From: a virus
Length of the DNA stretch: 46,599 nt
Virus record (IMG/VR): IMGVR_UViG_3300017744_000017
Coordinates: 1 to 46,599 of that record
Strand: one strand, 5' to 3'
Both the position numbers and the translations under genes were made by a program. Each line of letters opens with the position of its first letter. The stretch's first letter is position 1. Under the pieces are notes generated by a model. That model was not told the origin of the DNA and did no database searches. It saw only the letters and a program-made list of their open reading frames with translations. Shown here piece after piece: positions 1 to 46,599 of this stretch.

Positions 1-4
1 GACT

Positions 5-373
5 TTAGGATGCCCATCTTATTTCTCTCAATTTATCTATTACGTATTTATCCATTTCGATACCTGTAATGTCATCATTTCTTATTGCTTGGAGAAAAAC
101 AAGGAAGGGTTTGATAGTCGGCCACTGTTCTAACGGTATTTTTACTGCCAACATCTCCACACCTGCTTCATTTCCAAACACATTAAAGATGACGATCAAA
201 TGGTTTAGGATAAGTCTTTCTGCAAGGTCTCCGTTCTGGTGGTATCGATTCACCAATCTCTTCACATACTTGAACCTCTTCAGATCGTCGAAGAATTCTT
301 CTCCGTCGATGTGGGTGGGATTATAGTAGTGCTTTGCAGCATAGACGACAAGATTATTTTTATTCAACTTCAT
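5..373 (-). CDS. Conserved small phage protein, function unknown (122 aa)
   Basis: Complete reading frame ending in TAA at 5-7. The protein is soluble and probably mostly helical, with a basic N-terminal third (KRFKYVKRLVNRYHQNGD) and a hydrophobic central segment (LNHLIVIFNVFGNEAG). I recall similar proteins in marine T4-like phages but can name no function. Its start overlaps the end of the glycosyltransferase-like gene at 360-1313 by 14 nt, so the two are probably co-translated. No signal peptide or clear membrane segment is seen. Confidence 0.75.
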   Translation of the reverse strand: MKLNKNNLVVYAAKHYYNPTHIDGEEFFDDLKRFKYVKRLVNRYHQNGDLAERLILNHLIVIFNVFGNEAGVEMLAVKIPLEQWPTIKPFLVFLQAIRNDDITGIEMDKYVIDKLREIRWAS

Positions 374-1313
374 AATATGGATCTTTGAATCTCCTTAACC
401 TGTATCCGCTTGGATACATTTCAATCTTATTTAGGTGGTCAATAAGATCTGCTATCCAGTATAGGTCAAGGTTACCACTCCGTGTTGTACTGGCAGAATC
501 TTGCATATACAGATAGGAGTACTTGGGCCTCTCGTCGCGCACTTGCATATCCAGAACCCCATCATATGAGAGTTTCTTTAACTTGTAGTACTGTAGAACA
601 TCCTCACCTATCCTGTGGTCGGGGTCAAATCTAGTATGCTGTGCACCCTTACGTGAGTAAAACACCAGTCTATTCAGAGTGTTCATCATATCGCCATAGT
701 CCACAGTATATTCCTCCAAAACCTTTCGGTTCGACATCCACTCTCTTGCGATGTCTTCGGGAATATTGTGTCTCATAAGTTTACGTATTTCCTGCTCATT
801 GACTTTAGGAACATGGGTATTACGAGTTCTTTTATTTAAATCATGGGTCCAGTGAGCAGTATGTTTTACGGGTATAAAGAAATGATCTTTCTTCACGCTC
901 CTGCTATCTACCTGTTTTGAAAACAGATCAAAGAACCCGTCTTGAGGAGTCTGGACTGAGAGTTGATTTGCGAGACATATGATGTCTGGGGGAGAGTCGC
1001 CTAGCGCAACTGTGCGGTAAAGGTTTCTACCGTAGGGAGTGATATAATCATCACCGTCGACTTGGACCATATACTCGTTATCGCTTTCTAAGAACTTATC
1101 GAGTAACGAGTTTTTACCTGTCGATGGTGTGCCGTCTGATTCTGTGACGTAGTGCTCTATATCATTGGACACACAAAAACGCGTGGCGATTTCAGAGTAC
1201 TCTTCATTTAGAGTATTGATAACAACCACGGTCTCATTAGGTTTCAGAGCAATAAACTGACGTTCTAGTGTCTTTATATTACCACTAGTTAATACGTAGT
1301 ATTTGAAAGACAT
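360..1313 (-). CDS. GT-A type glycosyltransferase-like protein
   Basis: The 317-aa protein has the look of a family-2 (GT-A) glycosyltransferase. An N-terminal beta-alpha-beta region includes VVVINTLNEE, and around residues 90-100 there is an acidic metal/nucleotide-sugar motif, MVQVDGDDYITPYGRN, resembling a DXD motif. The C-terminal half is rich in Arg, Tyr and Asp and is not recognisable to me. T4-like phages use such enzymes to modify DNA bases, virion proteins or host surface glycans; I cannot say which acceptor applies here. It lies 3 nt downstream of the SAP/Rho-N-like gene and overlaps the following gene. The family call is inferred from the DXD-like motif and general layout. Confidence 0.6.
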   Translation of the reverse strand: MSFKYYVLTSGNIKTLERQFIALKPNETVVVINTLNEEYSEIATRFCVSNDIEHYVTESDGTPSTGKNSLLDKFLESDNEYMVQVDGDDYITPYGRNLYRTVALGDSPPDIICLANQLSVQTPQDGFFDLFSKQVDSRSVKKDHFFIPVKHTAHWTHDLNKRTRNTHVPKVNEQEIRKLMRHNIPEDIAREWMSNRKVLEEYTVDYGDMMNTLNRLVFYSRKGAQHTRFDPDHRIGEDVLQYYKLKKLSYDGVLDMQVRDERPKYSYLYMQDSASTTRSGNLDLYWIADLIDHLNKIEMYPSGYRLRRFKDPYYEVE

Positions 1314-1316
1314 AAT

Positions 1317-1538
1317 CTATCCGTGATAGATTCCTGCTTCCTTTAATTTTGCAATCAGAACTTCTTTCTTACGTCTACGGTCCAATCTAACGCCGTTCTC
1401 TCGACCTAATGTATCCAACTCTTTCTTCGACATATCTTCGATCATACGAGAAGATGTGCGAGGGTCTCCACAGACCACCCTATCTGGACGGTCCTGGCGA
1501 AAGAGATTTAGAATGTAATGAAATATATCCGAAAACAT
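1317..1538 (-). CDS. Small protein with SAP/Rho-N-like C-terminal domain
   Basis: 73 aa. The N-terminus (FSDIFHYILNLF) is hydrophobic/amphipathic. The C-terminal half, MSKKELDTLGRENGVRLDRR followed by KKEVLIAKLKEAGI, matches the helix-extended-helix pattern of SAP or Rho N-terminal nucleic-acid-binding domains (MxKxEL..lake.gi..d.r..K.elI..L). A second protein of similar design, a membrane-like N-terminus plus a SAP-like C-terminus, is encoded at 20787-21062. DNA or RNA binding near a membrane is an inference. Confidence 0.6.
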   Translation of the reverse strand: MFSDIFHYILNLFRQDRPDRVVCGDPRTSSRMIEDMSKKELDTLGRENGVRLDRRRKKEVLIAKLKEAGIYHG

Positions 1539-1555
1539 AATATATCCTGTTTCAT

Positions 1556-2482
1556 TTATTTTGGAGACTTGTCTCCGTTCTTCAGATTATCAGCGCCACC
1601 ACGAGCAGGAGACTGTTTCATATCCTTACCACCCGCTTTAAAAGTAACATCATGACTTTCTTCTTCAGCATCTTCAATCTTTTTATCAGACTTCTTATGC
1701 ATTGCAATGACTTTCTTGTCATGTTCAGATGAATGGTCATCGTGTTTCTCACCAGAAGCTGCATCTTTCTTAGGTTCTACTGCTTCAACGATGTCTGACC
1801 ACATCTTCTCAAATGCAGAACGTGTGTCTACACTTTCAATCTTAGAAATCTCTGCTTTCTTATCAGCAGTCTTAGGATTCTTTTTAATATCCGAATCTCC
1901 GTCTGCCTCTGGTTCTTCCCCATCGTCTTTCTTAGGCGGGAAAGGTTTCTTCTTCTTGTCCTTTGGTTCTTCGTCGGACTCTTCTTCGTCTTTCTCTTCC
2001 TTAACAGCAGGTTTCTTACCACCATCAATAGCGTCATCTGTAGCTTTACGCTTCTTGTGTAAGAACTCATCCGAAGAATCTACATCGCCATCATTATCGA
2101 TGTCTTTGTCTTTACGATTCTTGAACTTCTTGTCGTTCTCTGCGTCGTCTACTGGGTCTAAACCTTCTTCAACTTCATTCTCGCAGTAGTCGCAACCTTT
2201 GTTTTCGCACTTAGGACAGTCTTCGCCTTCTTTGACTTTCTTGTACCCACATGCTTCTTCAAGGTCAGCCTCTTCGAACATCTTTGCTGCTTGCTTAAAA
2301 CTAACTGTTTTGAAATCACCAAATTCGTTAGTTAATTTGAAAGATACCTTACCTTTATCTTGGTTCATCTGGACAGTATATCGCTTACCGTCCTTACCTT
2401 GAATACCTTTCTTATCACGAATTTTCGCTTCGGAGACCATTCCCAAATACGCCTCCATAATTTTATTGATATCTGACATCAT
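1556..2482 (-). CDS. Acidic protein with CxxC cluster and EF-hand-like loop; putative prohead/internal protein
   Basis: 308 aa, strongly charged. The N-terminus reads MSDINKIMEAYLGMVSEAK, ending in a (hydrophobic)-x-E followed by Ala, like the T4 gp21 prohead-protease site (L/I-x-E before A/G). Around residues 77-102 there is a Cys cluster (CPKCENKGCDYCEN) that could bind zinc. Near residues 126-141, DIDNDGDVDSSDEFLHKK looks like a calcium-binding EF-hand/dockerin loop. The C-terminal 150 residues are low-complexity Lys/Asp/Glu. Similar acidic proteins occur in marine T4-like phages near prohead core genes (from memory). A head-interior role is inference. Start could be the Met at 2482 or at 2479. 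Confidence 0.65.
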   Translation of the reverse strand: MMSDINKIMEAYLGMVSEAKIRDKKGIQGKDGKRYTVQMNQDKGKVSFKLTNEFGDFKTVSFKQAAKMFEEADLEEACGYKKVKEGEDCPKCENKGCDYCENEVEEGLDPVDDAENDKKFKNRKDKDIDNDGDVDSSDEFLHKKRKATDDAIDGGKKPAVKEEKDEEESDEEPKDKKKKPFPPKKDDGEEPEADGDSDIKKNPKTADKKAEISKIESVDTRSAFEKMWSDIVEAVEPKKDAASGEKHDDHSSEHDKKVIAMHKKSDKKIEDAEEESHDVTFKAGGKDMKQSPARGGADNLKNGDKSPK

Positions 2483-2497
2483 AGTCTCCGTTAAATA

Positions 2498-2824
2498 TTA
2501 TGCGTCAAAGAATACTTTGACAACTAAACCAGCAAAGATAGTAGCAGTTAGAGTAATGATGTACTGCATTACCTTGACGGTTTTACCTTGCTCTTGAACA
2601 ACATCATCGATATCATCCATACGCATGGAGAATCGATTCATTCTTTCGAAATGTTGTGAATTCGCTTTTTCTATGTTAATGAGTTTTTCTTCTGCCCTGG
2701 CCAAATCGATCATTGCATCGGAAAGCTTGTCTATCTTGTCCTCGATTCTTGCGAGGCGTTGTTCTTCACGTTGCACATGATCTGTAATTATTTGGTTATT
2801 ATCTGGCATTTTCGAGTAGCCCAT
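2498..2824 (-). CDS. XhlA-like coiled-coil protein with C-terminal membrane anchor
   Basis: 108 aa. Residues about 15-80 form a charged coiled coil (HVQREEQRLARIEDKIDKLS, then heptads to DDIDDVVQEQGKT). It is followed by one C-terminal transmembrane helix (MQYIITLTATIFAGLVVKVF). This layout is typical of the XhlA/holin-associated haemolysin family found in lysis cassettes, but many phage coiled-coil anchors look the same. A T4-type late promoter box at 2915-2922 precedes it, fitting late expression for lysis or a structural role. No holin or endolysin is adjacent; the SleB-like hydrolase is at 19193. Confidence 0.6.
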   Translation of the reverse strand: MGYSKMPDNNQIITDHVQREEQRLARIEDKIDKLSDAMIDLARAEEKLINIEKANSQHFERMNRFSMRMDDIDDVVQEQGKTVKVMQYIITLTATIFAGLVVKVFFDA

Positions 2825-2847
2825 AAATGTTTATAATATAAGTCGTA

Positions 2848-2880
2848 TTTGATATAATTAATATAAGTTGATATAATTAT
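2848..2880. repeat. Short AT-rich tandem repeat between gene and late promoter
   Basis: The 12-mer TTGATATAATTA occurs at 2849-2860 and again at 2868-2879, with a 19-bp period. It sits in the 106-bp gap between the gene ending at 2931 and the XhlA-like start at 2824, just downstream of a late promoter box. It could form part of a 5' untranslated region or mark duplicated -10-like elements. No function can be assigned. Confidence 0.5.
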
Positions 2881-2914
2881 TCTGTGTTGACTTATTAATT
2901 GAGTTTACGTGGTC

Positions 2915-2922
2915 TATTTATA
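2915..2922 (-). promoter_or_regulatory. T4-type late promoter box TATAAATA
   Basis: The minus strand reads TATAAATA, the exact -10 octamer recognised by T4 gp55-RNA polymerase. It lies about 93 bp upstream of the start at 2824, in an intergenic gap. gp55 and gp45 are both encoded in this window. Confidence 0.65.
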
Positions 2923-2930
2923 ATTTTAAA

Positions 2931-3248
2931 TTACCACGCCCTACATGACCAATAACGTGCTTTCCATTTAGGGCCAGGATTTGCACAATTATGCCTTGCC
3001 CTAAAACTTTTACGACGAGCCGGGTTGTCTTTCTTGATTTCCATATTCGGATCACCGAATGAAACCTTGACTACATTACCCGATTCGTTCTTTGTATATA
3101 CGTAAAACTTCTTAGAACCACCACGTACAGGTTTGTTCAAAGTAACTTTTCTACCTTGATGTTCTGCTTCGGTGATCTCTAATTCTTCGTCGAGAGACTT
3201 ACACGCCTCACAACAACCTTCTTCTATGTACTGTTTAAACTTTTTCAT
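2931..3248 (-). CDS. Conserved marine T4-like phage protein with putative capsid-targeting N-terminus
   Basis: 105 aa. It starts MKKFKQYIEEG, a match to the T4 internal-protein type leader (MKxxxxF/Y-I-x-E) followed by Gly, so prohead-protease cleavage after IEE is plausible. A Cys pair (CCEAC) follows. The C-terminal 65 residues contain GSKKFYVYTKNESGNVVKVS and FRARHNCANPGPKWKARYWS, a conserved block I recall from many cyanophage and pelagiphage head-region proteins, of unknown function. Its ATG overlaps the stop of the upstream gene (ATGA). A head-internal role is inference. Confidence 0.7.
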   Translation of the reverse strand: MKKFKQYIEEGCCEACKSLDEELEITEAEHQGRKVTLNKPVRGGSKKFYVYTKNESGNVVKVSFGDPNMEIKKDNPARRKSFRARHNCANPGPKWKARYWSCRAW

Positions 3249-4123
3249 TTTGCAAGTAATGCTTTTGCCTTGGCGCTATCGTGGAAAGAGAATGTATAAG
3301 ACTTACCGTCTTTTTCGTCCTTGACCACATAACCAGATTTGGTCATCTTAGTGATCTTGCCCATTCTCTTATCGCCATTCTTAGGTTCGTAGAAATCAAC
3401 ACCTCTTCCAACGTTGATTGAGTTCTTTGTCTCTGCGCCCATGCCTTTAGTTGCAAGAGTTCGGTAATTTTCATCAAGCGATTCTACTGAGTCCTCTAAC
3501 CCTTCACGCATAAGTTTACCACCTTTTACCCTGAATCCGTTATCTTTTAGGATTTTAGTAATAGTGGTTCTCTTTACCAAGTCGTCCATATCCTTGAGCA
3601 ACTTAGTTAAACCCATGAATGCTTTGTCCTGTACCCTTAAAGAAGAATTCATAAACATAACACGTGCGAATGCCGCGGCCTTCTCGAACTCAATACCCTT
3701 ACTCTTATGTTTCAAGAGTTCATTAGATATCTTTTCAAAATCTGCGGCTTCGTCAAGTTCGACCGACTCATTAGTACCTAAAATCTTATATGATTTGATA
3801 CTCGCAGCCATATTACCTAGTGCAAGAGTCGCGTCCTTACCATTACGACTGTATAGATGGTACTTACCTTTACCATCAATGGTCATATTAATCTTGTCGA
3901 CATTGTACTTTGCACTACGGGATGTACTCTTTACAGTGAAAACTCGCTTCTGACTAGAACTAATAGAAGAACCGAAATCAATCTCAATTCGCATTCCCTT
4001 CTTTAACTTCTCAAAGTCAGACCGTGATACTGTTGCCTCTGTTAGACCAAGCTGTACCGACTCTTCGACAGACTCAAGCGCAGCAGTGACCTTACCTTCT
4101 CTTAATTCTTGAAACGTTTTCAC
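3245..4123 (-). CDS. Hypothetical protein with putative capsid-targeting N-terminus (292 aa)
   Basis: The protein starts MKTFQELREGKV, with L-R-E before Gly, a good match to the T4 prohead-protease consensus and to the MKTxQEF start of T4 internal proteins. The central part (about 35-110) is beta-rich (IEIDFGSSISSSQKRVFTVK). The middle is helical, and the C-terminus has a small KOW/SH3-like stretch (GDKRMGKITKMTKSGYVVKD). No enzymatic motif is visible. It belongs to the tightly packed head-region cluster; packaging inside the capsid is an inference. Confidence 0.65.
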   Translation of the reverse strand: MKTFQELREGKVTAALESVEESVQLGLTEATVSRSDFEKLKKGMRIEIDFGSSISSSQKRVFTVKSTSRSAKYNVDKINMTIDGKGKYHLYSRNGKDATLALGNMAASIKSYKILGTNESVELDEAADFEKISNELLKHKSKGIEFEKAAAFARVMFMNSSLRVQDKAFMGLTKLLKDMDDLVKRTTITKILKDNGFRVKGGKLMREGLEDSVESLDENYRTLATKGMGAETKNSINVGRGVDFYEPKNGDKRMGKITKMTKSGYVVKDEKDGKSYTFSFHDSAKAKALLAK

Positions 4124-4124
4124 T

Positions 4125-4307
4125 TTAACTTCCTCTGGATGCGCCTCGAAATACCTTAGACGGAGCGCGGTTTGTATTATTTAATTTGAGACTGGGGCCT
4201 TGCGACCCCGCCATGTTAAACTTATTATTTTCAGAACTAGTAGACTGCAACCTTTCTCGTTTCTCTTGAGACATCTTTTTGTTGCGAGGTTTCTTAGTCT
4301 TACTCAT
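4125..4307 (-). CDS. Small basic Ser/Asn-rich protein (60 aa)
   Basis: The protein is very basic (KTKKPRNKKMSQEKRERLQS) with a Ser/Asn/Gly-rich tail and no hydrophobic core, so it is probably disordered and possibly nucleic-acid-binding. It lies 1 nt upstream of the 3245 gene and downstream of the adhesin gene, which supports it as a real gene of the head cluster. Not recognised. Confidence 0.55.
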   Translation of the reverse strand: MSKTKKPRNKKMSQEKRERLQSTSSENNKFNMAGSQGPSLKLNNTNRAPSKVFRGASRGS

Positions 4308-4330
4308 ATTTATTCCTTATGATACCTTAG

Positions 4331-6301
4331 TTAGAATGGATGATCACTGTCTGGTGTAATATTGACTGGTGTTGCCGTAGTTAACGTTTCTTTGTTCAGA
4401 GTTAACAGTTCAGTGTCAGCGTCTGATATGAAAGCTGCAGCTGGCGGAGTAAAGTCTGCACTATAACGCGCAGCAGAACTTATACGGAAGTCAAACAACA
4501 TTCCACCGAAGAATGCACCAATCTTGTGAGTTCCGGTAGTGCCGTAGTTCCTATCGTGTCCGTAACTTCCACCATATCCGCCTTGCTTAACACCATTCAG
4601 GTATAAGTCTACGGAAGCTGTTGGGTTTCCATTGACCGTAATCGCTGGAGACTTAACGATAGCCCAGTGGTTCCACCCTGCTTCTTGCCATATTTGTCCG
4701 TCCCACGTCATGTTGACGTCTCCACTGCCGCCATCACGGAACATTATTTCAGTTCCGCCATCCCAACCACTTATAGCGATAGTGTGTCCGTTAGAGAATT
4801 CTATCAGATTATCGTTGCCTGGGTTAACACCATCGGTGTTCGCCCAGAATTCAATCGTCCATCCAGCATCACCGTTGCTGTGAGATAGAGAACCACCTTC
4901 ATAAGTTGCATATGAAGATCCATTATCACCGAACTGCCATGCGAAAGATGGAGCTGGTGGAGCTGGTGGTGGTGGGAATGGGAATTGAACCATATGTAAT
5001 CTAGTGCTGAATTGTTGAACGTGTTCTGATCGGTCAACATTAGGTTCGTCAATTCTGTAAGGTGTCGCAGATAGGTCACTTAGGTCATATTTCCATATGT
5101 ATGATCCTGCAGCATTCCATACCTGATAAACAGATCCTGCACCTGCACTTCCTCTATCCGAAACATATAGATAATCTCCATCTGAGACCATCGATGCACC
5201 AAATCGATCGGAACCTTGATCAGTATTATTAGATAACGGTGCTGTTATTATCTGACTAGGGGAAGACAAGTTTGACTTATCATATACATAAACCCTACCC
5301 TGTTGATTGTCACTCCCTACTTTTTCAAGCATAGCACTTATGATAAACTTATCATTAGTTTCTACTACTTGAGAGGCAAATGCAGACCAGTCATTATTTG
5401 GAGATGGATAGTTTATAGTAGATACAAGGTTTCCGGTTGTTATATCTCGTATCTGCATCTGACCATAATGATTAGTCGAATTATCAGGATTGTACGACGC
5501 ATTTACGCCCACATAGATCTGACTTCCATCATTTGAAATACGTAGACCCATATAATCACAATTTCCTTGAAGATCTTGATCAGTTAGGTGTATTGGTGAT
5601 GATAGGTCGGATAAATCATATATAGAAACATTTCCATAATTAGAATTAGGACTGGAATTATCATTGTAGGCTTCGTCACCTATAACTAGATGATTGTCAT
5701 TGGCAGACATATATCTACCAAAATCGTATTGTGTGTTGACTGTAGGCCTGGTGTCCGTAATAATTGTTGGTGCCGCAGATAAATCACTAACGTCATAAAC
5801 ATAAATTTGACGACGACCTCTTGCAGAAACAAACAGGTGTGTATCATTGGCCGCTATAGAATTACCAAAATAACCATACTCTTGAGGTGATGGTTCTGTT
5901 AATGTTGCGACAGGAGTGGTTAAGTCGGACTTATCGTAAGCATATACTACACCTTGATTGATAAATCCACCAAGATCCTCATAATCAGCTGAAATAAATA
6001 ATTGAGTATGGTTGGATGCTACGACACTCTCCCCGAACCGATCACTATATCCACCCCACGGGTCAGTATCGCTGCCGTTAGGGTTATGGATTATGATAGG
6101 GTCCGCATCGATGTCATATACGTCAAACAAGTACAGTCTTTCCAGATATTTGTTAGTACCAGAAGTTCTGTTACCTTCAGCCACTCGTGCCATCAAATAG
6201 GTCGGAATTGGTGGTCCTACGTATGGTGGGTTGTCTGCGTCTACACCGGCAATTACTTGACCGGCATTAAACACCGCACCCGCTAAAATTTGATTTGCCA
6301 T
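4331..6301 (-). CDS. Beta-propeller plus LamG-like adhesin (putative receptor-binding structural protein)
   Basis: 656 aa. Residues about 20-440 consist of at least six degenerate repeats of about 55-65 residues. Each has a cue such as YDVSDLSAAPTIIT, followed by a FG-GAP-like turn (YGYFGNSIAANDTHLFVSA, DRFGASMVSDGDYLYVS), as in FG-GAP/integrin-alpha-type beta-propellers. A proline hinge (PPPPAPPAPS) near residue 450 leads to a C-terminal domain of about 150 residues with GWTIEFWANTDG, NHWAIVK and DLYLNGVKQGGY, typical of LamG/concanavalin-A-like lectins. A tail-fibre or head-decoration adhesin binding surface glycans is likely. It is flanked on both sides by head-interior candidates. Repeat and lectin assignments come from sequence patterns. 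Confidence 0.7.
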   Translation of the reverse strand: MANQILAGAVFNAGQVIAGVDADNPPYVGPPIPTYLMARVAEGNRTSGTNKYLERLYLFDVYDIDADPIIIHNPNGSDTDPWGGYSDRFGESVVASNHTQLFISADYEDLGGFINQGVVYAYDKSDLTTPVATLTEPSPQEYGYFGNSIAANDTHLFVSARGRRQIYVYDVSDLSAAPTIITDTRPTVNTQYDFGRYMSANDNHLVIGDEAYNDNSSPNSNYGNVSIYDLSDLSSPIHLTDQDLQGNCDYMGLRISNDGSQIYVGVNASYNPDNSTNHYGQMQIRDITTGNLVSTINYPSPNNDWSAFASQVVETNDKFIISAMLEKVGSDNQQGRVYVYDKSNLSSPSQIITAPLSNNTDQGSDRFGASMVSDGDYLYVSDRGSAGAGSVYQVWNAAGSYIWKYDLSDLSATPYRIDEPNVDRSEHVQQFSTRLHMVQFPFPPPPAPPAPSFAWQFGDNGSSYATYEGGSLSHSNGDAGWTIEFWANTDGVNPGNDNLIEFSNGHTIAISGWDGGTEIMFRDGGSGDVNMTWDGQIWQEAGWNHWAIVKSPAITVNGNPTASVDLYLNGVKQGGYGGSYGHDRNYGTTGTHKIGAFFGGMLFDFRISSAARYSADFTPPAAAFISDADTELLTLNKETLTTATPVNITPDSDHPF

Positions 6302-6323
6302 TTGTTCTAAATTCCTTTAAGTT

Positions 6324-6596
6324 TTATGCTAAGTCTTTGTCATGGTTGAGGCCGCCTTTCTTCTTCTTGACGATGAAAGCGTTAACCCTTGCCATTCCCC
6401 ATTGTTGTGGTGTGGTGCCTGGGCGGTGACCCGTTTTCCATGCAGCAACCCCTCTATTATATACTTTACGCAAAGTGTCCGATGATATACCAGACTTCTT
6501 TGACTTCGCTGCGATACCATCTGGACCTTCATCAAGATCTAGGGTATCATACATTCCATATCTCTTTTCACTGAGATATTGTTTAAATTTTATCAT
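6324..6596 (-). CDS. DUF5824-like small protein with capsid-targeting-like N-terminus
   Basis: 90 aa. It starts MIKFKQYLSEKRYG, the aromatic/basic leader followed by L-S-E seen in neighbouring genes. The body contains SSDTLRKVYNRGVAAWKTGH, then RPGTTPQQWGMARVNAF, a conserved phage domain I know as DUF5824-like, whose function is not established to my knowledge. Its start overlaps the stop of the 566-aa nucleotidyltransferase-like gene (ATGA), suggesting translational coupling. In other marine phages a similar domain can be part of longer head-region proteins (memory, not checked). Confidence 0.7.
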   Translation of the reverse strand: MIKFKQYLSEKRYGMYDTLDLDEGPDGIAAKSKKSGISSDTLRKVYNRGVAAWKTGHRPGTTPQQWGMARVNAFIVKKKKGGLNHDKDLA

Positions 6597-8293
6597 GCCA
6601 AATCTCCGATCATTTGTGCAAGTGCTTTGCGATCCATATCCAGTCCAAATTTACGAATTGCATTCGCGGCATGGAATTCATGAGACCTTCCGTCACCAGA
6701 CTTCTTCAATTCTTTTTTGATATACTGTGCAACTTTAGTGTATTTATTCTTATTAACAGTCTTGGCTCCGATCTTATGCATTAAATCAGTTACCCAGTTT
6801 TCTAGTATATCGTTTTCTTCTGCAACACAATTAGGGACCATCTTGTTCCCTTTCTTCTTCATACCAACTTCTTTGTACCCATCCCAACAATCTTCATCGT
6901 ACATGTCTTTAAATGACTTGGTGTACTTGGATGGTTTAGTCTTAGCGGTCTTATCTCCAGGCGCTGGTTTATATGCAGATGAATCGTCGTCTGCTTTCTT
7001 ACCATGTTTCTTGAAGTGTGCATCACGCTTTACCTTAGTAGACTTTTCAAGTCCCTTGTGGTAGCGAGATGGTTGAGTACCCTCACGGTCTTTGATATCT
7101 GGATCCTGTGACTCATACCTGATTATAGGACCATCTGTCCTATAATCTTTTTTACGCATGATACTTTTACCATATACTTGAAACTTACCGTCATCATATT
7201 TCACAACAACGGGGATGTTTATATCAGACTGTATATCTTTCAATACTGGCTGGATATCGGTATCTCCATATTGCTTAATGCCTTTGCCCTTATTCTTTAC
7301 AATTTTCTTAAGCAGACGTTGGAGTTCTGTTACCTTGATAGCAGGGTCATTTCTCTTATCGTTCATACGGTCTGCAAAGTGTGGTGTAAATTTAATGTCA
7401 ATGTTGAACTTCTTCAACATACGATCACTGAACTTTTTTAAATCGTTAAGTTGCGCTTGGGACACATTTTCGGAGATCAACTCCACAGCCTCTAGCCACT
7501 TGCGCATCTTCTTACCATCGTTGGTTTCAACGATAACGTAGTTTGCACCTAGGACGGATATAGTAGCAACCTCATCACTTTCTTTGATTACTACCATATC
7601 CCCTACCTCGAACAATTCACCTTGCACGAACTTCTCTCGTGTTTCGGATACTGTCTCTAGTTCTAGGTGATTACGGAATTCACTGGCTTCCTTTAATCCC
7701 ATACCTCTACGCACGTCGTTGAATAGCTTACGTGTGTCTGGATTGGACATGGATTTAGGAACACCCTGTGAGAAAGAAACGAAATCATTATTAGATGCGT
7801 TCTCTCTTTGTTTTGAAGCTGACATACCTTCAATACCAATAGAATCTGGATCTCTCTTACCGGCAGATACTATTCTGATATTCTTGAAATTATAAAAACC
7901 ATGTCTTGCTTTCTGTCCGTTGTACTTGTTCAACAGGACTTCGAATTCTGTAATTCTGTCGTCACCGACAACCATAGTTACTGACTTATAACCTTGGTCA
8001 TACAGTGCGACCATGGCGTTGATAGCGGTCTTAACAGACTTATCTACCATGATATTCCGTGCATGTTTCGGAAACATCTTACGAGTGTGTTTGATTTTAT
8101 CGGAGTACGATAGCGGATTCTTCTTTGCGTCCTGTGATTGTGACGCAAATACTTTATAGTCTGATTTCCCAGACTTCATCGCTAACGCATCCATTACCTT
8201 GCCGTGTCCCACCGTAGGTGGATTCATACGACCAAACGTGAAATATACTTCGCGTTCCTCTTCAACAAGGTATTGACTGAAATTTTTAATCAC
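6593..8293 (-). CDS. HxGH nucleotidylyltransferase-like virion-associated protein (566 aa)
   Basis: GTG start overlapping the upstream stop (GTGA). The N-terminus MIKNFSQYLVEEERE carries the cohort leader (L-V-E). Residues about 16-200 are a nucleotidylyltransferase fold: FTFGRMNPPTVGHGKVMDAL holds the G/N-P-x-T-x-G-H signature, TMVVGDDRITEF follows, and GMSASKQRENA resembles the ISSTxxR motif of NMNAT/cytidylyltransferases. The middle is an SH3-like patch plus a region of unknown fold. The C-terminal third is Lys-rich with a conserved CWDGYKEVGMKKKGNKMVPN block. It probably transfers AMP or CMP to a small molecule or macromolecule; the substrate is unknown. Packaging in the head is inferred from the leader. 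Confidence 0.7.
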   Translation of the reverse strand: MIKNFSQYLVEEEREVYFTFGRMNPPTVGHGKVMDALAMKSGKSDYKVFASQSQDAKKNPLSYSDKIKHTRKMFPKHARNIMVDKSVKTAINAMVALYDQGYKSVTMVVGDDRITEFEVLLNKYNGQKARHGFYNFKNIRIVSAGKRDPDSIGIEGMSASKQRENASNNDFVSFSQGVPKSMSNPDTRKLFNDVRRGMGLKEASEFRNHLELETVSETREKFVQGELFEVGDMVVIKESDEVATISVLGANYVIVETNDGKKMRKWLEAVELISENVSQAQLNDLKKFSDRMLKKFNIDIKFTPHFADRMNDKRNDPAIKVTELQRLLKKIVKNKGKGIKQYGDTDIQPVLKDIQSDINIPVVVKYDDGKFQVYGKSIMRKKDYRTDGPIIRYESQDPDIKDREGTQPSRYHKGLEKSTKVKRDAHFKKHGKKADDDSSAYKPAPGDKTAKTKPSKYTKSFKDMYDEDCWDGYKEVGMKKKGNKMVPNCVAEENDILENWVTDLMHKIGAKTVNKNKYTKVAQYIKKELKKSGDGRSHEFHAANAIRKFGLDMDRKALAQMIGDLA

Positions 8294-8664
8294 TTTTTAT
8301 CGCCTTTGCCTCGGTTGCGTTTACGTTCCATCTCTTGCTTTCGAACGACTTTTATAAGCTTACGAGCATTACGATCTATTCTTGCTTGTATGGCAGGCTT
8401 CTCCATTCTCTTCTCGATATCTTTTTTACGAGAGAATGACATCTCACCCTTATCTTGACCTTTAGTAATCTTTGAGACTACTGCCTTACGTGCTTGTTTA
8501 CGTGCACGTTTCTTCAAGGTGTCCATAGATGCAGTTTTTCTTTCTGCACGTTTTCGCGCCATGGCGATTCGTGCCTTATTCTTTTTCATTCGCATCGCGA
8601 GTTTTCGACGTTGTGCCATGTCGAGTACTTCCGATACCATATCTTTAAATGACAACATAGTCAT
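8290..8664 (-). CDS. Highly basic head-region protein (124 aa)
   Basis: The protein starts MTMLSFKDMVSEVLDMAQRR, a leader ending in V-S-E. The remainder is extremely Lys/Arg-rich (AMRMKKNKARIAMARKRAER, KKRARKQARKAVVSK) and helical, with almost no hydrophobic core. Proteins of this type sit in the head region of marine T4-like phages; DNA condensation inside the capsid, as for T4 internal proteins, is a reasonable inference. It overlaps the 566-aa gene by 4 nt. Confidence 0.65.
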   Translation of the reverse strand: MTMLSFKDMVSEVLDMAQRRKLAMRMKKNKARIAMARKRAERKTASMDTLKKRARKQARKAVVSKITKGQDKGEMSFSRKKDIEKRMEKPAIQARIDRNARKLIKVVRKQEMERKRNRGKGDKK

Positions 8665-8690
8665 CTATTCCTCTATTGGTTTATTCCATA

Positions 8691-9911
8691 TTATCTACGG
8701 GCTGAATCCCAACCCTTTAATATATCGGATGAAAAGTTGTTGTATGAAAATTCCATACGGTCAACCAATTTCACCGCGTCACCACCAAGCGTATCAATTG
8801 CAACGTATCCTTCTTCACCAGTCACTTTGTAACCATTAGAAGTTTTCACGAAAGTATCAATCGATTTAAGTTTGTCTAAACTATTTATAAGTTTTAATTT
8901 GACTAAAACAATTAATTTTTGCAATTCAAACATCTTAACTAGATTAGCCTTGTTTGTATCGGAGAAAAACTCCATCTCATCCTTCATTTTGGCAATCCAA
9001 TTGTCCTTACCACGTTGAGATTTCTTGCTTGCAATCTCTTTTTTGTAGTAAGCTTGTCTATTACTTATCAATCCCTTAACATGCTTTTTTGAGTCTGGGA
9101 GTAAGGACCCTGCACGAACGAACGAATTATTGTATGTTTCAATCGCCTGTGCGATATCAGGATTATCTGCGAGGGTCTTAATAGTGGTAGCAGAAGTCTG
9201 CTTGAACAAACGACCTATCTGGGTTAGTAGATCATTGACCGCTTTGGTTTCACGTTCAGACATCGTAGCATTAGTTGCGTCTTTCAACATTGCATCCTGT
9301 GACCATACGTTTACAGAATTGCGAAATTTCGACACGTCAACCCCATATGTCGCTCGCATCGACTCAAACGTATCGCCAGTGTATGTTGTGTGCCATACGA
9401 TACCGATCTTAGCAGCACGTACTTCTTTCGCCTGATCATAGGGAACTGCGTATGCGATTGTGTTCGGGTGGAACACACTATACTTCTGACCATCGATGGT
9501 CTTAGTAGTGACATCTCCGTCACCAAATAAAAAGTCGCCTTGCACAACACCATCGATTCCTAGTGACGGTAAATACTTGAGTGCGTCTTTCAACTTAGAG
9601 TTCAGATCACCTGACGTGTCCGCGTCGATGTCTGCGTCGGTCTTGTAGACCTTTGGGTTCTTGTTGAAGATACCTTTCTTAGCAACGAAGAACTTACCGT
9701 CGGATGGATCAATACCACAGAATACCGCAGGCGCACCGTCCCATTTCACTGACACACGACCACTACCAGATCCAGCTAACAAATCCCGCAAACTACGCAG
9801 GGCATTGATCGCCTGACGTGTGCCGTCAACTCCACCGTAAAGAACTTTGTCCTCAATGTGAGTCATGTGAGTGTTCTTCTGTTCGGTGATAAACTCTGCA
9901 AACTTTTCCAT
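8691..9911 (-). CDS. KxDG-motif, ligase/nucleotidyltransferase-like phage protein
   Basis: About 406 aa from the ATG that overlaps the upstream TAA (TAATG); an ATG two codons earlier (9917) is also possible. The leader is MEKFAEFITEQ (I-T-E). Residues about 52-62, VSVKWDGAPAV, match motif I (KxDG) of the covalent nucleotidyltransferase (DNA/RNA ligase, capping enzyme) superfamily. FFVAKKG (about 74-80) could be motif III, GVVQGDFLFG (about 121-130) motif IIIa, and AAKIGIVWH (about 166-174) a later motif. The C-terminal half is helical. I recall it as a conserved marine-phage family (DUF6267-like), without known function to me. Ligase activity is a hypothesis resting on motif I and motif order. 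Confidence 0.65.
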   Translation of the reverse strand: MEKFAEFITEQKNTHMTHIEDKVLYGGVDGTRQAINALRSLRDLLAGSGSGRVSVKWDGAPAVFCGIDPSDGKFFVAKKGIFNKNPKVYKTDADIDADTSGDLNSKLKDALKYLPSLGIDGVVQGDFLFGDGDVTTKTIDGQKYSVFHPNTIAYAVPYDQAKEVRAAKIGIVWHTTYTGDTFESMRATYGVDVSKFRNSVNVWSQDAMLKDATNATMSERETKAVNDLLTQIGRLFKQTSATTIKTLADNPDIAQAIETYNNSFVRAGSLLPDSKKHVKGLISNRQAYYKKEIASKKSQRGKDNWIAKMKDEMEFFSDTNKANLVKMFELQKLIVLVKLKLINSLDKLKSIDTFVKTSNGYKVTGEEGYVAIDTLGGDAVKLVDRMEFSYNNFSSDILKGWDSARR

Positions 9912-10390
9912 TACCATGCGCCTGGCGCTCCTTTCCTCTTAATGTACCAGATAGTACCGGACGAATCGGTGTCGGAATGTACTCTGTACTTGTTACCTAC
10001 TGCTTTCTTAACAAGACGACCATACAGTCTTTCACGACCTTGCAGTCCGGTCTTCTTGACATTCTTGTCCTTGGCAGCGGATAAGTGCATATACTTGGGA
10101 TTTTCCATTTTAATGAACTGAGTAATCATTTTCATAACAGTCGCCATGATACGTAATGCATCACCTTCACCCGTCACTTTTTGTTCACCGTTACGTTCGA
10201 AACTAATCTCCCAATCTATGTAATCATCGTCATCGATATGTTCATCACCTTCGATGTTTATATTTAATTTGCCACCATCATCAAGTTCAACTGTAGAACG
10301 ATACCCTTGTCTTCCGTCCTTCTTTAATACAGCCGGATATGGGTTGTTGAGTGTTTCTTGAAGTTCTGTAAATTCTGTAAATTTTTTCAT
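9911..10390 (-). CDS. Conserved head-region hypothetical protein (159 aa)
   Basis: The protein starts MKKFTEFTELQETLN, a cohort-type leader (MKKFxEF, then L-Q-E). The central part is acidic and beta-rich (KLNINIEGDEHIDDDDYIDW). The C-terminal region contains FIKMENPKYMHLSAAKDKN and LYGRLVKKAVGNKYRV, reminiscent of a conserved phage domain with an SxK...R..LY.RLvk pattern whose function is unknown to me. It is followed immediately by the KxDG protein (TAATG). A capsid-interior role is inference. Confidence 0.6.
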   Translation of the reverse strand: MKKFTEFTELQETLNNPYPAVLKKDGRQGYRSTVELDDGGKLNINIEGDEHIDDDDYIDWEISFERNGEQKVTGEGDALRIMATVMKMITQFIKMENPKYMHLSAAKDKNVKKTGLQGRERLYGRLVKKAVGNKYRVHSDTDSSGTIWYIKRKGAPGAW

Positions 10391-10398
10391 TATTATTC

Positions 10399-11775
10399 CT
10401 AACTATACTTTAAAAAGACCGAACTTTTCGGGGTCGAAGATGATGCTATACTTATCACTTGGGACATTACTTCATCCGATTTTCTTTTGGTCAACATAGT
10501 GTATATGAATTGCATACCTAAGAATTTACTGTATAACCACTCATTGCTATAATCCGCTAAGAATAATGCCATGTCTTCTTCAGTCATGTCCACATCACCT
10601 AAGTAATTGTACATCTTGGTGAATTCAGTAATAGTCGTGTTATTAGTAATTCTAGATTTTATCTTAAATTCGCTTTGATTGTGATACTCTCTATCGGCAA
10701 TACCAGAGAACTGTAATGCTGTCTGCAAGTTACCACCACCAATCTTACCGCCTGCGGCAGTCGTACCTTTAATCTCTCCCTGCCAACCAGACATTACCGA
10801 ACTAAATGTTCGAATTTGCATATTATACTCTTTACTGCCAAGTTTATAGGTGACATACACGTCCTTACTTGCAGTCCCTGCACGAGGGTATGAAGTCGAC
10901 CAATCTACGTTCTTACCCATACCAGAAATCGCATACTTAACAAACTTGGCTTCTGGTCTTGGAGTACCTCCGTTGAACTCTTCCTCGTAGCACGTCTTCG
11001 CATTACTTGCAAGTTTCTTCAGAGAGACTCCAATTAAATTCTTGTTCTTGTATTCCTGTAACAGTAGTTGGTTAAAATCGTCTAGATTATCTTGATCGGT
11101 GTTAAGAGAAAATCCTATTCTCATTGCCCACATGTCAGACGGGTTCCACTTGTTGACGTTAAGTGTTATACCAGCAGCTCTCTTCAACGTCTTATAGTTA
11201 TTCTCTATACTAGTGACTACTGTACCACCTCGCAAAAACTTATAGTTACCTGTCCCCAACTTACCTGACAATTTATTACTGATAACTACTGCTGAATTCT
11301 TCCATGCCTCATCTAATCCATCGAGACATTGCTTCAGAGTTCTATCACAATCGGTAAATCTGGATATAGTAGAAGCGTCCAATAAATCGATTGCCTCTAA
11401 CCAACTGTTTAAACTACTTCCTTTCTTTTGACGGGCGGCAGATACGTATGCGTGAAAACATTCACCTAGTGCGGTAATCTCATCACCGGCACCTGAACCA
11501 CCTTGTCCACTGAATGGTGCCTTATCTATCTTGGTCCAAGAATAACCATTAAATATAGGAAGAAACCTACTACCCATCTTAAAAGCACTATTGACTTTAC
11601 TGATATCTCTTTTTTTAACAGCAGATATCCAAGAAACAACTTCGTCAGTCATGTTAACTACTTGCTTATTGGTTACACCTGCGAACTTGATCTCTTTACC
11701 GTTTTCGATCTCGATTGCTACCTTCTCTAGGTAACCTTTATCGAATTTAGCATCTGATCCAGTAAAATTTGCCAT
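10399..11775 (-). CDS. Phage protein with WNPSDMW/SLKK signature (458 aa), possible nuclease-fold
   Basis: The protein lacks the cohort leader and starts MANFTGSDAKFDKGYLE. Around residues 206-260 it has VNKWNPSDMWAMRI, then a helix (LLLQEYKNKN) and LIGVSLKKLASNAK. This WNPxDxW...LI.iSLKK arrangement recurs in phage proteins and resembles a PD-(D/E)XK-type core, but catalysis is unproven. The rest is beta-rich with SGWQGEIKGTTAAGG. Its upstream region carries both a sigma-70 promoter and a late box at 11811-11838, so it is probably expressed throughout infection. Start ATG 11775 is in an open gap, with no competing frame. Confidence 0.5.
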   Translation of the reverse strand: MANFTGSDAKFDKGYLEKVAIEIENGKEIKFAGVTNKQVVNMTDEVVSWISAVKKRDISKVNSAFKMGSRFLPIFNGYSWTKIDKAPFSGQGGSGAGDEITALGECFHAYVSAARQKKGSSLNSWLEAIDLLDASTISRFTDCDRTLKQCLDGLDEAWKNSAVVISNKLSGKLGTGNYKFLRGGTVVTSIENNYKTLKRAAGITLNVNKWNPSDMWAMRIGFSLNTDQDNLDDFNQLLLQEYKNKNLIGVSLKKLASNAKTCYEEEFNGGTPRPEAKFVKYAISGMGKNVDWSTSYPRAGTASKDVYVTYKLGSKEYNMQIRTFSSVMSGWQGEIKGTTAAGGKIGGGNLQTALQFSGIADREYHNQSEFKIKSRITNNTTITEFTKMYNYLGDVDMTEEDMALFLADYSNEWLYSKFLGMQFIYTMLTKRKSDEVMSQVISIASSSTPKSSVFLKYS

Positions 11776-11810
11776 CTCTAGAATCCTCTTTACTCTAAGT
11801 TAGTCCCTAG

Positions 11811-11838
11811 AGTATAACAGATACTATTTATATGTCAA
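11811..11838 (-). promoter_or_regulatory. Overlapping early (sigma-70) and late (TATAAATA) promoter
   Basis: On the minus strand TTGACA (11833-11838) and TATACT (11811-11816) are separated by 16 bp. Within that spacer lies TATAAATA (11825-11832), the T4 late octamer. The element overlaps the stop codon of the nuclease gene (11828) and is about 36 bp upstream of the 458-aa gene. Confidence 0.6.
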
Positions 11839-12547
11839 GAGCATTTGTACTATTTTCTTCGTTATATTGGGCGATAGTATCTCGTAATGGACGCACCCAG
11901 TTGTCACGATGTTCGATAAACACCTGTGGTTCATGGTTGTCGACAGAGATAATAGTCACAAGTTGGGTGATAGGCATACCCGTGCGTTCTTCCCACATAA
12001 TAGAATATGCAGACTCTTGCATGAAGTAGTTCTTGATCCAGTCAAGACGTTTGGGTTTCATGGATGTCTTGTAGTCAATGATGGAAGGTTTGCCATCAAA
12101 GATGCCCACACAATCCACACGACCAGCGACACCTAGGTGCGTAGAGTAGAGTGGTGCTTCTTGAGCGTAGACTGTACCAAGACGTTCATCAAGGATGGGT
12201 TTGAGTTTCAGGAAAGACTCGATTAAATCGGGAGTACGTTTGGTCAACGTTTGTTCACCAGTGTCGATATTCATCGCCATGTACTTGTCATAGTCGGGGT
12301 CGTTGTTTACGTACTGTTCACAAATTTCGTGAACCGCAGTACCACGCGTAGATGCGCGATAGGAGATACGGTTTGCTTCTTTCTCACCGACACGAGCACG
12401 CCACTTTGCAATGGAGTCACGGGACAGTATAGAAAGGACCGTAGTGATAGAAGGTAGTTGAATACCTTCGGGAGTTTTGTATTGACGGCCCATGTCTGTA
12501 GTAACAGCAGTCATTTCGGTCAAAGGGATAGGTTCGTGTGTAAACAT
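11828..12547 (-). CDS. PD-(D/E)XK exonuclease (RecB/Cas4-like)
   Basis: 239 aa with the full order of RecB-type nuclease motifs: RGTAVHEICEQYV (the H of motif I), GVAGRVDCVGIF (the metal-binding D), IIDYKTS (the D-x-K core) and YFMQESAYSIMW (the Q-x-x-x-Y motif). These give a compact single-domain nuclease of the kind common in marine T4-like phages. It probably digests DNA ends during recombination or host-DNA degradation in the cytoplasm. A strong sigma-70 promoter lies directly upstream at 12579-12608, so it is likely an early gene. Confidence 0.85.
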   Translation of the reverse strand: MFTHEPIPLTEMTAVTTDMGRQYKTPEGIQLPSITTVLSILSRDSIAKWRARVGEKEANRISYRASTRGTAVHEICEQYVNNDPDYDKYMAMNIDTGEQTLTKRTPDLIESFLKLKPILDERLGTVYAQEAPLYSTHLGVAGRVDCVGIFDGKPSIIDYKTSMKPKRLDWIKNYFMQESAYSIMWEERTGMPITQLVTIISVDNHEPQVFIEHRDNWVRPLRDTIAQYNEENSTNALDI

Positions 12548-12578
12548 AATATAGTCCAGTTCAATTCAATATACCAGT

Positions 12579-12608
12579 ATTATAACATCTTTTAGAAACG
12601 TTTGTCAA
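12579..12608 (-). promoter_or_regulatory. Consensus sigma-70 promoter upstream of nuclease
   Basis: Minus strand TTGACA (12603-12608), 18-bp spacer, TATAAT (12579-12584). It ends 32 bp before the nuclease start at 12547 and lies about 40 bp beyond the 3' edge of the candidate structured RNA. Confidence 0.8.
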
Positions 12609-12647
12609 GGGCAAACGGTGACTATTTTTACGGTATTGGTCAAATAA

Positions 12648-12842
12648 GAATCCCCACGAATACAGGGGCTCAAGTGAATGGTACTTCATGTGTCGGAGAA
12701 CCGTAACTTGTGGGATTGAGGTCTCCCATCTGCTCTGGCATTTTTAACATGCACGTTGTGAGAGATCGCAGTTATCAAGTTAGTGCGCTTGGTGCGCATC
12801 GTTCTTCTCTAGTACCGAGCCCCCGTATTGTGGGGAAATTCG
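12648..12842 (-). ncRNA. Candidate structured non-coding RNA (about 195 nt) next to tRNA-Ala
   Basis: There is no credible gene between 12,609 and 12,849. The segments 12811-12842 and 12648-12685 form a long imperfect inverted repeat. Paired blocks on the minus strand are GGTACT/AGTACC, GGGGCTC/GAGCCCC, AATAC/GTATT, CCCCA/TGGGG and GAAT/ATTC. This gives about 28 pairs including one G-U pair possible only in minus-strand RNA. Inside, further pairings are AGAAC/GTTCT (12697-12701 with 12801-12805), TAACTTG/CAAGTTA (12704-12710 with 12776-12782) and hairpins at 12711-12728, 12738-12752 and 12784-12798. The layout suggests a stable branched RNA processed from the tRNA-Ala transcript, comparable in position to T4 RNAs C and D. 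Similarity to a known family is not recognised. Confidence 0.55.
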
Positions 12843-12849
12843 TGAAAAG

Positions 12850-12925
12850 TGGTGGAGCCGATAGGGATCGAACCTACGACCTATTCCGTGCAAGGGAATC
12901 GCTCTCCCAACTGAGCTACGGCCCC
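12850..12925 (-). tRNA. tRNA-Ala (UGC)
   Basis: Cloverleaf with acceptor GGGGCCG/CGGCTCC (one G-U pair), D arm GTAGCTCAGTTGGGAGAGC, anticodon stem ATTCC/GGAAT with TGC in the loop, and a T arm with GGTTCGATCC. CCA is encoded at 12850-12852. It is preceded by a late promoter box at 12952-12959. Confidence 0.95.
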
Positions 12926-12940
12926 ACAATTCTTACTAAA

Positions 12941-13090
12941 CTACTTTTCCTTATTTATACTCTTTTCTTTCTTGACAGATTCCTCTGTCTTTTTGTCTTT
13001 ACCGAAGATTTTATCCCAGTTATCTCTACCTTGTTTTGATAACGTCTTAGACTGTATTGCGTCTCCGGTTATGTCGTTTCTACTTACCAT
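12941..13090 (-). CDS. Small conserved phage protein (49 aa)
   Basis: I choose the Met at 13090 (MVSRNDITGDAIQSKTLSKQ) rather than the upstream extension to 13168. The region from SRNDITGD through QGRDNWDKIFGKDKK matches a small protein common in cyanophages (SRNDITGDxxxSK...yrdNyD.IFGk). The upstream part overlaps the membrane-protein gene at 13080-13223 in another frame. The protein is charged and soluble, and its function is unknown. A late promoter box lies at its 3' end. Confidence 0.6.
   Translation of the reverse strand: MVSRNDITGDAIQSKTLSKQGRDNWDKIFGKDKKTEESVKKEKSINKEK
12952..12959 (-). promoter_or_regulatory. T4-type late promoter box TATAAATA
   Basis: Minus strand TATAAATA about 27 bp upstream of tRNA-Ala, inside the 3' end of the small gene at 12941-13090. 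It would drive tRNA-Ala and the candidate structured RNA. Confidence 0.55.
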
Positions 13091-13223
13091 CTTCTTTCGC
13101 TTTGCTCCACCAATCTTTGGTAACTTTATCGGTGTACTTGTGTGAGTATATGAGAGTGATGCCACCAAAAACCATCGGACATAACATCACTCCAAGTATT
13201 CCTATTAAACCAAAATCAAACAT
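13080..13223 (-). CDS. Small single-pass membrane protein (47 aa)
   Basis: Reading the minus strand from ATG at 13221-13223 to TAG at 13080-13082 gives MFDFGLIGILGVMLCPMVFG, then GITLIYSHKYTDKVTKDWW and a short KAKEDGK tail. One N-terminal transmembrane helix is followed by a basic tail. It overlaps its upstream neighbour by 8 nt and the downstream gene by 11 nt, filling what would otherwise be a gap in a tightly packed operon. Function unknown. Confidence 0.6.
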   Translation of the reverse strand: MFDFGLIGILGVMLCPMVFGGITLIYSHKYTDKVTKDWWSKAKEDGK

Positions 13224-13440
13224 TTTCAATCTGGCTCTTTACCCAATCTAGTTCTTGAATGATTCTGTTATACCATGCGACATCAATTTCAGAATTGTTA
13301 GGATTGTTTGCTTCCATCCTAAGTTGTTCCATTCGTATGTCTATGTAGTCACACCTTATAAATTCTTTTTTAGACACTCTATCTAAGAATGCTTTTTTCG
13401 CTAAGGTCAAGCATTCTACATTACTATTACTATTACTCAT
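13216..13440 (-). CDS. Hypothetical protein, coupled to cytochrome peroxidase gene (74 aa)
   Basis: I choose the ATG at 13440 (MSNSNSNVECLTLAKKAF) because it overlaps the TGA of the cytochrome gene as ATGA; the three extra codons to 13449 are unlikely. The protein is helical and soluble, with charged heptads (DYIDIRMEQLRMEANNPN, RIIQELDWVKSQIENV). No family recognised. It is translated right after the peroxidase, but a functional link is only positional. Confidence 0.6.
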   Translation of the reverse strand: MSNSNSNVECLTLAKKAFLDRVSKKEFIRCDYIDIRMEQLRMEANNPNNSEIDVAWYNRIIQELDWVKSQIENV

Positions 13441-14855
13441 TGGACACACCCTAATTCTCTGCGCGAATCTTCGTCGTTGTTAGTTACACAGAGACCAGTA
13501 GGCAACTCTGTAGGTACATATCTCATCAAGTCTGGGTCATATAAACTATTTTCTAAGAATGATACCAGATTAGATATCTCTTCCTCAGACAGATCTAGGG
13601 GAGTGAATCTATAGTCTATATCTATAAGATCTACATCTGGGTGTTGTGGTGTCGCCGCAACTTTGTATCGTACCACTTCTTCAACACTAGTGAATGATGC
13701 ACCGTGACCGAATACTTCTGTGTCTGTCAGATTATATAGAGGCGGTACCTTAAATGCATACTTCTCCATATCGTCACCAGTAAAACCAGCGCGGCCTTCT
13801 CTAACACCTTCACCGACTTCACCGATGATATCGTCCCACATGTCTAGATCGTGGAATCCAAGTGTCATAAACACTTCACTTGCAAGAGAACCGACAGGAG
13901 ATGAAAGAGCGGGACCGTTGTGACACGAGTGACAGTTACCTTTACCGAAGAACACTTTCGCGCCTTCGACTTCTTCTAAAGTCATCGCGTCTTCGTCACC
14001 ACGTAAGAAGTCTTGAAATGGTGCTTGGTTTGCGAGAATGGTTCTCTCGTATGCGGCAATCGCAAAAGATGCTGCTTCTAACATATCATTAGGTTGTGAG
14101 GTACCGTATGCCGCTTCGAACATCATCCGATACTTCTCATTAGTAGTGAGCACAGAACCTTCTTCTACATTCATGCGATGTACACCTAGACCAGCAACTG
14201 CTTGAGTCTCTAGACCAGCAAGATTACGTAGGTTAGCCTCTTTAGGAGTGCCTTCAGTGAAGTGCCTTTCAGGGTCAATACCAATGTTAACTATACCTCC
14301 GATCACATTGCCGAACTGTCCGTTCCACAACATGACTTCTTGATATGCAGTATTAAGTACTGTGGGTGATGTCACAGGTTGTACATCAACTGTTGAAGGG
14401 TCAACTCCAGCAGCAACTGTACGATGGTCAAACCCTACACCGCCTTCACCAATACCTTGACGAATACCGGACTTGAAACCATTCTGTCCGTTGTGACATG
14501 AAGCACAGGACCACGTGTTATCCATATCTGTCTGGTTGGTTTCAGTAGACGTGATTCCCGTCTCGTGATAAATGAACTTACCCAACTCTACTTTTTCAGC
14601 AGTAATAGGGTTACTTGGATCTTGAGGGATGTTTAGAAAGTCATCACTCTCAGGTAAGATATACCCTTCGTAAGAACCTGTCGGGGATGTAGTACTCATC
14701 ACAGTTTTTAGTTCTTCAACGGCAATCTCAAGTGCTGTTAAGGTAGGTGCTGGGGGTGGTGCGATGGTAACAGGTTCTGGTGCAGATTCTGAACCACCTC
14801 CAGAACATGCGCTAAGAACAGTAGTACATAATACTACGGATAATAGTTGTTTCAT
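13437..14855 (-). CDS. Di-heme cytochrome c peroxidase / MauG-like lipoprotein
   Basis: 472 aa. The N-terminus MKQLLSVVLCTTVLSACSGG is a lipoprotein signal with lipobox LSAC (Cys17), so the mature protein should be membrane-anchored on the periplasmic side. A Pro-rich linker follows. Two c-type heme motifs are visible: CASCH at about 117-121 and CHSCH at about 308-312 within the family context GKGNCHSCHNGPALS. Other family cues are MLWNGQFG, ERTILANQAPF, FKVPPLYNLTDTEVFGHGAS and FTSVEEVV. The family reduces H2O2 with electrons from small cytochromes or quinols, or oxidises protein side chains (MauG). The length fits the family with an N-terminal extension. Heme attachment would need the host Ccm system. 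Such a gene is highly unusual in a phage. It lies between small phage genes and tRNA-Ser, on the same strand, with ATGA coupling downstream. Confidence 0.9.
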   Translation of the reverse strand: MKQLLSVVLCTTVLSACSGGGSESAPEPVTIAPPPAPTLTALEIAVEELKTVMSTTSPTGSYEGYILPESDDFLNIPQDPSNPITAEKVELGKFIYHETGITSTETNQTDMDNTWSCASCHNGQNGFKSGIRQGIGEGGVGFDHRTVAAGVDPSTVDVQPVTSPTVLNTAYQEVMLWNGQFGNVIGGIVNIGIDPERHFTEGTPKEANLRNLAGLETQAVAGLGVHRMNVEEGSVLTTNEKYRMMFEAAYGTSQPNDMLEAASFAIAAYERTILANQAPFQDFLRGDEDAMTLEEVEGAKVFFGKGNCHSCHNGPALSSPVGSLASEVFMTLGFHDLDMWDDIIGEVGEGVREGRAGFTGDDMEKYAFKVPPLYNLTDTEVFGHGASFTSVEEVVRYKVAATPQHPDVDLIDIDYRFTPLDLSEEEISNLVSFLENSLYDPDLMRYVPTELPTGLCVTNNDEDSRRELGCVQ

Positions 14856-14885
14856 TGTTTCGATCTCTCACTTCTAATAATAAAA

Positions 14886-14976
14886 TGGCCGAGGGATAGG
14901 GATTCGAACCCTAGATACGCTATTAACGTATGCCAGTTTTCAAGACTGGTGCATTCAACCGCTCTGCCATCCCTCG
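14886..14976 (-). tRNA. tRNA-Ser (UGA)
   Basis: Acceptor CGAGGGA/TCCCTCG, anticodon loop CTTGAAA (TGA), long class-II variable arm (CATACGTTAATAGCGTATC) and T loop GGTTCGAATCC. Discriminator G and encoded CCA at 14886-14888. A near-consensus promoter lies upstream at 14989-15017. Confidence 0.95.
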
Positions 14977-14988
14977 ATTTATTTAAAC

Positions 14989-15017
14989 ATGATACACTAA
15001 TTGACAGGAGTTGTCAA
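14989..15017 (-). promoter_or_regulatory. Sigma-70 promoter upstream of tRNA-Ser
   Basis: Minus strand TTGACA (15012-15017), 17-bp spacer, TATCAT (14989-14994), ending 13 bp before tRNA-Ser. The -35 forms a palindrome with an adjacent TTGACA on the plus strand (TTGACAGGAGTTGTCAA, 15001-15017). Confidence 0.65.
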
Positions 15018-15035
15018 CCCCACTTTCATATTTTC

Positions 15036-15112
<77 letters not shown>

Positions 15113-15122
15113 GTAGAAAAGT

Positions 15123-15197
15123 TGGCTGGGGTGGAAGGATTCGAACCTACGAATGACGGGATCAAAACCCGTTGCCTTACCACTTGGCGACACCCCA
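15123..15197 (-). tRNA. tRNA-Gln (UUG)
   Basis: Acceptor TGGGGTG/CACCCCA with the U1 start typical of bacterial tRNA-Gln, anticodon TTG in loop TTTTGAT, T loop GGTTCGAATCC. Discriminator G and CCA at 15123-15125. It is 10 bp upstream of tRNA-Arg in transcription order. Confidence 0.95.
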
Positions 15198-15256
15198 AAC
15201 CTGTTTGCTCTACTGGGCACCACTGATTCAGTTATTTTAAAAGGGGAATCAGACCC

Positions 15257-15616
15257 TTAGTTTTTTCTCAATCCTTCTTTGCCTTTGTGAAATCTTCCCC
15301 AGATACAGTGTGCCACTTCATGACCAATAAGTTCCGGTTCGTATTTCCATTCAGGATCCTTTATGTATATCTTACAAGTTCCCTTAGATTCGTTCCAAAG
15401 AGTGAAGGCGCTAATATTGTTCCACTTAACGCCTAAGTACTGTTTACGTACAGAATCATATTCCATTTGGTTCTTTAGTAAAACAAACTCGACCTTTGGT
15501 GTAAGATTTTCTCCTTCCTTAACAAGGAATTTAAAATTATCTTTAGCATACCTTCCCAGTCTCTGAGCATCTGCTGAAACCGATAAGACTAATAGGAATA
15601 TTAATAGTTTTCGCAT
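15257..15616 (-). CDS. Small secreted HExxH zinc-metallopeptidase-like protein
   Basis: 119 aa. MRKLLIFLLVLSVSADAQRL is a clear Sec signal peptide with a probable cleavage after ADA. Near the C-terminus, ELIGHEVAHCIWGRFHKG contains HEVAH, the zinc-binding HExxH of gluzincin/metzincin-type peptidases. A third ligand could be the following His (GRFH). The core is small and beta-rich. Export suggests action in the periplasm, for example on envelope proteins or as part of lysis or exclusion (inference). It stands between tRNA-Gln and tRNA-Pro. Confidence 0.65.
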   Translation of the reverse strand: MRKLLIFLLVLSVSADAQRLGRYAKDNFKFLVKEGENLTPKVEFVLLKNQMEYDSVRKQYLGVKWNNISAFTLWNESKGTCKIYIKDPEWKYEPELIGHEVAHCIWGRFHKGKEGLRKN

Positions 15617-15634
15617 AATTGTAAACAGTAAAAA

Positions 15635-15711
15635 TGGTCGGAGATGTAGGATTTGAACCTACGACCCCTGCACCCCAAATGCAGTGCACTACCAGACTGT
15701 GCTAATCTCCG
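15635..15711 (-). tRNA. tRNA-Pro (UGG)
   Basis: Acceptor CGGAGAT/ATCTCCG, anticodon stem CTGCA/TGCAG with TGG, T arm GGTTCAAATCC. Discriminator A and CCA at 15635-15637. Its first base abuts the stop codon of the gene at 15712. Confidence 0.95.
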
Positions 15712-15924
15712 TTAATTGTTTGAAACAAATTCGTTGATGACTTTTACCCTTTCCATGATATCTTGCATATTAGGGTATGTCGGAAACTCTGGGATGGTAT
15801 CAACGCCACCAGTTTCAATCAAGACTTCTCGGCGATTTACTTGAGCCCAGTACTCATCTGTTAGGACATTTCTTGCTTCGTTAAAGATTTGGAACCGAAG
15901 TTCGTATGGGTTTGGATTAGACAT
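15712..15924 (-). CDS. Small conserved phage protein (70 aa)
   Basis: I choose the Met at 15924 (MSNPNPYELRFQIFNEARN), preceded by AAGGAGAC on the minus strand. The longer frame to 16053 runs into tRNA-Tyr and is not real. The MSNPNPYExRF... start is familiar from marine T4-like phages (memory). The protein is helical, acidic, soluble and of unknown function. Its TAA directly abuts tRNA-Pro. Confidence 0.7.
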   Translation of the reverse strand: MSNPNPYELRFQIFNEARNVLTDEYWAQVNRREVLIETGGVDTIPEFPTYPNMQDIMERVKVINEFVSNN

Positions 15925-16026
15925 AATTGTCTCCTTTTGTGTGTGTTTGTGTGTTGAGCAGTTTTCCACATACTCAGGTGACGGGCGTAACGACCAGTGC
16001 AAGTTTAAAGTCATTCCGAGACTAAT

Positions 16027-16110
16027 TGGTGGGGAGAGGTGGATTCGAACCACCGAAGCTCTCGCGTCAGATTTACAGTCTGATCCCTTTGGCCGCTCGG
16101 GAACCTCCCC
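16027..16110 (-). tRNA. tRNA-Tyr (GUA)
   Basis: Acceptor GGGGAGG/TCTCCCC, D arm with CCCGAGCGGCCAAAGGG, anticodon stem TCAGA/TCTGA with GTA, class-II variable arm, T loop GGTTCGAATCC. Discriminator A and encoded CCA. Confidence 0.95.
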
Positions 16111-16116
16111 TAGTGG

Positions 16117-16269
16117 TTATTTGAGTTGATCTTTTGAACTGGATGAACTATTTGATCCAGTCCCTGTACCACTACTTTTACCGTGACCTAGTCCACGCTT
16201 ACCTTGTCGGAACCGATTGACAAAGTAAATGACCACTGCTACTAGAAAAACTACCGCTAATACTTCCAT
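16117..16269 (-). CDS. Small single-pass membrane protein (50 aa)
   Basis: I choose the Met at 16269 (MEVLAVVFLVAVVIYFVNRF), preceded by a strong AAGGAGA ribosome-binding site on the minus strand; the long basic extension to 16422 is a shadow of the neighbouring gene. One transmembrane helix is followed by a basic, then Gly/Ser-rich tail (GTGTGSNSSSSSKDQLK). Function unknown; a membrane-acting early host-takeover peptide is possible. Confidence 0.6.
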   Translation of the reverse strand: MEVLAVVFLVAVVIYFVNRFRQGKRGLGHGKSSGTGTGSNSSSSSKDQLK

Positions 16270-16279
16270 ATCTTTCTCC

Positions 16280-16492
16280 TTAGTCGAGGATAATTTCCTC
16301 GCGCTTCTTCTTAGCAGGTTGGCGAATTCCAAGGTAAGTTTCGAGAATCTCGATCTCCTTGTCCTTACGCTTCTGCCACTGTTGCTCCGTTCGAGCAACC
16401 CCTTTCTTGCTGTTCTTCTCAAAGAACTTTGACTCTGTGAGTCTCTCTAATGCACCTTCACGGCGACGACGATCTTCTAACTTACCTCTCAT
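16280..16492 (-). CDS. Small basic hypothetical protein (70 aa)
   Basis: I choose the Met at 16492 (MRGKLEDRRRREGALERLTE), preceded by AGGAG with a 5-nt spacing, rather than 16522. The protein is highly charged and helical (QWQKRKDKEIEILETYLGIR), ending KKKREEIILD. It overlaps the gene at 16482-16835 by 11 nt. No family recognised. Similar Lys/Arg-rich small proteins occur in the accessory regions of T4-like phages. Confidence 0.6.
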   Translation of the reverse strand: MRGKLEDRRRREGALERLTESKFFEKNSKKGVARTEQQWQKRKDKEIEILETYLGIRQPAKKKREEIILD

Positions 16493-16835
16493 AAACGCTC
16501 CTAGTTTCTTTATTAAGATCAATGGAATCTATATAAACTGACTCGTTGACATAATCGCCTTTGGGTATGGTTCCTTGTTCAAAAGGTTTATCATCATACC
16601 TGTTAACCCAAAAACGTACGACCTTACCTTTATCATTAAGGGTATACCCACAAAGTTTTTCATTGGGATATGCATAATATGAACCATTAAAATTACCCTC
16701 TTTATCAAAGGGATTGCGCAGTCCATTTGACTCATGTTCCCTAGCAGTAATATAGGGGGATACCGAAATAAATTCTTTCTCTACCATACTTGGTCTAGTA
16801 GACACTTTTGATGGCATTCCAAGTGCATCTCTCAT
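16482..16835 (-). CDS. Hypothetical protein (117 aa)
   Basis: The protein starts MRDALGMPSKVSTRPSMVEK and is beta/loop-rich with aromatic residues (GNFNGSYYAYPNEKLCGYTL, VVRFWVNRYDDKPFE). No signal, membrane segment or catalytic motif is visible. The phrase LNDKGKVVRFWVNRYDD suggests a small DUF-like fold seen in phage accessory proteins, but I cannot name it. It is located between tRNA-Asp and the small basic gene. Confidence 0.6.
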   Translation of the reverse strand: MRDALGMPSKVSTRPSMVEKEFISVSPYITAREHESNGLRNPFDKEGNFNGSYYAYPNEKLCGYTLNDKGKVVRFWVNRYDDKPFEQGTIPKGDYVNESVYIDSIDLNKETRSVYER

Positions 16836-16864
16836 AAACTATCCTCATTTCCTCATTATAAAAT

Positions 16865-16941
16865 TGGCGGAGCGGACGGGACTCGAACCCGCGACCCCCG
16901 GCGTGACAGGCCGGTATTCTAACCAACTGAACTACCGCTCC
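16865..16941 (-). tRNA. tRNA-Asp (GUC)
   Basis: Acceptor GGAGCGG/CCGCTCC, D arm GTAGTTCAGTTGGTTAGAAT, anticodon stem CCGGC/GCCGG with GTC, T arm GGTTCGAGTCC. Discriminator G and CCA at 16865-16867. The 3' end of the gene at 16919 overlaps its 5' part by 23 nt. Confidence 0.95.
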
Positions 16942-17110
16942 AGATTCTTCTTAAATATGTATGCTCGGTATCCGATGACTCCAAAACAAAAATGTCGCCT
17001 TCCTTGAATGAGGATATAGATAAATCTAATTTCTCCTCATCTTTGTTCAACAACTTGACCCCATTGATGTCTTCTTCGAATTTATAACCTAAGTAAAACA
17101 TTGAACTCAC
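16919..17110 (-). CDS. Small hypothetical protein overlapping tRNA-Asp (63 aa)
   Basis: The GTG start at 17110 overlaps the upstream TGA (GTGA) and has GGAGA five bases upstream. An ATG at 17101 is an alternative. The sequence is MSSMFYLGYKFEEDINGVKL, then an acidic middle and HTYLRRIWSGSSVG. The last seven residues and stop are read from within the tRNA-Asp gene (16919-16941), so the message must be cut when the tRNA is processed. Function unknown. Confidence 0.5.
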   Translation of the reverse strand: MSSMFYLGYKFEEDINGVKLLNKDEEKLDLSISSFKEGDIFVLESSDTEHTYLRRIWSGSSVG

Positions 17111-17487
17111 GAGTTCTCCAAATCATGTACATGTAACTGGATCAATGCATAATGGAGAACCTTCATTAGGTCTTTACGAGCATCATCCTCAGTACCTTTC
17201 TTACCATACCGTTGTGCATACTTCAACACGTTTCCAATACAAAACCCTGTACCATGACCACCGTCAACAATAAATTCAGTCGCCTGAAACTTGTCTTTGG
17301 CATAATGCTGATTGTATGTCGCATCGATATATTGTTTGAACTCATCAATCAACTTACCTTCACTAAACTTATAGTCCACAGTACTAATATCAGCAGCTTC
17401 TCGCATTGTTACACCGTTCGAGTATCTCTCAAACTCTACCGTCTCATTAGTATAAGGTGGAGTGTGTGCATAAATCGTTTTACTCAT
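17107..17487 (-). CDS. DUF3310-like protein
   Basis: 126 aa. The C-terminal half, GFCIGNVLKYAQRYGKKG then EDDARKDLMKVLHYALIQLH, is the diagnostic block of the DUF3310 family (F..gNvlKYv.RygkK...DL.Ka.~Yl..l). That family includes the T7 gp1.7-type nucleotide kinase and many phage proteins, so a link to nucleotide metabolism is possible. The first 60 residues are not recognised. It overlaps the following small gene (GTGA) and follows the membrane protein gene by 1 nt. Confidence 0.7.
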   Translation of the reverse strand: MSKTIYAHTPPYTNETVEFERYSNGVTMREAADISTVDYKFSEGKLIDEFKQYIDATYNQHYAKDKFQATEFIVDGGHGTGFCIGNVLKYAQRYGKKGTEDDARKDLMKVLHYALIQLHVHDLENS

Positions 17488-17488
17488 A

Positions 17489-17776
17489 TTACCATTCTCT
17501 CAATATAGTTGTGCCTAACATAAACAATGAAACCGTGTTCAACATAATCAACGCACGGTCTTTCCAGATAACAGATACCCAAGTCCATAGTATAATGCCT
17601 GCGAACCCGATTGTCAAGTCATACATGCGATAGTCTGGTCCGGCAGATCGCATCGCCATTGAAATTAAAATCAAAATAGAAGCGACCCACTTGAGATACC
17701 AATCGAAGTCATCGGGGTACCACGAACGATCCGGTTTAGTTCGACCATCTGCTCTTACTTGAGGGTCTCCGTTCAC
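17489..17776 (-). CDS. Two-pass membrane protein (95 aa)
   Basis: A hydrophilic N-terminus (RADGRTKPDRSWYPDDFDWY) is followed by two or three hydrophobic helices (WVASILILISMAM, LTIGFAGIILWTWVSVIW, IMLNTVSLFMLGTTIL). Similar small inner-membrane proteins occur in marine myoviruses (memory). It overlaps the cupin gene by 4 nt. Function unknown. Confidence 0.6.
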   Translation of the reverse strand: MNGDPQVRADGRTKPDRSWYPDDFDWYLKWVASILILISMAMRSAGPDYRMYDLTIGFAGIILWTWVSVIWKDRALIMLNTVSLFMLGTTILREW

Positions 17777-18126
17777 GATTTACTTCCGATAGTACGACGA
17801 ACGATATCGTTGTGATTGAACTCTGCCCAATACAACTCAAATGCAACTCCGTCTTTGAGACCTTCGAACTGGTGAATCTTTCCTGGCTTGACTTGAGTGA
17901 ACTCTCCCGCACGTAGAATGGTCTCATCGACAAGACCGTCTTGGTCATCTTGCCATACGCGCACGATCATCTCACCAGATTCTACGAAGAACCCGTTCCA
18001 CTTATATTCATGGAGATGTTCGGAGCACTTGAAACCTTTCTTGTATTCGATACGATGAAACTCTAGAACGCCATTCGCATGAATGAGTTCTGTCTGTCCC
18101 CAAATCTTTCCTGCCTTCATAGTCAT
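17773..18126 (-). CDS. Cupin-domain protein
   Basis: 117 aa single-domain cupin. Motif 1 is visible as CSEHLHEYKWNGFFVESGEM (the H-x-H...E pattern with G) and motif 2 as GEFTQVKPGKIHQFEGL (the conserved His). His residues in both motifs could bind Fe, Mn or Zn. Small cupins of this type are common in cyanophages; substrates are unknown. It lies upstream of the membrane protein gene and downstream of tRNA-Leu in transcription order. Confidence 0.8.
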   Translation of the reverse strand: MTMKAGKIWGQTELIHANGVLEFHRIEYKKGFKCSEHLHEYKWNGFFVESGEMIVRVWQDDQDGLVDETILRAGEFTQVKPGKIHQFEGLKDGVAFELYWAEFNHNDIVRRTIGSKS

Positions 18127-18151
18127 ACTACTCTCACTGGATCATAATTAT

Positions 18152-18236
18152 TGGTGCGAAAGGAGAGACTCGAACTCTCACGCCGTGAAGCACTGGTACC
18201 TAAAACCAGCGTGTCTACCAATTCCACCACTCTCGC
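18152..18236 (-). tRNA. tRNA-Leu (UAG)
   Basis: Acceptor GCGAGAG/CTTTCGC (one G-U pair), D arm GTGGTGGAATTGGTAGACAC, anticodon stem CTGGT/ACCAG with TAG, class-II variable arm, T loop GTTCGAGTC. Discriminator A and encoded CCA. Confidence 0.95.
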
Positions 18237-18240
18237 ATAT

Positions 18241-18316
18241 TGGCTGGCAAGGCAGGGCTCGAACCTGCGACCAGATGATTAACAGTCATCGGCTCTACCA
18301 ACTGAGCTACTTGCCA
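18241..18316 (-). tRNA. tRNA-Asn (GUU)
   Basis: Acceptor TGGCAAG/CTTGCCA, D arm GTAGCTCAGTTGGTAGAGC, anticodon stem GATGA/TCATC with GTT, T arm GGTTCGAGCCC. Discriminator G and CCA at 18241-18243. First tRNA after the promoter at 18342-18370. Confidence 0.95.
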
Positions 18317-18341
18317 ATAAAAACTTCACTATTTGATAAAC

Positions 18342-18370
18342 ATTGTATCATAGTAATACCTGTCTGTCAA
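18342..18370 (-). promoter_or_regulatory. Sigma-70 promoter upstream of tRNA-Asn/tRNA-Leu
   Basis: Minus strand TTGACA (18365-18370), 17-bp spacer, TACAAT (18342-18347), 26 bp before tRNA-Asn. Probably drives tRNA-Asn, tRNA-Leu and the cupin operon. Confidence 0.75.
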
Positions 18371-18385
18371 TAGCGAATGAAATAT

Positions 18386-18604
18386 TTATTCTCCTACCGC
18401 TGCTCTTGCAACTAATTCTTCTTGTGTCACCTTACGACTCACAAGTTCGTTACGAAACTTTTGCTTCAACTTTGGGGTGCGACACGACAAGAACTCTTTC
18501 CACAGATTGTCTGAGGACAAATTCTTTACGTAGAACCTTTGGGTTGTTGTCTTTCCAGTCATCCGATCTTTGTTGACTGTATCTTCTTTATACTTAATTG
18601 GCAT
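18386..18604 (-). CDS. Hypothetical protein (72 aa)
   Basis: I choose the Met at 18604 (MPIKYKEDTVNKDRMTGKTT), which has GAGGTAAGA upstream; the extension to 18640 would overlap the previous gene. The protein is basic, soluble and helical at the C-terminus (LKQKFRNELVSRKVTQEELV). The MPIKYKE...VNKxT.K...y motif is familiar from marine phage accessory genes but unnamed. Function unknown. Confidence 0.65.
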   Translation of the reverse strand: MPIKYKEDTVNKDRMTGKTTTQRFYVKNLSSDNLWKEFLSCRTPKLKQKFRNELVSRKVTQEELVARAAVGE

Positions 18605-18611
18605 TCTTACC

Positions 18612-18836
18612 TCACATTTTAAAATAGGGTAACGCAACATTTTCTACGTTAACTTCGCTTTCTTCTTCAGCGCCACACCAAGAACATTCCTGTCCTCTGG
18701 CAACGTAGATATGACCATCGTGCATACAATGATGACTCCACATGACCGTGCGCATGTTCATATAGAAGCATTCGTTGAACACTTCGTCCCACACTTTATT
18801 GCCTGTTTTGGAAATAGGTGACTGTGCAATATCCAT
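18612..18836 (-). CDS. Hypothetical protein with CxxC (74 aa)
   Basis: I choose the Met at 18836 (MDIAQSPISKTGNKVWDEVF), preceded by GGAGAGA. The sequence contains WSHHCMHDG and ECSWCGAEE, a Cys/His arrangement that could form a small zinc-binding knuckle. It ends 20 bp from the next start. No family recognised. Confidence 0.6.
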   Translation of the reverse strand: MDIAQSPISKTGNKVWDEVFNECFYMNMRTVMWSHHCMHDGHIYVARGQECSWCGAEEESEVNVENVALPYFKM

Positions 18837-18852
18837 TTCTCTCTCCAACTAA

Positions 18853-18927
18853 TGGTATCCCGTAGGGGACTCGAACCCCTGTTACCGCCGTGAAAGGGCG
18901 GTGTCCTAACCTCTAGACGAACGGGAC
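18853..18927 (-). tRNA. tRNA-Glu (UUC)
   Basis: Close to bacterial tRNA-Glu: acceptor GTCCCGT/ACGGGAT (terminal G-U), D arm TCGTCTAGAGGTTAGGACA, anticodon stem CCGCC/GGCGG with TTC, T arm GGTTCGAGTCC. Discriminator A and encoded CCA. Confidence 0.95.
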
Positions 18928-18932
18928 ACTGT

Positions 18933-19190
18933 TCACTGTATCCTTTCTATTAGAATCGTGACTTCTCCTAGAAGCCCTCTTACTGTAATTACCCAATCAA
19001 AGACATCAACGTGTACTGTATCATATTGATAGTCTTTAGTCACTTCATCAGCAGCGCGGTCTATTGCTCTTTCTGCGTCACCGTACACACATATAAGTCC
19101 ACCTGTGTGATCGTACAATATATATGCATTATTTACCTCTACTTCTTCCGGAAACAATCCTGTTGGAAGAGATGCATAATCGATTGACAT
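18933..19190 (-). CDS. Hypothetical protein (85 aa)
   Basis: The protein starts MSIDYASLPTGLFPEEVEVN and has a compact alpha/beta look (NAYILYDHTGGLICVYGD, then VITVRGLLGEVTILIERI). It is acidic, with no catalytic motif and no signal peptide. It follows the SleB-like gene by 2 nt and is probably in the same operon, so a lysis-related role is possible but only by position. Confidence 0.6.
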   Translation of the reverse strand: MSIDYASLPTGLFPEEVEVNNAYILYDHTGGLICVYGDAERAIDRAADEVTKDYQYDTVHVDVFDWVITVRGLLGEVTILIERIQ

Positions 19191-19192
19191 TT

Positions 19193-19714
19193 TTATCCCT
19201 CTTTGTAGAAAATATGGTCTCCTATTCTACCTACTAATCGCATCCTTTCATGAGTGCTCCACGAAGGATTTACATAATTGGCATGATAATGAGTAGACCC
19301 CTCTGTTATACCATTGTACTTACGGAAGAAAATCATATCTCTTGCTACATCTTTTGCACGTAACCACGAGTATGTTTCTAACGGTTCATCTGCAAGACCG
19401 TCACAATACCAACTAAACTGACACATATTGCGCCTTGGTATCTCTAGTCCTCTATCAAGTCCCCATTGACTCAGTACTGCCTGTTTAACTACTCCACAGA
19501 TAGTCGATGGGTAACGTCGGTCTTGTACACGGTTTAGAGTAACATCCGCAACTGCGTACTGTCCCGCAACACTTTCACTTCTTGCCTCATGGTATATATT
19601 CAAAGCTAAACACTCAACTTCGTCATTATCTTGCATCCGTGGTGTTTCGGCATGTGCAAGTGTAATATATCCTATAAAACCAAGAATAGATAGTGCTATT
19701 GACAAACGTATCAT
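19193..19714 (-). CDS. SleB/CwlJ-type cell-wall hydrolase with signal peptide (putative endolysin)
   Basis: I choose the Met at 19714 (MIRLSIALSILGFIGYITLA), six bases after GGAG; the track start six bases earlier lies within that ribosome-binding site. The N-terminus is a Sec signal peptide with probable cleavage after AHA. The body has the family block LALNIYHEARSESVAGQYAV (catalytic Glu), then DVTLNRVQDRRYPSTICGVV, SQWGLD, MCQFSWYCDG and the terminal HYHANYVNPSW. SleB-type enzymes cleave peptidoglycan. Here it is the likely endolysin, exported by the host Sec system rather than released by a holin. A perfect sigma-70 promoter sits upstream. Confidence 0.85.
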   Translation of the reverse strand: MIRLSIALSILGFIGYITLAHAETPRMQDNDEVECLALNIYHEARSESVAGQYAVADVTLNRVQDRRYPSTICGVVKQAVLSQWGLDRGLEIPRRNMCQFSWYCDGLADEPLETYSWLRAKDVARDMIFFRKYNGITEGSTHYHANYVNPSWSTHERMRLVGRIGDHIFYKEG

Positions 19715-19743
19715 AAACATCTCCAGCTGAATTTATAGAACCA

Positions 19744-19772
19744 TTATACACTTCTTTTGAGAAGATGTCAAA
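19744..19772 (-). promoter_or_regulatory. Perfect consensus sigma-70 promoter upstream of SleB-like gene
   Basis: Minus strand TTGACA (19767-19772), 17-bp spacer, TATAAT (19744-19749). It lies 30 bp upstream of the SleB-like start at 19714. Confidence 0.85.
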
Positions 19773-19791
19773 CAGTTTTCCGTAAAAGTTT

Positions 19792-19893
19792 TAGATATTT
19801 TGCTAACTGCTTCTTCTGTTTAGGACTAGGGTTATCTCCCGCCTTCGCCAAAAGAACAGCATACTCTCTTGCAATGTTTGATTGATAACTCAA
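19792..19893 (-). CDS. Possible very small protein (33 aa)
   Basis: A TTG at 19891-19893 overlaps the TGA of the previous gene (TTGA) and opens a frame reading MSYQSNIAREYAVLLAKAGD, then NPSPKQKKQLANI, to TAA at 19792-19794. The amphipathic helix and phage-like composition make it plausible. The TTG start and tiny size make it uncertain. Confidence 0.3.
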
Positions 19894-20048
19894 GATACAC
19901 CTTCCACGCTAAAGTAACCACATACCGTCTTGATAGCAGATATGATTTCTTCATCTTCTTTGGGGCACAAATGGGGGATTGTATCTGATAAATTTCTGAC
20001 CATCAATCGATCAAGACTTTCATCATCAACTTCTAACTGAACTAGCAT
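19890..20048 (-). CDS. Small acidic hypothetical protein (52 aa)
   Basis: ATG at 20046-20048 to TGA at 19890-19892 gives MLVQLEVDDESLDRLMVRNL, then SDTIPHLCPKEDEEIISAIK and a short tail. GAGGTGTTT precedes the ATG, and a perfect sigma-70 promoter lies 35 bp upstream. The protein is acidic, helical and of unknown function; small acidic products of strong early promoters in T4-like phages often act on host enzymes (general knowledge). Confidence 0.6.
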   Translation of the reverse strand: MLVQLEVDDESLDRLMVRNLSDTIPHLCPKEDEEIISAIKTVCGYFSVEGVS

Positions 20049-20082
20049 AAACACCTCAGTGGTTCTTTGTAATGTGAGAGTA

Positions 20083-20111
20083 ATTATACTATATTATGAT
20101 GGGTGTGTCAA
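20083..20111 (-). promoter_or_regulatory. Perfect consensus sigma-70 promoter; -35 contains the TGA of the kinase gene
   Basis: Minus strand TTGACA (20106-20111), 17-bp spacer, TATAAT (20083-20088). The stop codon of the kinase gene (20108-20110) is the TGA inside TTGACA. Confidence 0.85.
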
Positions 20112-20785
20112 CTACCTTTTAGATTTTTTCGTTCTGCTGCTATCCACTTTTCTGCTTTCTTAGAGACAGGTTTGTCAGTGAATTTCTTTGCATCGCGGTA
20201 TGCAGTCAAAGTTTCTTTCTCGTAGTTCTTACCTTGAGAGTTATCGACCACCAAGAAGTTAGGTTTACCGAACATGCGCTGGAATTTACCAATGTTACGT
20301 TGCACTAACTTCCAATATTCAGTTACACCCTTCTCTCCTAGAGTACGTGGTCGCATTGCGTCACGAGCGATAGCAGTTTCGAGATCGGTGTTAACGAAAA
20401 TCATTGCGACATCATAACCCATCTCTTTTAGTTTCTTTGCTTGAGTTGCGACCTTGTCTGGATCTTTACCAGTACCATCGATCACTAATCCAAGACGACC
20501 TTTTAAGTATCTTGCTTCTTTGGTACCAGTAAGTTTTTTAGCCTTACCACGAACCTCTTGTCCCTTTGGTGAGAAGATGTTGTCTGGAGTCATGTCCATA
20601 CCAATCTTCTTCATTCCAGCCTCGAACGCATCGTCGGAGTTTACAACCTTATAACCAAAGGACTGTAATCCAGTTTTACCGACAATGAAAGATTTACCAG
20701 AGCCAGGACCACCCGCAAGGAAGATCGCCTTGAAGATTGCTGGATCATTTACACCTTCGTCGAGAAAGGACTTAAAAGATATCAT
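20108..20785 (-). CDS. Zeta-toxin/PNK-like P-loop kinase with capsid-targeting-like N-terminus
   Basis: 225 aa. The leader MISFKSFLDEGVND matches the cohort motif, with L-D-E before Gly. The Walker A is FLAGGPGSGKSFIVG (about 21-35). YKVVNSDDAFE is the acidic substrate-binding strand, LGLVIDGTGKD corresponds to Walker B, and IARDAMRPRTLG resembles the lid Arg region. This AAA_33/zeta-toxin group includes polynucleotide kinases and UDP-sugar kinases; similar proteins are frequent in cyanophages. The substrate is unknown. With the leader it may be packaged in the virion (inference). It is preceded 1 nt away by the SAP-like membrane protein. Confidence 0.75.
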   Translation of the reverse strand: MISFKSFLDEGVNDPAIFKAIFLAGGPGSGKSFIVGKTGLQSFGYKVVNSDDAFEAGMKKIGMDMTPDNIFSPKGQEVRGKAKKLTGTKEARYLKGRLGLVIDGTGKDPDKVATQAKKLKEMGYDVAMIFVNTDLETAIARDAMRPRTLGEKGVTEYWKLVQRNIGKFQRMFGKPNFLVVDNSQGKNYEKETLTAYRDAKKFTDKPVSKKAEKWIAAERKNLKGS

Positions 20786-20786
20786 C

Positions 20787-21062
20787 TTACTTATTCCAGA
20801 TTTCCATTGAAGCTTCGATTAGGTCAGCCTTTCTTGTAGGGATACGACCTTTCGAATCTTTTAATTTGGTTTTGTTTTCTTTGACATATGTCTTTAGTTT
20901 AGGCACTGTCATTCTTGAAAACTCTTCTCTTTGCTCTTCTACAGTAGGACCGCTTGTATTTTTTACTGGTTTAGAAGGTTCTATATCCTTCTTTCTAGCA
21001 ACATAAAAAAATGATGCGATTACTACTAAAAAAATAATTCCAACTATTGCATTATTATCCAT
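20787..21062 (-). CDS. Membrane-anchored SAP/Rho-N-like protein (91 aa)
   Basis: One N-terminal transmembrane helix (AIVGIIFLVVIASFFYVARK) is followed by a polar linker. A C-terminal helix-turn-helix stretch, MTVPKLKTYVKENKTKLKDS then GRIPTRKADLIEASMEIW, has the SAP/Rho-N pattern. The design parallels the gene at 1317-1538. It could tether nucleic acid to the membrane (inference). A late promoter box lies 37 bp upstream. Confidence 0.65.
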   Translation of the reverse strand: MDNNAIVGIIFLVVIASFFYVARKKDIEPSKPVKNTSGPTVEEQREEFSRMTVPKLKTYVKENKTKLKDSKGRIPTRKADLIEASMEIWNK

Positions 21063-21098
21063 TTCTTACTCCAAATATTTCAGTTGATTTTACAATGT

Positions 21099-21106
21099 TA
21101 TTTATA
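21099..21106 (-). promoter_or_regulatory. T4-type late promoter box TATAAATA
   Basis: Minus strand TATAAATA 37 bp upstream of the start at 21062, in the 48-bp gap after the SGNH-like gene. It would drive the SAP-like membrane protein and the P-loop kinase late, consistent with the kinase being packaged. Confidence 0.65.
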
Positions 21107-21110
21107 TAAT

Positions 21111-21905
21111 TTATTGACTAGACTTAGCGAAGATTTCGTGTAACTGGTTTGCGAACACTTTTTGTGTTCTTTCGCCTGGATGTCCATGCTCTTTAATATT
21201 ATTTAAAGAGATACCTATACTGTACAGATCCTCACCGTGACCCATACCAATACGACTAGTCTTTTTCAGATTAGTTATAGATTGTGTCAACCACTCTTTG
21301 TAGTCTGGAATAGATTCTATACGTCTTTCTTTATTTTGTATTTTGCCTGAAGCATCATCTGGACATTTATCTGACAATATAGACATTATGTTAGACCAGT
21401 TTCGTTTATGGAAAACTCCCTGAACTAGAGTTATTCCTTTAGCCTCACATATAACCTCTAGAGCTTTCATTTTGCTGAGAGTATGCATGATGTCGGTCTT
21501 AGAGTCATATGCCTCATCAAACATATATTTGTAAGCACGTCTCCATTCTTTATCATAAATGGTTTCAGTACGAAGCTGTGAAAACTGCGTGACATTATTC
21601 TGACGACCAATATCCTTATCACGTTCCTTCGGCATATACTCTACAACTTCTTTGCGTTGCCATGCGGACCATATTACAACTACATGAGTGACCTCATCTT
21701 TGTAAGGGTGAGAATGCAAAAAGTCCGTAATTTCACGAAATATTTTATCGTTACATGCACCGCAAAAACCACGGTTAGAATACTCGATACCAAGTTTCTT
21801 AGCAAGCAGGTGAGTAAAAGTATATTCCCAATGGGTAGGTGGAGACTCATCCCAACCTTTAAGTTCGTCTCCCCAGACGAAACTACATCCAGCTGTTACC
21901 AACAT
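21111..21905 (-). CDS. SGNH/GDSL-hydrolase-like protein
   Basis: 264 aa. The N-terminus MLVTAGCSFVWGDELKGW has the GxSFxxG nucleophile block. YSNRGFCGACNDKIF resembles the Gly/Asn oxyanion blocks. The C-terminus IKEHGHPGERTQKVFANQL supplies the catalytic His context (H-P/x). This pattern is typical of SGNH-like hydrolases in marine phages. The substrate, perhaps an acylated glycan or lipid, is unknown. Its ATG overlaps the IscU stop (TAATG), so the two are co-translated. Confidence 0.65.
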   Translation of the reverse strand: MLVTAGCSFVWGDELKGWDESPPTHWEYTFTHLLAKKLGIEYSNRGFCGACNDKIFREITDFLHSHPYKDEVTHVVVIWSAWQRKEVVEYMPKERDKDIGRQNNVTQFSQLRTETIYDKEWRRAYKYMFDEAYDSKTDIMHTLSKMKALEVICEAKGITLVQGVFHKRNWSNIMSILSDKCPDDASGKIQNKERRIESIPDYKEWLTQSITNLKKTSRIGMGHGEDLYSIGISLNNIKEHGHPGERTQKVFANQLHEIFAKSSQ

Positions 21906-22279
21906 TAATTCTTCTCTTTATAGTCTTTGATAGCAGCTTTAATCGCATCTTCTGCGAGTACACTGCAATGAATTTTTACGGGCGGAAGTGCGAGTTCTTT
22001 GGCGATGTCTGTATTACGGATATTCCCGGCGTCTTCAATATCTTTGCCTTTGACCCACTCTGTGAGTAGAGAACTAGAAGCAATAGCACTACCACAACCA
22101 TAAGTTTTGAATTTCGCATCTTGAATAATTCCATCATCACCGACAAGGATCTGGAGTTGCATAACGTCACCACACGCGGGTGCACCGACCATGCCAGTAC
22201 CGACGTTGTCGTCTTCTTTATCCATCTTCCCCACGTTGCGTGGGTTCTCGTAATGGTCTAGAACCTTGTCGGAATACAT
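21905..22279 (-). CDS. iscU: IscU-like Fe-S cluster assembly scaffold
   Basis: 124 aa, essentially full length against about 128 in bacteria. All hallmarks are visible: GMVGAPACGDVMQLQI (first Cys plus the Asp), FKTYGCGSAIASSSLLTEW (second Cys) and PVKIHCSVLAEDAIKAAI (third Cys). The LPPVK motif recognised by the host chaperone HscA is kept intact, so it could use the host IscS/HscBA machinery in the cytoplasm to make 2Fe-2S clusters. It is locked in an operon with DsbA upstream and the SGNH-like gene downstream by TAATG overlaps, so it is a genuine phage gene. IscU in phages is rare. Confidence 0.93.
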   Translation of the reverse strand: MYSDKVLDHYENPRNVGKMDKEDDNVGTGMVGAPACGDVMQLQILVGDDGIIQDAKFKTYGCGSAIASSSLLTEWVKGKDIEDAGNIRNTDIAKELALPPVKIHCSVLAEDAIKAAIKDYKEKN

Positions 22280-22521
22280 TACTGAAATAGTTCCTCATAC
22301 AACTCATAAACTTCATTAGCCTCTGTGCGAGACTCTTCCATGTTTTGTTTATGGTAGATAGTCGCAAGTTTACGGAAGTGCTTCTTATCAACACCGTACT
22401 TCTCGTTAGTGACATCTACGATATCTTTCATCAATTCTTTCTCAGCATCGATACGCAACATGCTGTCAGACATCTCTCTAATCGCGTCTGCGACTTTCTT
22501 TTTATCTTCCGGACCTATCAT
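22279..22521 (-). CDS. dsbA: DsbA-like double-stranded DNA-binding protein (late transcription)
   Basis: 80 aa from the ATG at 22521, which overlaps the preceding TGA as ATGA. The extended frame to 22554 lacks a ribosome-binding site. The C-terminal half, YGVDKKHFRKLATIYHKQN then EANEVYELYEELF, closely resembles T4 DsbA (LGVDGKMFNRLLALYHKDN, VVELYDTVF; from memory), a small helical dsDNA-binding protein that acts at T4 late promoters. T4 DsbA is about 89 aa. It probably cooperates with gp55/gp45 and TATAAATA promoters here. Confidence 0.8.
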   Translation of the reverse strand: MIGPEDKKKVADAIREMSDSMLRIDAEKELMKDIVDVTNEKYGVDKKHFRKLATIYHKQNMEESRTEANEVYELYEELFQ

Positions 22522-22802
22522 ATTAATCTTACTCCACTTGTTGCTTCCGTCCATGCGGCGGAAAAATCATCATTAGTTAGTGTGCATAGAACATACTGTT
22601 GGAAACAAACCTTCTCAGGATTTTCCTTACTTGTCATACACACACCACGTGCAAAACCGATACCTTGATCACCATGAATCAACATACGAGGATCTTTGAG
22701 CGTAACTGTACCATCACTATTCATGCCGCCCAAATTACTTTCCAAACGACCTACGTATTCTCCACTTACTGTGACAACCGTCACCACATCATTATTCTTC
22801 AT
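22518..22802 (-). CDS. Conserved phage protein, possible SH3/Sm-like (94 aa)
   Basis: I choose the ATG at 22802 (MKNNDVVTVVTVSGEYVGRL); the longer frame uses TTG. The first 30 residues (VVTVVTVSGEYVGRLESN) look like a small beta-barrel of the Sm/SH3 type. Later parts include KDPRMLIHGDQGIGFARGVC and CFQQYVLCTLT. The family occurs in marine T4-like phages, function unknown. Overlaps the 2OG-like gene by 11 nt. Confidence 0.6.
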   Translation of the reverse strand: MKNNDVVTVVTVSGEYVGRLESNLGGMNSDGTVTLKDPRMLIHGDQGIGFARGVCMTSKENPEKVCFQQYVLCTLTNDDFSAAWTEATSGVRLI

Positions 22803-23475
22803 TTTCAATCTCTTCAATTAACATATCACGCATTTGTTGTGCTTTCGCATCTTCGGGATTATCCACACTACCATTATTCACAAATTTATATGCGAGAGTA
22901 ATGCGCTGACAGCCTGCATACGCAGCGTGCCAACAGTGTAGGTCTTCTTCATGACCCGCACCGAAATAATAGTGACGACACTGCCAGCCAGGTACATCCT
23001 GAATCTTTACAATCTCATCTGTCTTCTTATCGTAGTACTCAAAGAAACCTTCTCCGGTCTCTGACCACGTGAATAAGACTTGGTATGCATTGGCATCATA
23101 GTTAGTGTGCCATCCTACAAAACCGCCTGGCGGGTAATAGGAGAGTAAAGCGGACGTATGCGCACCTAGGTGAGAAGCAAAATCATACTTCACCTTCTGC
23201 ATAAATCCACCCCACATCTCCTTGTCTTCACGCACCATTTTGGAGATTGGTTGTGCGAAGTATCTATCGGGCGGGCCAACCAGACCATCACGACCACGAG
23301 ACAAACAGTCTTCTAGATATTCACGAGAAGTGTAATAATCCCCTTTGTGAACATCTTCTGGTTCGTGATAGGTCCAATACTTTTCGTCGTTGTACGACGG
23401 TTTAGACAGCATCTCATCTGAGAAACTGTTTAGAGTCTCTAACAACTCTTTATTACGAATAACTACCTCAGTCAT
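22792..23475 (-). CDS. 2OG-Fe(II)-oxygenase-like protein, paralogue A
   Basis: 227 aa. The core LLSYYPPGGFVGWHTNYDAN is followed by QVLFTWSETGEGFFEYYD, a distal HCWHAAYAGCQR and RITLAYKFV. This resembles the double-stranded beta-helix of prolyl-hydroxylase-type 2OG-Fe(II) oxygenases, with proximal His (GWH), distal His (WHAA) and a 2OG-binding Arg (R-I/M-T-L). The HxD of the family reads HxN, with D two residues on, so metal binding needs testing. A clear paralogue is at 45328-45972. Substrate unknown, cytoplasmic. Confidence 0.65.
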   Translation of the reverse strand: MTEVVIRNKELLETLNSFSDEMLSKPSYNDEKYWTYHEPEDVHKGDYYTSREYLEDCLSRGRDGLVGPPDRYFAQPISKMVREDKEMWGGFMQKVKYDFASHLGAHTSALLSYYPPGGFVGWHTNYDANAYQVLFTWSETGEGFFEYYDKKTDEIVKIQDVPGWQCRHYYFGAGHEEDLHCWHAAYAGCQRITLAYKFVNNGSVDNPEDAKAQQMRDMLIEEIENEE

Positions 23476-23477
23476 TA

Positions 23478-23675
23478 TTAAAAATCATCCTCATCATCAA
23501 GTACATTTTTAAATCTTTCATTCGCTTTCTTTAAGTCGTTCTCAGTGACAGCTCCCATCTCAAGTAAGTATGAGACTGCGGCATTAATACCCTCTTGTCT
23601 GCCAGCTCTCTTGGCGAACCAAGTGGCGGCCGCCATAAGCATTATCGTGAAAACGGTTTGCGTAATCGGATCCAT
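23478..23675 (-). CDS. Small membrane-anchored protein (65 aa)
   Basis: An N-terminal transmembrane helix (ITQTVFTIMLMAAATWFAKR) is followed by a soluble helical region (GINAAVSYLLEMGAVTENDL) and an acidic tail (NVLDDEDDF). Similar small proteins are widespread next to the helicase gene in marine T4-like phages (memory). Function unknown. It sits 9 nt downstream of gp41 in transcription order. Confidence 0.65.
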   Translation of the reverse strand: MDPITQTVFTIMLMAAATWFAKRAGRQEGINAAVSYLLEMGAVTENDLKKANERFKNVLDDEDDF

Positions 23676-23684
23676 AGTGATTCC

Positions 23685-25079
23685 CTAAAATTTAAAGTTT
23701 TCGAATTTCTCTGAGTCAATTCTCTGACCAGAGTTTGAGTTATCAAAGGCTGGACCATTATCTACTTCTTTATTTAGGGGCGAATCGTTTTGATCTACAT
23801 CAAATAAACGCATTTTACTTCTATCAATACCAACGACAAATCTTTGGTTTACACCTAGGTCGTTGTACCTATTCTTCAATTGTTTAACTAATATTTGACC
23901 ATTTGCATTCAACTCATCATTACTGATCAGAGCAAACATCAAATCTGCTGTGGCAGGGAGACCGAACGATTCAGAGGTGTCCTCAAGACTCACATCATCG
24001 TTGCTGTAACCCGAGCGAGTAGTCTGGGTTGCAGATACTACCGGAACGTCAAACTCAACAGCAAGTCCACGCAGTTCTTCAGCAATGGATTTGATATATG
24101 TATAAGAGTTGATAGCACCACCCATCGACTTCATTCTAGCAGAAGAACATATGTTAAGATAATCGATGAAGATGATATCGGGTAGGAACTTCTTCTTCAG
24201 TTTCAACTCATTAAGAAGTGCACGGAAGTGATTTGCATGTGCACTGCCAGTCGGGTATTCTTTAATGATCAGTTTACCAGTAGTCTTGTCTGCGACAGTC
24301 TTAACACGATTTGTAAACATGTCTTTACTAAGATGTTCCAATTGGTCAATAGGCACGTTCAATAAGTTTGCATCGATACGTTCTGCAATACGTTCTTCGG
24401 ACATCTCCATAGTGACATACAAAACGTTCTTGTTCTGACTGAGTGCTGCAGCTGCAGCATGACACATAAACAGAGACTTACCTACACCAGTACCAGCAAG
24501 AGCGATATTGAGAGTTTTGTTAGGTAACCCGCCTTTGGTTATACGGTTGAAGTAGTCTAGATCCCAAGGGAGACGTTCTTCGTCCATATGGTAGAAGTCC
24601 CACCGAGCATCGATATTTTCTAAGTAGTCGTGACCGATGTTAGTGTCAAATGACACAGACAGTGCCTTAGACAATACGTCAGGTATCGCATTCTTAGATA
24701 ACTCTTGGTGCTTACCATCAATGATGGAAATAGACTCCATCACTGCATTGAATACTGCACGGTCTTGACACCACTTCTCAGTGCGTTCTACCAACCACGA
24801 TAAGTCTTCCTCAGCATACTTGAAGATGTCTGGAAGGATATCCATAGTGTGACGATAATGTTCGTCAGACATACGGTCCTCAGAATCAATCTCAATCTTG
24901 AGTGCTTCCTTAGATGGGAGATTGTTGTACTTTGCGATGTAGGCAGTGAACTCTTTGAAGACACTTTTATAAGTACCTTCAAAGTATTCGGGAGAGAGGA
25001 AGGGGGCGACCTTCCTCATGTAGGAATCGTTAGTCAGTAGATTCCGGAGAATCGTCTGCTGTAGATTGATGTCCGTCAT
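23685..25079 (-). CDS. 41: DnaB-family replicative helicase gp41
   Basis: 464 aa, the length of T4 gp41. The Walker A is ALAGTGVGKSLFMCHAAAAA (about 192-211), and Walker B DIIFIDYLNI. SATQTTRSGYSN is the DnaB H3 region, and EDTSESFGLPATADLMFAL is the Arg-finger-adjacent block. It unwinds DNA ahead of gp43 as a hexamer. Its start lies inside the end of the 120-aa gene (50-nt overlap). The operon order uvsX - small gene - gp41 follows T4. Confidence 0.93.
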   Translation of the reverse strand: MTDINLQQTILRNLLTNDSYMRKVAPFLSPEYFEGTYKSVFKEFTAYIAKYNNLPSKEALKIEIDSEDRMSDEHYRHTMDILPDIFKYAEEDLSWLVERTEKWCQDRAVFNAVMESISIIDGKHQELSKNAIPDVLSKALSVSFDTNIGHDYLENIDARWDFYHMDEERLPWDLDYFNRITKGGLPNKTLNIALAGTGVGKSLFMCHAAAAALSQNKNVLYVTMEMSEERIAERIDANLLNVPIDQLEHLSKDMFTNRVKTVADKTTGKLIIKEYPTGSAHANHFRALLNELKLKKKFLPDIIFIDYLNICSSARMKSMGGAINSYTYIKSIAEELRGLAVEFDVPVVSATQTTRSGYSNDDVSLEDTSESFGLPATADLMFALISNDELNANGQILVKQLKNRYNDLGVNQRFVVGIDRSKMRLFDVDQNDSPLNKEVDNGPAFDNSNSGQRIDSEKFENFKF

Positions 25080-25392
25080 TTGAGTCCTTCTTCTGTAGTG
25101 AACCAGTTTCGATTGCCGATTCTAGAATGTCTCCTAGTACCTCACCGGCAAACCCTTGTAGCTGTGTATTGTCTGTATTATACACGCTTGGGTCTAATGT
25201 GTCAACCACGTCGAAGGTAAAACTAATATTTTGCTCTTCCCCATTAATACGAACGTTATTAAAACGAATTGTAACATCTTCGTACGGTTCTCGTTTGAGA
25301 TTCACATTCCATGTTTCTGCACCATCAACTACAGCTGGTTCTAATGTATAGTCGATGTTTTCAGACGGTTTATCTAGATCTAGGTCTTTCAC
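25030..25392 (-). CDS. Conserved small protein between uvsX and gp41 (120 aa)
   Basis: The GTG start overlaps the UvsX stop (GTGA). The protein is acidic; the middle is beta-rich (TWNVNLKREPYEDVTIRFNN, NISFTFDVVDTLDPSV) and the tail is Asp/Ser-rich (SNDGHQSTADDSPESTD). A similar gene sits in the same place in cyanophages (memory). A role with UvsX or the helicase is suggested only by its conserved position. Confidence 0.65.
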   Translation of the reverse strand: MKDLDLDKPSENIDYTLEPAVVDGAETWNVNLKREPYEDVTIRFNNVRINGEEQNISFTFDVVDTLDPSVYNTDNTQLQGFAGEVLGDILESAIETGSLQKKDSNDGHQSTADDSPESTD

Positions 25393-26444
25393 ACCAGTTC
25401 CTCTTCAATCAATGTTTCAGGGTTAATCTCGCTCTTGTATCCTATCTGATACGTCTTCTTCAAGAACTCTGCAAAGTCAGTTGACTCAAAAATAGGTTCC
25501 CAGAAGTCAGCGGTCATGGTTTCTTTCAATCGTAATTTAGAACCAAGTACTTCACCTGTAGTCAAGTCAACACGTTGATACCAACCATTGGATGGTTTGT
25601 CGACATACCCACCCGCAAGGGCAACATCAAGAAGACCAGAGTACTTCTGCACCCCACCTTCCCAAGATACGCCAATCGGAATCTTAGATTGTTCTTTCAC
25701 GAATCGAGACTTCTCGACTTTAATAACAAAGTCATAACCAACAATTTCAGTACCCTGCTTCTCTTGACGACGACCGATGATCCAGATGTTGTCGGCAGAG
25801 TAATAGATACCAGTACCACCACTCACGATATCTTTTGGAAACAAACCAATCTCTTTATAAGTGTGATTGATTGCAAGCATCGGAATGTTCTTCATCGCAA
25901 GGTATGGTGTTGACATACGGAACAGACCTTTCAGTGCCTTCGCACGTGACATGTCTGCAACACCCTTTTCAGCCAACGCATCTTCTAGTTCTTTCTTAGA
26001 CGCAAGGTTACCGATAGAGTCAATCACGATAATGACATCGTCGTTGCGGTCCAACTCTTCTAGTTGGCTGATCAAGTCAAACTTTAACTCTTCGACGTTT
26101 GCAATAGGTGTGTGCAATACTCGACTAGTATCAATACCAAATTGTTCAAAGTAAGACTGTGGCGAACCAAACTCTGAGTCATAGAACAACATGACCGCAT
26201 CTGGTTTCGCGTTAAGGTATGCACCTGCCATGAGTAAGGCAAATGATGTCTTAAAGTGTTTCGATGGTCCAGCGAGGACAGTAAGTCCTGGCGAGATACC
26301 ACCGTCGACTGACCCCGACAACGCAACGTTCACCATCGGAACGTCGGTCGGAACCATATCTTTTTCAGTGAAGAACTTACTAGTGGAGAGTGTCGCCGTC
26401 TCCTTTATCTTCGAGTTCTTCTTCAGTTTGTCCATTATCGACAT
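25389..26444 (-). CDS. uvsX: UvsX RecA-like recombinase
   Basis: 351 aa from the ATG at 26444 (MSIMDKLKKNS), which has GGAGG five bases upstream; the track start at 26456 is inside that site. Walker A is TVLAGPSKHFKTSFALLMAG (GPSKHFKTS). Walker B IIVIDSIGNL follows, then LAINHTYKEIGLF and GGTGIYYSADNIWIIGRRQ, as in T4 UvsX. It forms filaments with UvsY for strand invasion and recombination-dependent replication. Its 5' end overlaps the UDP-glucose dehydrogenase gene by 65 nt in another frame. Confidence 0.95.
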   Translation of the reverse strand: MSIMDKLKKNSKIKETATLSTSKFFTEKDMVPTDVPMVNVALSGSVDGGISPGLTVLAGPSKHFKTSFALLMAGAYLNAKPDAVMLFYDSEFGSPQSYFEQFGIDTSRVLHTPIANVEELKFDLISQLEELDRNDDVIIVIDSIGNLASKKELEDALAEKGVADMSRAKALKGLFRMSTPYLAMKNIPMLAINHTYKEIGLFPKDIVSGGTGIYYSADNIWIIGRRQEKQGTEIVGYDFVIKVEKSRFVKEQSKIPIGVSWEGGVQKYSGLLDVALAGGYVDKPSNGWYQRVDLTTGEVLGSKLRLKETMTADFWEPIFESTDFAEFLKKTYQIGYKSEINPETLIEEELV

Positions 26445-27369
26445 TTTTGCCTCCAAAATCTACAAATGTAATGTTGTTTACTTTTTCACGTTCATCGAGG
26501 TCATATTGTACACGATAAGCACTATTGATGTCAAGTACTTTCTCCAATAAATCGAAACTAGTTCCAGTTCCGTCCTCAAACTCATGTGTAGAGAAATCCA
26601 GAAAAGCACGTGTGTCTTTAGGGAGACATGCACCACCGAATCCACGTTTACCATCGAAGCCAGGAACACGAGTGTGACCTAGTCCTACACGGTCATCTGC
26701 ACCCACGGCGCGGACGATAGTGTTGAAGTTACACCCATATAAATTTACTAGATCATACAATTGATTAAAGAATGTAATCTTAGTAGATAAGAATGAGTTG
26801 ATTGAATACTTGACAAAGGATGCCTCGTACGCAGTCATACGATGATAATTGTTAGACTCACATGATCCGAAGATTTCATAAATGTCAATAAGGTCTTGAC
26901 ATGCTTCTGGCATACCACCCATGACATGAAACTTCGCAGTAACGAAGTCTGCCTTTGCATTCTTCTCTGTGAGAAATTCTGGATTATAACAAAATCGATT
27001 CACCTGTTCTCTGTTCATCGCAGAGTATAGACGGTCGACAGACTCCGGAGTGATGGTCGATTTAACAACTACTAGTGCATCGGTATAAACCAGACAGTTA
27101 GCAACTGCCGCTTCAACTATAGTAGAGTCAACTGAACCATCGTCATTCGACGGAGTAGGAGCGCACACGAAGAAACACTGTGGATGATTCTCTCGCGGTA
27201 TGTGTTGTAAATTTTCAACAGCAGTATCATACTTTGGATCATAGAAATTAAAGTCTACGAGAGGATGCGTGAATGCATACTCGACCGCTTGACCTACAAA
27301 CCCATGACCAACAATTCCAATTCTGAATCGTGATACTTCACCATCAGGCATTGTTCTATCTTCAGACAT
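26380..27369 (-). CDS. UDP-glucose 6-dehydrogenase-like (UGD/MNA dehydrogenase family)
   Basis: 329 aa, shorter than the usual 390-450 aa, as the C-terminal domain is reduced. The Rossmann motif is IGIVGHGFVGQAVEYAF (GxGxxG). FVCAPTPSNDDGSVD and VVVKSTITPESVD follow, then YNPEFLTEKNAKADF, and the catalytic Cys motif is GFGGACLPKDTRAF. It would oxidise a UDP- or GDP-hexose to the uronate. The next gene is a UDP-glucuronate epimerase-like protein, giving a plausible UDP-Glc to UDP-GlcA to UDP-GalA route. The C-terminal tail is acidic and overlaps uvsX. Joined to the epimerase by TAATG. Confidence 0.85.
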   Translation of the reverse strand: MSEDRTMPDGEVSRFRIGIVGHGFVGQAVEYAFTHPLVDFNFYDPKYDTAVENLQHIPRENHPQCFFVCAPTPSNDDGSVDSTIVEAAVANCLVYTDALVVVKSTITPESVDRLYSAMNREQVNRFCYNPEFLTEKNAKADFVTAKFHVMGGMPEACQDLIDIYEIFGSCESNNYHRMTAYEASFVKYSINSFLSTKITFFNQLYDLVNLYGCNFNTIVRAVGADDRVGLGHTRVPGFDGKRGFGGACLPKDTRAFLDFSTHEFEDGTGTSFDLLEKVLDINSAYRVQYDLDEREKVNNITFVDFGGKNVDNGQTEEELEDKGDGDTLH

Positions 27370-28310
27370 TATTCAATCCCATTGTAGTCTTTATACCATT
27401 CATAAAACCGTTCAACACCTTCTGCAATACTTACTTTTGGTTCGTATCCCAGTGCTTCTAACTTGGTGGTATCAGACCAAGTCTCTAGTGTGTCTGCTGG
27501 ATGTTTTGGAGCAAGATTCTTGATAGCATCTTTCCCCGTATTCTTTTCAATCTCGCTGATGAAGTCCATCAATGCGACCTGTTCACCACGACCAATGTTA
27601 AATATCTCACCTGCCTCGATGTCGGTATTACCTAAAACGATTTCAATACCATCTAGGATATCATCCACGTAGGTAAAATCCCGTTTCATATCACCATAAT
27701 TATACACGGTAATTTCCTTTTCGTCAAGTATGTTCTTGGTAAAATCAAACAATGCCATGTCTGGTCGTCCCCAAGGACCATATACTGTAAAGAATCGTAG
27801 ACCGACTGTGTTCAGACTAGATGACTGCATCTGACATTCGTTGGCCCACTTGGTGTAACCATACGCGTTCAACTGCTTGCCATGTTCTTTACCTTCCACC
27901 CACGGTACCGGAGAACCAGCATAAACGCAAGATGTTGACGCATAGACAATACGAGTGTCTGGAAGATGTGTCTTACACACGTCGATTATGTTCTGAGTTG
28001 CGTCGATGTTGTTCTGGTGATAACTCTTCTCTTTACCTAGAGAGTCTCGCACACCTGCCATTGCAGCAAGGTGAACGATAGTATCTGGTTGAAAGTCTCG
28101 AAGTAGTGCCTCGACCTTTAATTCGTCGCGAAGGTCACATCCCCAGATATCAATATCGAAATGAACCATTCGGTCTCTTTTCAGTGATGGGGTGTACAGA
28201 TGATTATTAAAGTTGTCCAGACCCTTAACCTCTAGACCCTGTCTTTGTAATCTGTCACATAATTGCGAACCGATAAATCCGGCCGCACCTGTTACTAAAA
28301 CTTTTTTCAT
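27369..28310 (-). CDS. NAD-dependent sugar epimerase (UDP-glucuronate 4-epimerase-like)
   Basis: 313 aa short-chain dehydrogenase/epimerase. The N-terminal VLVTGAAGFIGSQLCDRL (GxxGxxG) is followed by GLDNFNNHLYTPSLKRDR, typical of UDP-GlcA epimerases. VHLAAMAGVRDSL follows, then the catalytic SerThr/YxxxK set YASTSCVYAG and YGYTKWANE. Later parts are GPWGRPDMALFDFTK and RDFTYVDDILDGI. It works on nucleotide sugars in the cytoplasm, probably with the neighbouring dehydrogenase. A product used by the GT-like proteins at 31791 or 360 is possible (inference). Confidence 0.88.
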   Translation of the reverse strand: MKKVLVTGAAGFIGSQLCDRLQRQGLEVKGLDNFNNHLYTPSLKRDRMVHFDIDIWGCDLRDELKVEALLRDFQPDTIVHLAAMAGVRDSLGKEKSYHQNNIDATQNIIDVCKTHLPDTRIVYASTSCVYAGSPVPWVEGKEHGKQLNAYGYTKWANECQMQSSSLNTVGLRFFTVYGPWGRPDMALFDFTKNILDEKEITVYNYGDMKRDFTYVDDILDGIEIVLGNTDIEAGEIFNIGRGEQVALMDFISEIEKNTGKDAIKNLAPKHPADTLETWSDTTKLEALGYEPKVSIAEGVERFYEWYKDYNGIE

Positions 28311-28311
28311 A

Positions 28312-29253
28312 TCAACTATTCCTGTAAATAAATTCTAATGCCCTGTCCGCCTCTACGGTCAATGGACGGTTCTCATACCAGTTACCTGTTTCACTATCAA
28401 ACTCACGACACATGTCTGCAATCTGGGATGCGGTGATAGGATAACCTTTGGCATATGCATTGCCTGCAATAGAAATCATTATCTTATACATCTTAGAATA
28501 CCAACCAGTTTCACTAATAGTTTGATACTCCACCGCCAGACGTTTGGGCCAGAACGGACAGTCGCGGTATGACGACCATCTGTAGTCGGTGTTATTTAGA
28601 CTATCTTTACGGTGTTGTATTATCGCCTGTTGCATCGCTGTAGGTAATCGGTCAAGAAAAGAGTTACCTGTTCTCTCATGGTATGGGTGTCTTGCCATTA
28701 ACTCAGATGTGTTTAGAGAGATCCCATCGTTGTGAAAGAAGAAAGATTCTGCATCCGGATATACTGCTGGGACATAATACATGCGAGCAAGGTCTTTGGT
28801 CTGAGGGTCACCCATCTCACCAAGTTCGGTATTGAGTGCATACCAGAATGACTTGATGCGTTCGTTTTCGATATGTTCATCGAGTTCAAACACGATACGA
28901 AACTTGAGGTGGTTCTTACGAGAGCTTGCAGTGCTGTAAACGATATAATTATACTGACCGAATCGTTCATATAGGTTTTGTTTTATTTCATCAATTCCCA
29001 CGCCAACCATAAAATCATCCACATCGACAGCACACCAACCACCCCAATGTAAAGTAGATTTATTACTGCGTGTACTGCTTTCCTGAAAACAAGCAGGAGT
29101 AATAAGAGGAGAACTATTTCCACCGCCTTTCTGTCCTTTCTGTTTGCTTAGTTGAAATAATAAATCACGAAAAGACTCCCAAGATTGTAATACTACTTTC
29201 CTGTGAGTCTTATTATCGAACTGATTTTTGAATATAGTAATTTCATAATTCAT
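28312..29253 (-). CDS. Archaeo-eukaryotic-primase-like protein next to DNA polymerase
   Basis: 313 aa from the ATG at 29253 (MNYEITIFKNQFDNKT), 7 bp from a perfect promoter; the extension to 29343 runs into gp43. WGGWCAVDVDDFMVGVG provides a DxD-type acidic pair, VYSTASSRKNHLKFRIVFEL a basic/beta block (SS..h..K.R), and KDLARMYYVPAVYP a further block. This layout recalls AEP/prim-pol and VirE-type primase domains. The C-terminal 100 residues look like a helical PriCT-type region (ITASQIADMCREF). T4 itself uses a DnaG-like gp61, not seen in this window. Primase function is inference. Confidence 0.55.
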   Translation of the reverse strand: MNYEITIFKNQFDNKTHRKVVLQSWESFRDLLFQLSKQKGQKGGGNSSPLITPACFQESSTRSNKSTLHWGGWCAVDVDDFMVGVGIDEIKQNLYERFGQYNYIVYSTASSRKNHLKFRIVFELDEHIENERIKSFWYALNTELGEMGDPQTKDLARMYYVPAVYPDAESFFFHNDGISLNTSELMARHPYHERTGNSFLDRLPTAMQQAIIQHRKDSLNNTDYRWSSYRDCPFWPKRLAVEYQTISETGWYSKMYKIMISIAGNAYAKGYPITASQIADMCREFDSETGNWYENRPLTVEADRALEFIYRNS

Positions 29254-29259
29254 GCAAGC

Positions 29260-29288
29260 ATTATACCATAATATAGGGGACGTGTCAA
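29260..29288 (-). promoter_or_regulatory. Perfect consensus sigma-70 promoter; -35 contains the gp43 stop
   Basis: Minus strand TTGACA (29283-29288), 17-bp spacer, TATAAT (29260-29265), 7 bp before the primase-like start. The gp43 TGA stop (29285-29287) is inside TTGACA. Confidence 0.85.
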
Positions 29289-31759
29289 CCGAAGAAATCC
29301 TCAAGTGATGCCTGTGGTTCTGCCACCCAACCGACTGCGTCAAGAATTGGTTCCAGTGGGTCTAGGAAAGTCTTCTCAAACATGAGGTCATAATCCACAT
29401 ACTTATGGAGACCCAGTTCTTCGGGTAAATTAAGTGGATAAGAAACGACATTCTGTCCCAGACGATTAGGCATCTTGAGGTAAATGAACTTTATCTTCTC
29501 ACCCTGTTTGACAAACTCATATCGTCGGGAGATGTCGTTCTCGATAATCGCATTGTTATAACATAGGGCGCCACGCACATGGATGGGAGTTCCCTTCTTG
29601 AAGATGGTTTTGCGGTCTTCCCACTTGGATAGATTAGATATGCCACGGGGAAATGAAACCTCTTCGGGAGGCAGAGACTTGAACAATATCTTGAAGTCAC
29701 GGATGAAGCCCTGAGTAGTGTCTTCAGTCCCCTCAATCAGAACACGGAAGATCTCTTTCATCTTGTCACGGACGACCGAAGGAGTCGACGACTTGATTGC
29801 CTCGATACCCATCATCTTGAGTTTAGGTTCTGCGTACTGGACACCCTCGTTGTTGTGCACGTTCAGGATGTATCGTTTCTTCGCCATCCAGATACCACGG
29901 TCTGCGATGACCTCACGTCCCATCTCCATACGGTTTTCGTATGCGCCAGTAACATCTGCCATAATTTTATAAGAGTCAGACAGAACTTTCTCGAAGTGGT
30001 CTGCGCAAATCTTATCTAGGAACTTGACGGGATTGTTTGGCGCAAACTTCTCGACCAGATCACCCATGCGAATATACACGGAGTCAGTATCGATTGCGAC
30101 GACGTAGTCCTCATCTGTTTTGAGAACATCTTGCATCGCACTATTGACCGCACGTTCTGCCCACTTGATTGCAAGTTGACCAGCAAGAGTAATAGACTCT
30201 GCGACACGTTGGTCAAAGTAACGAAAGTATCGATTACCCAGCGCACCATAGAGAGAGTTCATAAGAATCTTGATCGCCATCTGTTGGTTATCTAGAGATG
30301 ATATCCGATAAGCAAGAGAGTTAGACGGAGTCTTCTGGTATTCTTGCTGGAGTTTAATCATCTCACTCTTTATGATACGCCGTTCGGTATAGTATTGTTT
30401 AATCACCGTAGGAATAACACCCTCACGATCATGAGAGAATCGAACACCAGTGGGAGCAAGAGAGAATTCAGAATCGTTGATAGTTGTCCCATTCAAGAAA
30501 CTGTCGACCGAAACATTAGGAGTAATACCATCAATCACAGTCTCAGGCGACATGTTATATTGAACAATCAAGTTTGGATATAGAGAGTTCAAGTCAAAAG
30601 AAGTGACCCAGTCATGCGCACCGACCTGTGGGTCTTTCACATAACCGCCTGGGTATGAAGTCTTAGGTTTCTCAGTCTTAGGAGGCACCACGACCTTCAT
30701 CTTGTTCAACATGCGATAGATGATGCTGTCCCAAATATTAGTGGTCCCCAGAGTGTCACCGTAATTCACACCACCACGATACGCCATAGTGAGAACCAAG
30801 GTAATGAGGTCTAGTTTCTCATCGATCTTGTGGACCAACTCCACGTCTTTGATGTTGTAGTCAATAAACTTCTGGAAGTCATTCTCGTACAGAGAGTGAA
30901 GATTACCGTGTTCCTCATACGAAAGTTTACGTTCTTCTAAGACGACGTGAGCGATATGGTCTAGTCGATAAGATTCTTGTTGACCAAGAGTGTTAAGGGT
31001 AAACTTCTTGAAGATTTCAATGTAGTCTAAATGTTCAATGCCTTCGATGATGTACTCTTGATTAGAGCGACCTTGAATATTGATATTGCGTTCACGCACA
31101 GCACCCCAAGGAGAGAGACGTTTTAGTAACGTGTCGTCGCCAAACAGTTTGTGACATCGGTTGACAATATATGGGATATCGAAGAAACGAGTGTTCCACC
31201 CAGTGATAATGTCAGGAGAGTAGTGAGACCAATGTTCGACAAACTTACGGAGAAGATCCATCTCATTGTCGCACTTTATATAGAGCACGTCCTCACGAGT
31301 GACTTCATAGTCACCACAAGACCAGACCCAGTAGTTACCGTCGTTCTTGCGTATTGCAATAGAAGTAACTGGATATGCCGCCTCGCCTGGTTCTGGGAAT
31401 CCGTCGGCAGAGTAAACCTCAATATCGATATTCATCACGCGGACTAGGTCGCGGTCAAAGGGTATCTTGTTGGGGAATTCGTCAGCGAGGTACTGTGCAA
31501 CATAGTTATTGTTACCGTACACCTTGAAGTTTGCTACGTCAGAGTATCTCTTGAGGAAGTCTGTCGCATCGGACATAGAATCCAAGACGCACTCAGCCAC
31601 AGGAAGACCTTCCAGAGTTTTCCACTCTGACTCGTTTTCACTGGAGACGTATAGTTTAGGTTGATACGGAATACGTTTTTTGACCTGTTGGCCATTTTCG
31701 TAACCGCGATAAAGTATGTGTCTACCCATACGGATAGCAGAAGAGTAAAATTTTGTCAT
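29285..31759 (-). CDS. 43: Family B DNA polymerase gp43
   Basis: 824 aa from the ATG at 31759 ([20 protein letters not shown]); the TTG start at 31798 is upstream of the promoter's -10 region. The 3'-5' exonuclease motifs are [33 protein letters not shown] and [12 protein letters not shown]. The polymerase motifs are [40 protein letters not shown] and [15 protein letters not shown]. The C-terminus SLEDFFG is a likely clamp (gp45)-binding tail. It replicates the phage genome with gp44/62/45 and gp41. Confidence 0.97.
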
Positions 31760-31765
31760 GCAGCC

Positions 31766-31794
31766 ATTATACAAAATTACGAGGGAGTTGTCAA
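31766..31794 (-). promoter_or_regulatory. Perfect consensus sigma-70 promoter upstream of gp43
   Basis: Minus strand TTGACA (31789-31794), 17-bp spacer, TATAAT (31766-31771). The stop of the GT25-like gene (31791-31793) is the TGA inside TTGACA. The ATG follows the -10 by only 6 bp, so transcripts may start very close to or past the ATG; positions are within one or two bases. Confidence 0.75.
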
Positions 31795-32591
31795 TCAATT
31801 ACCTTAAAAAATTTGTGTCGAGTCCACGGTTGTTCTTGCTTCTTATCTGAGTACCCATGATGGTCCTGAGTTACCGCAAGACGTTTTGAAATCACCTGAG
31901 TAGTTGGCGTAGGTATCCCAGTGCGATGTCTATCTCTCTGATTAAAGTATATCCCGATGTCACGACCAACACCTATTGTATCACATTCAGTCCAAGGATG
32001 CAAGGCAGTATTGCGAATTCCGTAATAATTTATATCTGGACGATTTAGGAAGTCCGTCGTGTAAGTTCTGAAAAGACGCTGGAGAACACAGTAAGGTCCA
32101 CAGTTGATAGGAAATTCATTGGTGGTCATCATATGATGCGCCCAGTGTGCGAACCCTCTGTCCATGCAGTACATACCCATGAACAATCCTATATTCGCAT
32201 AGAGCGTATTATCTGCGTACTCAGCAAGTAGTTTGAATGCTTCGTAACGTTCTTCGATCAACCATGTGTCGTGTTCCATAATCCAGAACTTTTCGTCTGA
32301 CTGTCCTTGCAGACGCATTAGTTCCCAGTGAGAACACATCCCTGCTTTTTCTGTGGGAGAATGATCCTCTTTACCGTTACCAGACAATGTGTCTAGAGTC
32401 ATGAGACTTTTAGACCAGTTATAACTAGACGCATGTTCTTCAAAGTTTGCAGAGGCCGGGGTAATTGCATCGAAGGTTTCGATAGAATCTATGAAACCCT
32501 CGTCGATGGCACGTTGGAAGGAATAACGGGAGAGCGAAGCATACTCTTCAGACCGTTCATCGCCCTTCATTACAATCTGTATTGCTTTCAT
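31791..32591 (-). CDS. GT25-like glycosyltransferase
   Basis: 266 aa. The block [20 protein letters not shown], followed by [14 protein letters not shown], matches the GT25 (LPS glycosyltransferase) pattern S.tE.Gc..SH...w......w.ivleDD, though the acidic pair here reads EHD. The C-terminus has [20 protein letters not shown]. It would transfer a sugar to an unknown acceptor. It is flanked by a PhyH oxygenase upstream and gp43 downstream and might use products of the UDP-sugar genes (inference). Confidence 0.6.
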
Positions 32592-33178
32592 CGTGTAAAC
32601 GGTTCTCTATAAAACCCATCTAAACTTATGGGTTTGTCTGCATACACACAAGCGTATAGGCCTCTTGCATGTGGACTTTTGTTTGGGTAACTGCGATGCA
32701 TAGTGTTTCCGTTAATCACTAATACATCACCTCTTTTCAAAACAGGTGTGGACCATTTCCTGTTATCAATATTCTGTACTTCTAATGACCCGTTCGTTGC
32801 TGTTATGTCGTCTAGTATCCATGCAACGTTTATAGTATGAATACCAGAATTTTTATTAGGACCATACTGATTATCATAATGTGCTGGGAACTCTAAACTA
32901 TCTCTAGGCATTTTCATAACCATTTGATCGTTGAACAAGTATACCACATCACCCAGTATCTGTCTAGTCAAATCATACATGACCTCTGAGGTATAAATGT
33001 TGAATAGCTCCTCACTGAATTTACCAGCACAGGATATACCTTTCCAGTCCGAATACTTAGGATAGTCCTTGCGGAGTTCAATACCGATCTTCTTGACCTT
33101 ACTTATAATGTCATCATCTATCAAAGAAGGTAAATGCATCCACCCCTTTGCCTCGTAATGTTCTATATCGTAGTTCAA
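32588..33178 (-). CDS. PhyH-type 2OG-Fe(II) oxygenase
   Basis: 196 aa. The phytanoyl-CoA dioxygenase pattern is clear: EAKGWMHLPSLIDDDIISKV at the start, LEFPAHYDNQYG with the iron H-x-D, GSLEVQNIDNRKWS, KRGDVLVINGNTMHRSYPNK with the distal His, and ARGLYACVY with the 2OG-binding Arg. It probably hydroxylates a small molecule or a lipid/peptide side chain in the cytoplasm. PhyH-like genes are found in cyanophages. ATGA overlap with the GT25-like gene implies joint translation. Confidence 0.85.
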   Translation of the reverse strand: MNYDIEHYEAKGWMHLPSLIDDDIISKVKKIGIELRKDYPKYSDWKGISCAGKFSEELFNIYTSEVMYDLTRQILGDVVYLFNDQMVMKMPRDSLEFPAHYDNQYGPNKNSGIHTINVAWILDDITATNGSLEVQNIDNRKWSTPVLKRGDVLVINGNTMHRSYPNKSPHARGLYACVYADKPISLDGFYREPFTR

Positions 33179-33196
33179 TTGATTTCCTTAGGGCAT

Positions 33197-33222
33197 AAAA
33201 AAAGGGAGAATTAATCTCCCTT
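33197..33222 (-). terminator. Intrinsic terminator after Hsp20/small membrane gene
   Basis: The minus strand has an 8-bp stem AAGGGAGA/TCTCCCTT (33215-33222 with 33202-33209) around a 5-nt loop, followed by a run of seven T. It ends the hsp20 transcript just beyond the TAG at 33228. Confidence 0.85.
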
Positions 33223-33227
33223 CCATC

Positions 33228-33329
33228 CTACATTATTGATGCTAAACACAGCATCACAGTCCATATACATGCAAGATTAATTCCGATTAGACCTAATACT
33301 TCTAGATCTGCGGCATCTCTCTTAGCCAT
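33228..33329 (-). CDS. Very small single-pass membrane protein (33 aa)
   Basis: ATG at 33327-33329 overlaps the end of hsp20 by 8 nt and runs to TAG at 33228, giving MAKRDAADLEVLGLIGINLA then CIWTVMLCLASIM. This is a short charged N-terminus plus one transmembrane helix. It lies just before a strong terminator, so it would be the last gene of the operon. Function unknown. Confidence 0.5.
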   Translation of the reverse strand: MAKRDAADLEVLGLIGINLACIWTVMLCLASIM

Positions 33330-33807
33330 GTAACGTTTTATCTGTTGCATTGATTGTCTCCTCGTTTAGAAGTTGTGGGTCATTGATAGTGTTAGACCCG
33401 TTAATTTCTACTTTACGAGGCCGCTGGTTTTCAGGTATTATGACTTCCAATTTAATGGCAAGTAGTCCTTGTCTGAAATCAGCTCCCATTACTTCAACAT
33501 ACTCCGACAGCCTAAATTGCCGCTCGAACTTTTTCGTTGAAATACCCTTATGGATATAGTCTCTTCCCGTATCGTTATGCTGCCCTCGAATGGTCAGTGT
33601 TCGGTTCTTTACTTCGATTTCTAATTCAGCCTCGCTGAAACCAGCGGTGGCGAGTTCGATTAGGTATTGATCCTCACCCGTCTTTAATATATTATGCGGA
33701 GGGAATGTGTCACCCGAATGCCGCGAGATACGGTCTAGTTCGTCGATCATTGTATCAAAACCGACAAACGCTGAGCGTGGAAATAGTTGTTTTGCTGTTA
33801 ACGTCAT
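33322..33807 (-). CDS. hsp20: Hsp20/IbpA-type small heat-shock protein
   Basis: 161 aa. The alpha-crystallin domain spans about 35-130: PPHNILKTGEDQYLIELATA, GFSEAELEIEVKNRTLTIRG and FERQFRLSEYVEVMGADFRQ GLLAIKLEV. It ends near the family's GxL motif and an RPRKVEI C-terminal anchor. The N-terminus FPRSAFVGFDTMIDELDRIS is IbpA-like. As an ATP-independent holdase it may help virion protein folding or stress protection. Hsp20 genes are typical of marine T4-like phages. The transcript ends at the terminator at 33197. Confidence 0.92.
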   Translation of the reverse strand: MTLTAKQLFPRSAFVGFDTMIDELDRISRHSGDTFPPHNILKTGEDQYLIELATAGFSEAELEIEVKNRTLTIRGQHNDTGRDYIHKGISTKKFERQFRLSEYVEVMGADFRQGLLAIKLEVIIPENQRPRKVEINGSNTINDPQLLNEETINATDKTLHG

Positions 33808-33891
33808 GTTGTGACTCCTAAATAATTAGCAAGTTTATTATGGATACCCGACCATTCGGCATATCCGGTACTATATATACAAATTATGAGA

Positions 33892-33913
33892 ATAAAAGTA
33901 ACGAAATGTTACT
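33892..33913 (-). terminator. Weak intrinsic terminator
   Basis: Minus strand stem AGTAAC/GTTACT (33908-33913 with 33897-33902), 5-nt loop, then TTTTATT. It overlaps the stop of the gene at 33912. The remaining gap to 33808 shows no clear promoter. Confidence 0.5.
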
Positions 33914-34154
33914 ATTCTGGACTATCTTCGTCATCAATATTAATTATAGGCAACGAAGCATCAACCAACACAACCTTCTCATTTTCAATCATGTTGATTA
34001 TTTCTAACGTAAGATTTATGTCCATCTGAATATAGGACATTTTTCTCTCGCACATTTCGAGATGCTTACGATAAAATTCTAATTCTTGTTCTTTTTCTAC
34101 TTTTCTTGCACTTATGTCGGCAAGAGAAATTATATTGTTCTTTTTGCCAGACAT
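33912..34154 (-). CDS. Small coiled-coil hypothetical protein (80 aa)
   Basis: The protein starts MSGKKNNIISLADISARKVE and continues as a helical coil (KEQELEFYRKHLEMCERKMS, DINLTLEIINMIENEK) with an acidic tail (NIDDEDSPE). It is soluble, without catalytic motifs. A similar short protein is found near RegA in marine T4-like phages (memory). It follows the JmjC-like gene by 9 nt. Confidence 0.6.
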   Translation of the reverse strand: MSGKKNNIISLADISARKVEKEQELEFYRKHLEMCERKMSYIQMDINLTLEIINMIENEKVVLVDASLPIINIDDEDSPE

Positions 34155-34163
34155 ACTTCGTCC

Positions 34164-34706
34164 TTAATAGTACATTGATGGGTCCGGAATTCCTTCTATT
34201 CCAAATGAAAAAGATACACGAGATTCTCTAGGGAATACTTGATGATGAGTTTGTCTTGGTAAATAAACATACATACCAGGCTCAAAATCAAATTGCTCTT
34301 CGTTATTAATGCCTTCTACCTTTAGACCGACAGTACTTATAACCTGAACTAAGAACACGTCCATAGCATCTTTGTGCCAAGGGTATGACCCACTTGCACG
34401 ACCAAAACCACTAAACGCAATGTTAGTGATTTTGTTTTCATGCAGCGTGAACACATCCTGTAGTTCTGTATATATGTTCTTCGCAAACTCTGGTGAACTA
34501 CCACGAGTATGGAAGTTGTTCAAACCTATACGCATCTTATCTGAATTTCTGTCGTATAGGTCATTTGGATGCGAGTCCATCATTTGCATGAACTCGTTCC
34601 AATTGTAAGTCTCTTTCATATCAAACGGAAGTTTGCCTACGAACGGAGTCTTGGTGCGAATATTCTCTTCGCGATCTTCAAATATATCATAACAAGTATT
34701 TGACAT
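34164..34706 (-). CDS. Cupin/JmjC-like Fe(II)/2OG oxygenase-like protein
   Basis: 180 aa. The C-terminal half has GSYPWHKDAMDVFLVQVIST with H-x-D, GLKVEGINNE, FDFEPGMYVYLPRQTHHQVF with the distal His, and RVSFSFGIEG. This is the cupin_4/JmjC layout of Fe(II)/2OG oxygenases such as ribosomal-protein hydroxylases. The N-terminal 80 residues are not recognised. Its ATG overlaps the RegA stop (TGATG). Target unknown; it is one of four oxygenase-like proteins in the window. Confidence 0.7.
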   Translation of the reverse strand: MSNTCYDIFEDREENIRTKTPFVGKLPFDMKETYNWNEFMQMMDSHPNDLYDRNSDKMRIGLNNFHTRGSSPEFAKNIYTELQDVFTLHENKITNIAFSGFGRASGSYPWHKDAMDVFLVQVISTVGLKVEGINNEEQFDFEPGMYVYLPRQTHHQVFPRESRVSFSFGIEGIPDPSMYY

Positions 34707-35080
34707 CAGCTATTCCCAATGTTATATTTTGGTTGCAGTGTCCATTGTGACTTATCCTTGTATGAGATTATTTTAATCTGTCTCATAGGAGCACAGTCTC
34801 GTGCAACTTCTTTATTGACTATGGCTACTAGACCCCAGTCTGCTAACAATGTAGCTATTGTGTTACGTCTCTCCATATCAGAGATTTCTAGGTTAGACTT
34901 TTTTCCGTCTAATAGAAACAACTCTTTGAAGTGGACGATGAAGTACCTACCTTGCTTATGCAAGATATGGCATGACTGATATAGCGTATTATCTCTTCTT
35001 GAGGCAACACCTATACGCGTTAAAGTTTCTCTAACTTTAAGAAAGTCGTCTGGTTCTGATAGACTGATTTCCAACATCAT
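34706..35080 (-). CDS. regA: RegA translational repressor
   Basis: About 124 aa from the Met at 35080/35077 (MMLEISLSEPDDFLKVRETL), which aligns with the T4 RegA start (MIEINLKKPEDFLKVRETL, from memory). The track start at 35125 adds residues not expected in the family. TRIGVASRRDNTLYQSCHIL and RYFIVHFKELFLLDGK also match. RegA binds start regions of early mRNAs and represses their translation. It sits after gp62, as in T4. Confidence 0.92.
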   Translation of the reverse strand: MMLEISLSEPDDFLKVRETLTRIGVASRRDNTLYQSCHILHKQGRYFIVHFKELFLLDGKKSNLEISDMERRNTIATLLADWGLVAIVNKEVARDCAPMRQIKIISYKDKSQWTLQPKYNIGNS

Positions 35081-35102
35081 ATCAGAATTCCATTGAACAA
35101 GA

Positions 35103-35483
35103 TTATTCTCTTCCACCTTTGGCAACCTTATTTTTAATTGTTTTTATTTGTGATTCCGTCAAGAGCCCTACAACTTGTTTCGCCTTCTGTTCACTGTAAC
35201 CAAAATACTCTTTGATACATTCCATGTCAGCTCTTTGCTCAGGTTTATCCCATTTAGAGAATCGCTTCTTCTTCCTTACAATATTTATAAGAAAGTCGTA
35301 CTGCATTTTATCATCTAAGTGATGCAGTCTATTCATTTCGTTAGACAAAAGTATAGTGTCTGGGAAATAAGATAGAGATCTATTCACGACAAATCCATTA
35401 TAGTACTTGGCATTGTCTGCATCATTATCTATCAAATTTACTTTAGTGTCATTTATACTTTTCAGAAAGTCAAATGGACTCAT
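35103..35483 (-). CDS. 62: Clamp loader small subunit gp62
   Basis: 126 aa, shorter than T4 gp62 (about 187 aa). It starts MSPFDFLKSINDTKVNLIDN and has NGFVVNRSLSYFPDTILLSN, typical of gp62, then KKRFSKWDKPEQRADMECIK. It pairs with gp44 to load gp45. ATGA overlap with gp44 supports stoichiometric expression. The marine T4-like version is regularly short. Confidence 0.88.
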   Translation of the reverse strand: MSPFDFLKSINDTKVNLIDNDADNAKYYNGFVVNRSLSYFPDTILLSNEMNRLHHLDDKMQYDFLINIVRKKKRFSKWDKPEQRADMECIKEYFGYSEQKAKQVVGLLTESQIKTIKNKVAKGGRE

Positions 35484-36424
35484 GGTTTAATATCCACGTT
35501 CGCCATAACTTCGGTCATACATGCGACAAGATTCAGTTCGTGGTCAGCAACAAACGCATTCTTGTATTGGTAATCCGCAAGGATAAGAACCAACTGAGGA
35601 ATACTGTTTGGTGCGACGTGGTCATACATTTTATCGTAGACACCACGGAAGATTGACGCCGGTTCAACATCTATATTGTTGACTACCCACGATCTCATCT
35701 TCTTAAAGTTCTTCTCACGGATTGCGCTGAATAACTGTGTATAAGTGTCAGAGATATCCGCACTCACACTATTGGGGACATTGAGAGTACCAGACATAGA
35801 GCCTTTCTGACTCTCATTCAGCACACGTCTCCAATCTGGAGCATGTTTCATGATGACGTTTGCCACCACATTGTTATCGAACTCCACTCCTTCTCCTTGC
35901 AAGATTCCTTGGAGTCGCTGCATGAACCCACCACATAGCGAGGTCATAGTTTTCTTATCGAAATTGAAGGCGTATTTAGAACACCTTGAGTGTAGAGGTT
36001 CGATGATGCGATTCTCAAAATTACATGTCATAATGAAACGACAGTTATTCGAGAACTCTTCGATGAACCCACGGAGAGCAGGTTGCGTCGATTGGGGATT
36101 TAGGTAATCTGCCTCATCTAGGATGACAACCTTGTAACCACCGGACAAAGACACGGACGATGCGAACTGTTTAATCTTGCCGCGCAAGGTGTCGATGTTA
36201 CCTTCTTCCGACCCGTTGATGACGATATAGTCTAGGTCTAATTCCTCACAGATGGCACGTGCCACCGTGGTCTTACCAGTACCGGCAGTGCCGGTGAACA
36301 TCATGTTGAGGATTTCACCACCATCCACAATGTTCTGAAATGTTTGTTTTAGATCATCCGGAAGGATAGTTTCAGAAACTTTCTTCGGACGGTATTTCTC
36401 GACCCACAAAAACTCATTACTCAT
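35480..36424 (-). CDS. 44: Clamp loader large subunit gp44 (AAA+ ATPase)
   Basis: 314 aa from the ATG at 36424 (MSNEFLWVEKYRPKKVSETI), which has GGAGC five bases upstream; the track start ten codons earlier is less likely. Walker A is MMFTGTAGTGKTTVARAICE, Walker B VVILDEADYLNPQSTQPALR, sensor 1 FIMTCNFENRIIEPLHSRCS (with the SRC Arg finger). It forms a 4:1 complex with gp62 to load gp45. Promoter signals of both early (36463) and late (36507) type lie upstream. Confidence 0.95.
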   Translation of the reverse strand: MSNEFLWVEKYRPKKVSETILPDDLKQTFQNIVDGGEILNMMFTGTAGTGKTTVARAICEELDLDYIVINGSEEGNIDTLRGKIKQFASSVSLSGGYKVVILDEADYLNPQSTQPALRGFIEEFSNNCRFIMTCNFENRIIEPLHSRCSKYAFNFDKKTMTSLCGGFMQRLQGILQGEGVEFDNNVVANVIMKHAPDWRRVLNESQKGSMSGTLNVPNSVSADISDTYTQLFSAIREKNFKKMRSWVVNNIDVEPASIFRGVYDKMYDHVAPNSIPQLVLILADYQYKNAFVADHELNLVACMTEVMANVDIKP

Positions 36425-36462
36425 TACAGCTCCATAATATAAATTAACTTTCAATAGGGGAT

Positions 36463-36491
36463 ATTATACTACAAAACCCCCTTCATGTAAA
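36463..36491 (-). promoter_or_regulatory. Sigma-70 promoter upstream of gp44
   Basis: Minus strand TTTACA (36486-36491), 17-bp spacer, TATAAT (36463-36468), about 39 bp upstream of the gp44 start. Confidence 0.8.
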
Positions 36492-36505
36492 CCATCTGTA
36501 AACAA

Positions 36506-37105
36506 TTATTTATAATTATCTTCAGTTTCATCAGCATAGTTATGGTTAACTTTTGCGTGATGTTGTTCATCTTTTCGCACACATTTTATCATGTCAGACA
36601 AGAGTGCATCTTCCGACATTGCATAATATTCTATTGCTATCTTAGGGGCCGGGATGTCCTCTATTTCCCCCAATTGAATCAACGCTAAATAATTGGTATA
36701 ACTACGTACGGCCTCATCCTCAAAGTACCCCACCATGCGATGAGCGGTCTTAGGGAATAAGATGTATAACACTAGGTAGTAGTGCCAGAACACGAACTGT
36801 GCGATGATGATAATTATACGTTCTACCATAGAAGGCTGGACCACTTCCATGAAGAACATTAGGTGTTTTCTTTCGTTCTCTGCTTCAGCGAGTAACTCGT
36901 GTATCTTAGTACCGTTACCAGACTGAAGTCTTCGCAGACTTTTCAGGTGAGTCAACATACCACCCACCATGCCTGGTACCCCTGCTACTGTTTCTAAAAC
37001 AAGTGCACGATGTCCATAACGATTACCAAAAAAGGTATCCGCAAAGAACCTAAAGAATGCAGTCATTGACCGCGCTACAAAATCAGATATTTTTTGGTGT
37101 GTCAT
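36506..37105 (-). CDS. aox: Alternative oxidase (di-iron quinol oxidase)
   Basis: 199 aa from the ATG at 37105 (MTHQKISDFVARSMTAFF); a TTG at 37120 is possible. The iron-binding motifs are all visible: LETVAGVPGMVGGMLTHLKS, AEAENERKHLMFFMEV, YFEDEAVRSYTNYLAL and RKDEQHHAKVNHNYAD, giving the four Glu and two His of AOX/PTOX. The hydrophobic helix IIIIIAQFVFWHYYLVLYIL fits the membrane-binding part. AOX oxidises ubiquinol and reduces O2 to water without pumping protons, on the cytoplasmic face of the membrane. Plastoquinol oxidases are known in cyanophages; here there is no photosynthesis gene, so a respiratory role is likely. Confidence 0.93.
   Translation of the reverse strand: MTHQKISDFVARSMTAFFRFFADTFFGNRYGHRALVLETVAGVPGMVGGMLTHLKSLRRLQSGNGTKIHELLAEAENERKHLMFFMEVVQPSMVERIIIIIAQFVFWHYYLVLYILFPKTAHRMVGYFEDEAVRSYTNYLALIQLGEIEDIPAPKIAIEYYAMSEDALLSDMIKCVRKDEQHHAKVNHNYADETEDNYK
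36507..36514 (-). promoter_or_regulatory. T4-type late promoter box TATAAATA
   Basis: Minus strand TATAAATA at the 3' end of the oxidase gene, about 80 bp upstream of the gp44 start and overlapping the AOX stop. It may be chance, as gp44 is normally an early/middle gene. Confidence 0.4.
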
Positions 37106-37204
37106 TCCTAGTTCCAACAAGCTTGGACTTGTATTTATTACTAAAAGAACATAAAACAGTATGACTTTTTTCTATGATAAAGATTATGTGTGTTCATATG
37201 TAAG

Positions 37205-37280
37205 TGGAGCTCGGAACAGGAGTCGAACCTGCGACCTGCTGATTACAAGTCAGCTGCTCTACCAACTGAGCTATCCGAGC
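37205..37280 (-). tRNA. tRNA-Thr (UGU)
   Basis: Acceptor GCTCGGA/TCCGAGC, D arm TAGCTCAGTTGGTAGAGC, anticodon stem GCTGA/TCAGC with TGT, T arm GGTTCGACTCC. Discriminator T and encoded CCA. Isolated from the other tRNAs and overlapped by the gene at 37271. Confidence 0.95.
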
Positions 37281-37513
37281 GTGTTCTTACGTTTCTTACG
37301 CTTTTCTGTAAGGGTACGTACTATGTATATGCGTGTGAACGCAATAACTGAAATACCAGCGGTTAAAGTTGTAGATAAAAATACCGGATCAGTATTTTTC
37401 CATTGAACAATAACCAACCAAGTGAAGAATATGTTAAGAGGATAGTTTATAAGAGTGCCCAAAGACACATGTATTAGCGTTTCTCTCGCTATCTCTTTGT
37501 CATAATACTTCAT
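37271..37513 (-). CDS. Two-pass membrane protein ending inside tRNA-Thr (80 aa)
   Basis: The protein starts MKYYDKEIARETLIHVSLGT and has two transmembrane helices (YPLNIFFTWLVIVQW, SLSTTLTAGISVIAFTRIYI-like region) and a basic tail (VRTLTEKRKKRKNTLG). The layout resembles a common phage two-helix family (DUF7220-like, memory). The last codons and TAG are read from the first ten bases of tRNA-Thr, so the mRNA end depends on tRNA processing. Function unknown. Confidence 0.55.
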   Translation of the reverse strand: MKYYDKEIARETLIHVSLGTLINYPLNIFFTWLVIVQWKNTDPVFLSTTLTAGISVIAFTRIYIVRTLTEKRKKRKNTLG

Positions 37514-37522
37514 AATTAAAGA

Positions 37523-37611
37523 CGGTTCCCTGAGCCAAATAAGTCATAATGTAACTACAGTTTCAATTCGAATCATATCTTAGGGCAAAGACATTATGAT
37601 TCAGGGAACCG
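37523..37611 (-). ncRNA. Candidate structured RNA or attenuator (about 89 nt inverted repeat)
   Basis: A 104-bp gap contains a two-tier inverted repeat. CGGTTCCCTGA (37523-37533) pairs with the rc partner at 37600-37611 (TCAGGGAACCG), and TCATAATGT (37544-37552) pairs with ACATTATGA (37591-37599). The inner loop is about 38 nt. It lies between the gp45-linked small gene and the membrane-protein/tRNA-Thr unit. No run of T follows the stem directly on either strand, so a simple intrinsic terminator is less likely. Confidence 0.5.
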
Positions 37612-37618
37612 AAGAGGT

Positions 37619-37858
37619 TTACTTCTTAGACGCTTTCGACTTAGAAGTTTGTGCTTCCTTTGCGGACTCTTCAGCGAATGCCTTTGCGACATTCTCATAT
37701 AGAGCAACAACACTGACTGCTTGGTCACGTAATTGACCGATAGTAGTGAGTTCTTCACCTTTGAACCCGCCACGAGTGACGACGGTATCTACTACCGCAA
37801 CACATGAACGTGCAACACGATTCGCTAGGTCATTTAAATTCTTCTGATCTTCAGTCAT
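37619..37858 (-). CDS. Small protein downstream of gp45 (79 aa)
   Basis: I choose the Met at 37858 (MTEDQKNLNDLANRVARSCV); the longer frame to 37972 runs into gp45. The body is helical (VVDTVVTRGGFKGEELTTIG, QLRDQAVSVVALYENVAKAF) and the tail Lys/Ser-rich (SKEAQTSKSKASKK-like). It overlaps gp45 by 8 nt. Position resembles T4 genes between 45 and rpbA/46, but I cannot match it to either. Function unknown. Confidence 0.65.
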   Translation of the reverse strand: MTEDQKNLNDLANRVARSCVAVVDTVVTRGGFKGEELTTIGQLRDQAVSVVALYENVAKAFAEESAKEAQTSKSKASKK

Positions 37859-38537
37859 TTTTTGCTCCGTAAGTAGATGACTTTTCAAGTGCAATAAAGT
37901 ATTGCGTTTCTGAAGTGATTGATTTGAAGTGAGAAATAAACTTCGTAGATGCAGATACTTCGTAGTCTTCACCCAACAACTTCATGTTAGATACTCCCAT
38001 AATAAAGTTAAAGTCAGCACCTTCGGGGAAACTGCCCTCAACCAATACAGAGAATGAGTTAGACGTGGAATCGTTTGTGTCGACTACTGTGATTTCAATC
38101 GAGTTTCCGTTTGGACGGATAGAGATATTATCGTAACCGAGCGCAGATGATGCACGTTTGATCTTACTTAGGGTTTCATTAGTAAGCAAGAATTTGACTT
38201 CACACTCAGGCATGACGATATCTTTCTTAGGTGCAGAGAGCATCTCAGGGTCAGAGTAGAAGTATTTCACCGATGATAAACCACTGCCGTCAGATACGGT
38301 ACAGAAGCTTTCACCGAAAGTAATTGATGGACGATCCACCAAAGACAACACAGACAAGAACTCAGAGAGATCATAGATGCCGAACGTATTCGGAAAACTC
38401 TCATCGATCTCAGCACGAGAAACGATGTTCTTTGCAATAGACATAGTCTTCAAGACGTTACCGCCATTGACTACGATATTTGGATTGATAGTCGAGAAGT
38501 TACGCAGTATCTCGACCGTGCGACTAGATAGTTCCAT
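37851..38537 (-). CDS. 45: Sliding clamp gp45
   Basis: 228 aa, same length as T4 gp45. It starts MELSSRTVEILRNFSTINPN and has IVVNGGNVLKTMSIAKNIVS, FGIYDLSEFLSVLSLVD, and FIMGVSNMKLLGEDYEVSAS near the C-terminus, all of the gp45 family. It tethers gp43 and is the coactivator of gp55 transcription at late promoters. A consensus promoter precedes it. Confidence 0.95.
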   Translation of the reverse strand: MELSSRTVEILRNFSTINPNIVVNGGNVLKTMSIAKNIVSRAEIDESFPNTFGIYDLSEFLSVLSLVDRPSITFGESFCTVSDGSGLSSVKYFYSDPEMLSAPKKDIVMPECEVKFLLTNETLSKIKRASSALGYDNISIRPNGNSIEITVVDTNDSTSNSFSVLVEGSFPEGADFNFIMGVSNMKLLGEDYEVSASTKFISHFKSITSETQYFIALEKSSTYGAKND

Positions 38538-38566
38538 TGTTTCTTTCCTCAGTTAATATGGTGACC

Positions 38567-38595
38567 ATTATATAACATTTGTGACCGTCTGTCAA
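38567..38595 (-). promoter_or_regulatory. Perfect consensus sigma-70 promoter upstream of gp45
   Basis: Minus strand TTGACA (38590-38595), 17-bp spacer, TATAAT (38567-38572). The gp46 stop (38592-38594) is the TGA within TTGACA. Drives gp45 about 30 bp downstream. Confidence 0.85.
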
Positions 38596-40316
38596 GTGCT
38601 TTCTCTCATTCGACTAAAGTTTTTATCTTTGATGAATGTCAACTTGCGTTCGAAGTGAGCATCCTCAAGTTCAGTCTTGTGGGAGATAACAAAGACATTG
38701 GTGTCATCTTTCAAAGTATCGATAATCTTCATAAGGTTATCAACCCCTTCACCGTCCAACGAAGAGTCGAACGTCTCATCGAGTATCAACAAATTAGTCG
38801 ATACTGAATTCTTCATCTTAGCAATCTGTCGCCATGTAAACAGCAGGGACAGATCGATACGTTGTTTCTCACCTTCGGAGAAAGAATCGTACGAGAACGT
38901 GTCGCGGTAACGTGACCGGATGGTCTCACTAAAACTATCGTCCAACTCAAAGTGGACAAAGAAATCTAGAATCTGCAAGTACTTGTTTGTCAATTCATTG
39001 ATGACTGGTACATACTGCTTGATGATCTTGGTCTTGATTCCTGTATCACGAAGTAACTCACTTGCGATTCGATTGTACGCAGCCCTCTCGTTCAAGACAA
39101 ACTTCTCATCTGTCCTTTCGTGTAATTCGGAATCTAGAGTCGTTAGATCTGTATTTGCCTGACCCATATCACCATGATTATCTGTCATTTCCTGTAGGTC
39201 ATGCTGTATCTTACCAATAGACCGTTGCAAACGACTGATAGTATGATTGTTATTGTTTAGATTATTCTGGTCAGCAAGACAATCTGAGAGTTGATTTTCA
39301 AGACTCACAATCTCTTCTTGATATTTCCCTTGTTGTTCCTCTGCCTTATCCATTGCCTGCTTGAGTTCTTTCGCTTTGAGATGAGCACACTCTTTCTTAT
39401 CATGTCTCAAATCTTCTGCGATGTCTTGGTCGCAAGTAGGACAGTGTTCATGGTTATCAAAGAACTTTGCCTCTTTGACTACCGCCTTGACTTGAGTCTT
39501 GAACTGAGCATAGTACTGATCTAGTTGTTGTTTACTAGAACGTACAATACCAAGACTCTCATTGATAGTAGGCAACAAAGTATTGACAGTCTCAGAGAGA
39601 GTCGCATTGACTGTGTTGAGTTCACTTATCTCTGTCTGTAGTTCTGATATCTCACTCTCTTTATCTTTACGATGCTGAGTGTTGATAGCAGTAAGGTCAC
39701 GGATATACTTCTTCTGTGAGTTTATCTTAGTCTTGACTACCTCAATAGAATGAGTGTTGTTCTCGAGCTCGCCTTTGAGGAGAGAGGTCTTTTCCTTGAG
39801 TAACATGTTCATCTTGGAGAAAATGTTGATGTCAAGGAGGTCTTCTATCACGTCACGCCTAGATGTTGAGTTGAGTTGCATGAAGGGAATAAAAGACGAC
39901 GAGCCGAGAACAACGATCTGGTGAAAACTCTTGTGAGACATCTGTAAGACGTTCTTCTCAAGAATCTCTTGATATTCACGTGCGTGTGAACTTTGGTTAA
40001 TCATAGTACCGTCTTTGTAGATTTCAAACTTAGCAGGTTTGATTCCACGCACTACACGGTATAGTACACCATTTACTGTGAATGTAACTTCGGTGACACA
40101 AGCTTTGTTGTTGATAGTGTTAACCAACTGGTTCTTGGTGATCTTACGATGTGCCTTACCAAACAATGCAAACGATAACGCATCAAGCATAGTAGACTTA
40201 CCGGCACCGTTCTCACCGACAATAAGGTTAGTCGGACTATCGAGAAAATTAATTTCGTTATAATAATCACCCGTCGAAAGAAAGTTCTTCCAACGTAGGG
40301 TTTCAAATTTAATCAT
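38592..40316 (-). CDS. 46: Recombination nuclease subunit gp46 (Rad50-like)
   Basis: 574 aa. The N-terminal MIKFETLRWKNFLSTGDYYN leads to Walker A LIVGENGAGKSTMLDALSFA. Two long coiled coils flank a zinc hook HEHCPTCDQDIAED (the CxxC). The C-terminus has the ABC signature DSFSEGEKQRIDLSLLFTWR and Walker B TNLLILDETFDSSLDGEG. It works with gp47 to resect DNA ends for recombination. ATGA overlap with gp47. Confidence 0.96.
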   Translation of the reverse strand: MIKFETLRWKNFLSTGDYYNEINFLDSPTNLIVGENGAGKSTMLDALSFALFGKAHRKITKNQLVNTINNKACVTEVTFTVNGVLYRVVRGIKPAKFEIYKDGTMINQSSHAREYQEILEKNVLQMSHKSFHQIVVLGSSSFIPFMQLNSTSRRDVIEDLLDINIFSKMNMLLKEKTSLLKGELENNTHSIEVVKTKINSQKKYIRDLTAINTQHRKDKESEISELQTEISELNTVNATLSETVNTLLPTINESLGIVRSSKQQLDQYYAQFKTQVKAVVKEAKFFDNHEHCPTCDQDIAEDLRHDKKECAHLKAKELKQAMDKAEEQQGKYQEEIVSLENQLSDCLADQNNLNNNNHTISRLQRSIGKIQHDLQEMTDNHGDMGQANTDLTTLDSELHERTDEKFVLNERAAYNRIASELLRDTGIKTKIIKQYVPVINELTNKYLQILDFFVHFELDDSFSETIRSRYRDTFSYDSFSEGEKQRIDLSLLFTWRQIAKMKNSVSTNLLILDETFDSSLDGEGVDNLMKIIDTLKDDTNVFVISHKTELEDAHFERKLTFIKDKNFSRMREST

Positions 40317-41371
40317 GCAATCTCTACACTCTGTGCTTCAATCATTAATTCAGATACTACAGATTTGATTCGTTCTTTATCTAGATCTGTTTCGACTTCT
40401 TTGATATAATTATACACTAAAGTTTCGGTGTCGTCAATAGTTATATCAGCATCCGAGACATTTTCTCCACGAAATTCTCTGAAGTCCTCAGCAATCTTTA
40501 ATTCATGGATTTTCTGTTGCTGGATTCTTTCAACGTATCGTTCAAACTTTTTGATATCAGAACGGTTGACCACGATCAACTTAACAAACTTGCCGTCTAA
40601 ATGAGAGAGATCCTCAAAGTAGTTCACTGTATCTTCATCATAGTGAATCTTATGGAACAGGGCAACGGTATTGCGTACAGGAGTCATCTCGCGAGTATCG
40701 GTGTCATAGACGTGAAAGAACTTAGGATCGTGGGCATCGTTCCAAAAGAATTCCATCTGCGAACCTAGATAGGTAATATTACCTTTACTGGACTTGGTGT
40801 GAAAGTGTCCGGACAACACAGTCTCGAAGCGTTCTAGTGGCTTTGGATCCATACCACTGTGACAGACAATACCTTTGTCCATCTCAAACCCTGCAAGTTC
40901 GAAGTGACCGCCGATGACATCAGCACCACAGTTGTCTAAGAAGGTCAATATTTCTTTCTCATTCTCAGGACATATCCAAGGAACGAGTCCAAACTTGACA
41001 CCGCCATAATCACGCACGATAGGGTCCATAAGGATATCCACTTCGTTAATGTAGTGACCCATCAACTCTTTCAGTGAGTTCAACTCGATAGTATTCTTGA
41101 AGTAAACGTCGTGGTTGCCTGGAATGATATCCATGTGAATATTATACTCACGGAGTTTATCCAAGAAGATTTGGCGGTTATGGTTTAACGCTTTGAGGTT
41201 GATAGTCTTACGGTTGTCATAGTAGTCACCCAGATGTAGAATCTGAGTAATACCATTTTCACGAAGATACGGAAAGAACACCTCACCATAGAAGCGTTCC
41301 TGATAGTCCATAAAGATATCCGAAGAATTACGACATCCGCAGTGGGTGTCGTTAAGTATTGCTATTTTCAT
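40313..41371 (-). CDS. 47: Recombination nuclease subunit gp47 (Mre11-like)
   Basis: 352 aa calcineurin-like phosphoesterase. The metal motifs are LNDTHCGCRNSSDI (DxH), QILHLGDYYDNRK (GDxxD), MDIIPGNHDVYFKNT (GNHD) and VLSGHFHTKSS (GHxH). It pairs with gp46 and is translated in the same operon; a consensus promoter lies 31 bp upstream. Length fits T4 gp47 (about 340 aa). Confidence 0.96.
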   Translation of the reverse strand: MKIAILNDTHCGCRNSSDIFMDYQERFYGEVFFPYLRENGITQILHLGDYYDNRKTINLKALNHNRQIFLDKLREYNIHMDIIPGNHDVYFKNTIELNSLKELMGHYINEVDILMDPIVRDYGGVKFGLVPWICPENEKEILTFLDNCGADVIGGHFELAGFEMDKGIVCHSGMDPKPLERFETVLSGHFHTKSSKGNITYLGSQMEFFWNDAHDPKFFHVYDTDTREMTPVRNTVALFHKIHYDEDTVNYFEDLSHLDGKFVKLIVVNRSDIKKFERYVERIQQQKIHELKIAEDFREFRGENVSDADITIDDTETLVYNYIKEVETDLDKERIKSVVSELMIEAQSVEIA

Positions 41372-41401
41372 AAATGACTCAACTCAATTTATATGACGAC
41401 T

Positions 41402-41430
41402 ATTATACTACAAAATAAGGTTTCTGTCAA
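41402..41430 (-). promoter_or_regulatory. Perfect consensus sigma-70 promoter upstream of gp47/gp46
   Basis: Minus strand TTGACA (41425-41430), 17-bp spacer, TATAAT (41402-41407), 31 bp upstream of the gp47 start. Confidence 0.85.
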
Positions 41431-41436
41431 GAGCCT

Positions 41437-42024
41437 TTATTCTAGATAGTCGGATAAATCTGAGTCAACATAAACAGCACGTTTCTTTCTCTTCTTCTCT
41501 TCTTTTGCGTATTCTTTGAATTCTGCATCTGCGCCTTTGACAAGATCGATACGCTGTCTCAAAGTATCAACGAAAGGAGAACTTTGTTGTTGGAAAGAAC
41601 CACCTTCGTCATCACCCATGAAGGAACCTATATCTGCCTCAGCAATATACTTCATCTTGATGTCTTGTTGTTTCTTTTCCTTCTGTATCCTACGCAAGAA
41701 TGCATACCATGATATCTGTGTGAAGTATGCGAAGGCGTTAGGTTTACCCGAACGGGTTGCCGCCTCGATATCATAATTCTCTATTGCCTTCAGACAGTTC
41801 TCTACCGCATCCATAACCATTTCTTCCCGATAGGTATAACGAACGAAGTTTGCTTTATGAGATAGTCCTTCTGCAATCTTTAAAAAACAAGTAGCAATAT
41901 AATTAGTCACCACAGGATGTGGACTGCCTTGTTCTTTAGCCTCCATTACAGTTGTACAGTAATCAACAACTGCATTAGAGAAGTCCCGATTATTTACGTA
42001 ATGTGGTTTTTCTTTTGGTTTCAT
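41437..42024 (-). CDS. 55: Late sigma factor gp55
   Basis: 195 aa. Compared with T4 gp55, the helical sigma-2-like core is seen in VTNYIATCFLKIAEGLSHKA, REEMVMDAVENCLKAIENYD and NAFAYFTQISWYAFLRRIQK. The C-terminus VDSDLSDYLE is the clamp-binding tail that links it to gp45. It directs host RNA polymerase to TATAAATA promoters, several of which are seen in this window. A consensus early promoter precedes it. Confidence 0.93.
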   Translation of the reverse strand: MKPKEKPHYVNNRDFSNAVVDYCTTVMEAKEQGSPHPVVTNYIATCFLKIAEGLSHKANFVRYTYREEMVMDAVENCLKAIENYDIEAATRSGKPNAFAYFTQISWYAFLRRIQKEKKQQDIKMKYIAEADIGSFMGDDEGGSFQQQSSPFVDTLRQRIDLVKGADAEFKEYAKEEKKRKKRAVYVDSDLSDYLE

Positions 42025-42052
42025 ATTATATTACTCGTTTAATTTAGTAGTT

Positions 42053-42081
42053 ATTATACCAAATAAACACTCGTGTGTCAA
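42053..42081 (-). promoter_or_regulatory. Perfect consensus sigma-70 promoter upstream of gp55
   Basis: Minus strand TTGACA (42076-42081), 17-bp spacer, TATAAT (42053-42058), 29 bp before gp55. The TGA stop of the cytidylyltransferase-like gene (42078-42080) lies inside TTGACA. Confidence 0.85.
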
Positions 42082-42488
42082 TTAGTTTCTACTACTCTCC
42101 GGCGTAAATCGCTAGATGAAAATCTGTGAGAGCGTTCATTGAAGTATAACTGTATACCTCTTTTCCTACATATGTCCTTTCCAGTAAAGTCTTTGTCCCT
42201 GTACTCTTCACCAAGTATTCGTAGGTCGATCTGATACATGGCCAAGATGTCTTCTAAGTCCTGTTCTGTCACATAGGGAATAATTTCGTCTACGTAACCT
42301 ACGGCATTAAGTTGTGAGTATCTCTCTACAATAGTCTGCACTGGTGCGTTCTTGTAGTCACGATCTAAAGAAGGATTTACCTGTAACCCACATATCAAAT
42401 AATCACAATGCGCTTTAGCATCTCTGAGCATGGCAACATGACCAGAATGAAGTAAGTCAAATGAAGAACAAGTAAACCCAACTACCAT
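42078..42488 (-). CDS. Cytidylyltransferase-like protein (TagD type)
   Basis: 136 aa, the size of glycerol-3-phosphate cytidylyltransferase. The signature VVGFTCSSFDLLHSGHVAML contains HSGH. RYSQLNAVGYVDEIIPYV and GEEYRDKDFTGKD follow, and RSHRFSSSDLRRRV replaces the RTxGISTT block. It would activate a polyol phosphate or similar molecule with CTP. Such genes occur in marine phages near LPS-like sugar genes. Its start overlaps the stop of the HExxH-like gene by one base. Confidence 0.8.
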   Translation of the reverse strand: MVVGFTCSSFDLLHSGHVAMLRDAKAHCDYLICGLQVNPSLDRDYKNAPVQTIVERYSQLNAVGYVDEIIPYVTEQDLEDILAMYQIDLRILGEEYRDKDFTGKDICRKRGIQLYFNERSHRFSSSDLRRRVVETN

Positions 42489-42856
42489 TACAATTTACTT
42501 CTTTGTTTGACCAACATGTCCCTGACTCTTTCATGAGTAACGTTTAACCCATAGAGTGTGCAAATATACGTGGTATATCGGTCGTAGTCCTGAGGCAGAC
42601 CAAGAAGTTCTCTCTGCTTAATCTGAGTAGCGTATCCTTCAATTTCTGCCTTGAGACGATACTCATCATTGAACTGATACCAAATAAAGTGTGTACCGAA
42701 GGTTCTCCAGAACTGACGTACATGTACCTTTTCATGCTCTATCAAAGGAACGTTGTTCCTGTATCCTCGACGAACAAAAATAATGGGACCGAAGACAAAT
42801 GCGGCAAATCTCTTCGGAATAAAGGTACTTATCGTTAAAATTATATAATATTTCAT
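42488..42856 (-). CDS. Small HExxH-motif metallopeptidase-like protein
   Basis: 122 aa. The N-terminus (MKYYIILTISTFIPKRFAAF) is hydrophobic and may be membrane-associated. VPLIEHEKVHVRQFWRTFGT contains HEKVH, the zinc-binding HExxH motif, and RLKAEIEGYATQIKQ could supply the third Glu ligand about 25 residues on, as in M48/M56-like gluzincins. It is the second HExxH protein in the window. Substrate unknown. A plus-strand promoter faces away from its start at 42865. Confidence 0.6.
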   Translation of the reverse strand: MKYYIILTISTFIPKRFAAFVFGPIIFVRRGYRNNVPLIEHEKVHVRQFWRTFGTHFIWYQFNDEYRLKAEIEGYATQIKQRELLGLPQDYDRYTTYICTLYGLNVTHERVRDMLVKQRSKL

Positions 42857-42864
42857 TTTGCCCT

Positions 42865-42893
42865 TGACAAAGGTTATTTTATGGTGTATAATC
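42865..42893 (+). promoter_or_regulatory. Near-perfect sigma-70 promoter on the plus strand (antisense)
   Basis: Plus strand TTGACA (42865-42870), 17-bp spacer, TATAAT (42888-42893). It is the only convincing plus-strand promoter I found and points into the 3' end of the minus-strand gene at 42924. No sizeable plus-strand gene follows, so an antisense RNA or a non-canonical use is implied. Confidence 0.65.
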
Positions 42894-42923
42894 TAGCTTG
42901 TAGTCCAGAGGGAATATAAGCAA

Positions 42924-43358
42924 CTAATTCATTAACATCCCATCTACATCTGAGTCGATTTCATCTTCTTTATTCATCTCATCCAACCAATCTTCTAAAG
43001 ATCTGTCGTCTTCATGGAAATCATCTTCAAGTTTAACTTCAGAGTAATTCTCTTCCAAGTACCTCGCCATCTCATCTAAAGCAGTCCTATACTGTTCAAC
43101 CATTTCCTTAGCGGGAATAGCAAGAGACATAATCTTGTCAGTAAAAAGTAACATCACATTAATAGGAGTATCTTGATACACCATGTAAGTTTTAAAAGTA
43201 AAGAACTTCTCACCATTCTTCAACGTATTCTGCATCAAGCTCATTGCGTTATTAACAACAATATGCTCTGGGTCCTCATCCAGTACCTCACAGATAACTT
43301 CTTCACCCGTGATTAATTTCAAGTGTCTAACCGAAGAATCCTTCTTCATCATTATCAT
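42924..43358 (-). CDS. Conserved small protein with Sm/Lsm-like N-terminus (144 aa)
   Basis: The N-terminal half, VRHLKLITGEEVICEVLDED then HIVVNNAMSLMQ, has the strand pattern of an Sm/Lsm-like barrel (lxTGEeiig.v), followed by FKTYMVYQDTPINVMLLFTD. The C-terminal 45 residues are acidic (DDFHEDDRSLEDWLDEMNKE). Similar proteins are known next to UvsW in marine T4-like phages (memory). It overlaps the uvsW end by 32 nt. Function unknown; the antisense promoter at 42865 faces its 3' end. Confidence 0.65.
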   Translation of the reverse strand: MIMMKKDSSVRHLKLITGEEVICEVLDEDPEHIVVNNAMSLMQNTLKNGEKFFTFKTYMVYQDTPINVMLLFTDKIMSLAIPAKEMVEQYRTALDEMARYLEENYSEVKLEDDFHEDDRSLEDWLDEMNKEDEIDSDVDGMLMN

Positions 43359-44850
43359 TTACTCTTATAGGTTTTAGGTCAATGGGATAGATTTTATATC
43401 TGAACCCTTCTTTAGTATATATCTTTATTCTTTCGGCGCTATGTTTCAAAGTAAAATTCTTATGAGATTTGACATGGAGATCGTCAGCGATATCAATAAG
43501 CTTAGTAGTCCGACCATCGTCAGACTGACGCAAGCCCCTGCCAATTGACTGGAGCACCTTAACTTGAGATTTCGACGGAGTCGCAAATACAATATTATGC
43601 AAATTGCGGATGTTGATGCCAGTGCTGAAAGTGCCAAGAGAGGCAACAATAATTGAGTCATTTTCTTTCTCTACAATACCACGTATCTGTTCACGGTCAG
43701 TAGCATCAACCTCACCTGAAACATAGAATACTTTTCTTCCTTCAGGTGCGAGATCTTTAATCATTTCATATAATACTTTACCGTGCTTCTCTACAAACTG
43801 AAACATAACCAAGGTATTACCTTTTTGATCCAATGCAATCTTACTTATAAACTTATTACGTGGTTCATATGTAACAATATAGTCGAGCTCTTCTTGGTAG
43901 GTTTTATCTTTCATCATATTACAAATATCATTATGATACCGTAATAACAATATTGAGATATCCAACTCCGCAAGCTGTTTGTTCTTCTGTAACTCCACGG
44001 TACGTGTCACCGTAAACGTCGGTCCAAATAAACCTTCTAGCACCAACTTGTTAGTCTCAGTACCATCCAGTGTCCCTGTGAGACCGAATCTATACTGTGC
44101 TTCTGTGCACTTGTCCATCATAGTAGACAATGACTTTGCTTTGAAAAGATGTACTTCATCTCCAAAGATAGTATTAAACTGTGAGAACCATTCTGGACCA
44201 AACTTGTAGATAGACTGCCACGTGGAGATTATGACACGTTTGTCAGTAACCTTTTCTTTACCGGAGTATATCTTATGGCAGAACTCTTCGGTGTCATAAC
44301 CGTAGTCAGCAAAGTCTTTGTACATCTGCTCCACCAAAGAGGTAGTTGGGACAATGACCAATATCTTCCCTTCGGTCACCTCATAGCAGTACCTCAATAG
44401 ATTGTATATGATGAATGACTTACCACTACCTGTAGGACTGAGTAACAGACAGCGTCTATTCTCGACCCCGTGTGCGATTGCTTTGTACTGATAGTCTCTA
44501 GGTTTGAACGGACTCTCCAGTAGAGACAAGAAGTCAATCAATGCTGGATGGTCTATGTCCTCTTTGAAAGAGGGTATCCCATAAACTTCATGTTCGAGTA
44601 TTTCAAGTTGGTAAAAACGATCGGCACAAAATCTTCGTAGGTGCTGATACAATCCCACGTTCATTTGTTTTGAAACCATGTTGTACAGTTTCACCTTCCC
44701 GTCCCAGTGTCGAGATTTGAATGCCGGCATGAATTTATAGCCAGGCACGAAAAAAGAGAAGTATTCCCTCAACTCTTGTTCCTGTGCTGGATGAGCCTCT
44801 ACCATAAAATGGGAGTGGTCTTTCATCCTGATTCGTATCTTGTTATCCAC
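43327..44850 (-). CDS. uvsW: UvsW-type SF2 helicase
   Basis: 507 aa from a GTG at 44850 overlapping the UvsY stop; a TTG at 44874 is also possible. The N-terminal domain EYFSFFVPGYKFMPAFKSRH is typical of UvsW. SF2 motifs are CLLLSPTGSGKSFIIYNLLR (I), TIFGDEVHLFKAKS (II, DEVH), RFGLTGTLDGTETN (III), ASLGTFSTGINIRNL (V) and SIGRGLRQSDDG (VI). It remodels branched DNA and R-loops and shuts off origin replication. The C-terminus DEEGFFG may bind the clamp. Confidence 0.95.
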   Translation of the reverse strand: MDNKIRIRMKDHSHFMVEAHPAQEQELREYFSFFVPGYKFMPAFKSRHWDGKVKLYNMVSKQMNVGLYQHLRRFCADRFYQLEILEHEVYGIPSFKEDIDHPALIDFLSLLESPFKPRDYQYKAIAHGVENRRCLLLSPTGSGKSFIIYNLLRYCYEVTEGKILVIVPTTSLVEQMYKDFADYGYDTEEFCHKIYSGKEKVTDKRVIISTWQSIYKFGPEWFSQFNTIFGDEVHLFKAKSLSTMMDKCTEAQYRFGLTGTLDGTETNKLVLEGLFGPTFTVTRTVELQKNKQLAELDISILLLRYHNDICNMMKDKTYQEELDYIVTYEPRNKFISKIALDQKGNTLVMFQFVEKHGKVLYEMIKDLAPEGRKVFYVSGEVDATDREQIRGIVEKENDSIIVASLGTFSTGINIRNLHNIVFATPSKSQVKVLQSIGRGLRQSDDGRTTKLIDIADDLHVKSHKNFTLKHSAERIKIYTKEGFRYKIYPIDLKPIRVNDNDEEGFFG

Positions 44851-45289
44851 CGGCTTCGAACTTTCTCCAATCAATCATATTCTTAACTGTCTGGTGTCGC
44901 CACTTCAAAGTATCGACGATGTTACTTAGGGTTTCGATAAGTGTCTTATGATAGACGATCTTCTCTTCAGACTTTTGTATCTCAGGGTCTGAATCGTAGT
45001 AGTAGTCCATCTCACCCTTTAGCATACGGAGACCATTGAATGGATCTAAATCCCATCCACTAGCTAACACCTCTTCTTGAGACATCTTTCCGTTGTAGTA
45101 TAAGAACTTTTGTTTGAGTAACGTCTTCTGGTTGTTTTCAGAACGTTTGAGTTGTAACTTGGCGAGTGCCAGATACTGTAAGTATTTTGCATGTAGTGAG
45201 GGAGTCTGTCGGGAGACTTCGTCCAATTGGTGCTGTGATATCTCACAGTCTTCACGCCACTCTTTGAGAATGGATTCTAAATCAATCAT
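44843..45289 (-). CDS. uvsY: Recombination mediator UvsY
   Basis: 148 aa, T4 UvsY is 137. Helical throughout: MIDLESILKEWREDCEISQH, HAKYLQYLALAKLQLKRSEN, YYNGKMSQEEVLASGWDLDP and ETLSNIVDTLKWRHQTVKNM. All agree with the UvsY family. It loads UvsX on gp32-covered ssDNA. It shares the transcript with uvsW, as in T4, and follows a promoter at 45319. Confidence 0.92.
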   Translation of the reverse strand: MIDLESILKEWREDCEISQHQLDEVSRQTPSLHAKYLQYLALAKLQLKRSENNQKTLLKQKFLYYNGKMSQEEVLASGWDLDPFNGLRMLKGEMDYYYDSDPEIQKSEEKIVYHKTLIETLSNIVDTLKWRHQTVKNMIDWRKFEAGG

Positions 45290-45318
45290 ATAATAACCTT
45301 ATTTCACTGTAACTATAT

Positions 45319-45347
45319 AGTATAACACTAAGTCGTTATAAAGTCAA
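45319..45347 (-). promoter_or_regulatory. Sigma-70 promoter upstream of uvsY
   Basis: Minus strand TTGACT (45342-45347), 17-bp spacer, TATACT (45319-45324), 30 bp before the UvsY start. It overlaps the 3' end of the preceding oxygenase-like gene. Confidence 0.65.
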
Positions 45348-45972
45348 TACAATCTTTCCAGTAATCTTCATCATGTCCTAGGACATAACTGAGGGTCATT
45401 CGATAACAGTCGGTTCTTGCGGCGTGATAAACCACATCACCAGATCCATATGCGCCAAAGTGTCCAGCCTTGAGATTCCACCCCTGTTCGTCTTGAATAG
45501 TAATGACTTCTTGGGTCTTTGGATCGACATATTTAAACCACCCATCTCCTCTTTCTGACCAAGTAAAGATGAGGTTATATGCGGAGGCGTTTGCATTGTT
45601 ATGCCAACCGATAAATCCTTGGGGTGGATATAACGTGGAAAGGGCACTGTGTTGCACTCCCAGTTCTTCGGTCAAAGACGCATTTAAATTATGCCAAGTC
45701 TTTGCGTACTCTTCTGGGTGTGTACCCTTGTAATGGTCGGGTTTGATAGGATAACATACTGACGTGGAGGCGGCACCATCATGCTTTTCTCCCATGTCAA
45801 TGACTCTCCACATCTCATCTTCACCAGTGTAGTGATCTTCTTTACCCTTCATCTCCGGAAACATACAAGTGTTAGTATTCTCCGGTTGATAGAGTTCTCG
45901 ATAGGTATAGCGGAAGTCTTCAAGAATGCTTAGTACTTCTGGATTCTTGATTTGAAACTTGGTTAAACTCAT
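45328..45972 (-). CDS. 2OG-Fe(II)-oxygenase-like protein, paralogue B
   Basis: 214 aa. Shared with the gene at 22792: LSTLYPPQGFIGWHNNANAS, NLIFTWSERGDGWFKYVD, VITIQDEQGWNLKAGHFG and VVYHAARTDCYRMTLSYVLG. These give a proximal GWH, a distal YHAA and an Arg before T-L-S-Y, like prolyl-hydroxylase folds, but the HxD acid is replaced (HNN). The two copies agree over about 100 residues and differ at the ends, so they probably act on different targets. It overlaps the tail-tube-like gene by 4 nt. Confidence 0.65.
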   Translation of the reverse strand: MSLTKFQIKNPEVLSILEDFRYTYRELYQPENTNTCMFPEMKGKEDHYTGEDEMWRVIDMGEKHDGAASTSVCYPIKPDHYKGTHPEEYAKTWHNLNASLTEELGVQHSALSTLYPPQGFIGWHNNANASAYNLIFTWSERGDGWFKYVDPKTQEVITIQDEQGWNLKAGHFGAYGSGDVVYHAARTDCYRMTLSYVLGHDEDYWKDCIDFITT

Positions 45973-46433
45973 GACAGAACAAATTCACTAAATCTGAAAG
46001 TAGTATCAAAGTTGATATATGTAACATCGCCAGTGGTTGATGTTAATTCGATAGAACCCAACTGTGTCGGTATGCAGTTCTTGTAGAGAATCTGAGCACA
46101 GAAGTTGTTATGACTCGTAAGCACGATGACTCTAATGTCATGATAAGGGTCACCCTCACCGTAGACAGAACCCTCTAACCATTTTTGAACTTCTTTGTAT
46201 GCAGTCATGTCCTCATCTAGAATGAGACTTAGATTGAGTTCACCGTAATTAATAGTGTCGCCAGGAACAGGTAGTCCCGTTATTCTAGGCACGGCGACCT
46301 CTACCGCAGAAACAGTCGAGCCTGGGTGTTGTACGGACTGCGCAAAAAATTCTAGGTTACCATAATTCTCGCGTTCGATTATTACACGAAATCCGGTAGG
46401 TTGTAAAAAGTTTTTGTTATCTGTGAGTGCCAT
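45969..46433 (-). CDS. Tail-tube-like virion protein (gp19/gp54-type fold)
   Basis: 154 aa. It starts MALTDNKNFLQPTGFRVIIE and contains LEFFAQSVQHPGSTV, ITGLPVPGDTINYGELNLSL, ILDEDMTAYKEVQKWLEG and ITYINFDTTFRFSEFVL-like ends. The pattern PTGF.v.i......leffaqsv..Pg....e......pGd.i.yg.L.l.f.lDEdm..y.ev..Wl is that of T4-like tail tube and baseplate-tube paralogues in marine myoviruses. T4 gp19 is about 163 aa. A late promoter box lies 23 bp upstream. Confidence 0.75.
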   Translation of the reverse strand: MALTDNKNFLQPTGFRVIIERENYGNLEFFAQSVQHPGSTVSAVEVAVPRITGLPVPGDTINYGELNLSLILDEDMTAYKEVQKWLEGSVYGEGDPYHDIRVIVLTSHNNFCAQILYKNCIPTQLGSIELTSTTGDVTYINFDTTFRFSEFVLS

Positions 46434-46455
46434 AATGTATCCTCTGTATGCATCT

Positions 46456-46463
46456 TATTTATA
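46456..46463 (-). promoter_or_regulatory. T4-type late promoter box TATAAATA
   Basis: Minus strand TATAAATA 23 bp upstream of the tail-tube-like gene, exactly where a late structural-gene promoter is expected. Confidence 0.75.
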
Positions 46464-46470
46464 CAGGTTA

Positions 46471-46494
46471 ATAAGCGCCTTCCTTGGCGATCTT
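46471..46494 (-). terminator. Weak hairpin terminator before the late promoter
   Basis: Minus strand CGCC (46486-46489) pairs with GGCG (46476-46479) around AAGGAA, extended by AAG/CTT, and is followed by CTTATT. It lies between the stop at 46498 and the late promoter at 46456-46463. The T tract is poor. Confidence 0.4.
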
Positions 46495-46497
46495 ACT

Positions 46498-46599
46498 CTA
46501 TTCCTCTTCTGGTGAAGTTGCATCTGTGCCAGTCTTGTCTGCAACATCTTTAATCAAATTAGATGTTACATCCAACACACCTGCGGTCACACCAAAGAC
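46498..46599 (-). CDS. C-terminal end of a gene running off the window
   Basis: An open frame enters from the window edge and ends at TAG (46498-46500), giving VFGVTAGVLDVTSNLIKDVA then DKTGTDATSPEEE. About 33 residues are visible, ending in an acidic tail. The family cannot be told from this fragment; a virion protein is possible given the next gene. Confidence 0.6.
   Translation of the reverse strand, partial: VFGVTAGVLDVTSNLIKDVADKTGTDATSPEEE

Follow-up and report, generated by a model that had tools for sequence, protein, structure and literature searches.

What does a T4-like myophage gain from a gene resembling those of bacterial di-heme peroxidases, and does the encoded protein keep what such an enzyme needs? 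The question is raised by an IMG/VR virus record with a T4-like myophage gene array, analyzed here over 46,599 nucleotides (the window). Aside from the gene in question, the window encodes 11 tRNAs, a DNA polymerase, a DnaB-like helicase, SbcC, and an exonuclease. It also encodes a Zeta-toxin/AAA kinase-like protein (20108-20785) that is conserved in many related phages, and a 656-aa protein with FG-GAP and laminin-G/lectin-like domains (4331-6301) that is found in only some of them. The original prediction described the gene product as a phage-encoded di-heme lipoprotein of the CCP_MauG superfamily. It listed an LSAC lipobox, two CxxCH motifs, and three family blocks (GKGNCHSCHNGPALS, FKVPPLYNLT, and GHGAS), all of which we found in the translated 472-aa ORF (Table 1). 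The ATGA coupling to the next gene could also be verified at 13440-13437, where the TGA stop of the peroxidase-family gene overlaps the start of a small ORF. This ORF was discarded as a general partner, since it is found in only some of the carrier phages. The lipobox follows a hydrophobic N-terminus, as in lipoproteins processed by signal peptidase II, and its Cys17 is kept in all 42 phage rows of the alignment. From the sequence, we thus expect a periplasmic protein with two hemes.

Table 1. Features of the peroxidase-family gene and its surroundings, in window positions.
Feature	Position	Strand	Remark
PD-(D/E)XK exonuclease (phrog_298)	11828..12547	minus	usual neighbor, marks the slot
Next gene, small ORF	13216..13440	minus	ATGA overlap
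Di-heme CCP_MauG-superfamily lipoprotein gene	13437..14855	minus	472 aa, ATG start
Lys398	13662..13664	minus	in the E-heme axial-ligand column
CHSCH, residues 308-312	13920..13934	minus	C-terminal (electron-transfer, E) heme attachment; both Cys and His invariant in 73 sequences
His226-Arg227	14175..14180	minus	pair adjoining the place of the missing catalytic Glu; register uncertain by 1-2 residues
Gln218	14202..14204	minus	in the column of the Gln that peroxidases and MauG conserve in the distal pocket
Trp177	14325..14327	minus	aligns with the electron-hopping Trp between hemes; invariant in 73 family members
CASCH, residues 117-121	14493..14507	minus	N-terminal (peroxidatic, P) heme attachment; invariant in 73 sequences
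Lipobox LSAC, residues 14-17	14805..14816	minus	Cys17 is the predicted lipid anchor, by motif only
tRNA-Ser(TGA)	14886..14976	minus	between promoter and gene
Sigma-70-like promoter TTGACA-N17-TATCAT	14989..15017	minus	upstream of tRNA-Ser and gene

The search against Pfam that had been proposed as a check gave a match to CCP_MauG (PF03150) far above the cut-off (E 5.1e-23, 82.8 bits against 25.6). The AlphaFold2 model, built without the C48C1 row (pLDDT 81.7, pTM 0.85), had its best Foldseek matches in 3o5c, 6e1c, and 6fu3, with E values of about 1e-13 to 1e-14; the fold matches include Shewanella BccP (3o5c), MbnH (6e1c), Neisseria BCCP, and E. coli YhjA. Hence, the protein has both the di-heme peroxidase fold and the two CxxCH motifs that characterize the superfamily. 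Its scores against the NCBIfam models were far below their cut-offs for MauG (TIGR03791, 84.6 against 443.85 bits) and MbnH (TIGR04039, 106.7 against 362.85 bits), which, together with the result for SAM_quin_mod (SAM-associated MauG-like protein), rules out membership in these three groups. The RoxA-like model was not matched in the Pfam scan, no PHROGs family was matched, and the search of BFVD returned no viral structure. The phage protein is a member of the CCP_MauG superfamily that lies outside every named subfamily tested.

To compare the residues around the hemes, we aligned the family with 23 further members of the superfamily encoded in gammaproteobacterial genomes, and counted invariance across 73 family members (the phage subset comprising 42 rows). 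Both CxxCH motifs, the bridging Trp177, and the distal Gln218 are kept in the family. In the axial-ligand column of the E heme, BCCPs have Met and most MauG-like members Tyr, whereas Lys398 stands there in 73/73 family members, a register on which HMMER against PDB chains, MAFFT, and hhalign agree. The catalytic Glu is absent, with no conserved Glu at or near its place, and an invariant His226-Arg227 pair lies 1-2 positions off, in a register made uncertain by an alignment gap. In place of the P-heme distal-His loop of the classical enzymes, the family has a longer segment with no conserved His but with an invariant Arg145. Gln218, His226, Arg227, and Arg145 are each identical in the 73 sequences. 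Judging from the alignment, Lys398 and His226/Arg227 may face the heme irons. The two CxxCH motifs named in the original prediction are intact; beyond what it listed, the axial-ligand position of the C-terminal heme holds Lys instead of Met or Tyr, and the catalytic Glu is missing from the pocket.

The protein shares with the classical BCCPs (Shewanella BccP, 3o5c; Neisseria gonorrhoeae, 6fu3; Pseudomonas aeruginosa, 1eb7) the two-domain di-heme fold, the bridging Trp, the distal Gln, and the expected periplasmic location. It differs from them in the E-heme ligand, in lacking the Gln+Glu pair and the P-heme distal-His loop, and in being a phage-borne lipoprotein. MbnH and MauG are likewise di-heme proteins without this loop, but the phage protein has Lys in place of the axial Tyr of the 6c heme, no Glu, and no conserved partner gene that we could find. 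BthA of Burkholderia (6nx0), a weak sequence match, is also a di-heme CCP_MauG protein; it reduces H2O2 and is not a MauG orthologue, and it has Tyr-His on the 6c heme, a conserved Glu277, and no bridging Trp (PMC6405878). A precedent for an axial Lys on an electron-transferring heme is found in another di-heme c-type enzyme, the thiosulfate dehydrogenase TsdA of Allochromatium vinosum, which catalyzes a different reaction and has a Lys/Met ligand switch (PMC6879331). It is a precedent for the ligand only, and we claim no kinship. The number of natural His/Lys hemes reported is limited, and the one in TsdA has a much lower potential than a His/Met heme (PMC6879331), and a Lys-ligated E heme in the phage protein would probably be of low potential. 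In BCCPs and BthA, the Glu is needed for catalysis together with the Gln (PMC10094543; PMC6405878). The missing Glu and the probable low-potential His/Lys heme weaken a plain peroxidase reading, and this leaves room for roles in protein modification, lipid oxidation, or pure electron transfer. The name cytochrome c peroxidase, originally given to the protein, is supported by family and fold, but the function that it implies is tentative. The protein is no textbook peroxidase: two features common to characterized peroxidases and MauG/BthA, the Glu and the Met/Tyr, have given way to other invariant residues, and the distal-His loop is missing.

We then asked how far the gene is a regular part of phage genomes. 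A scan of viral contigs with the single protein gave 40 loci, and one with a 50-sequence alignment gave 62 IMG/VR loci encoding a relative, numbers that do not represent independent events because IMG/VR contigs include near-duplicates. Some of the carrier contigs have lengths of 137-160 kb. A copy at 69% identity, annotated as 'hypothetical protein', is encoded by phage C48C1 (OQ984149, 156 kb, Kyanoviridae), a complete circular genome with head and tail genes of the myovirus type and with a T4-like late sigma factor. The window genes, the other contigs, and this phage agree with the initial view that the gene is embedded among phage genes and tRNAs. The accompanying statement that no phage with this gene was known has to be amended: over 60 viral contigs carry it, as does a complete phage genome, in both cases unannotated. 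In most cases, one exonuclease (phrog_298) and a DUF6267 gene are found at most a few kilobases away, with other arrangements in L037-L039, L233, and L234/L240 (L followed by a number designates a locus). Among the 80 contigs closest by exonuclease, many have ample upstream sequence and no such gene, and in the ten of these gene-less contigs that were examined in detail the slot is occupied by other genes. Since related phages without the gene carry other genes at this place, the gene is cargo in a variable slot.

The copies in phages are under strong purifying selection: pairwise dN/dS is mostly 0.05-0.12, and reaches 0.23 and 0.34 in two pairs of close relatives. In 34 of the 39 phage copies, the 200 bp upstream contain a sigma-70-like promoter that matches at 11/12 positions or more and has a spacer of 16-18 bp, while the same criterion selects about 0.26% of Markov-randomised sequences. 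For comparison, the T4-type late promoter TATAAATA was found within 600 bp upstream of only one copy, at -483. As most copies have the sigma-70-like promoter and only one has the late promoter sequence, early transcription by the host polymerase is likely. A perfect TTGACA-N18-TATAAT promoter sequence is also present just upstream of the exonuclease gene, at 12579-12608. The gene is thus a host-related metabolic gene that resides in a phage genome under selection, i.e., a phage auxiliary metabolic gene. Like others of this kind, it is host-derived and maintained in a cargo region; unlike them, its product is predicted to bear heme, to be exported and lipid-anchored, and to depend on host cytochrome c maturation.

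To trace the origin of the gene, we built phylogenetic trees, as the original prediction had proposed. The nearest clearly bacterial relatives (about 50-56%) are from Alteromonas and Glaciecola, and more distant ones occur in marine Bacteroidota and Rhodothermota. The phage copies cluster and branch inside the gammaproteobacterial part of the tree, among Alteromonas/Glaciecola genes, with a single Halieaceae gene among them. This gene (L043, 7839-9338), from a MAG labelled Haliea, is at 77%, encodes an expanded Gly-Asn-Ser repeat after the signal peptide, and is the single match in a search of 140 genomes from its family. It is located downstream of a tRNA-Ser and of genes that we take, from their sequences, to be alaS, lysC, and csrA, and its GC content is 45%, against 49% in the surroundings. 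A tree test ruled out a position of the Haliea gene outside the whole phage set (p 5e-6) but did not reject it as sister to the main phage group only (p 0.10). In the DNA tree it groups with L028 (96.8/96), and the Haliea gene and the L028 subgroup have a C-terminal extension in common. The better reading, which these data suggest, is a transfer from phage to bacterium; an assembly error in the MAG may be an alternative. The divergent phage copies L234/L240 adjoin a long Glaciecola branch, and holding all phage copies and the Haliea gene together was not rejected (p 0.14), so that the phage copies may have one origin or more than one. A Halieaceae host for the carrier phages is only a hint, because the tests also allow the Haliea gene to be the sister of the main phage group. 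No DUF6267 match was found in the Halieaceae genome, which carries no weight as control genomes were equally empty.

What might the protein do? We give a probability of roughly 0.55 to a lipid-anchored periplasmic di-heme peroxidase that would be fed by host cytochromes c, and that would be host-derived cargo of marine T4-like phages. This is supported by the Pfam match, the fold, the invariant CxxCH motifs, Trp177, and Gln218, the conserved Cys17, the selection, the promoter, the slot, and the bacterial relatives. The latter are lone genes in aerobic marine bacteria, with no conserved partner gene in the loci that carry them, which suits a self-sufficient peroxidase. Under this model, host RNA polymerase would transcribe the gene from the sigma-70-type promoter soon after infection, and the Sec export, lipoprotein processing, and cytochrome c maturation of the host would export the protein, attach its two hemes, and tether it in the periplasm through a lipid, the outer membrane being its probable site. 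Periplasmic cytochromes c of the host would donate electrons to the C-terminal heme (His312 and the predicted axial Lys398), from where they would pass via Trp177 to the N-terminal heme. There, H2O2 or another peroxide would be reduced, with Gln218 and His226/Arg227 taking over the work of the usual Gln/Glu pair. The benefit may be an infected cell shielded from peroxide, or an outlet for surplus respiratory electrons. The presence of a peroxiredoxin in some carrier phages (C48C1, L037, and L234/L240) was counted for the peroxidase reading, but it is not tied to the peroxidase-family gene, being absent from most of the carriers searched and present in some phages without that gene. Since Redoxin thus occurs both with and without the peroxidase-family gene, we dropped the idea that the two form a fixed antioxidant pair in general. 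Redoxin genes were located at L042:349-942, L037:5126-5686, and L234:3294-3803, and also in two similar phages that have no peroxidase gene.

A bolder proposal is that the family represents an undescribed class of di-heme enzymes, in which the electron-transfer heme would naturally have His/Lys ligation and the distal pocket a His-Arg pair, conceptually nearer to heme peroxidases of the eukaryotic type than to the Gln/Glu pair of bacteria. Marine phages would spread and diversify this class, express it early, use it to rework the periplasmic redox or the envelope of the host, and have passed it to a bacterial chromosome. We hold this proposal as tentative and, taken as a whole, rather doubtful.

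Alternatively, the protein might modify a partner as MauG and MbnH do, i.e., use peroxide to oxidize Trp or Tyr in, for example, a host surface protein, thereby changing the envelope for superinfection exclusion, or in a phage product that it would help to mature. Periplasmic phage lipoproteins are known to act in exclusion. MbnH is among the best matches in both sequence and fold, the classical distal-His loop is missing as in MauG-type enzymes, and in phage L037 (at 10001-12099) a radical-SAM/SPASM gene overlaps the end of the peroxidase-family gene. However, such a gene adjoins only in L037, and the failure to come near the cut-offs for MauG, MbnH, and SAM_quin_mod speaks against this role. 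So does the absence of a conserved neighbor or partner in bacteria. As to MbnP, the partner of MbnH, a general family scan of the flanking phage ORFs gave no match. In addition, MauG-type chemistry needs both the axial Tyr and the distal Glu (PMC6405878), which are here replaced by Lys and absent, respectively. We regard a modifier as unlikely.

The absence of the catalytic Glu could also mean that the pocket was lost and that the protein merely shuttles electrons between periplasmic partners, as a carrier or sink without peroxide chemistry. This seems improbable, since the distal region shows no decay and its four invariant residues argue for a working pocket. Slightly less credible still is an oxygenase or lipid-peroxide enzyme like PA2077/PA2078 or RoxA, acting from an outer-membrane anchor on membrane lipids or hydroperoxides. 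The superfamily does include fatty-acid di-heme peroxidases (PMC4496055) and a lipid anchor would put the protein at the membrane, but PA2077/PA2078-type proteins are much larger (about 625-635 aa) and reported as a separate branch with RoxA, and in the comparison by Pfam the RoxA-like model was not matched. A phage lipoprotein of unproven function might further be a structural component related to the virion or adsorption, or an exclusion factor with incidental hemes; this is very improbable given the invariant heme motifs and pocket residues, the enzyme-like fold, and the position of the gene, which is preceded by an early-type promoter and surrounded by small cargo genes and tRNAs instead of structural genes. 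Finally, host DNA might have been joined to the contig by misassembly or contamination; the original prediction had named an assembly join as a possible refutation. Viral metagenome contigs are prone to this, and the family has bacterial members. The probability is negligible, as the identical protein is present on three other contigs, phage genes flank the gene in many contigs and in C48C1, a relative is encoded at 62 viral loci, and the phage copies cluster in the tree.

The peroxidase-family gene of the window is not the only one of its superfamily in viral contigs, as a scan with canonical BCCPs returned 20 further viral loci. In L242 (5138-6966), from another phage or prophage, the genes for the major head protein and the tape measure enclose a canonical BCCP and a cytochrome b561 gene on the opposite strand, together a respiratory cargo of two genes. 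In L254 (5977-7826), a CCP_MauG-family gene directly precedes a phage lysozyme gene. L256 (4201-6384), as well as L255 and L257-L259, encode a 727-aa CCP_MauG-family protein on viral contigs of 58-119 kb, and L244 (6013-7002), on a 171-kb viral contig, encodes a canonical BCCP lipoprotein that keeps both the Met and the Glu usual in BCCPs. The phage context is clear for L242 and L254, and the evidence is weaker for L244 and L256. Unrelated phages thus seem to have recruited the CCP_MauG superfamily more than once.

In the open-access literature, we found no relevant publication on a phage cytochrome c peroxidase, and earlier reports elsewhere are possible; neither did we find one there on phage C48C1. 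Phage metabolic genes and CCP_MauG enzymes are known kinds, but their combination and the residue pattern appear to be new within the searchable sources. The products of phage metabolic genes are, to our knowledge, mostly active in the photosynthetic membrane or the cytoplasm. An enzyme that a phage supplies for export, with hemes and a lipid anchor, would depend on the cytochrome c maturation machinery of the host, and opens the way to test whether lytic phages have a hand in managing oxidants or respiratory electrons beyond the inner membrane. This subfamily of enzymes, which is also chromosomal in marine bacteria, is a candidate for a natural His/Lys heme and for a natural replacement of the catalytic Glu that was found essential in the enzymes studied.
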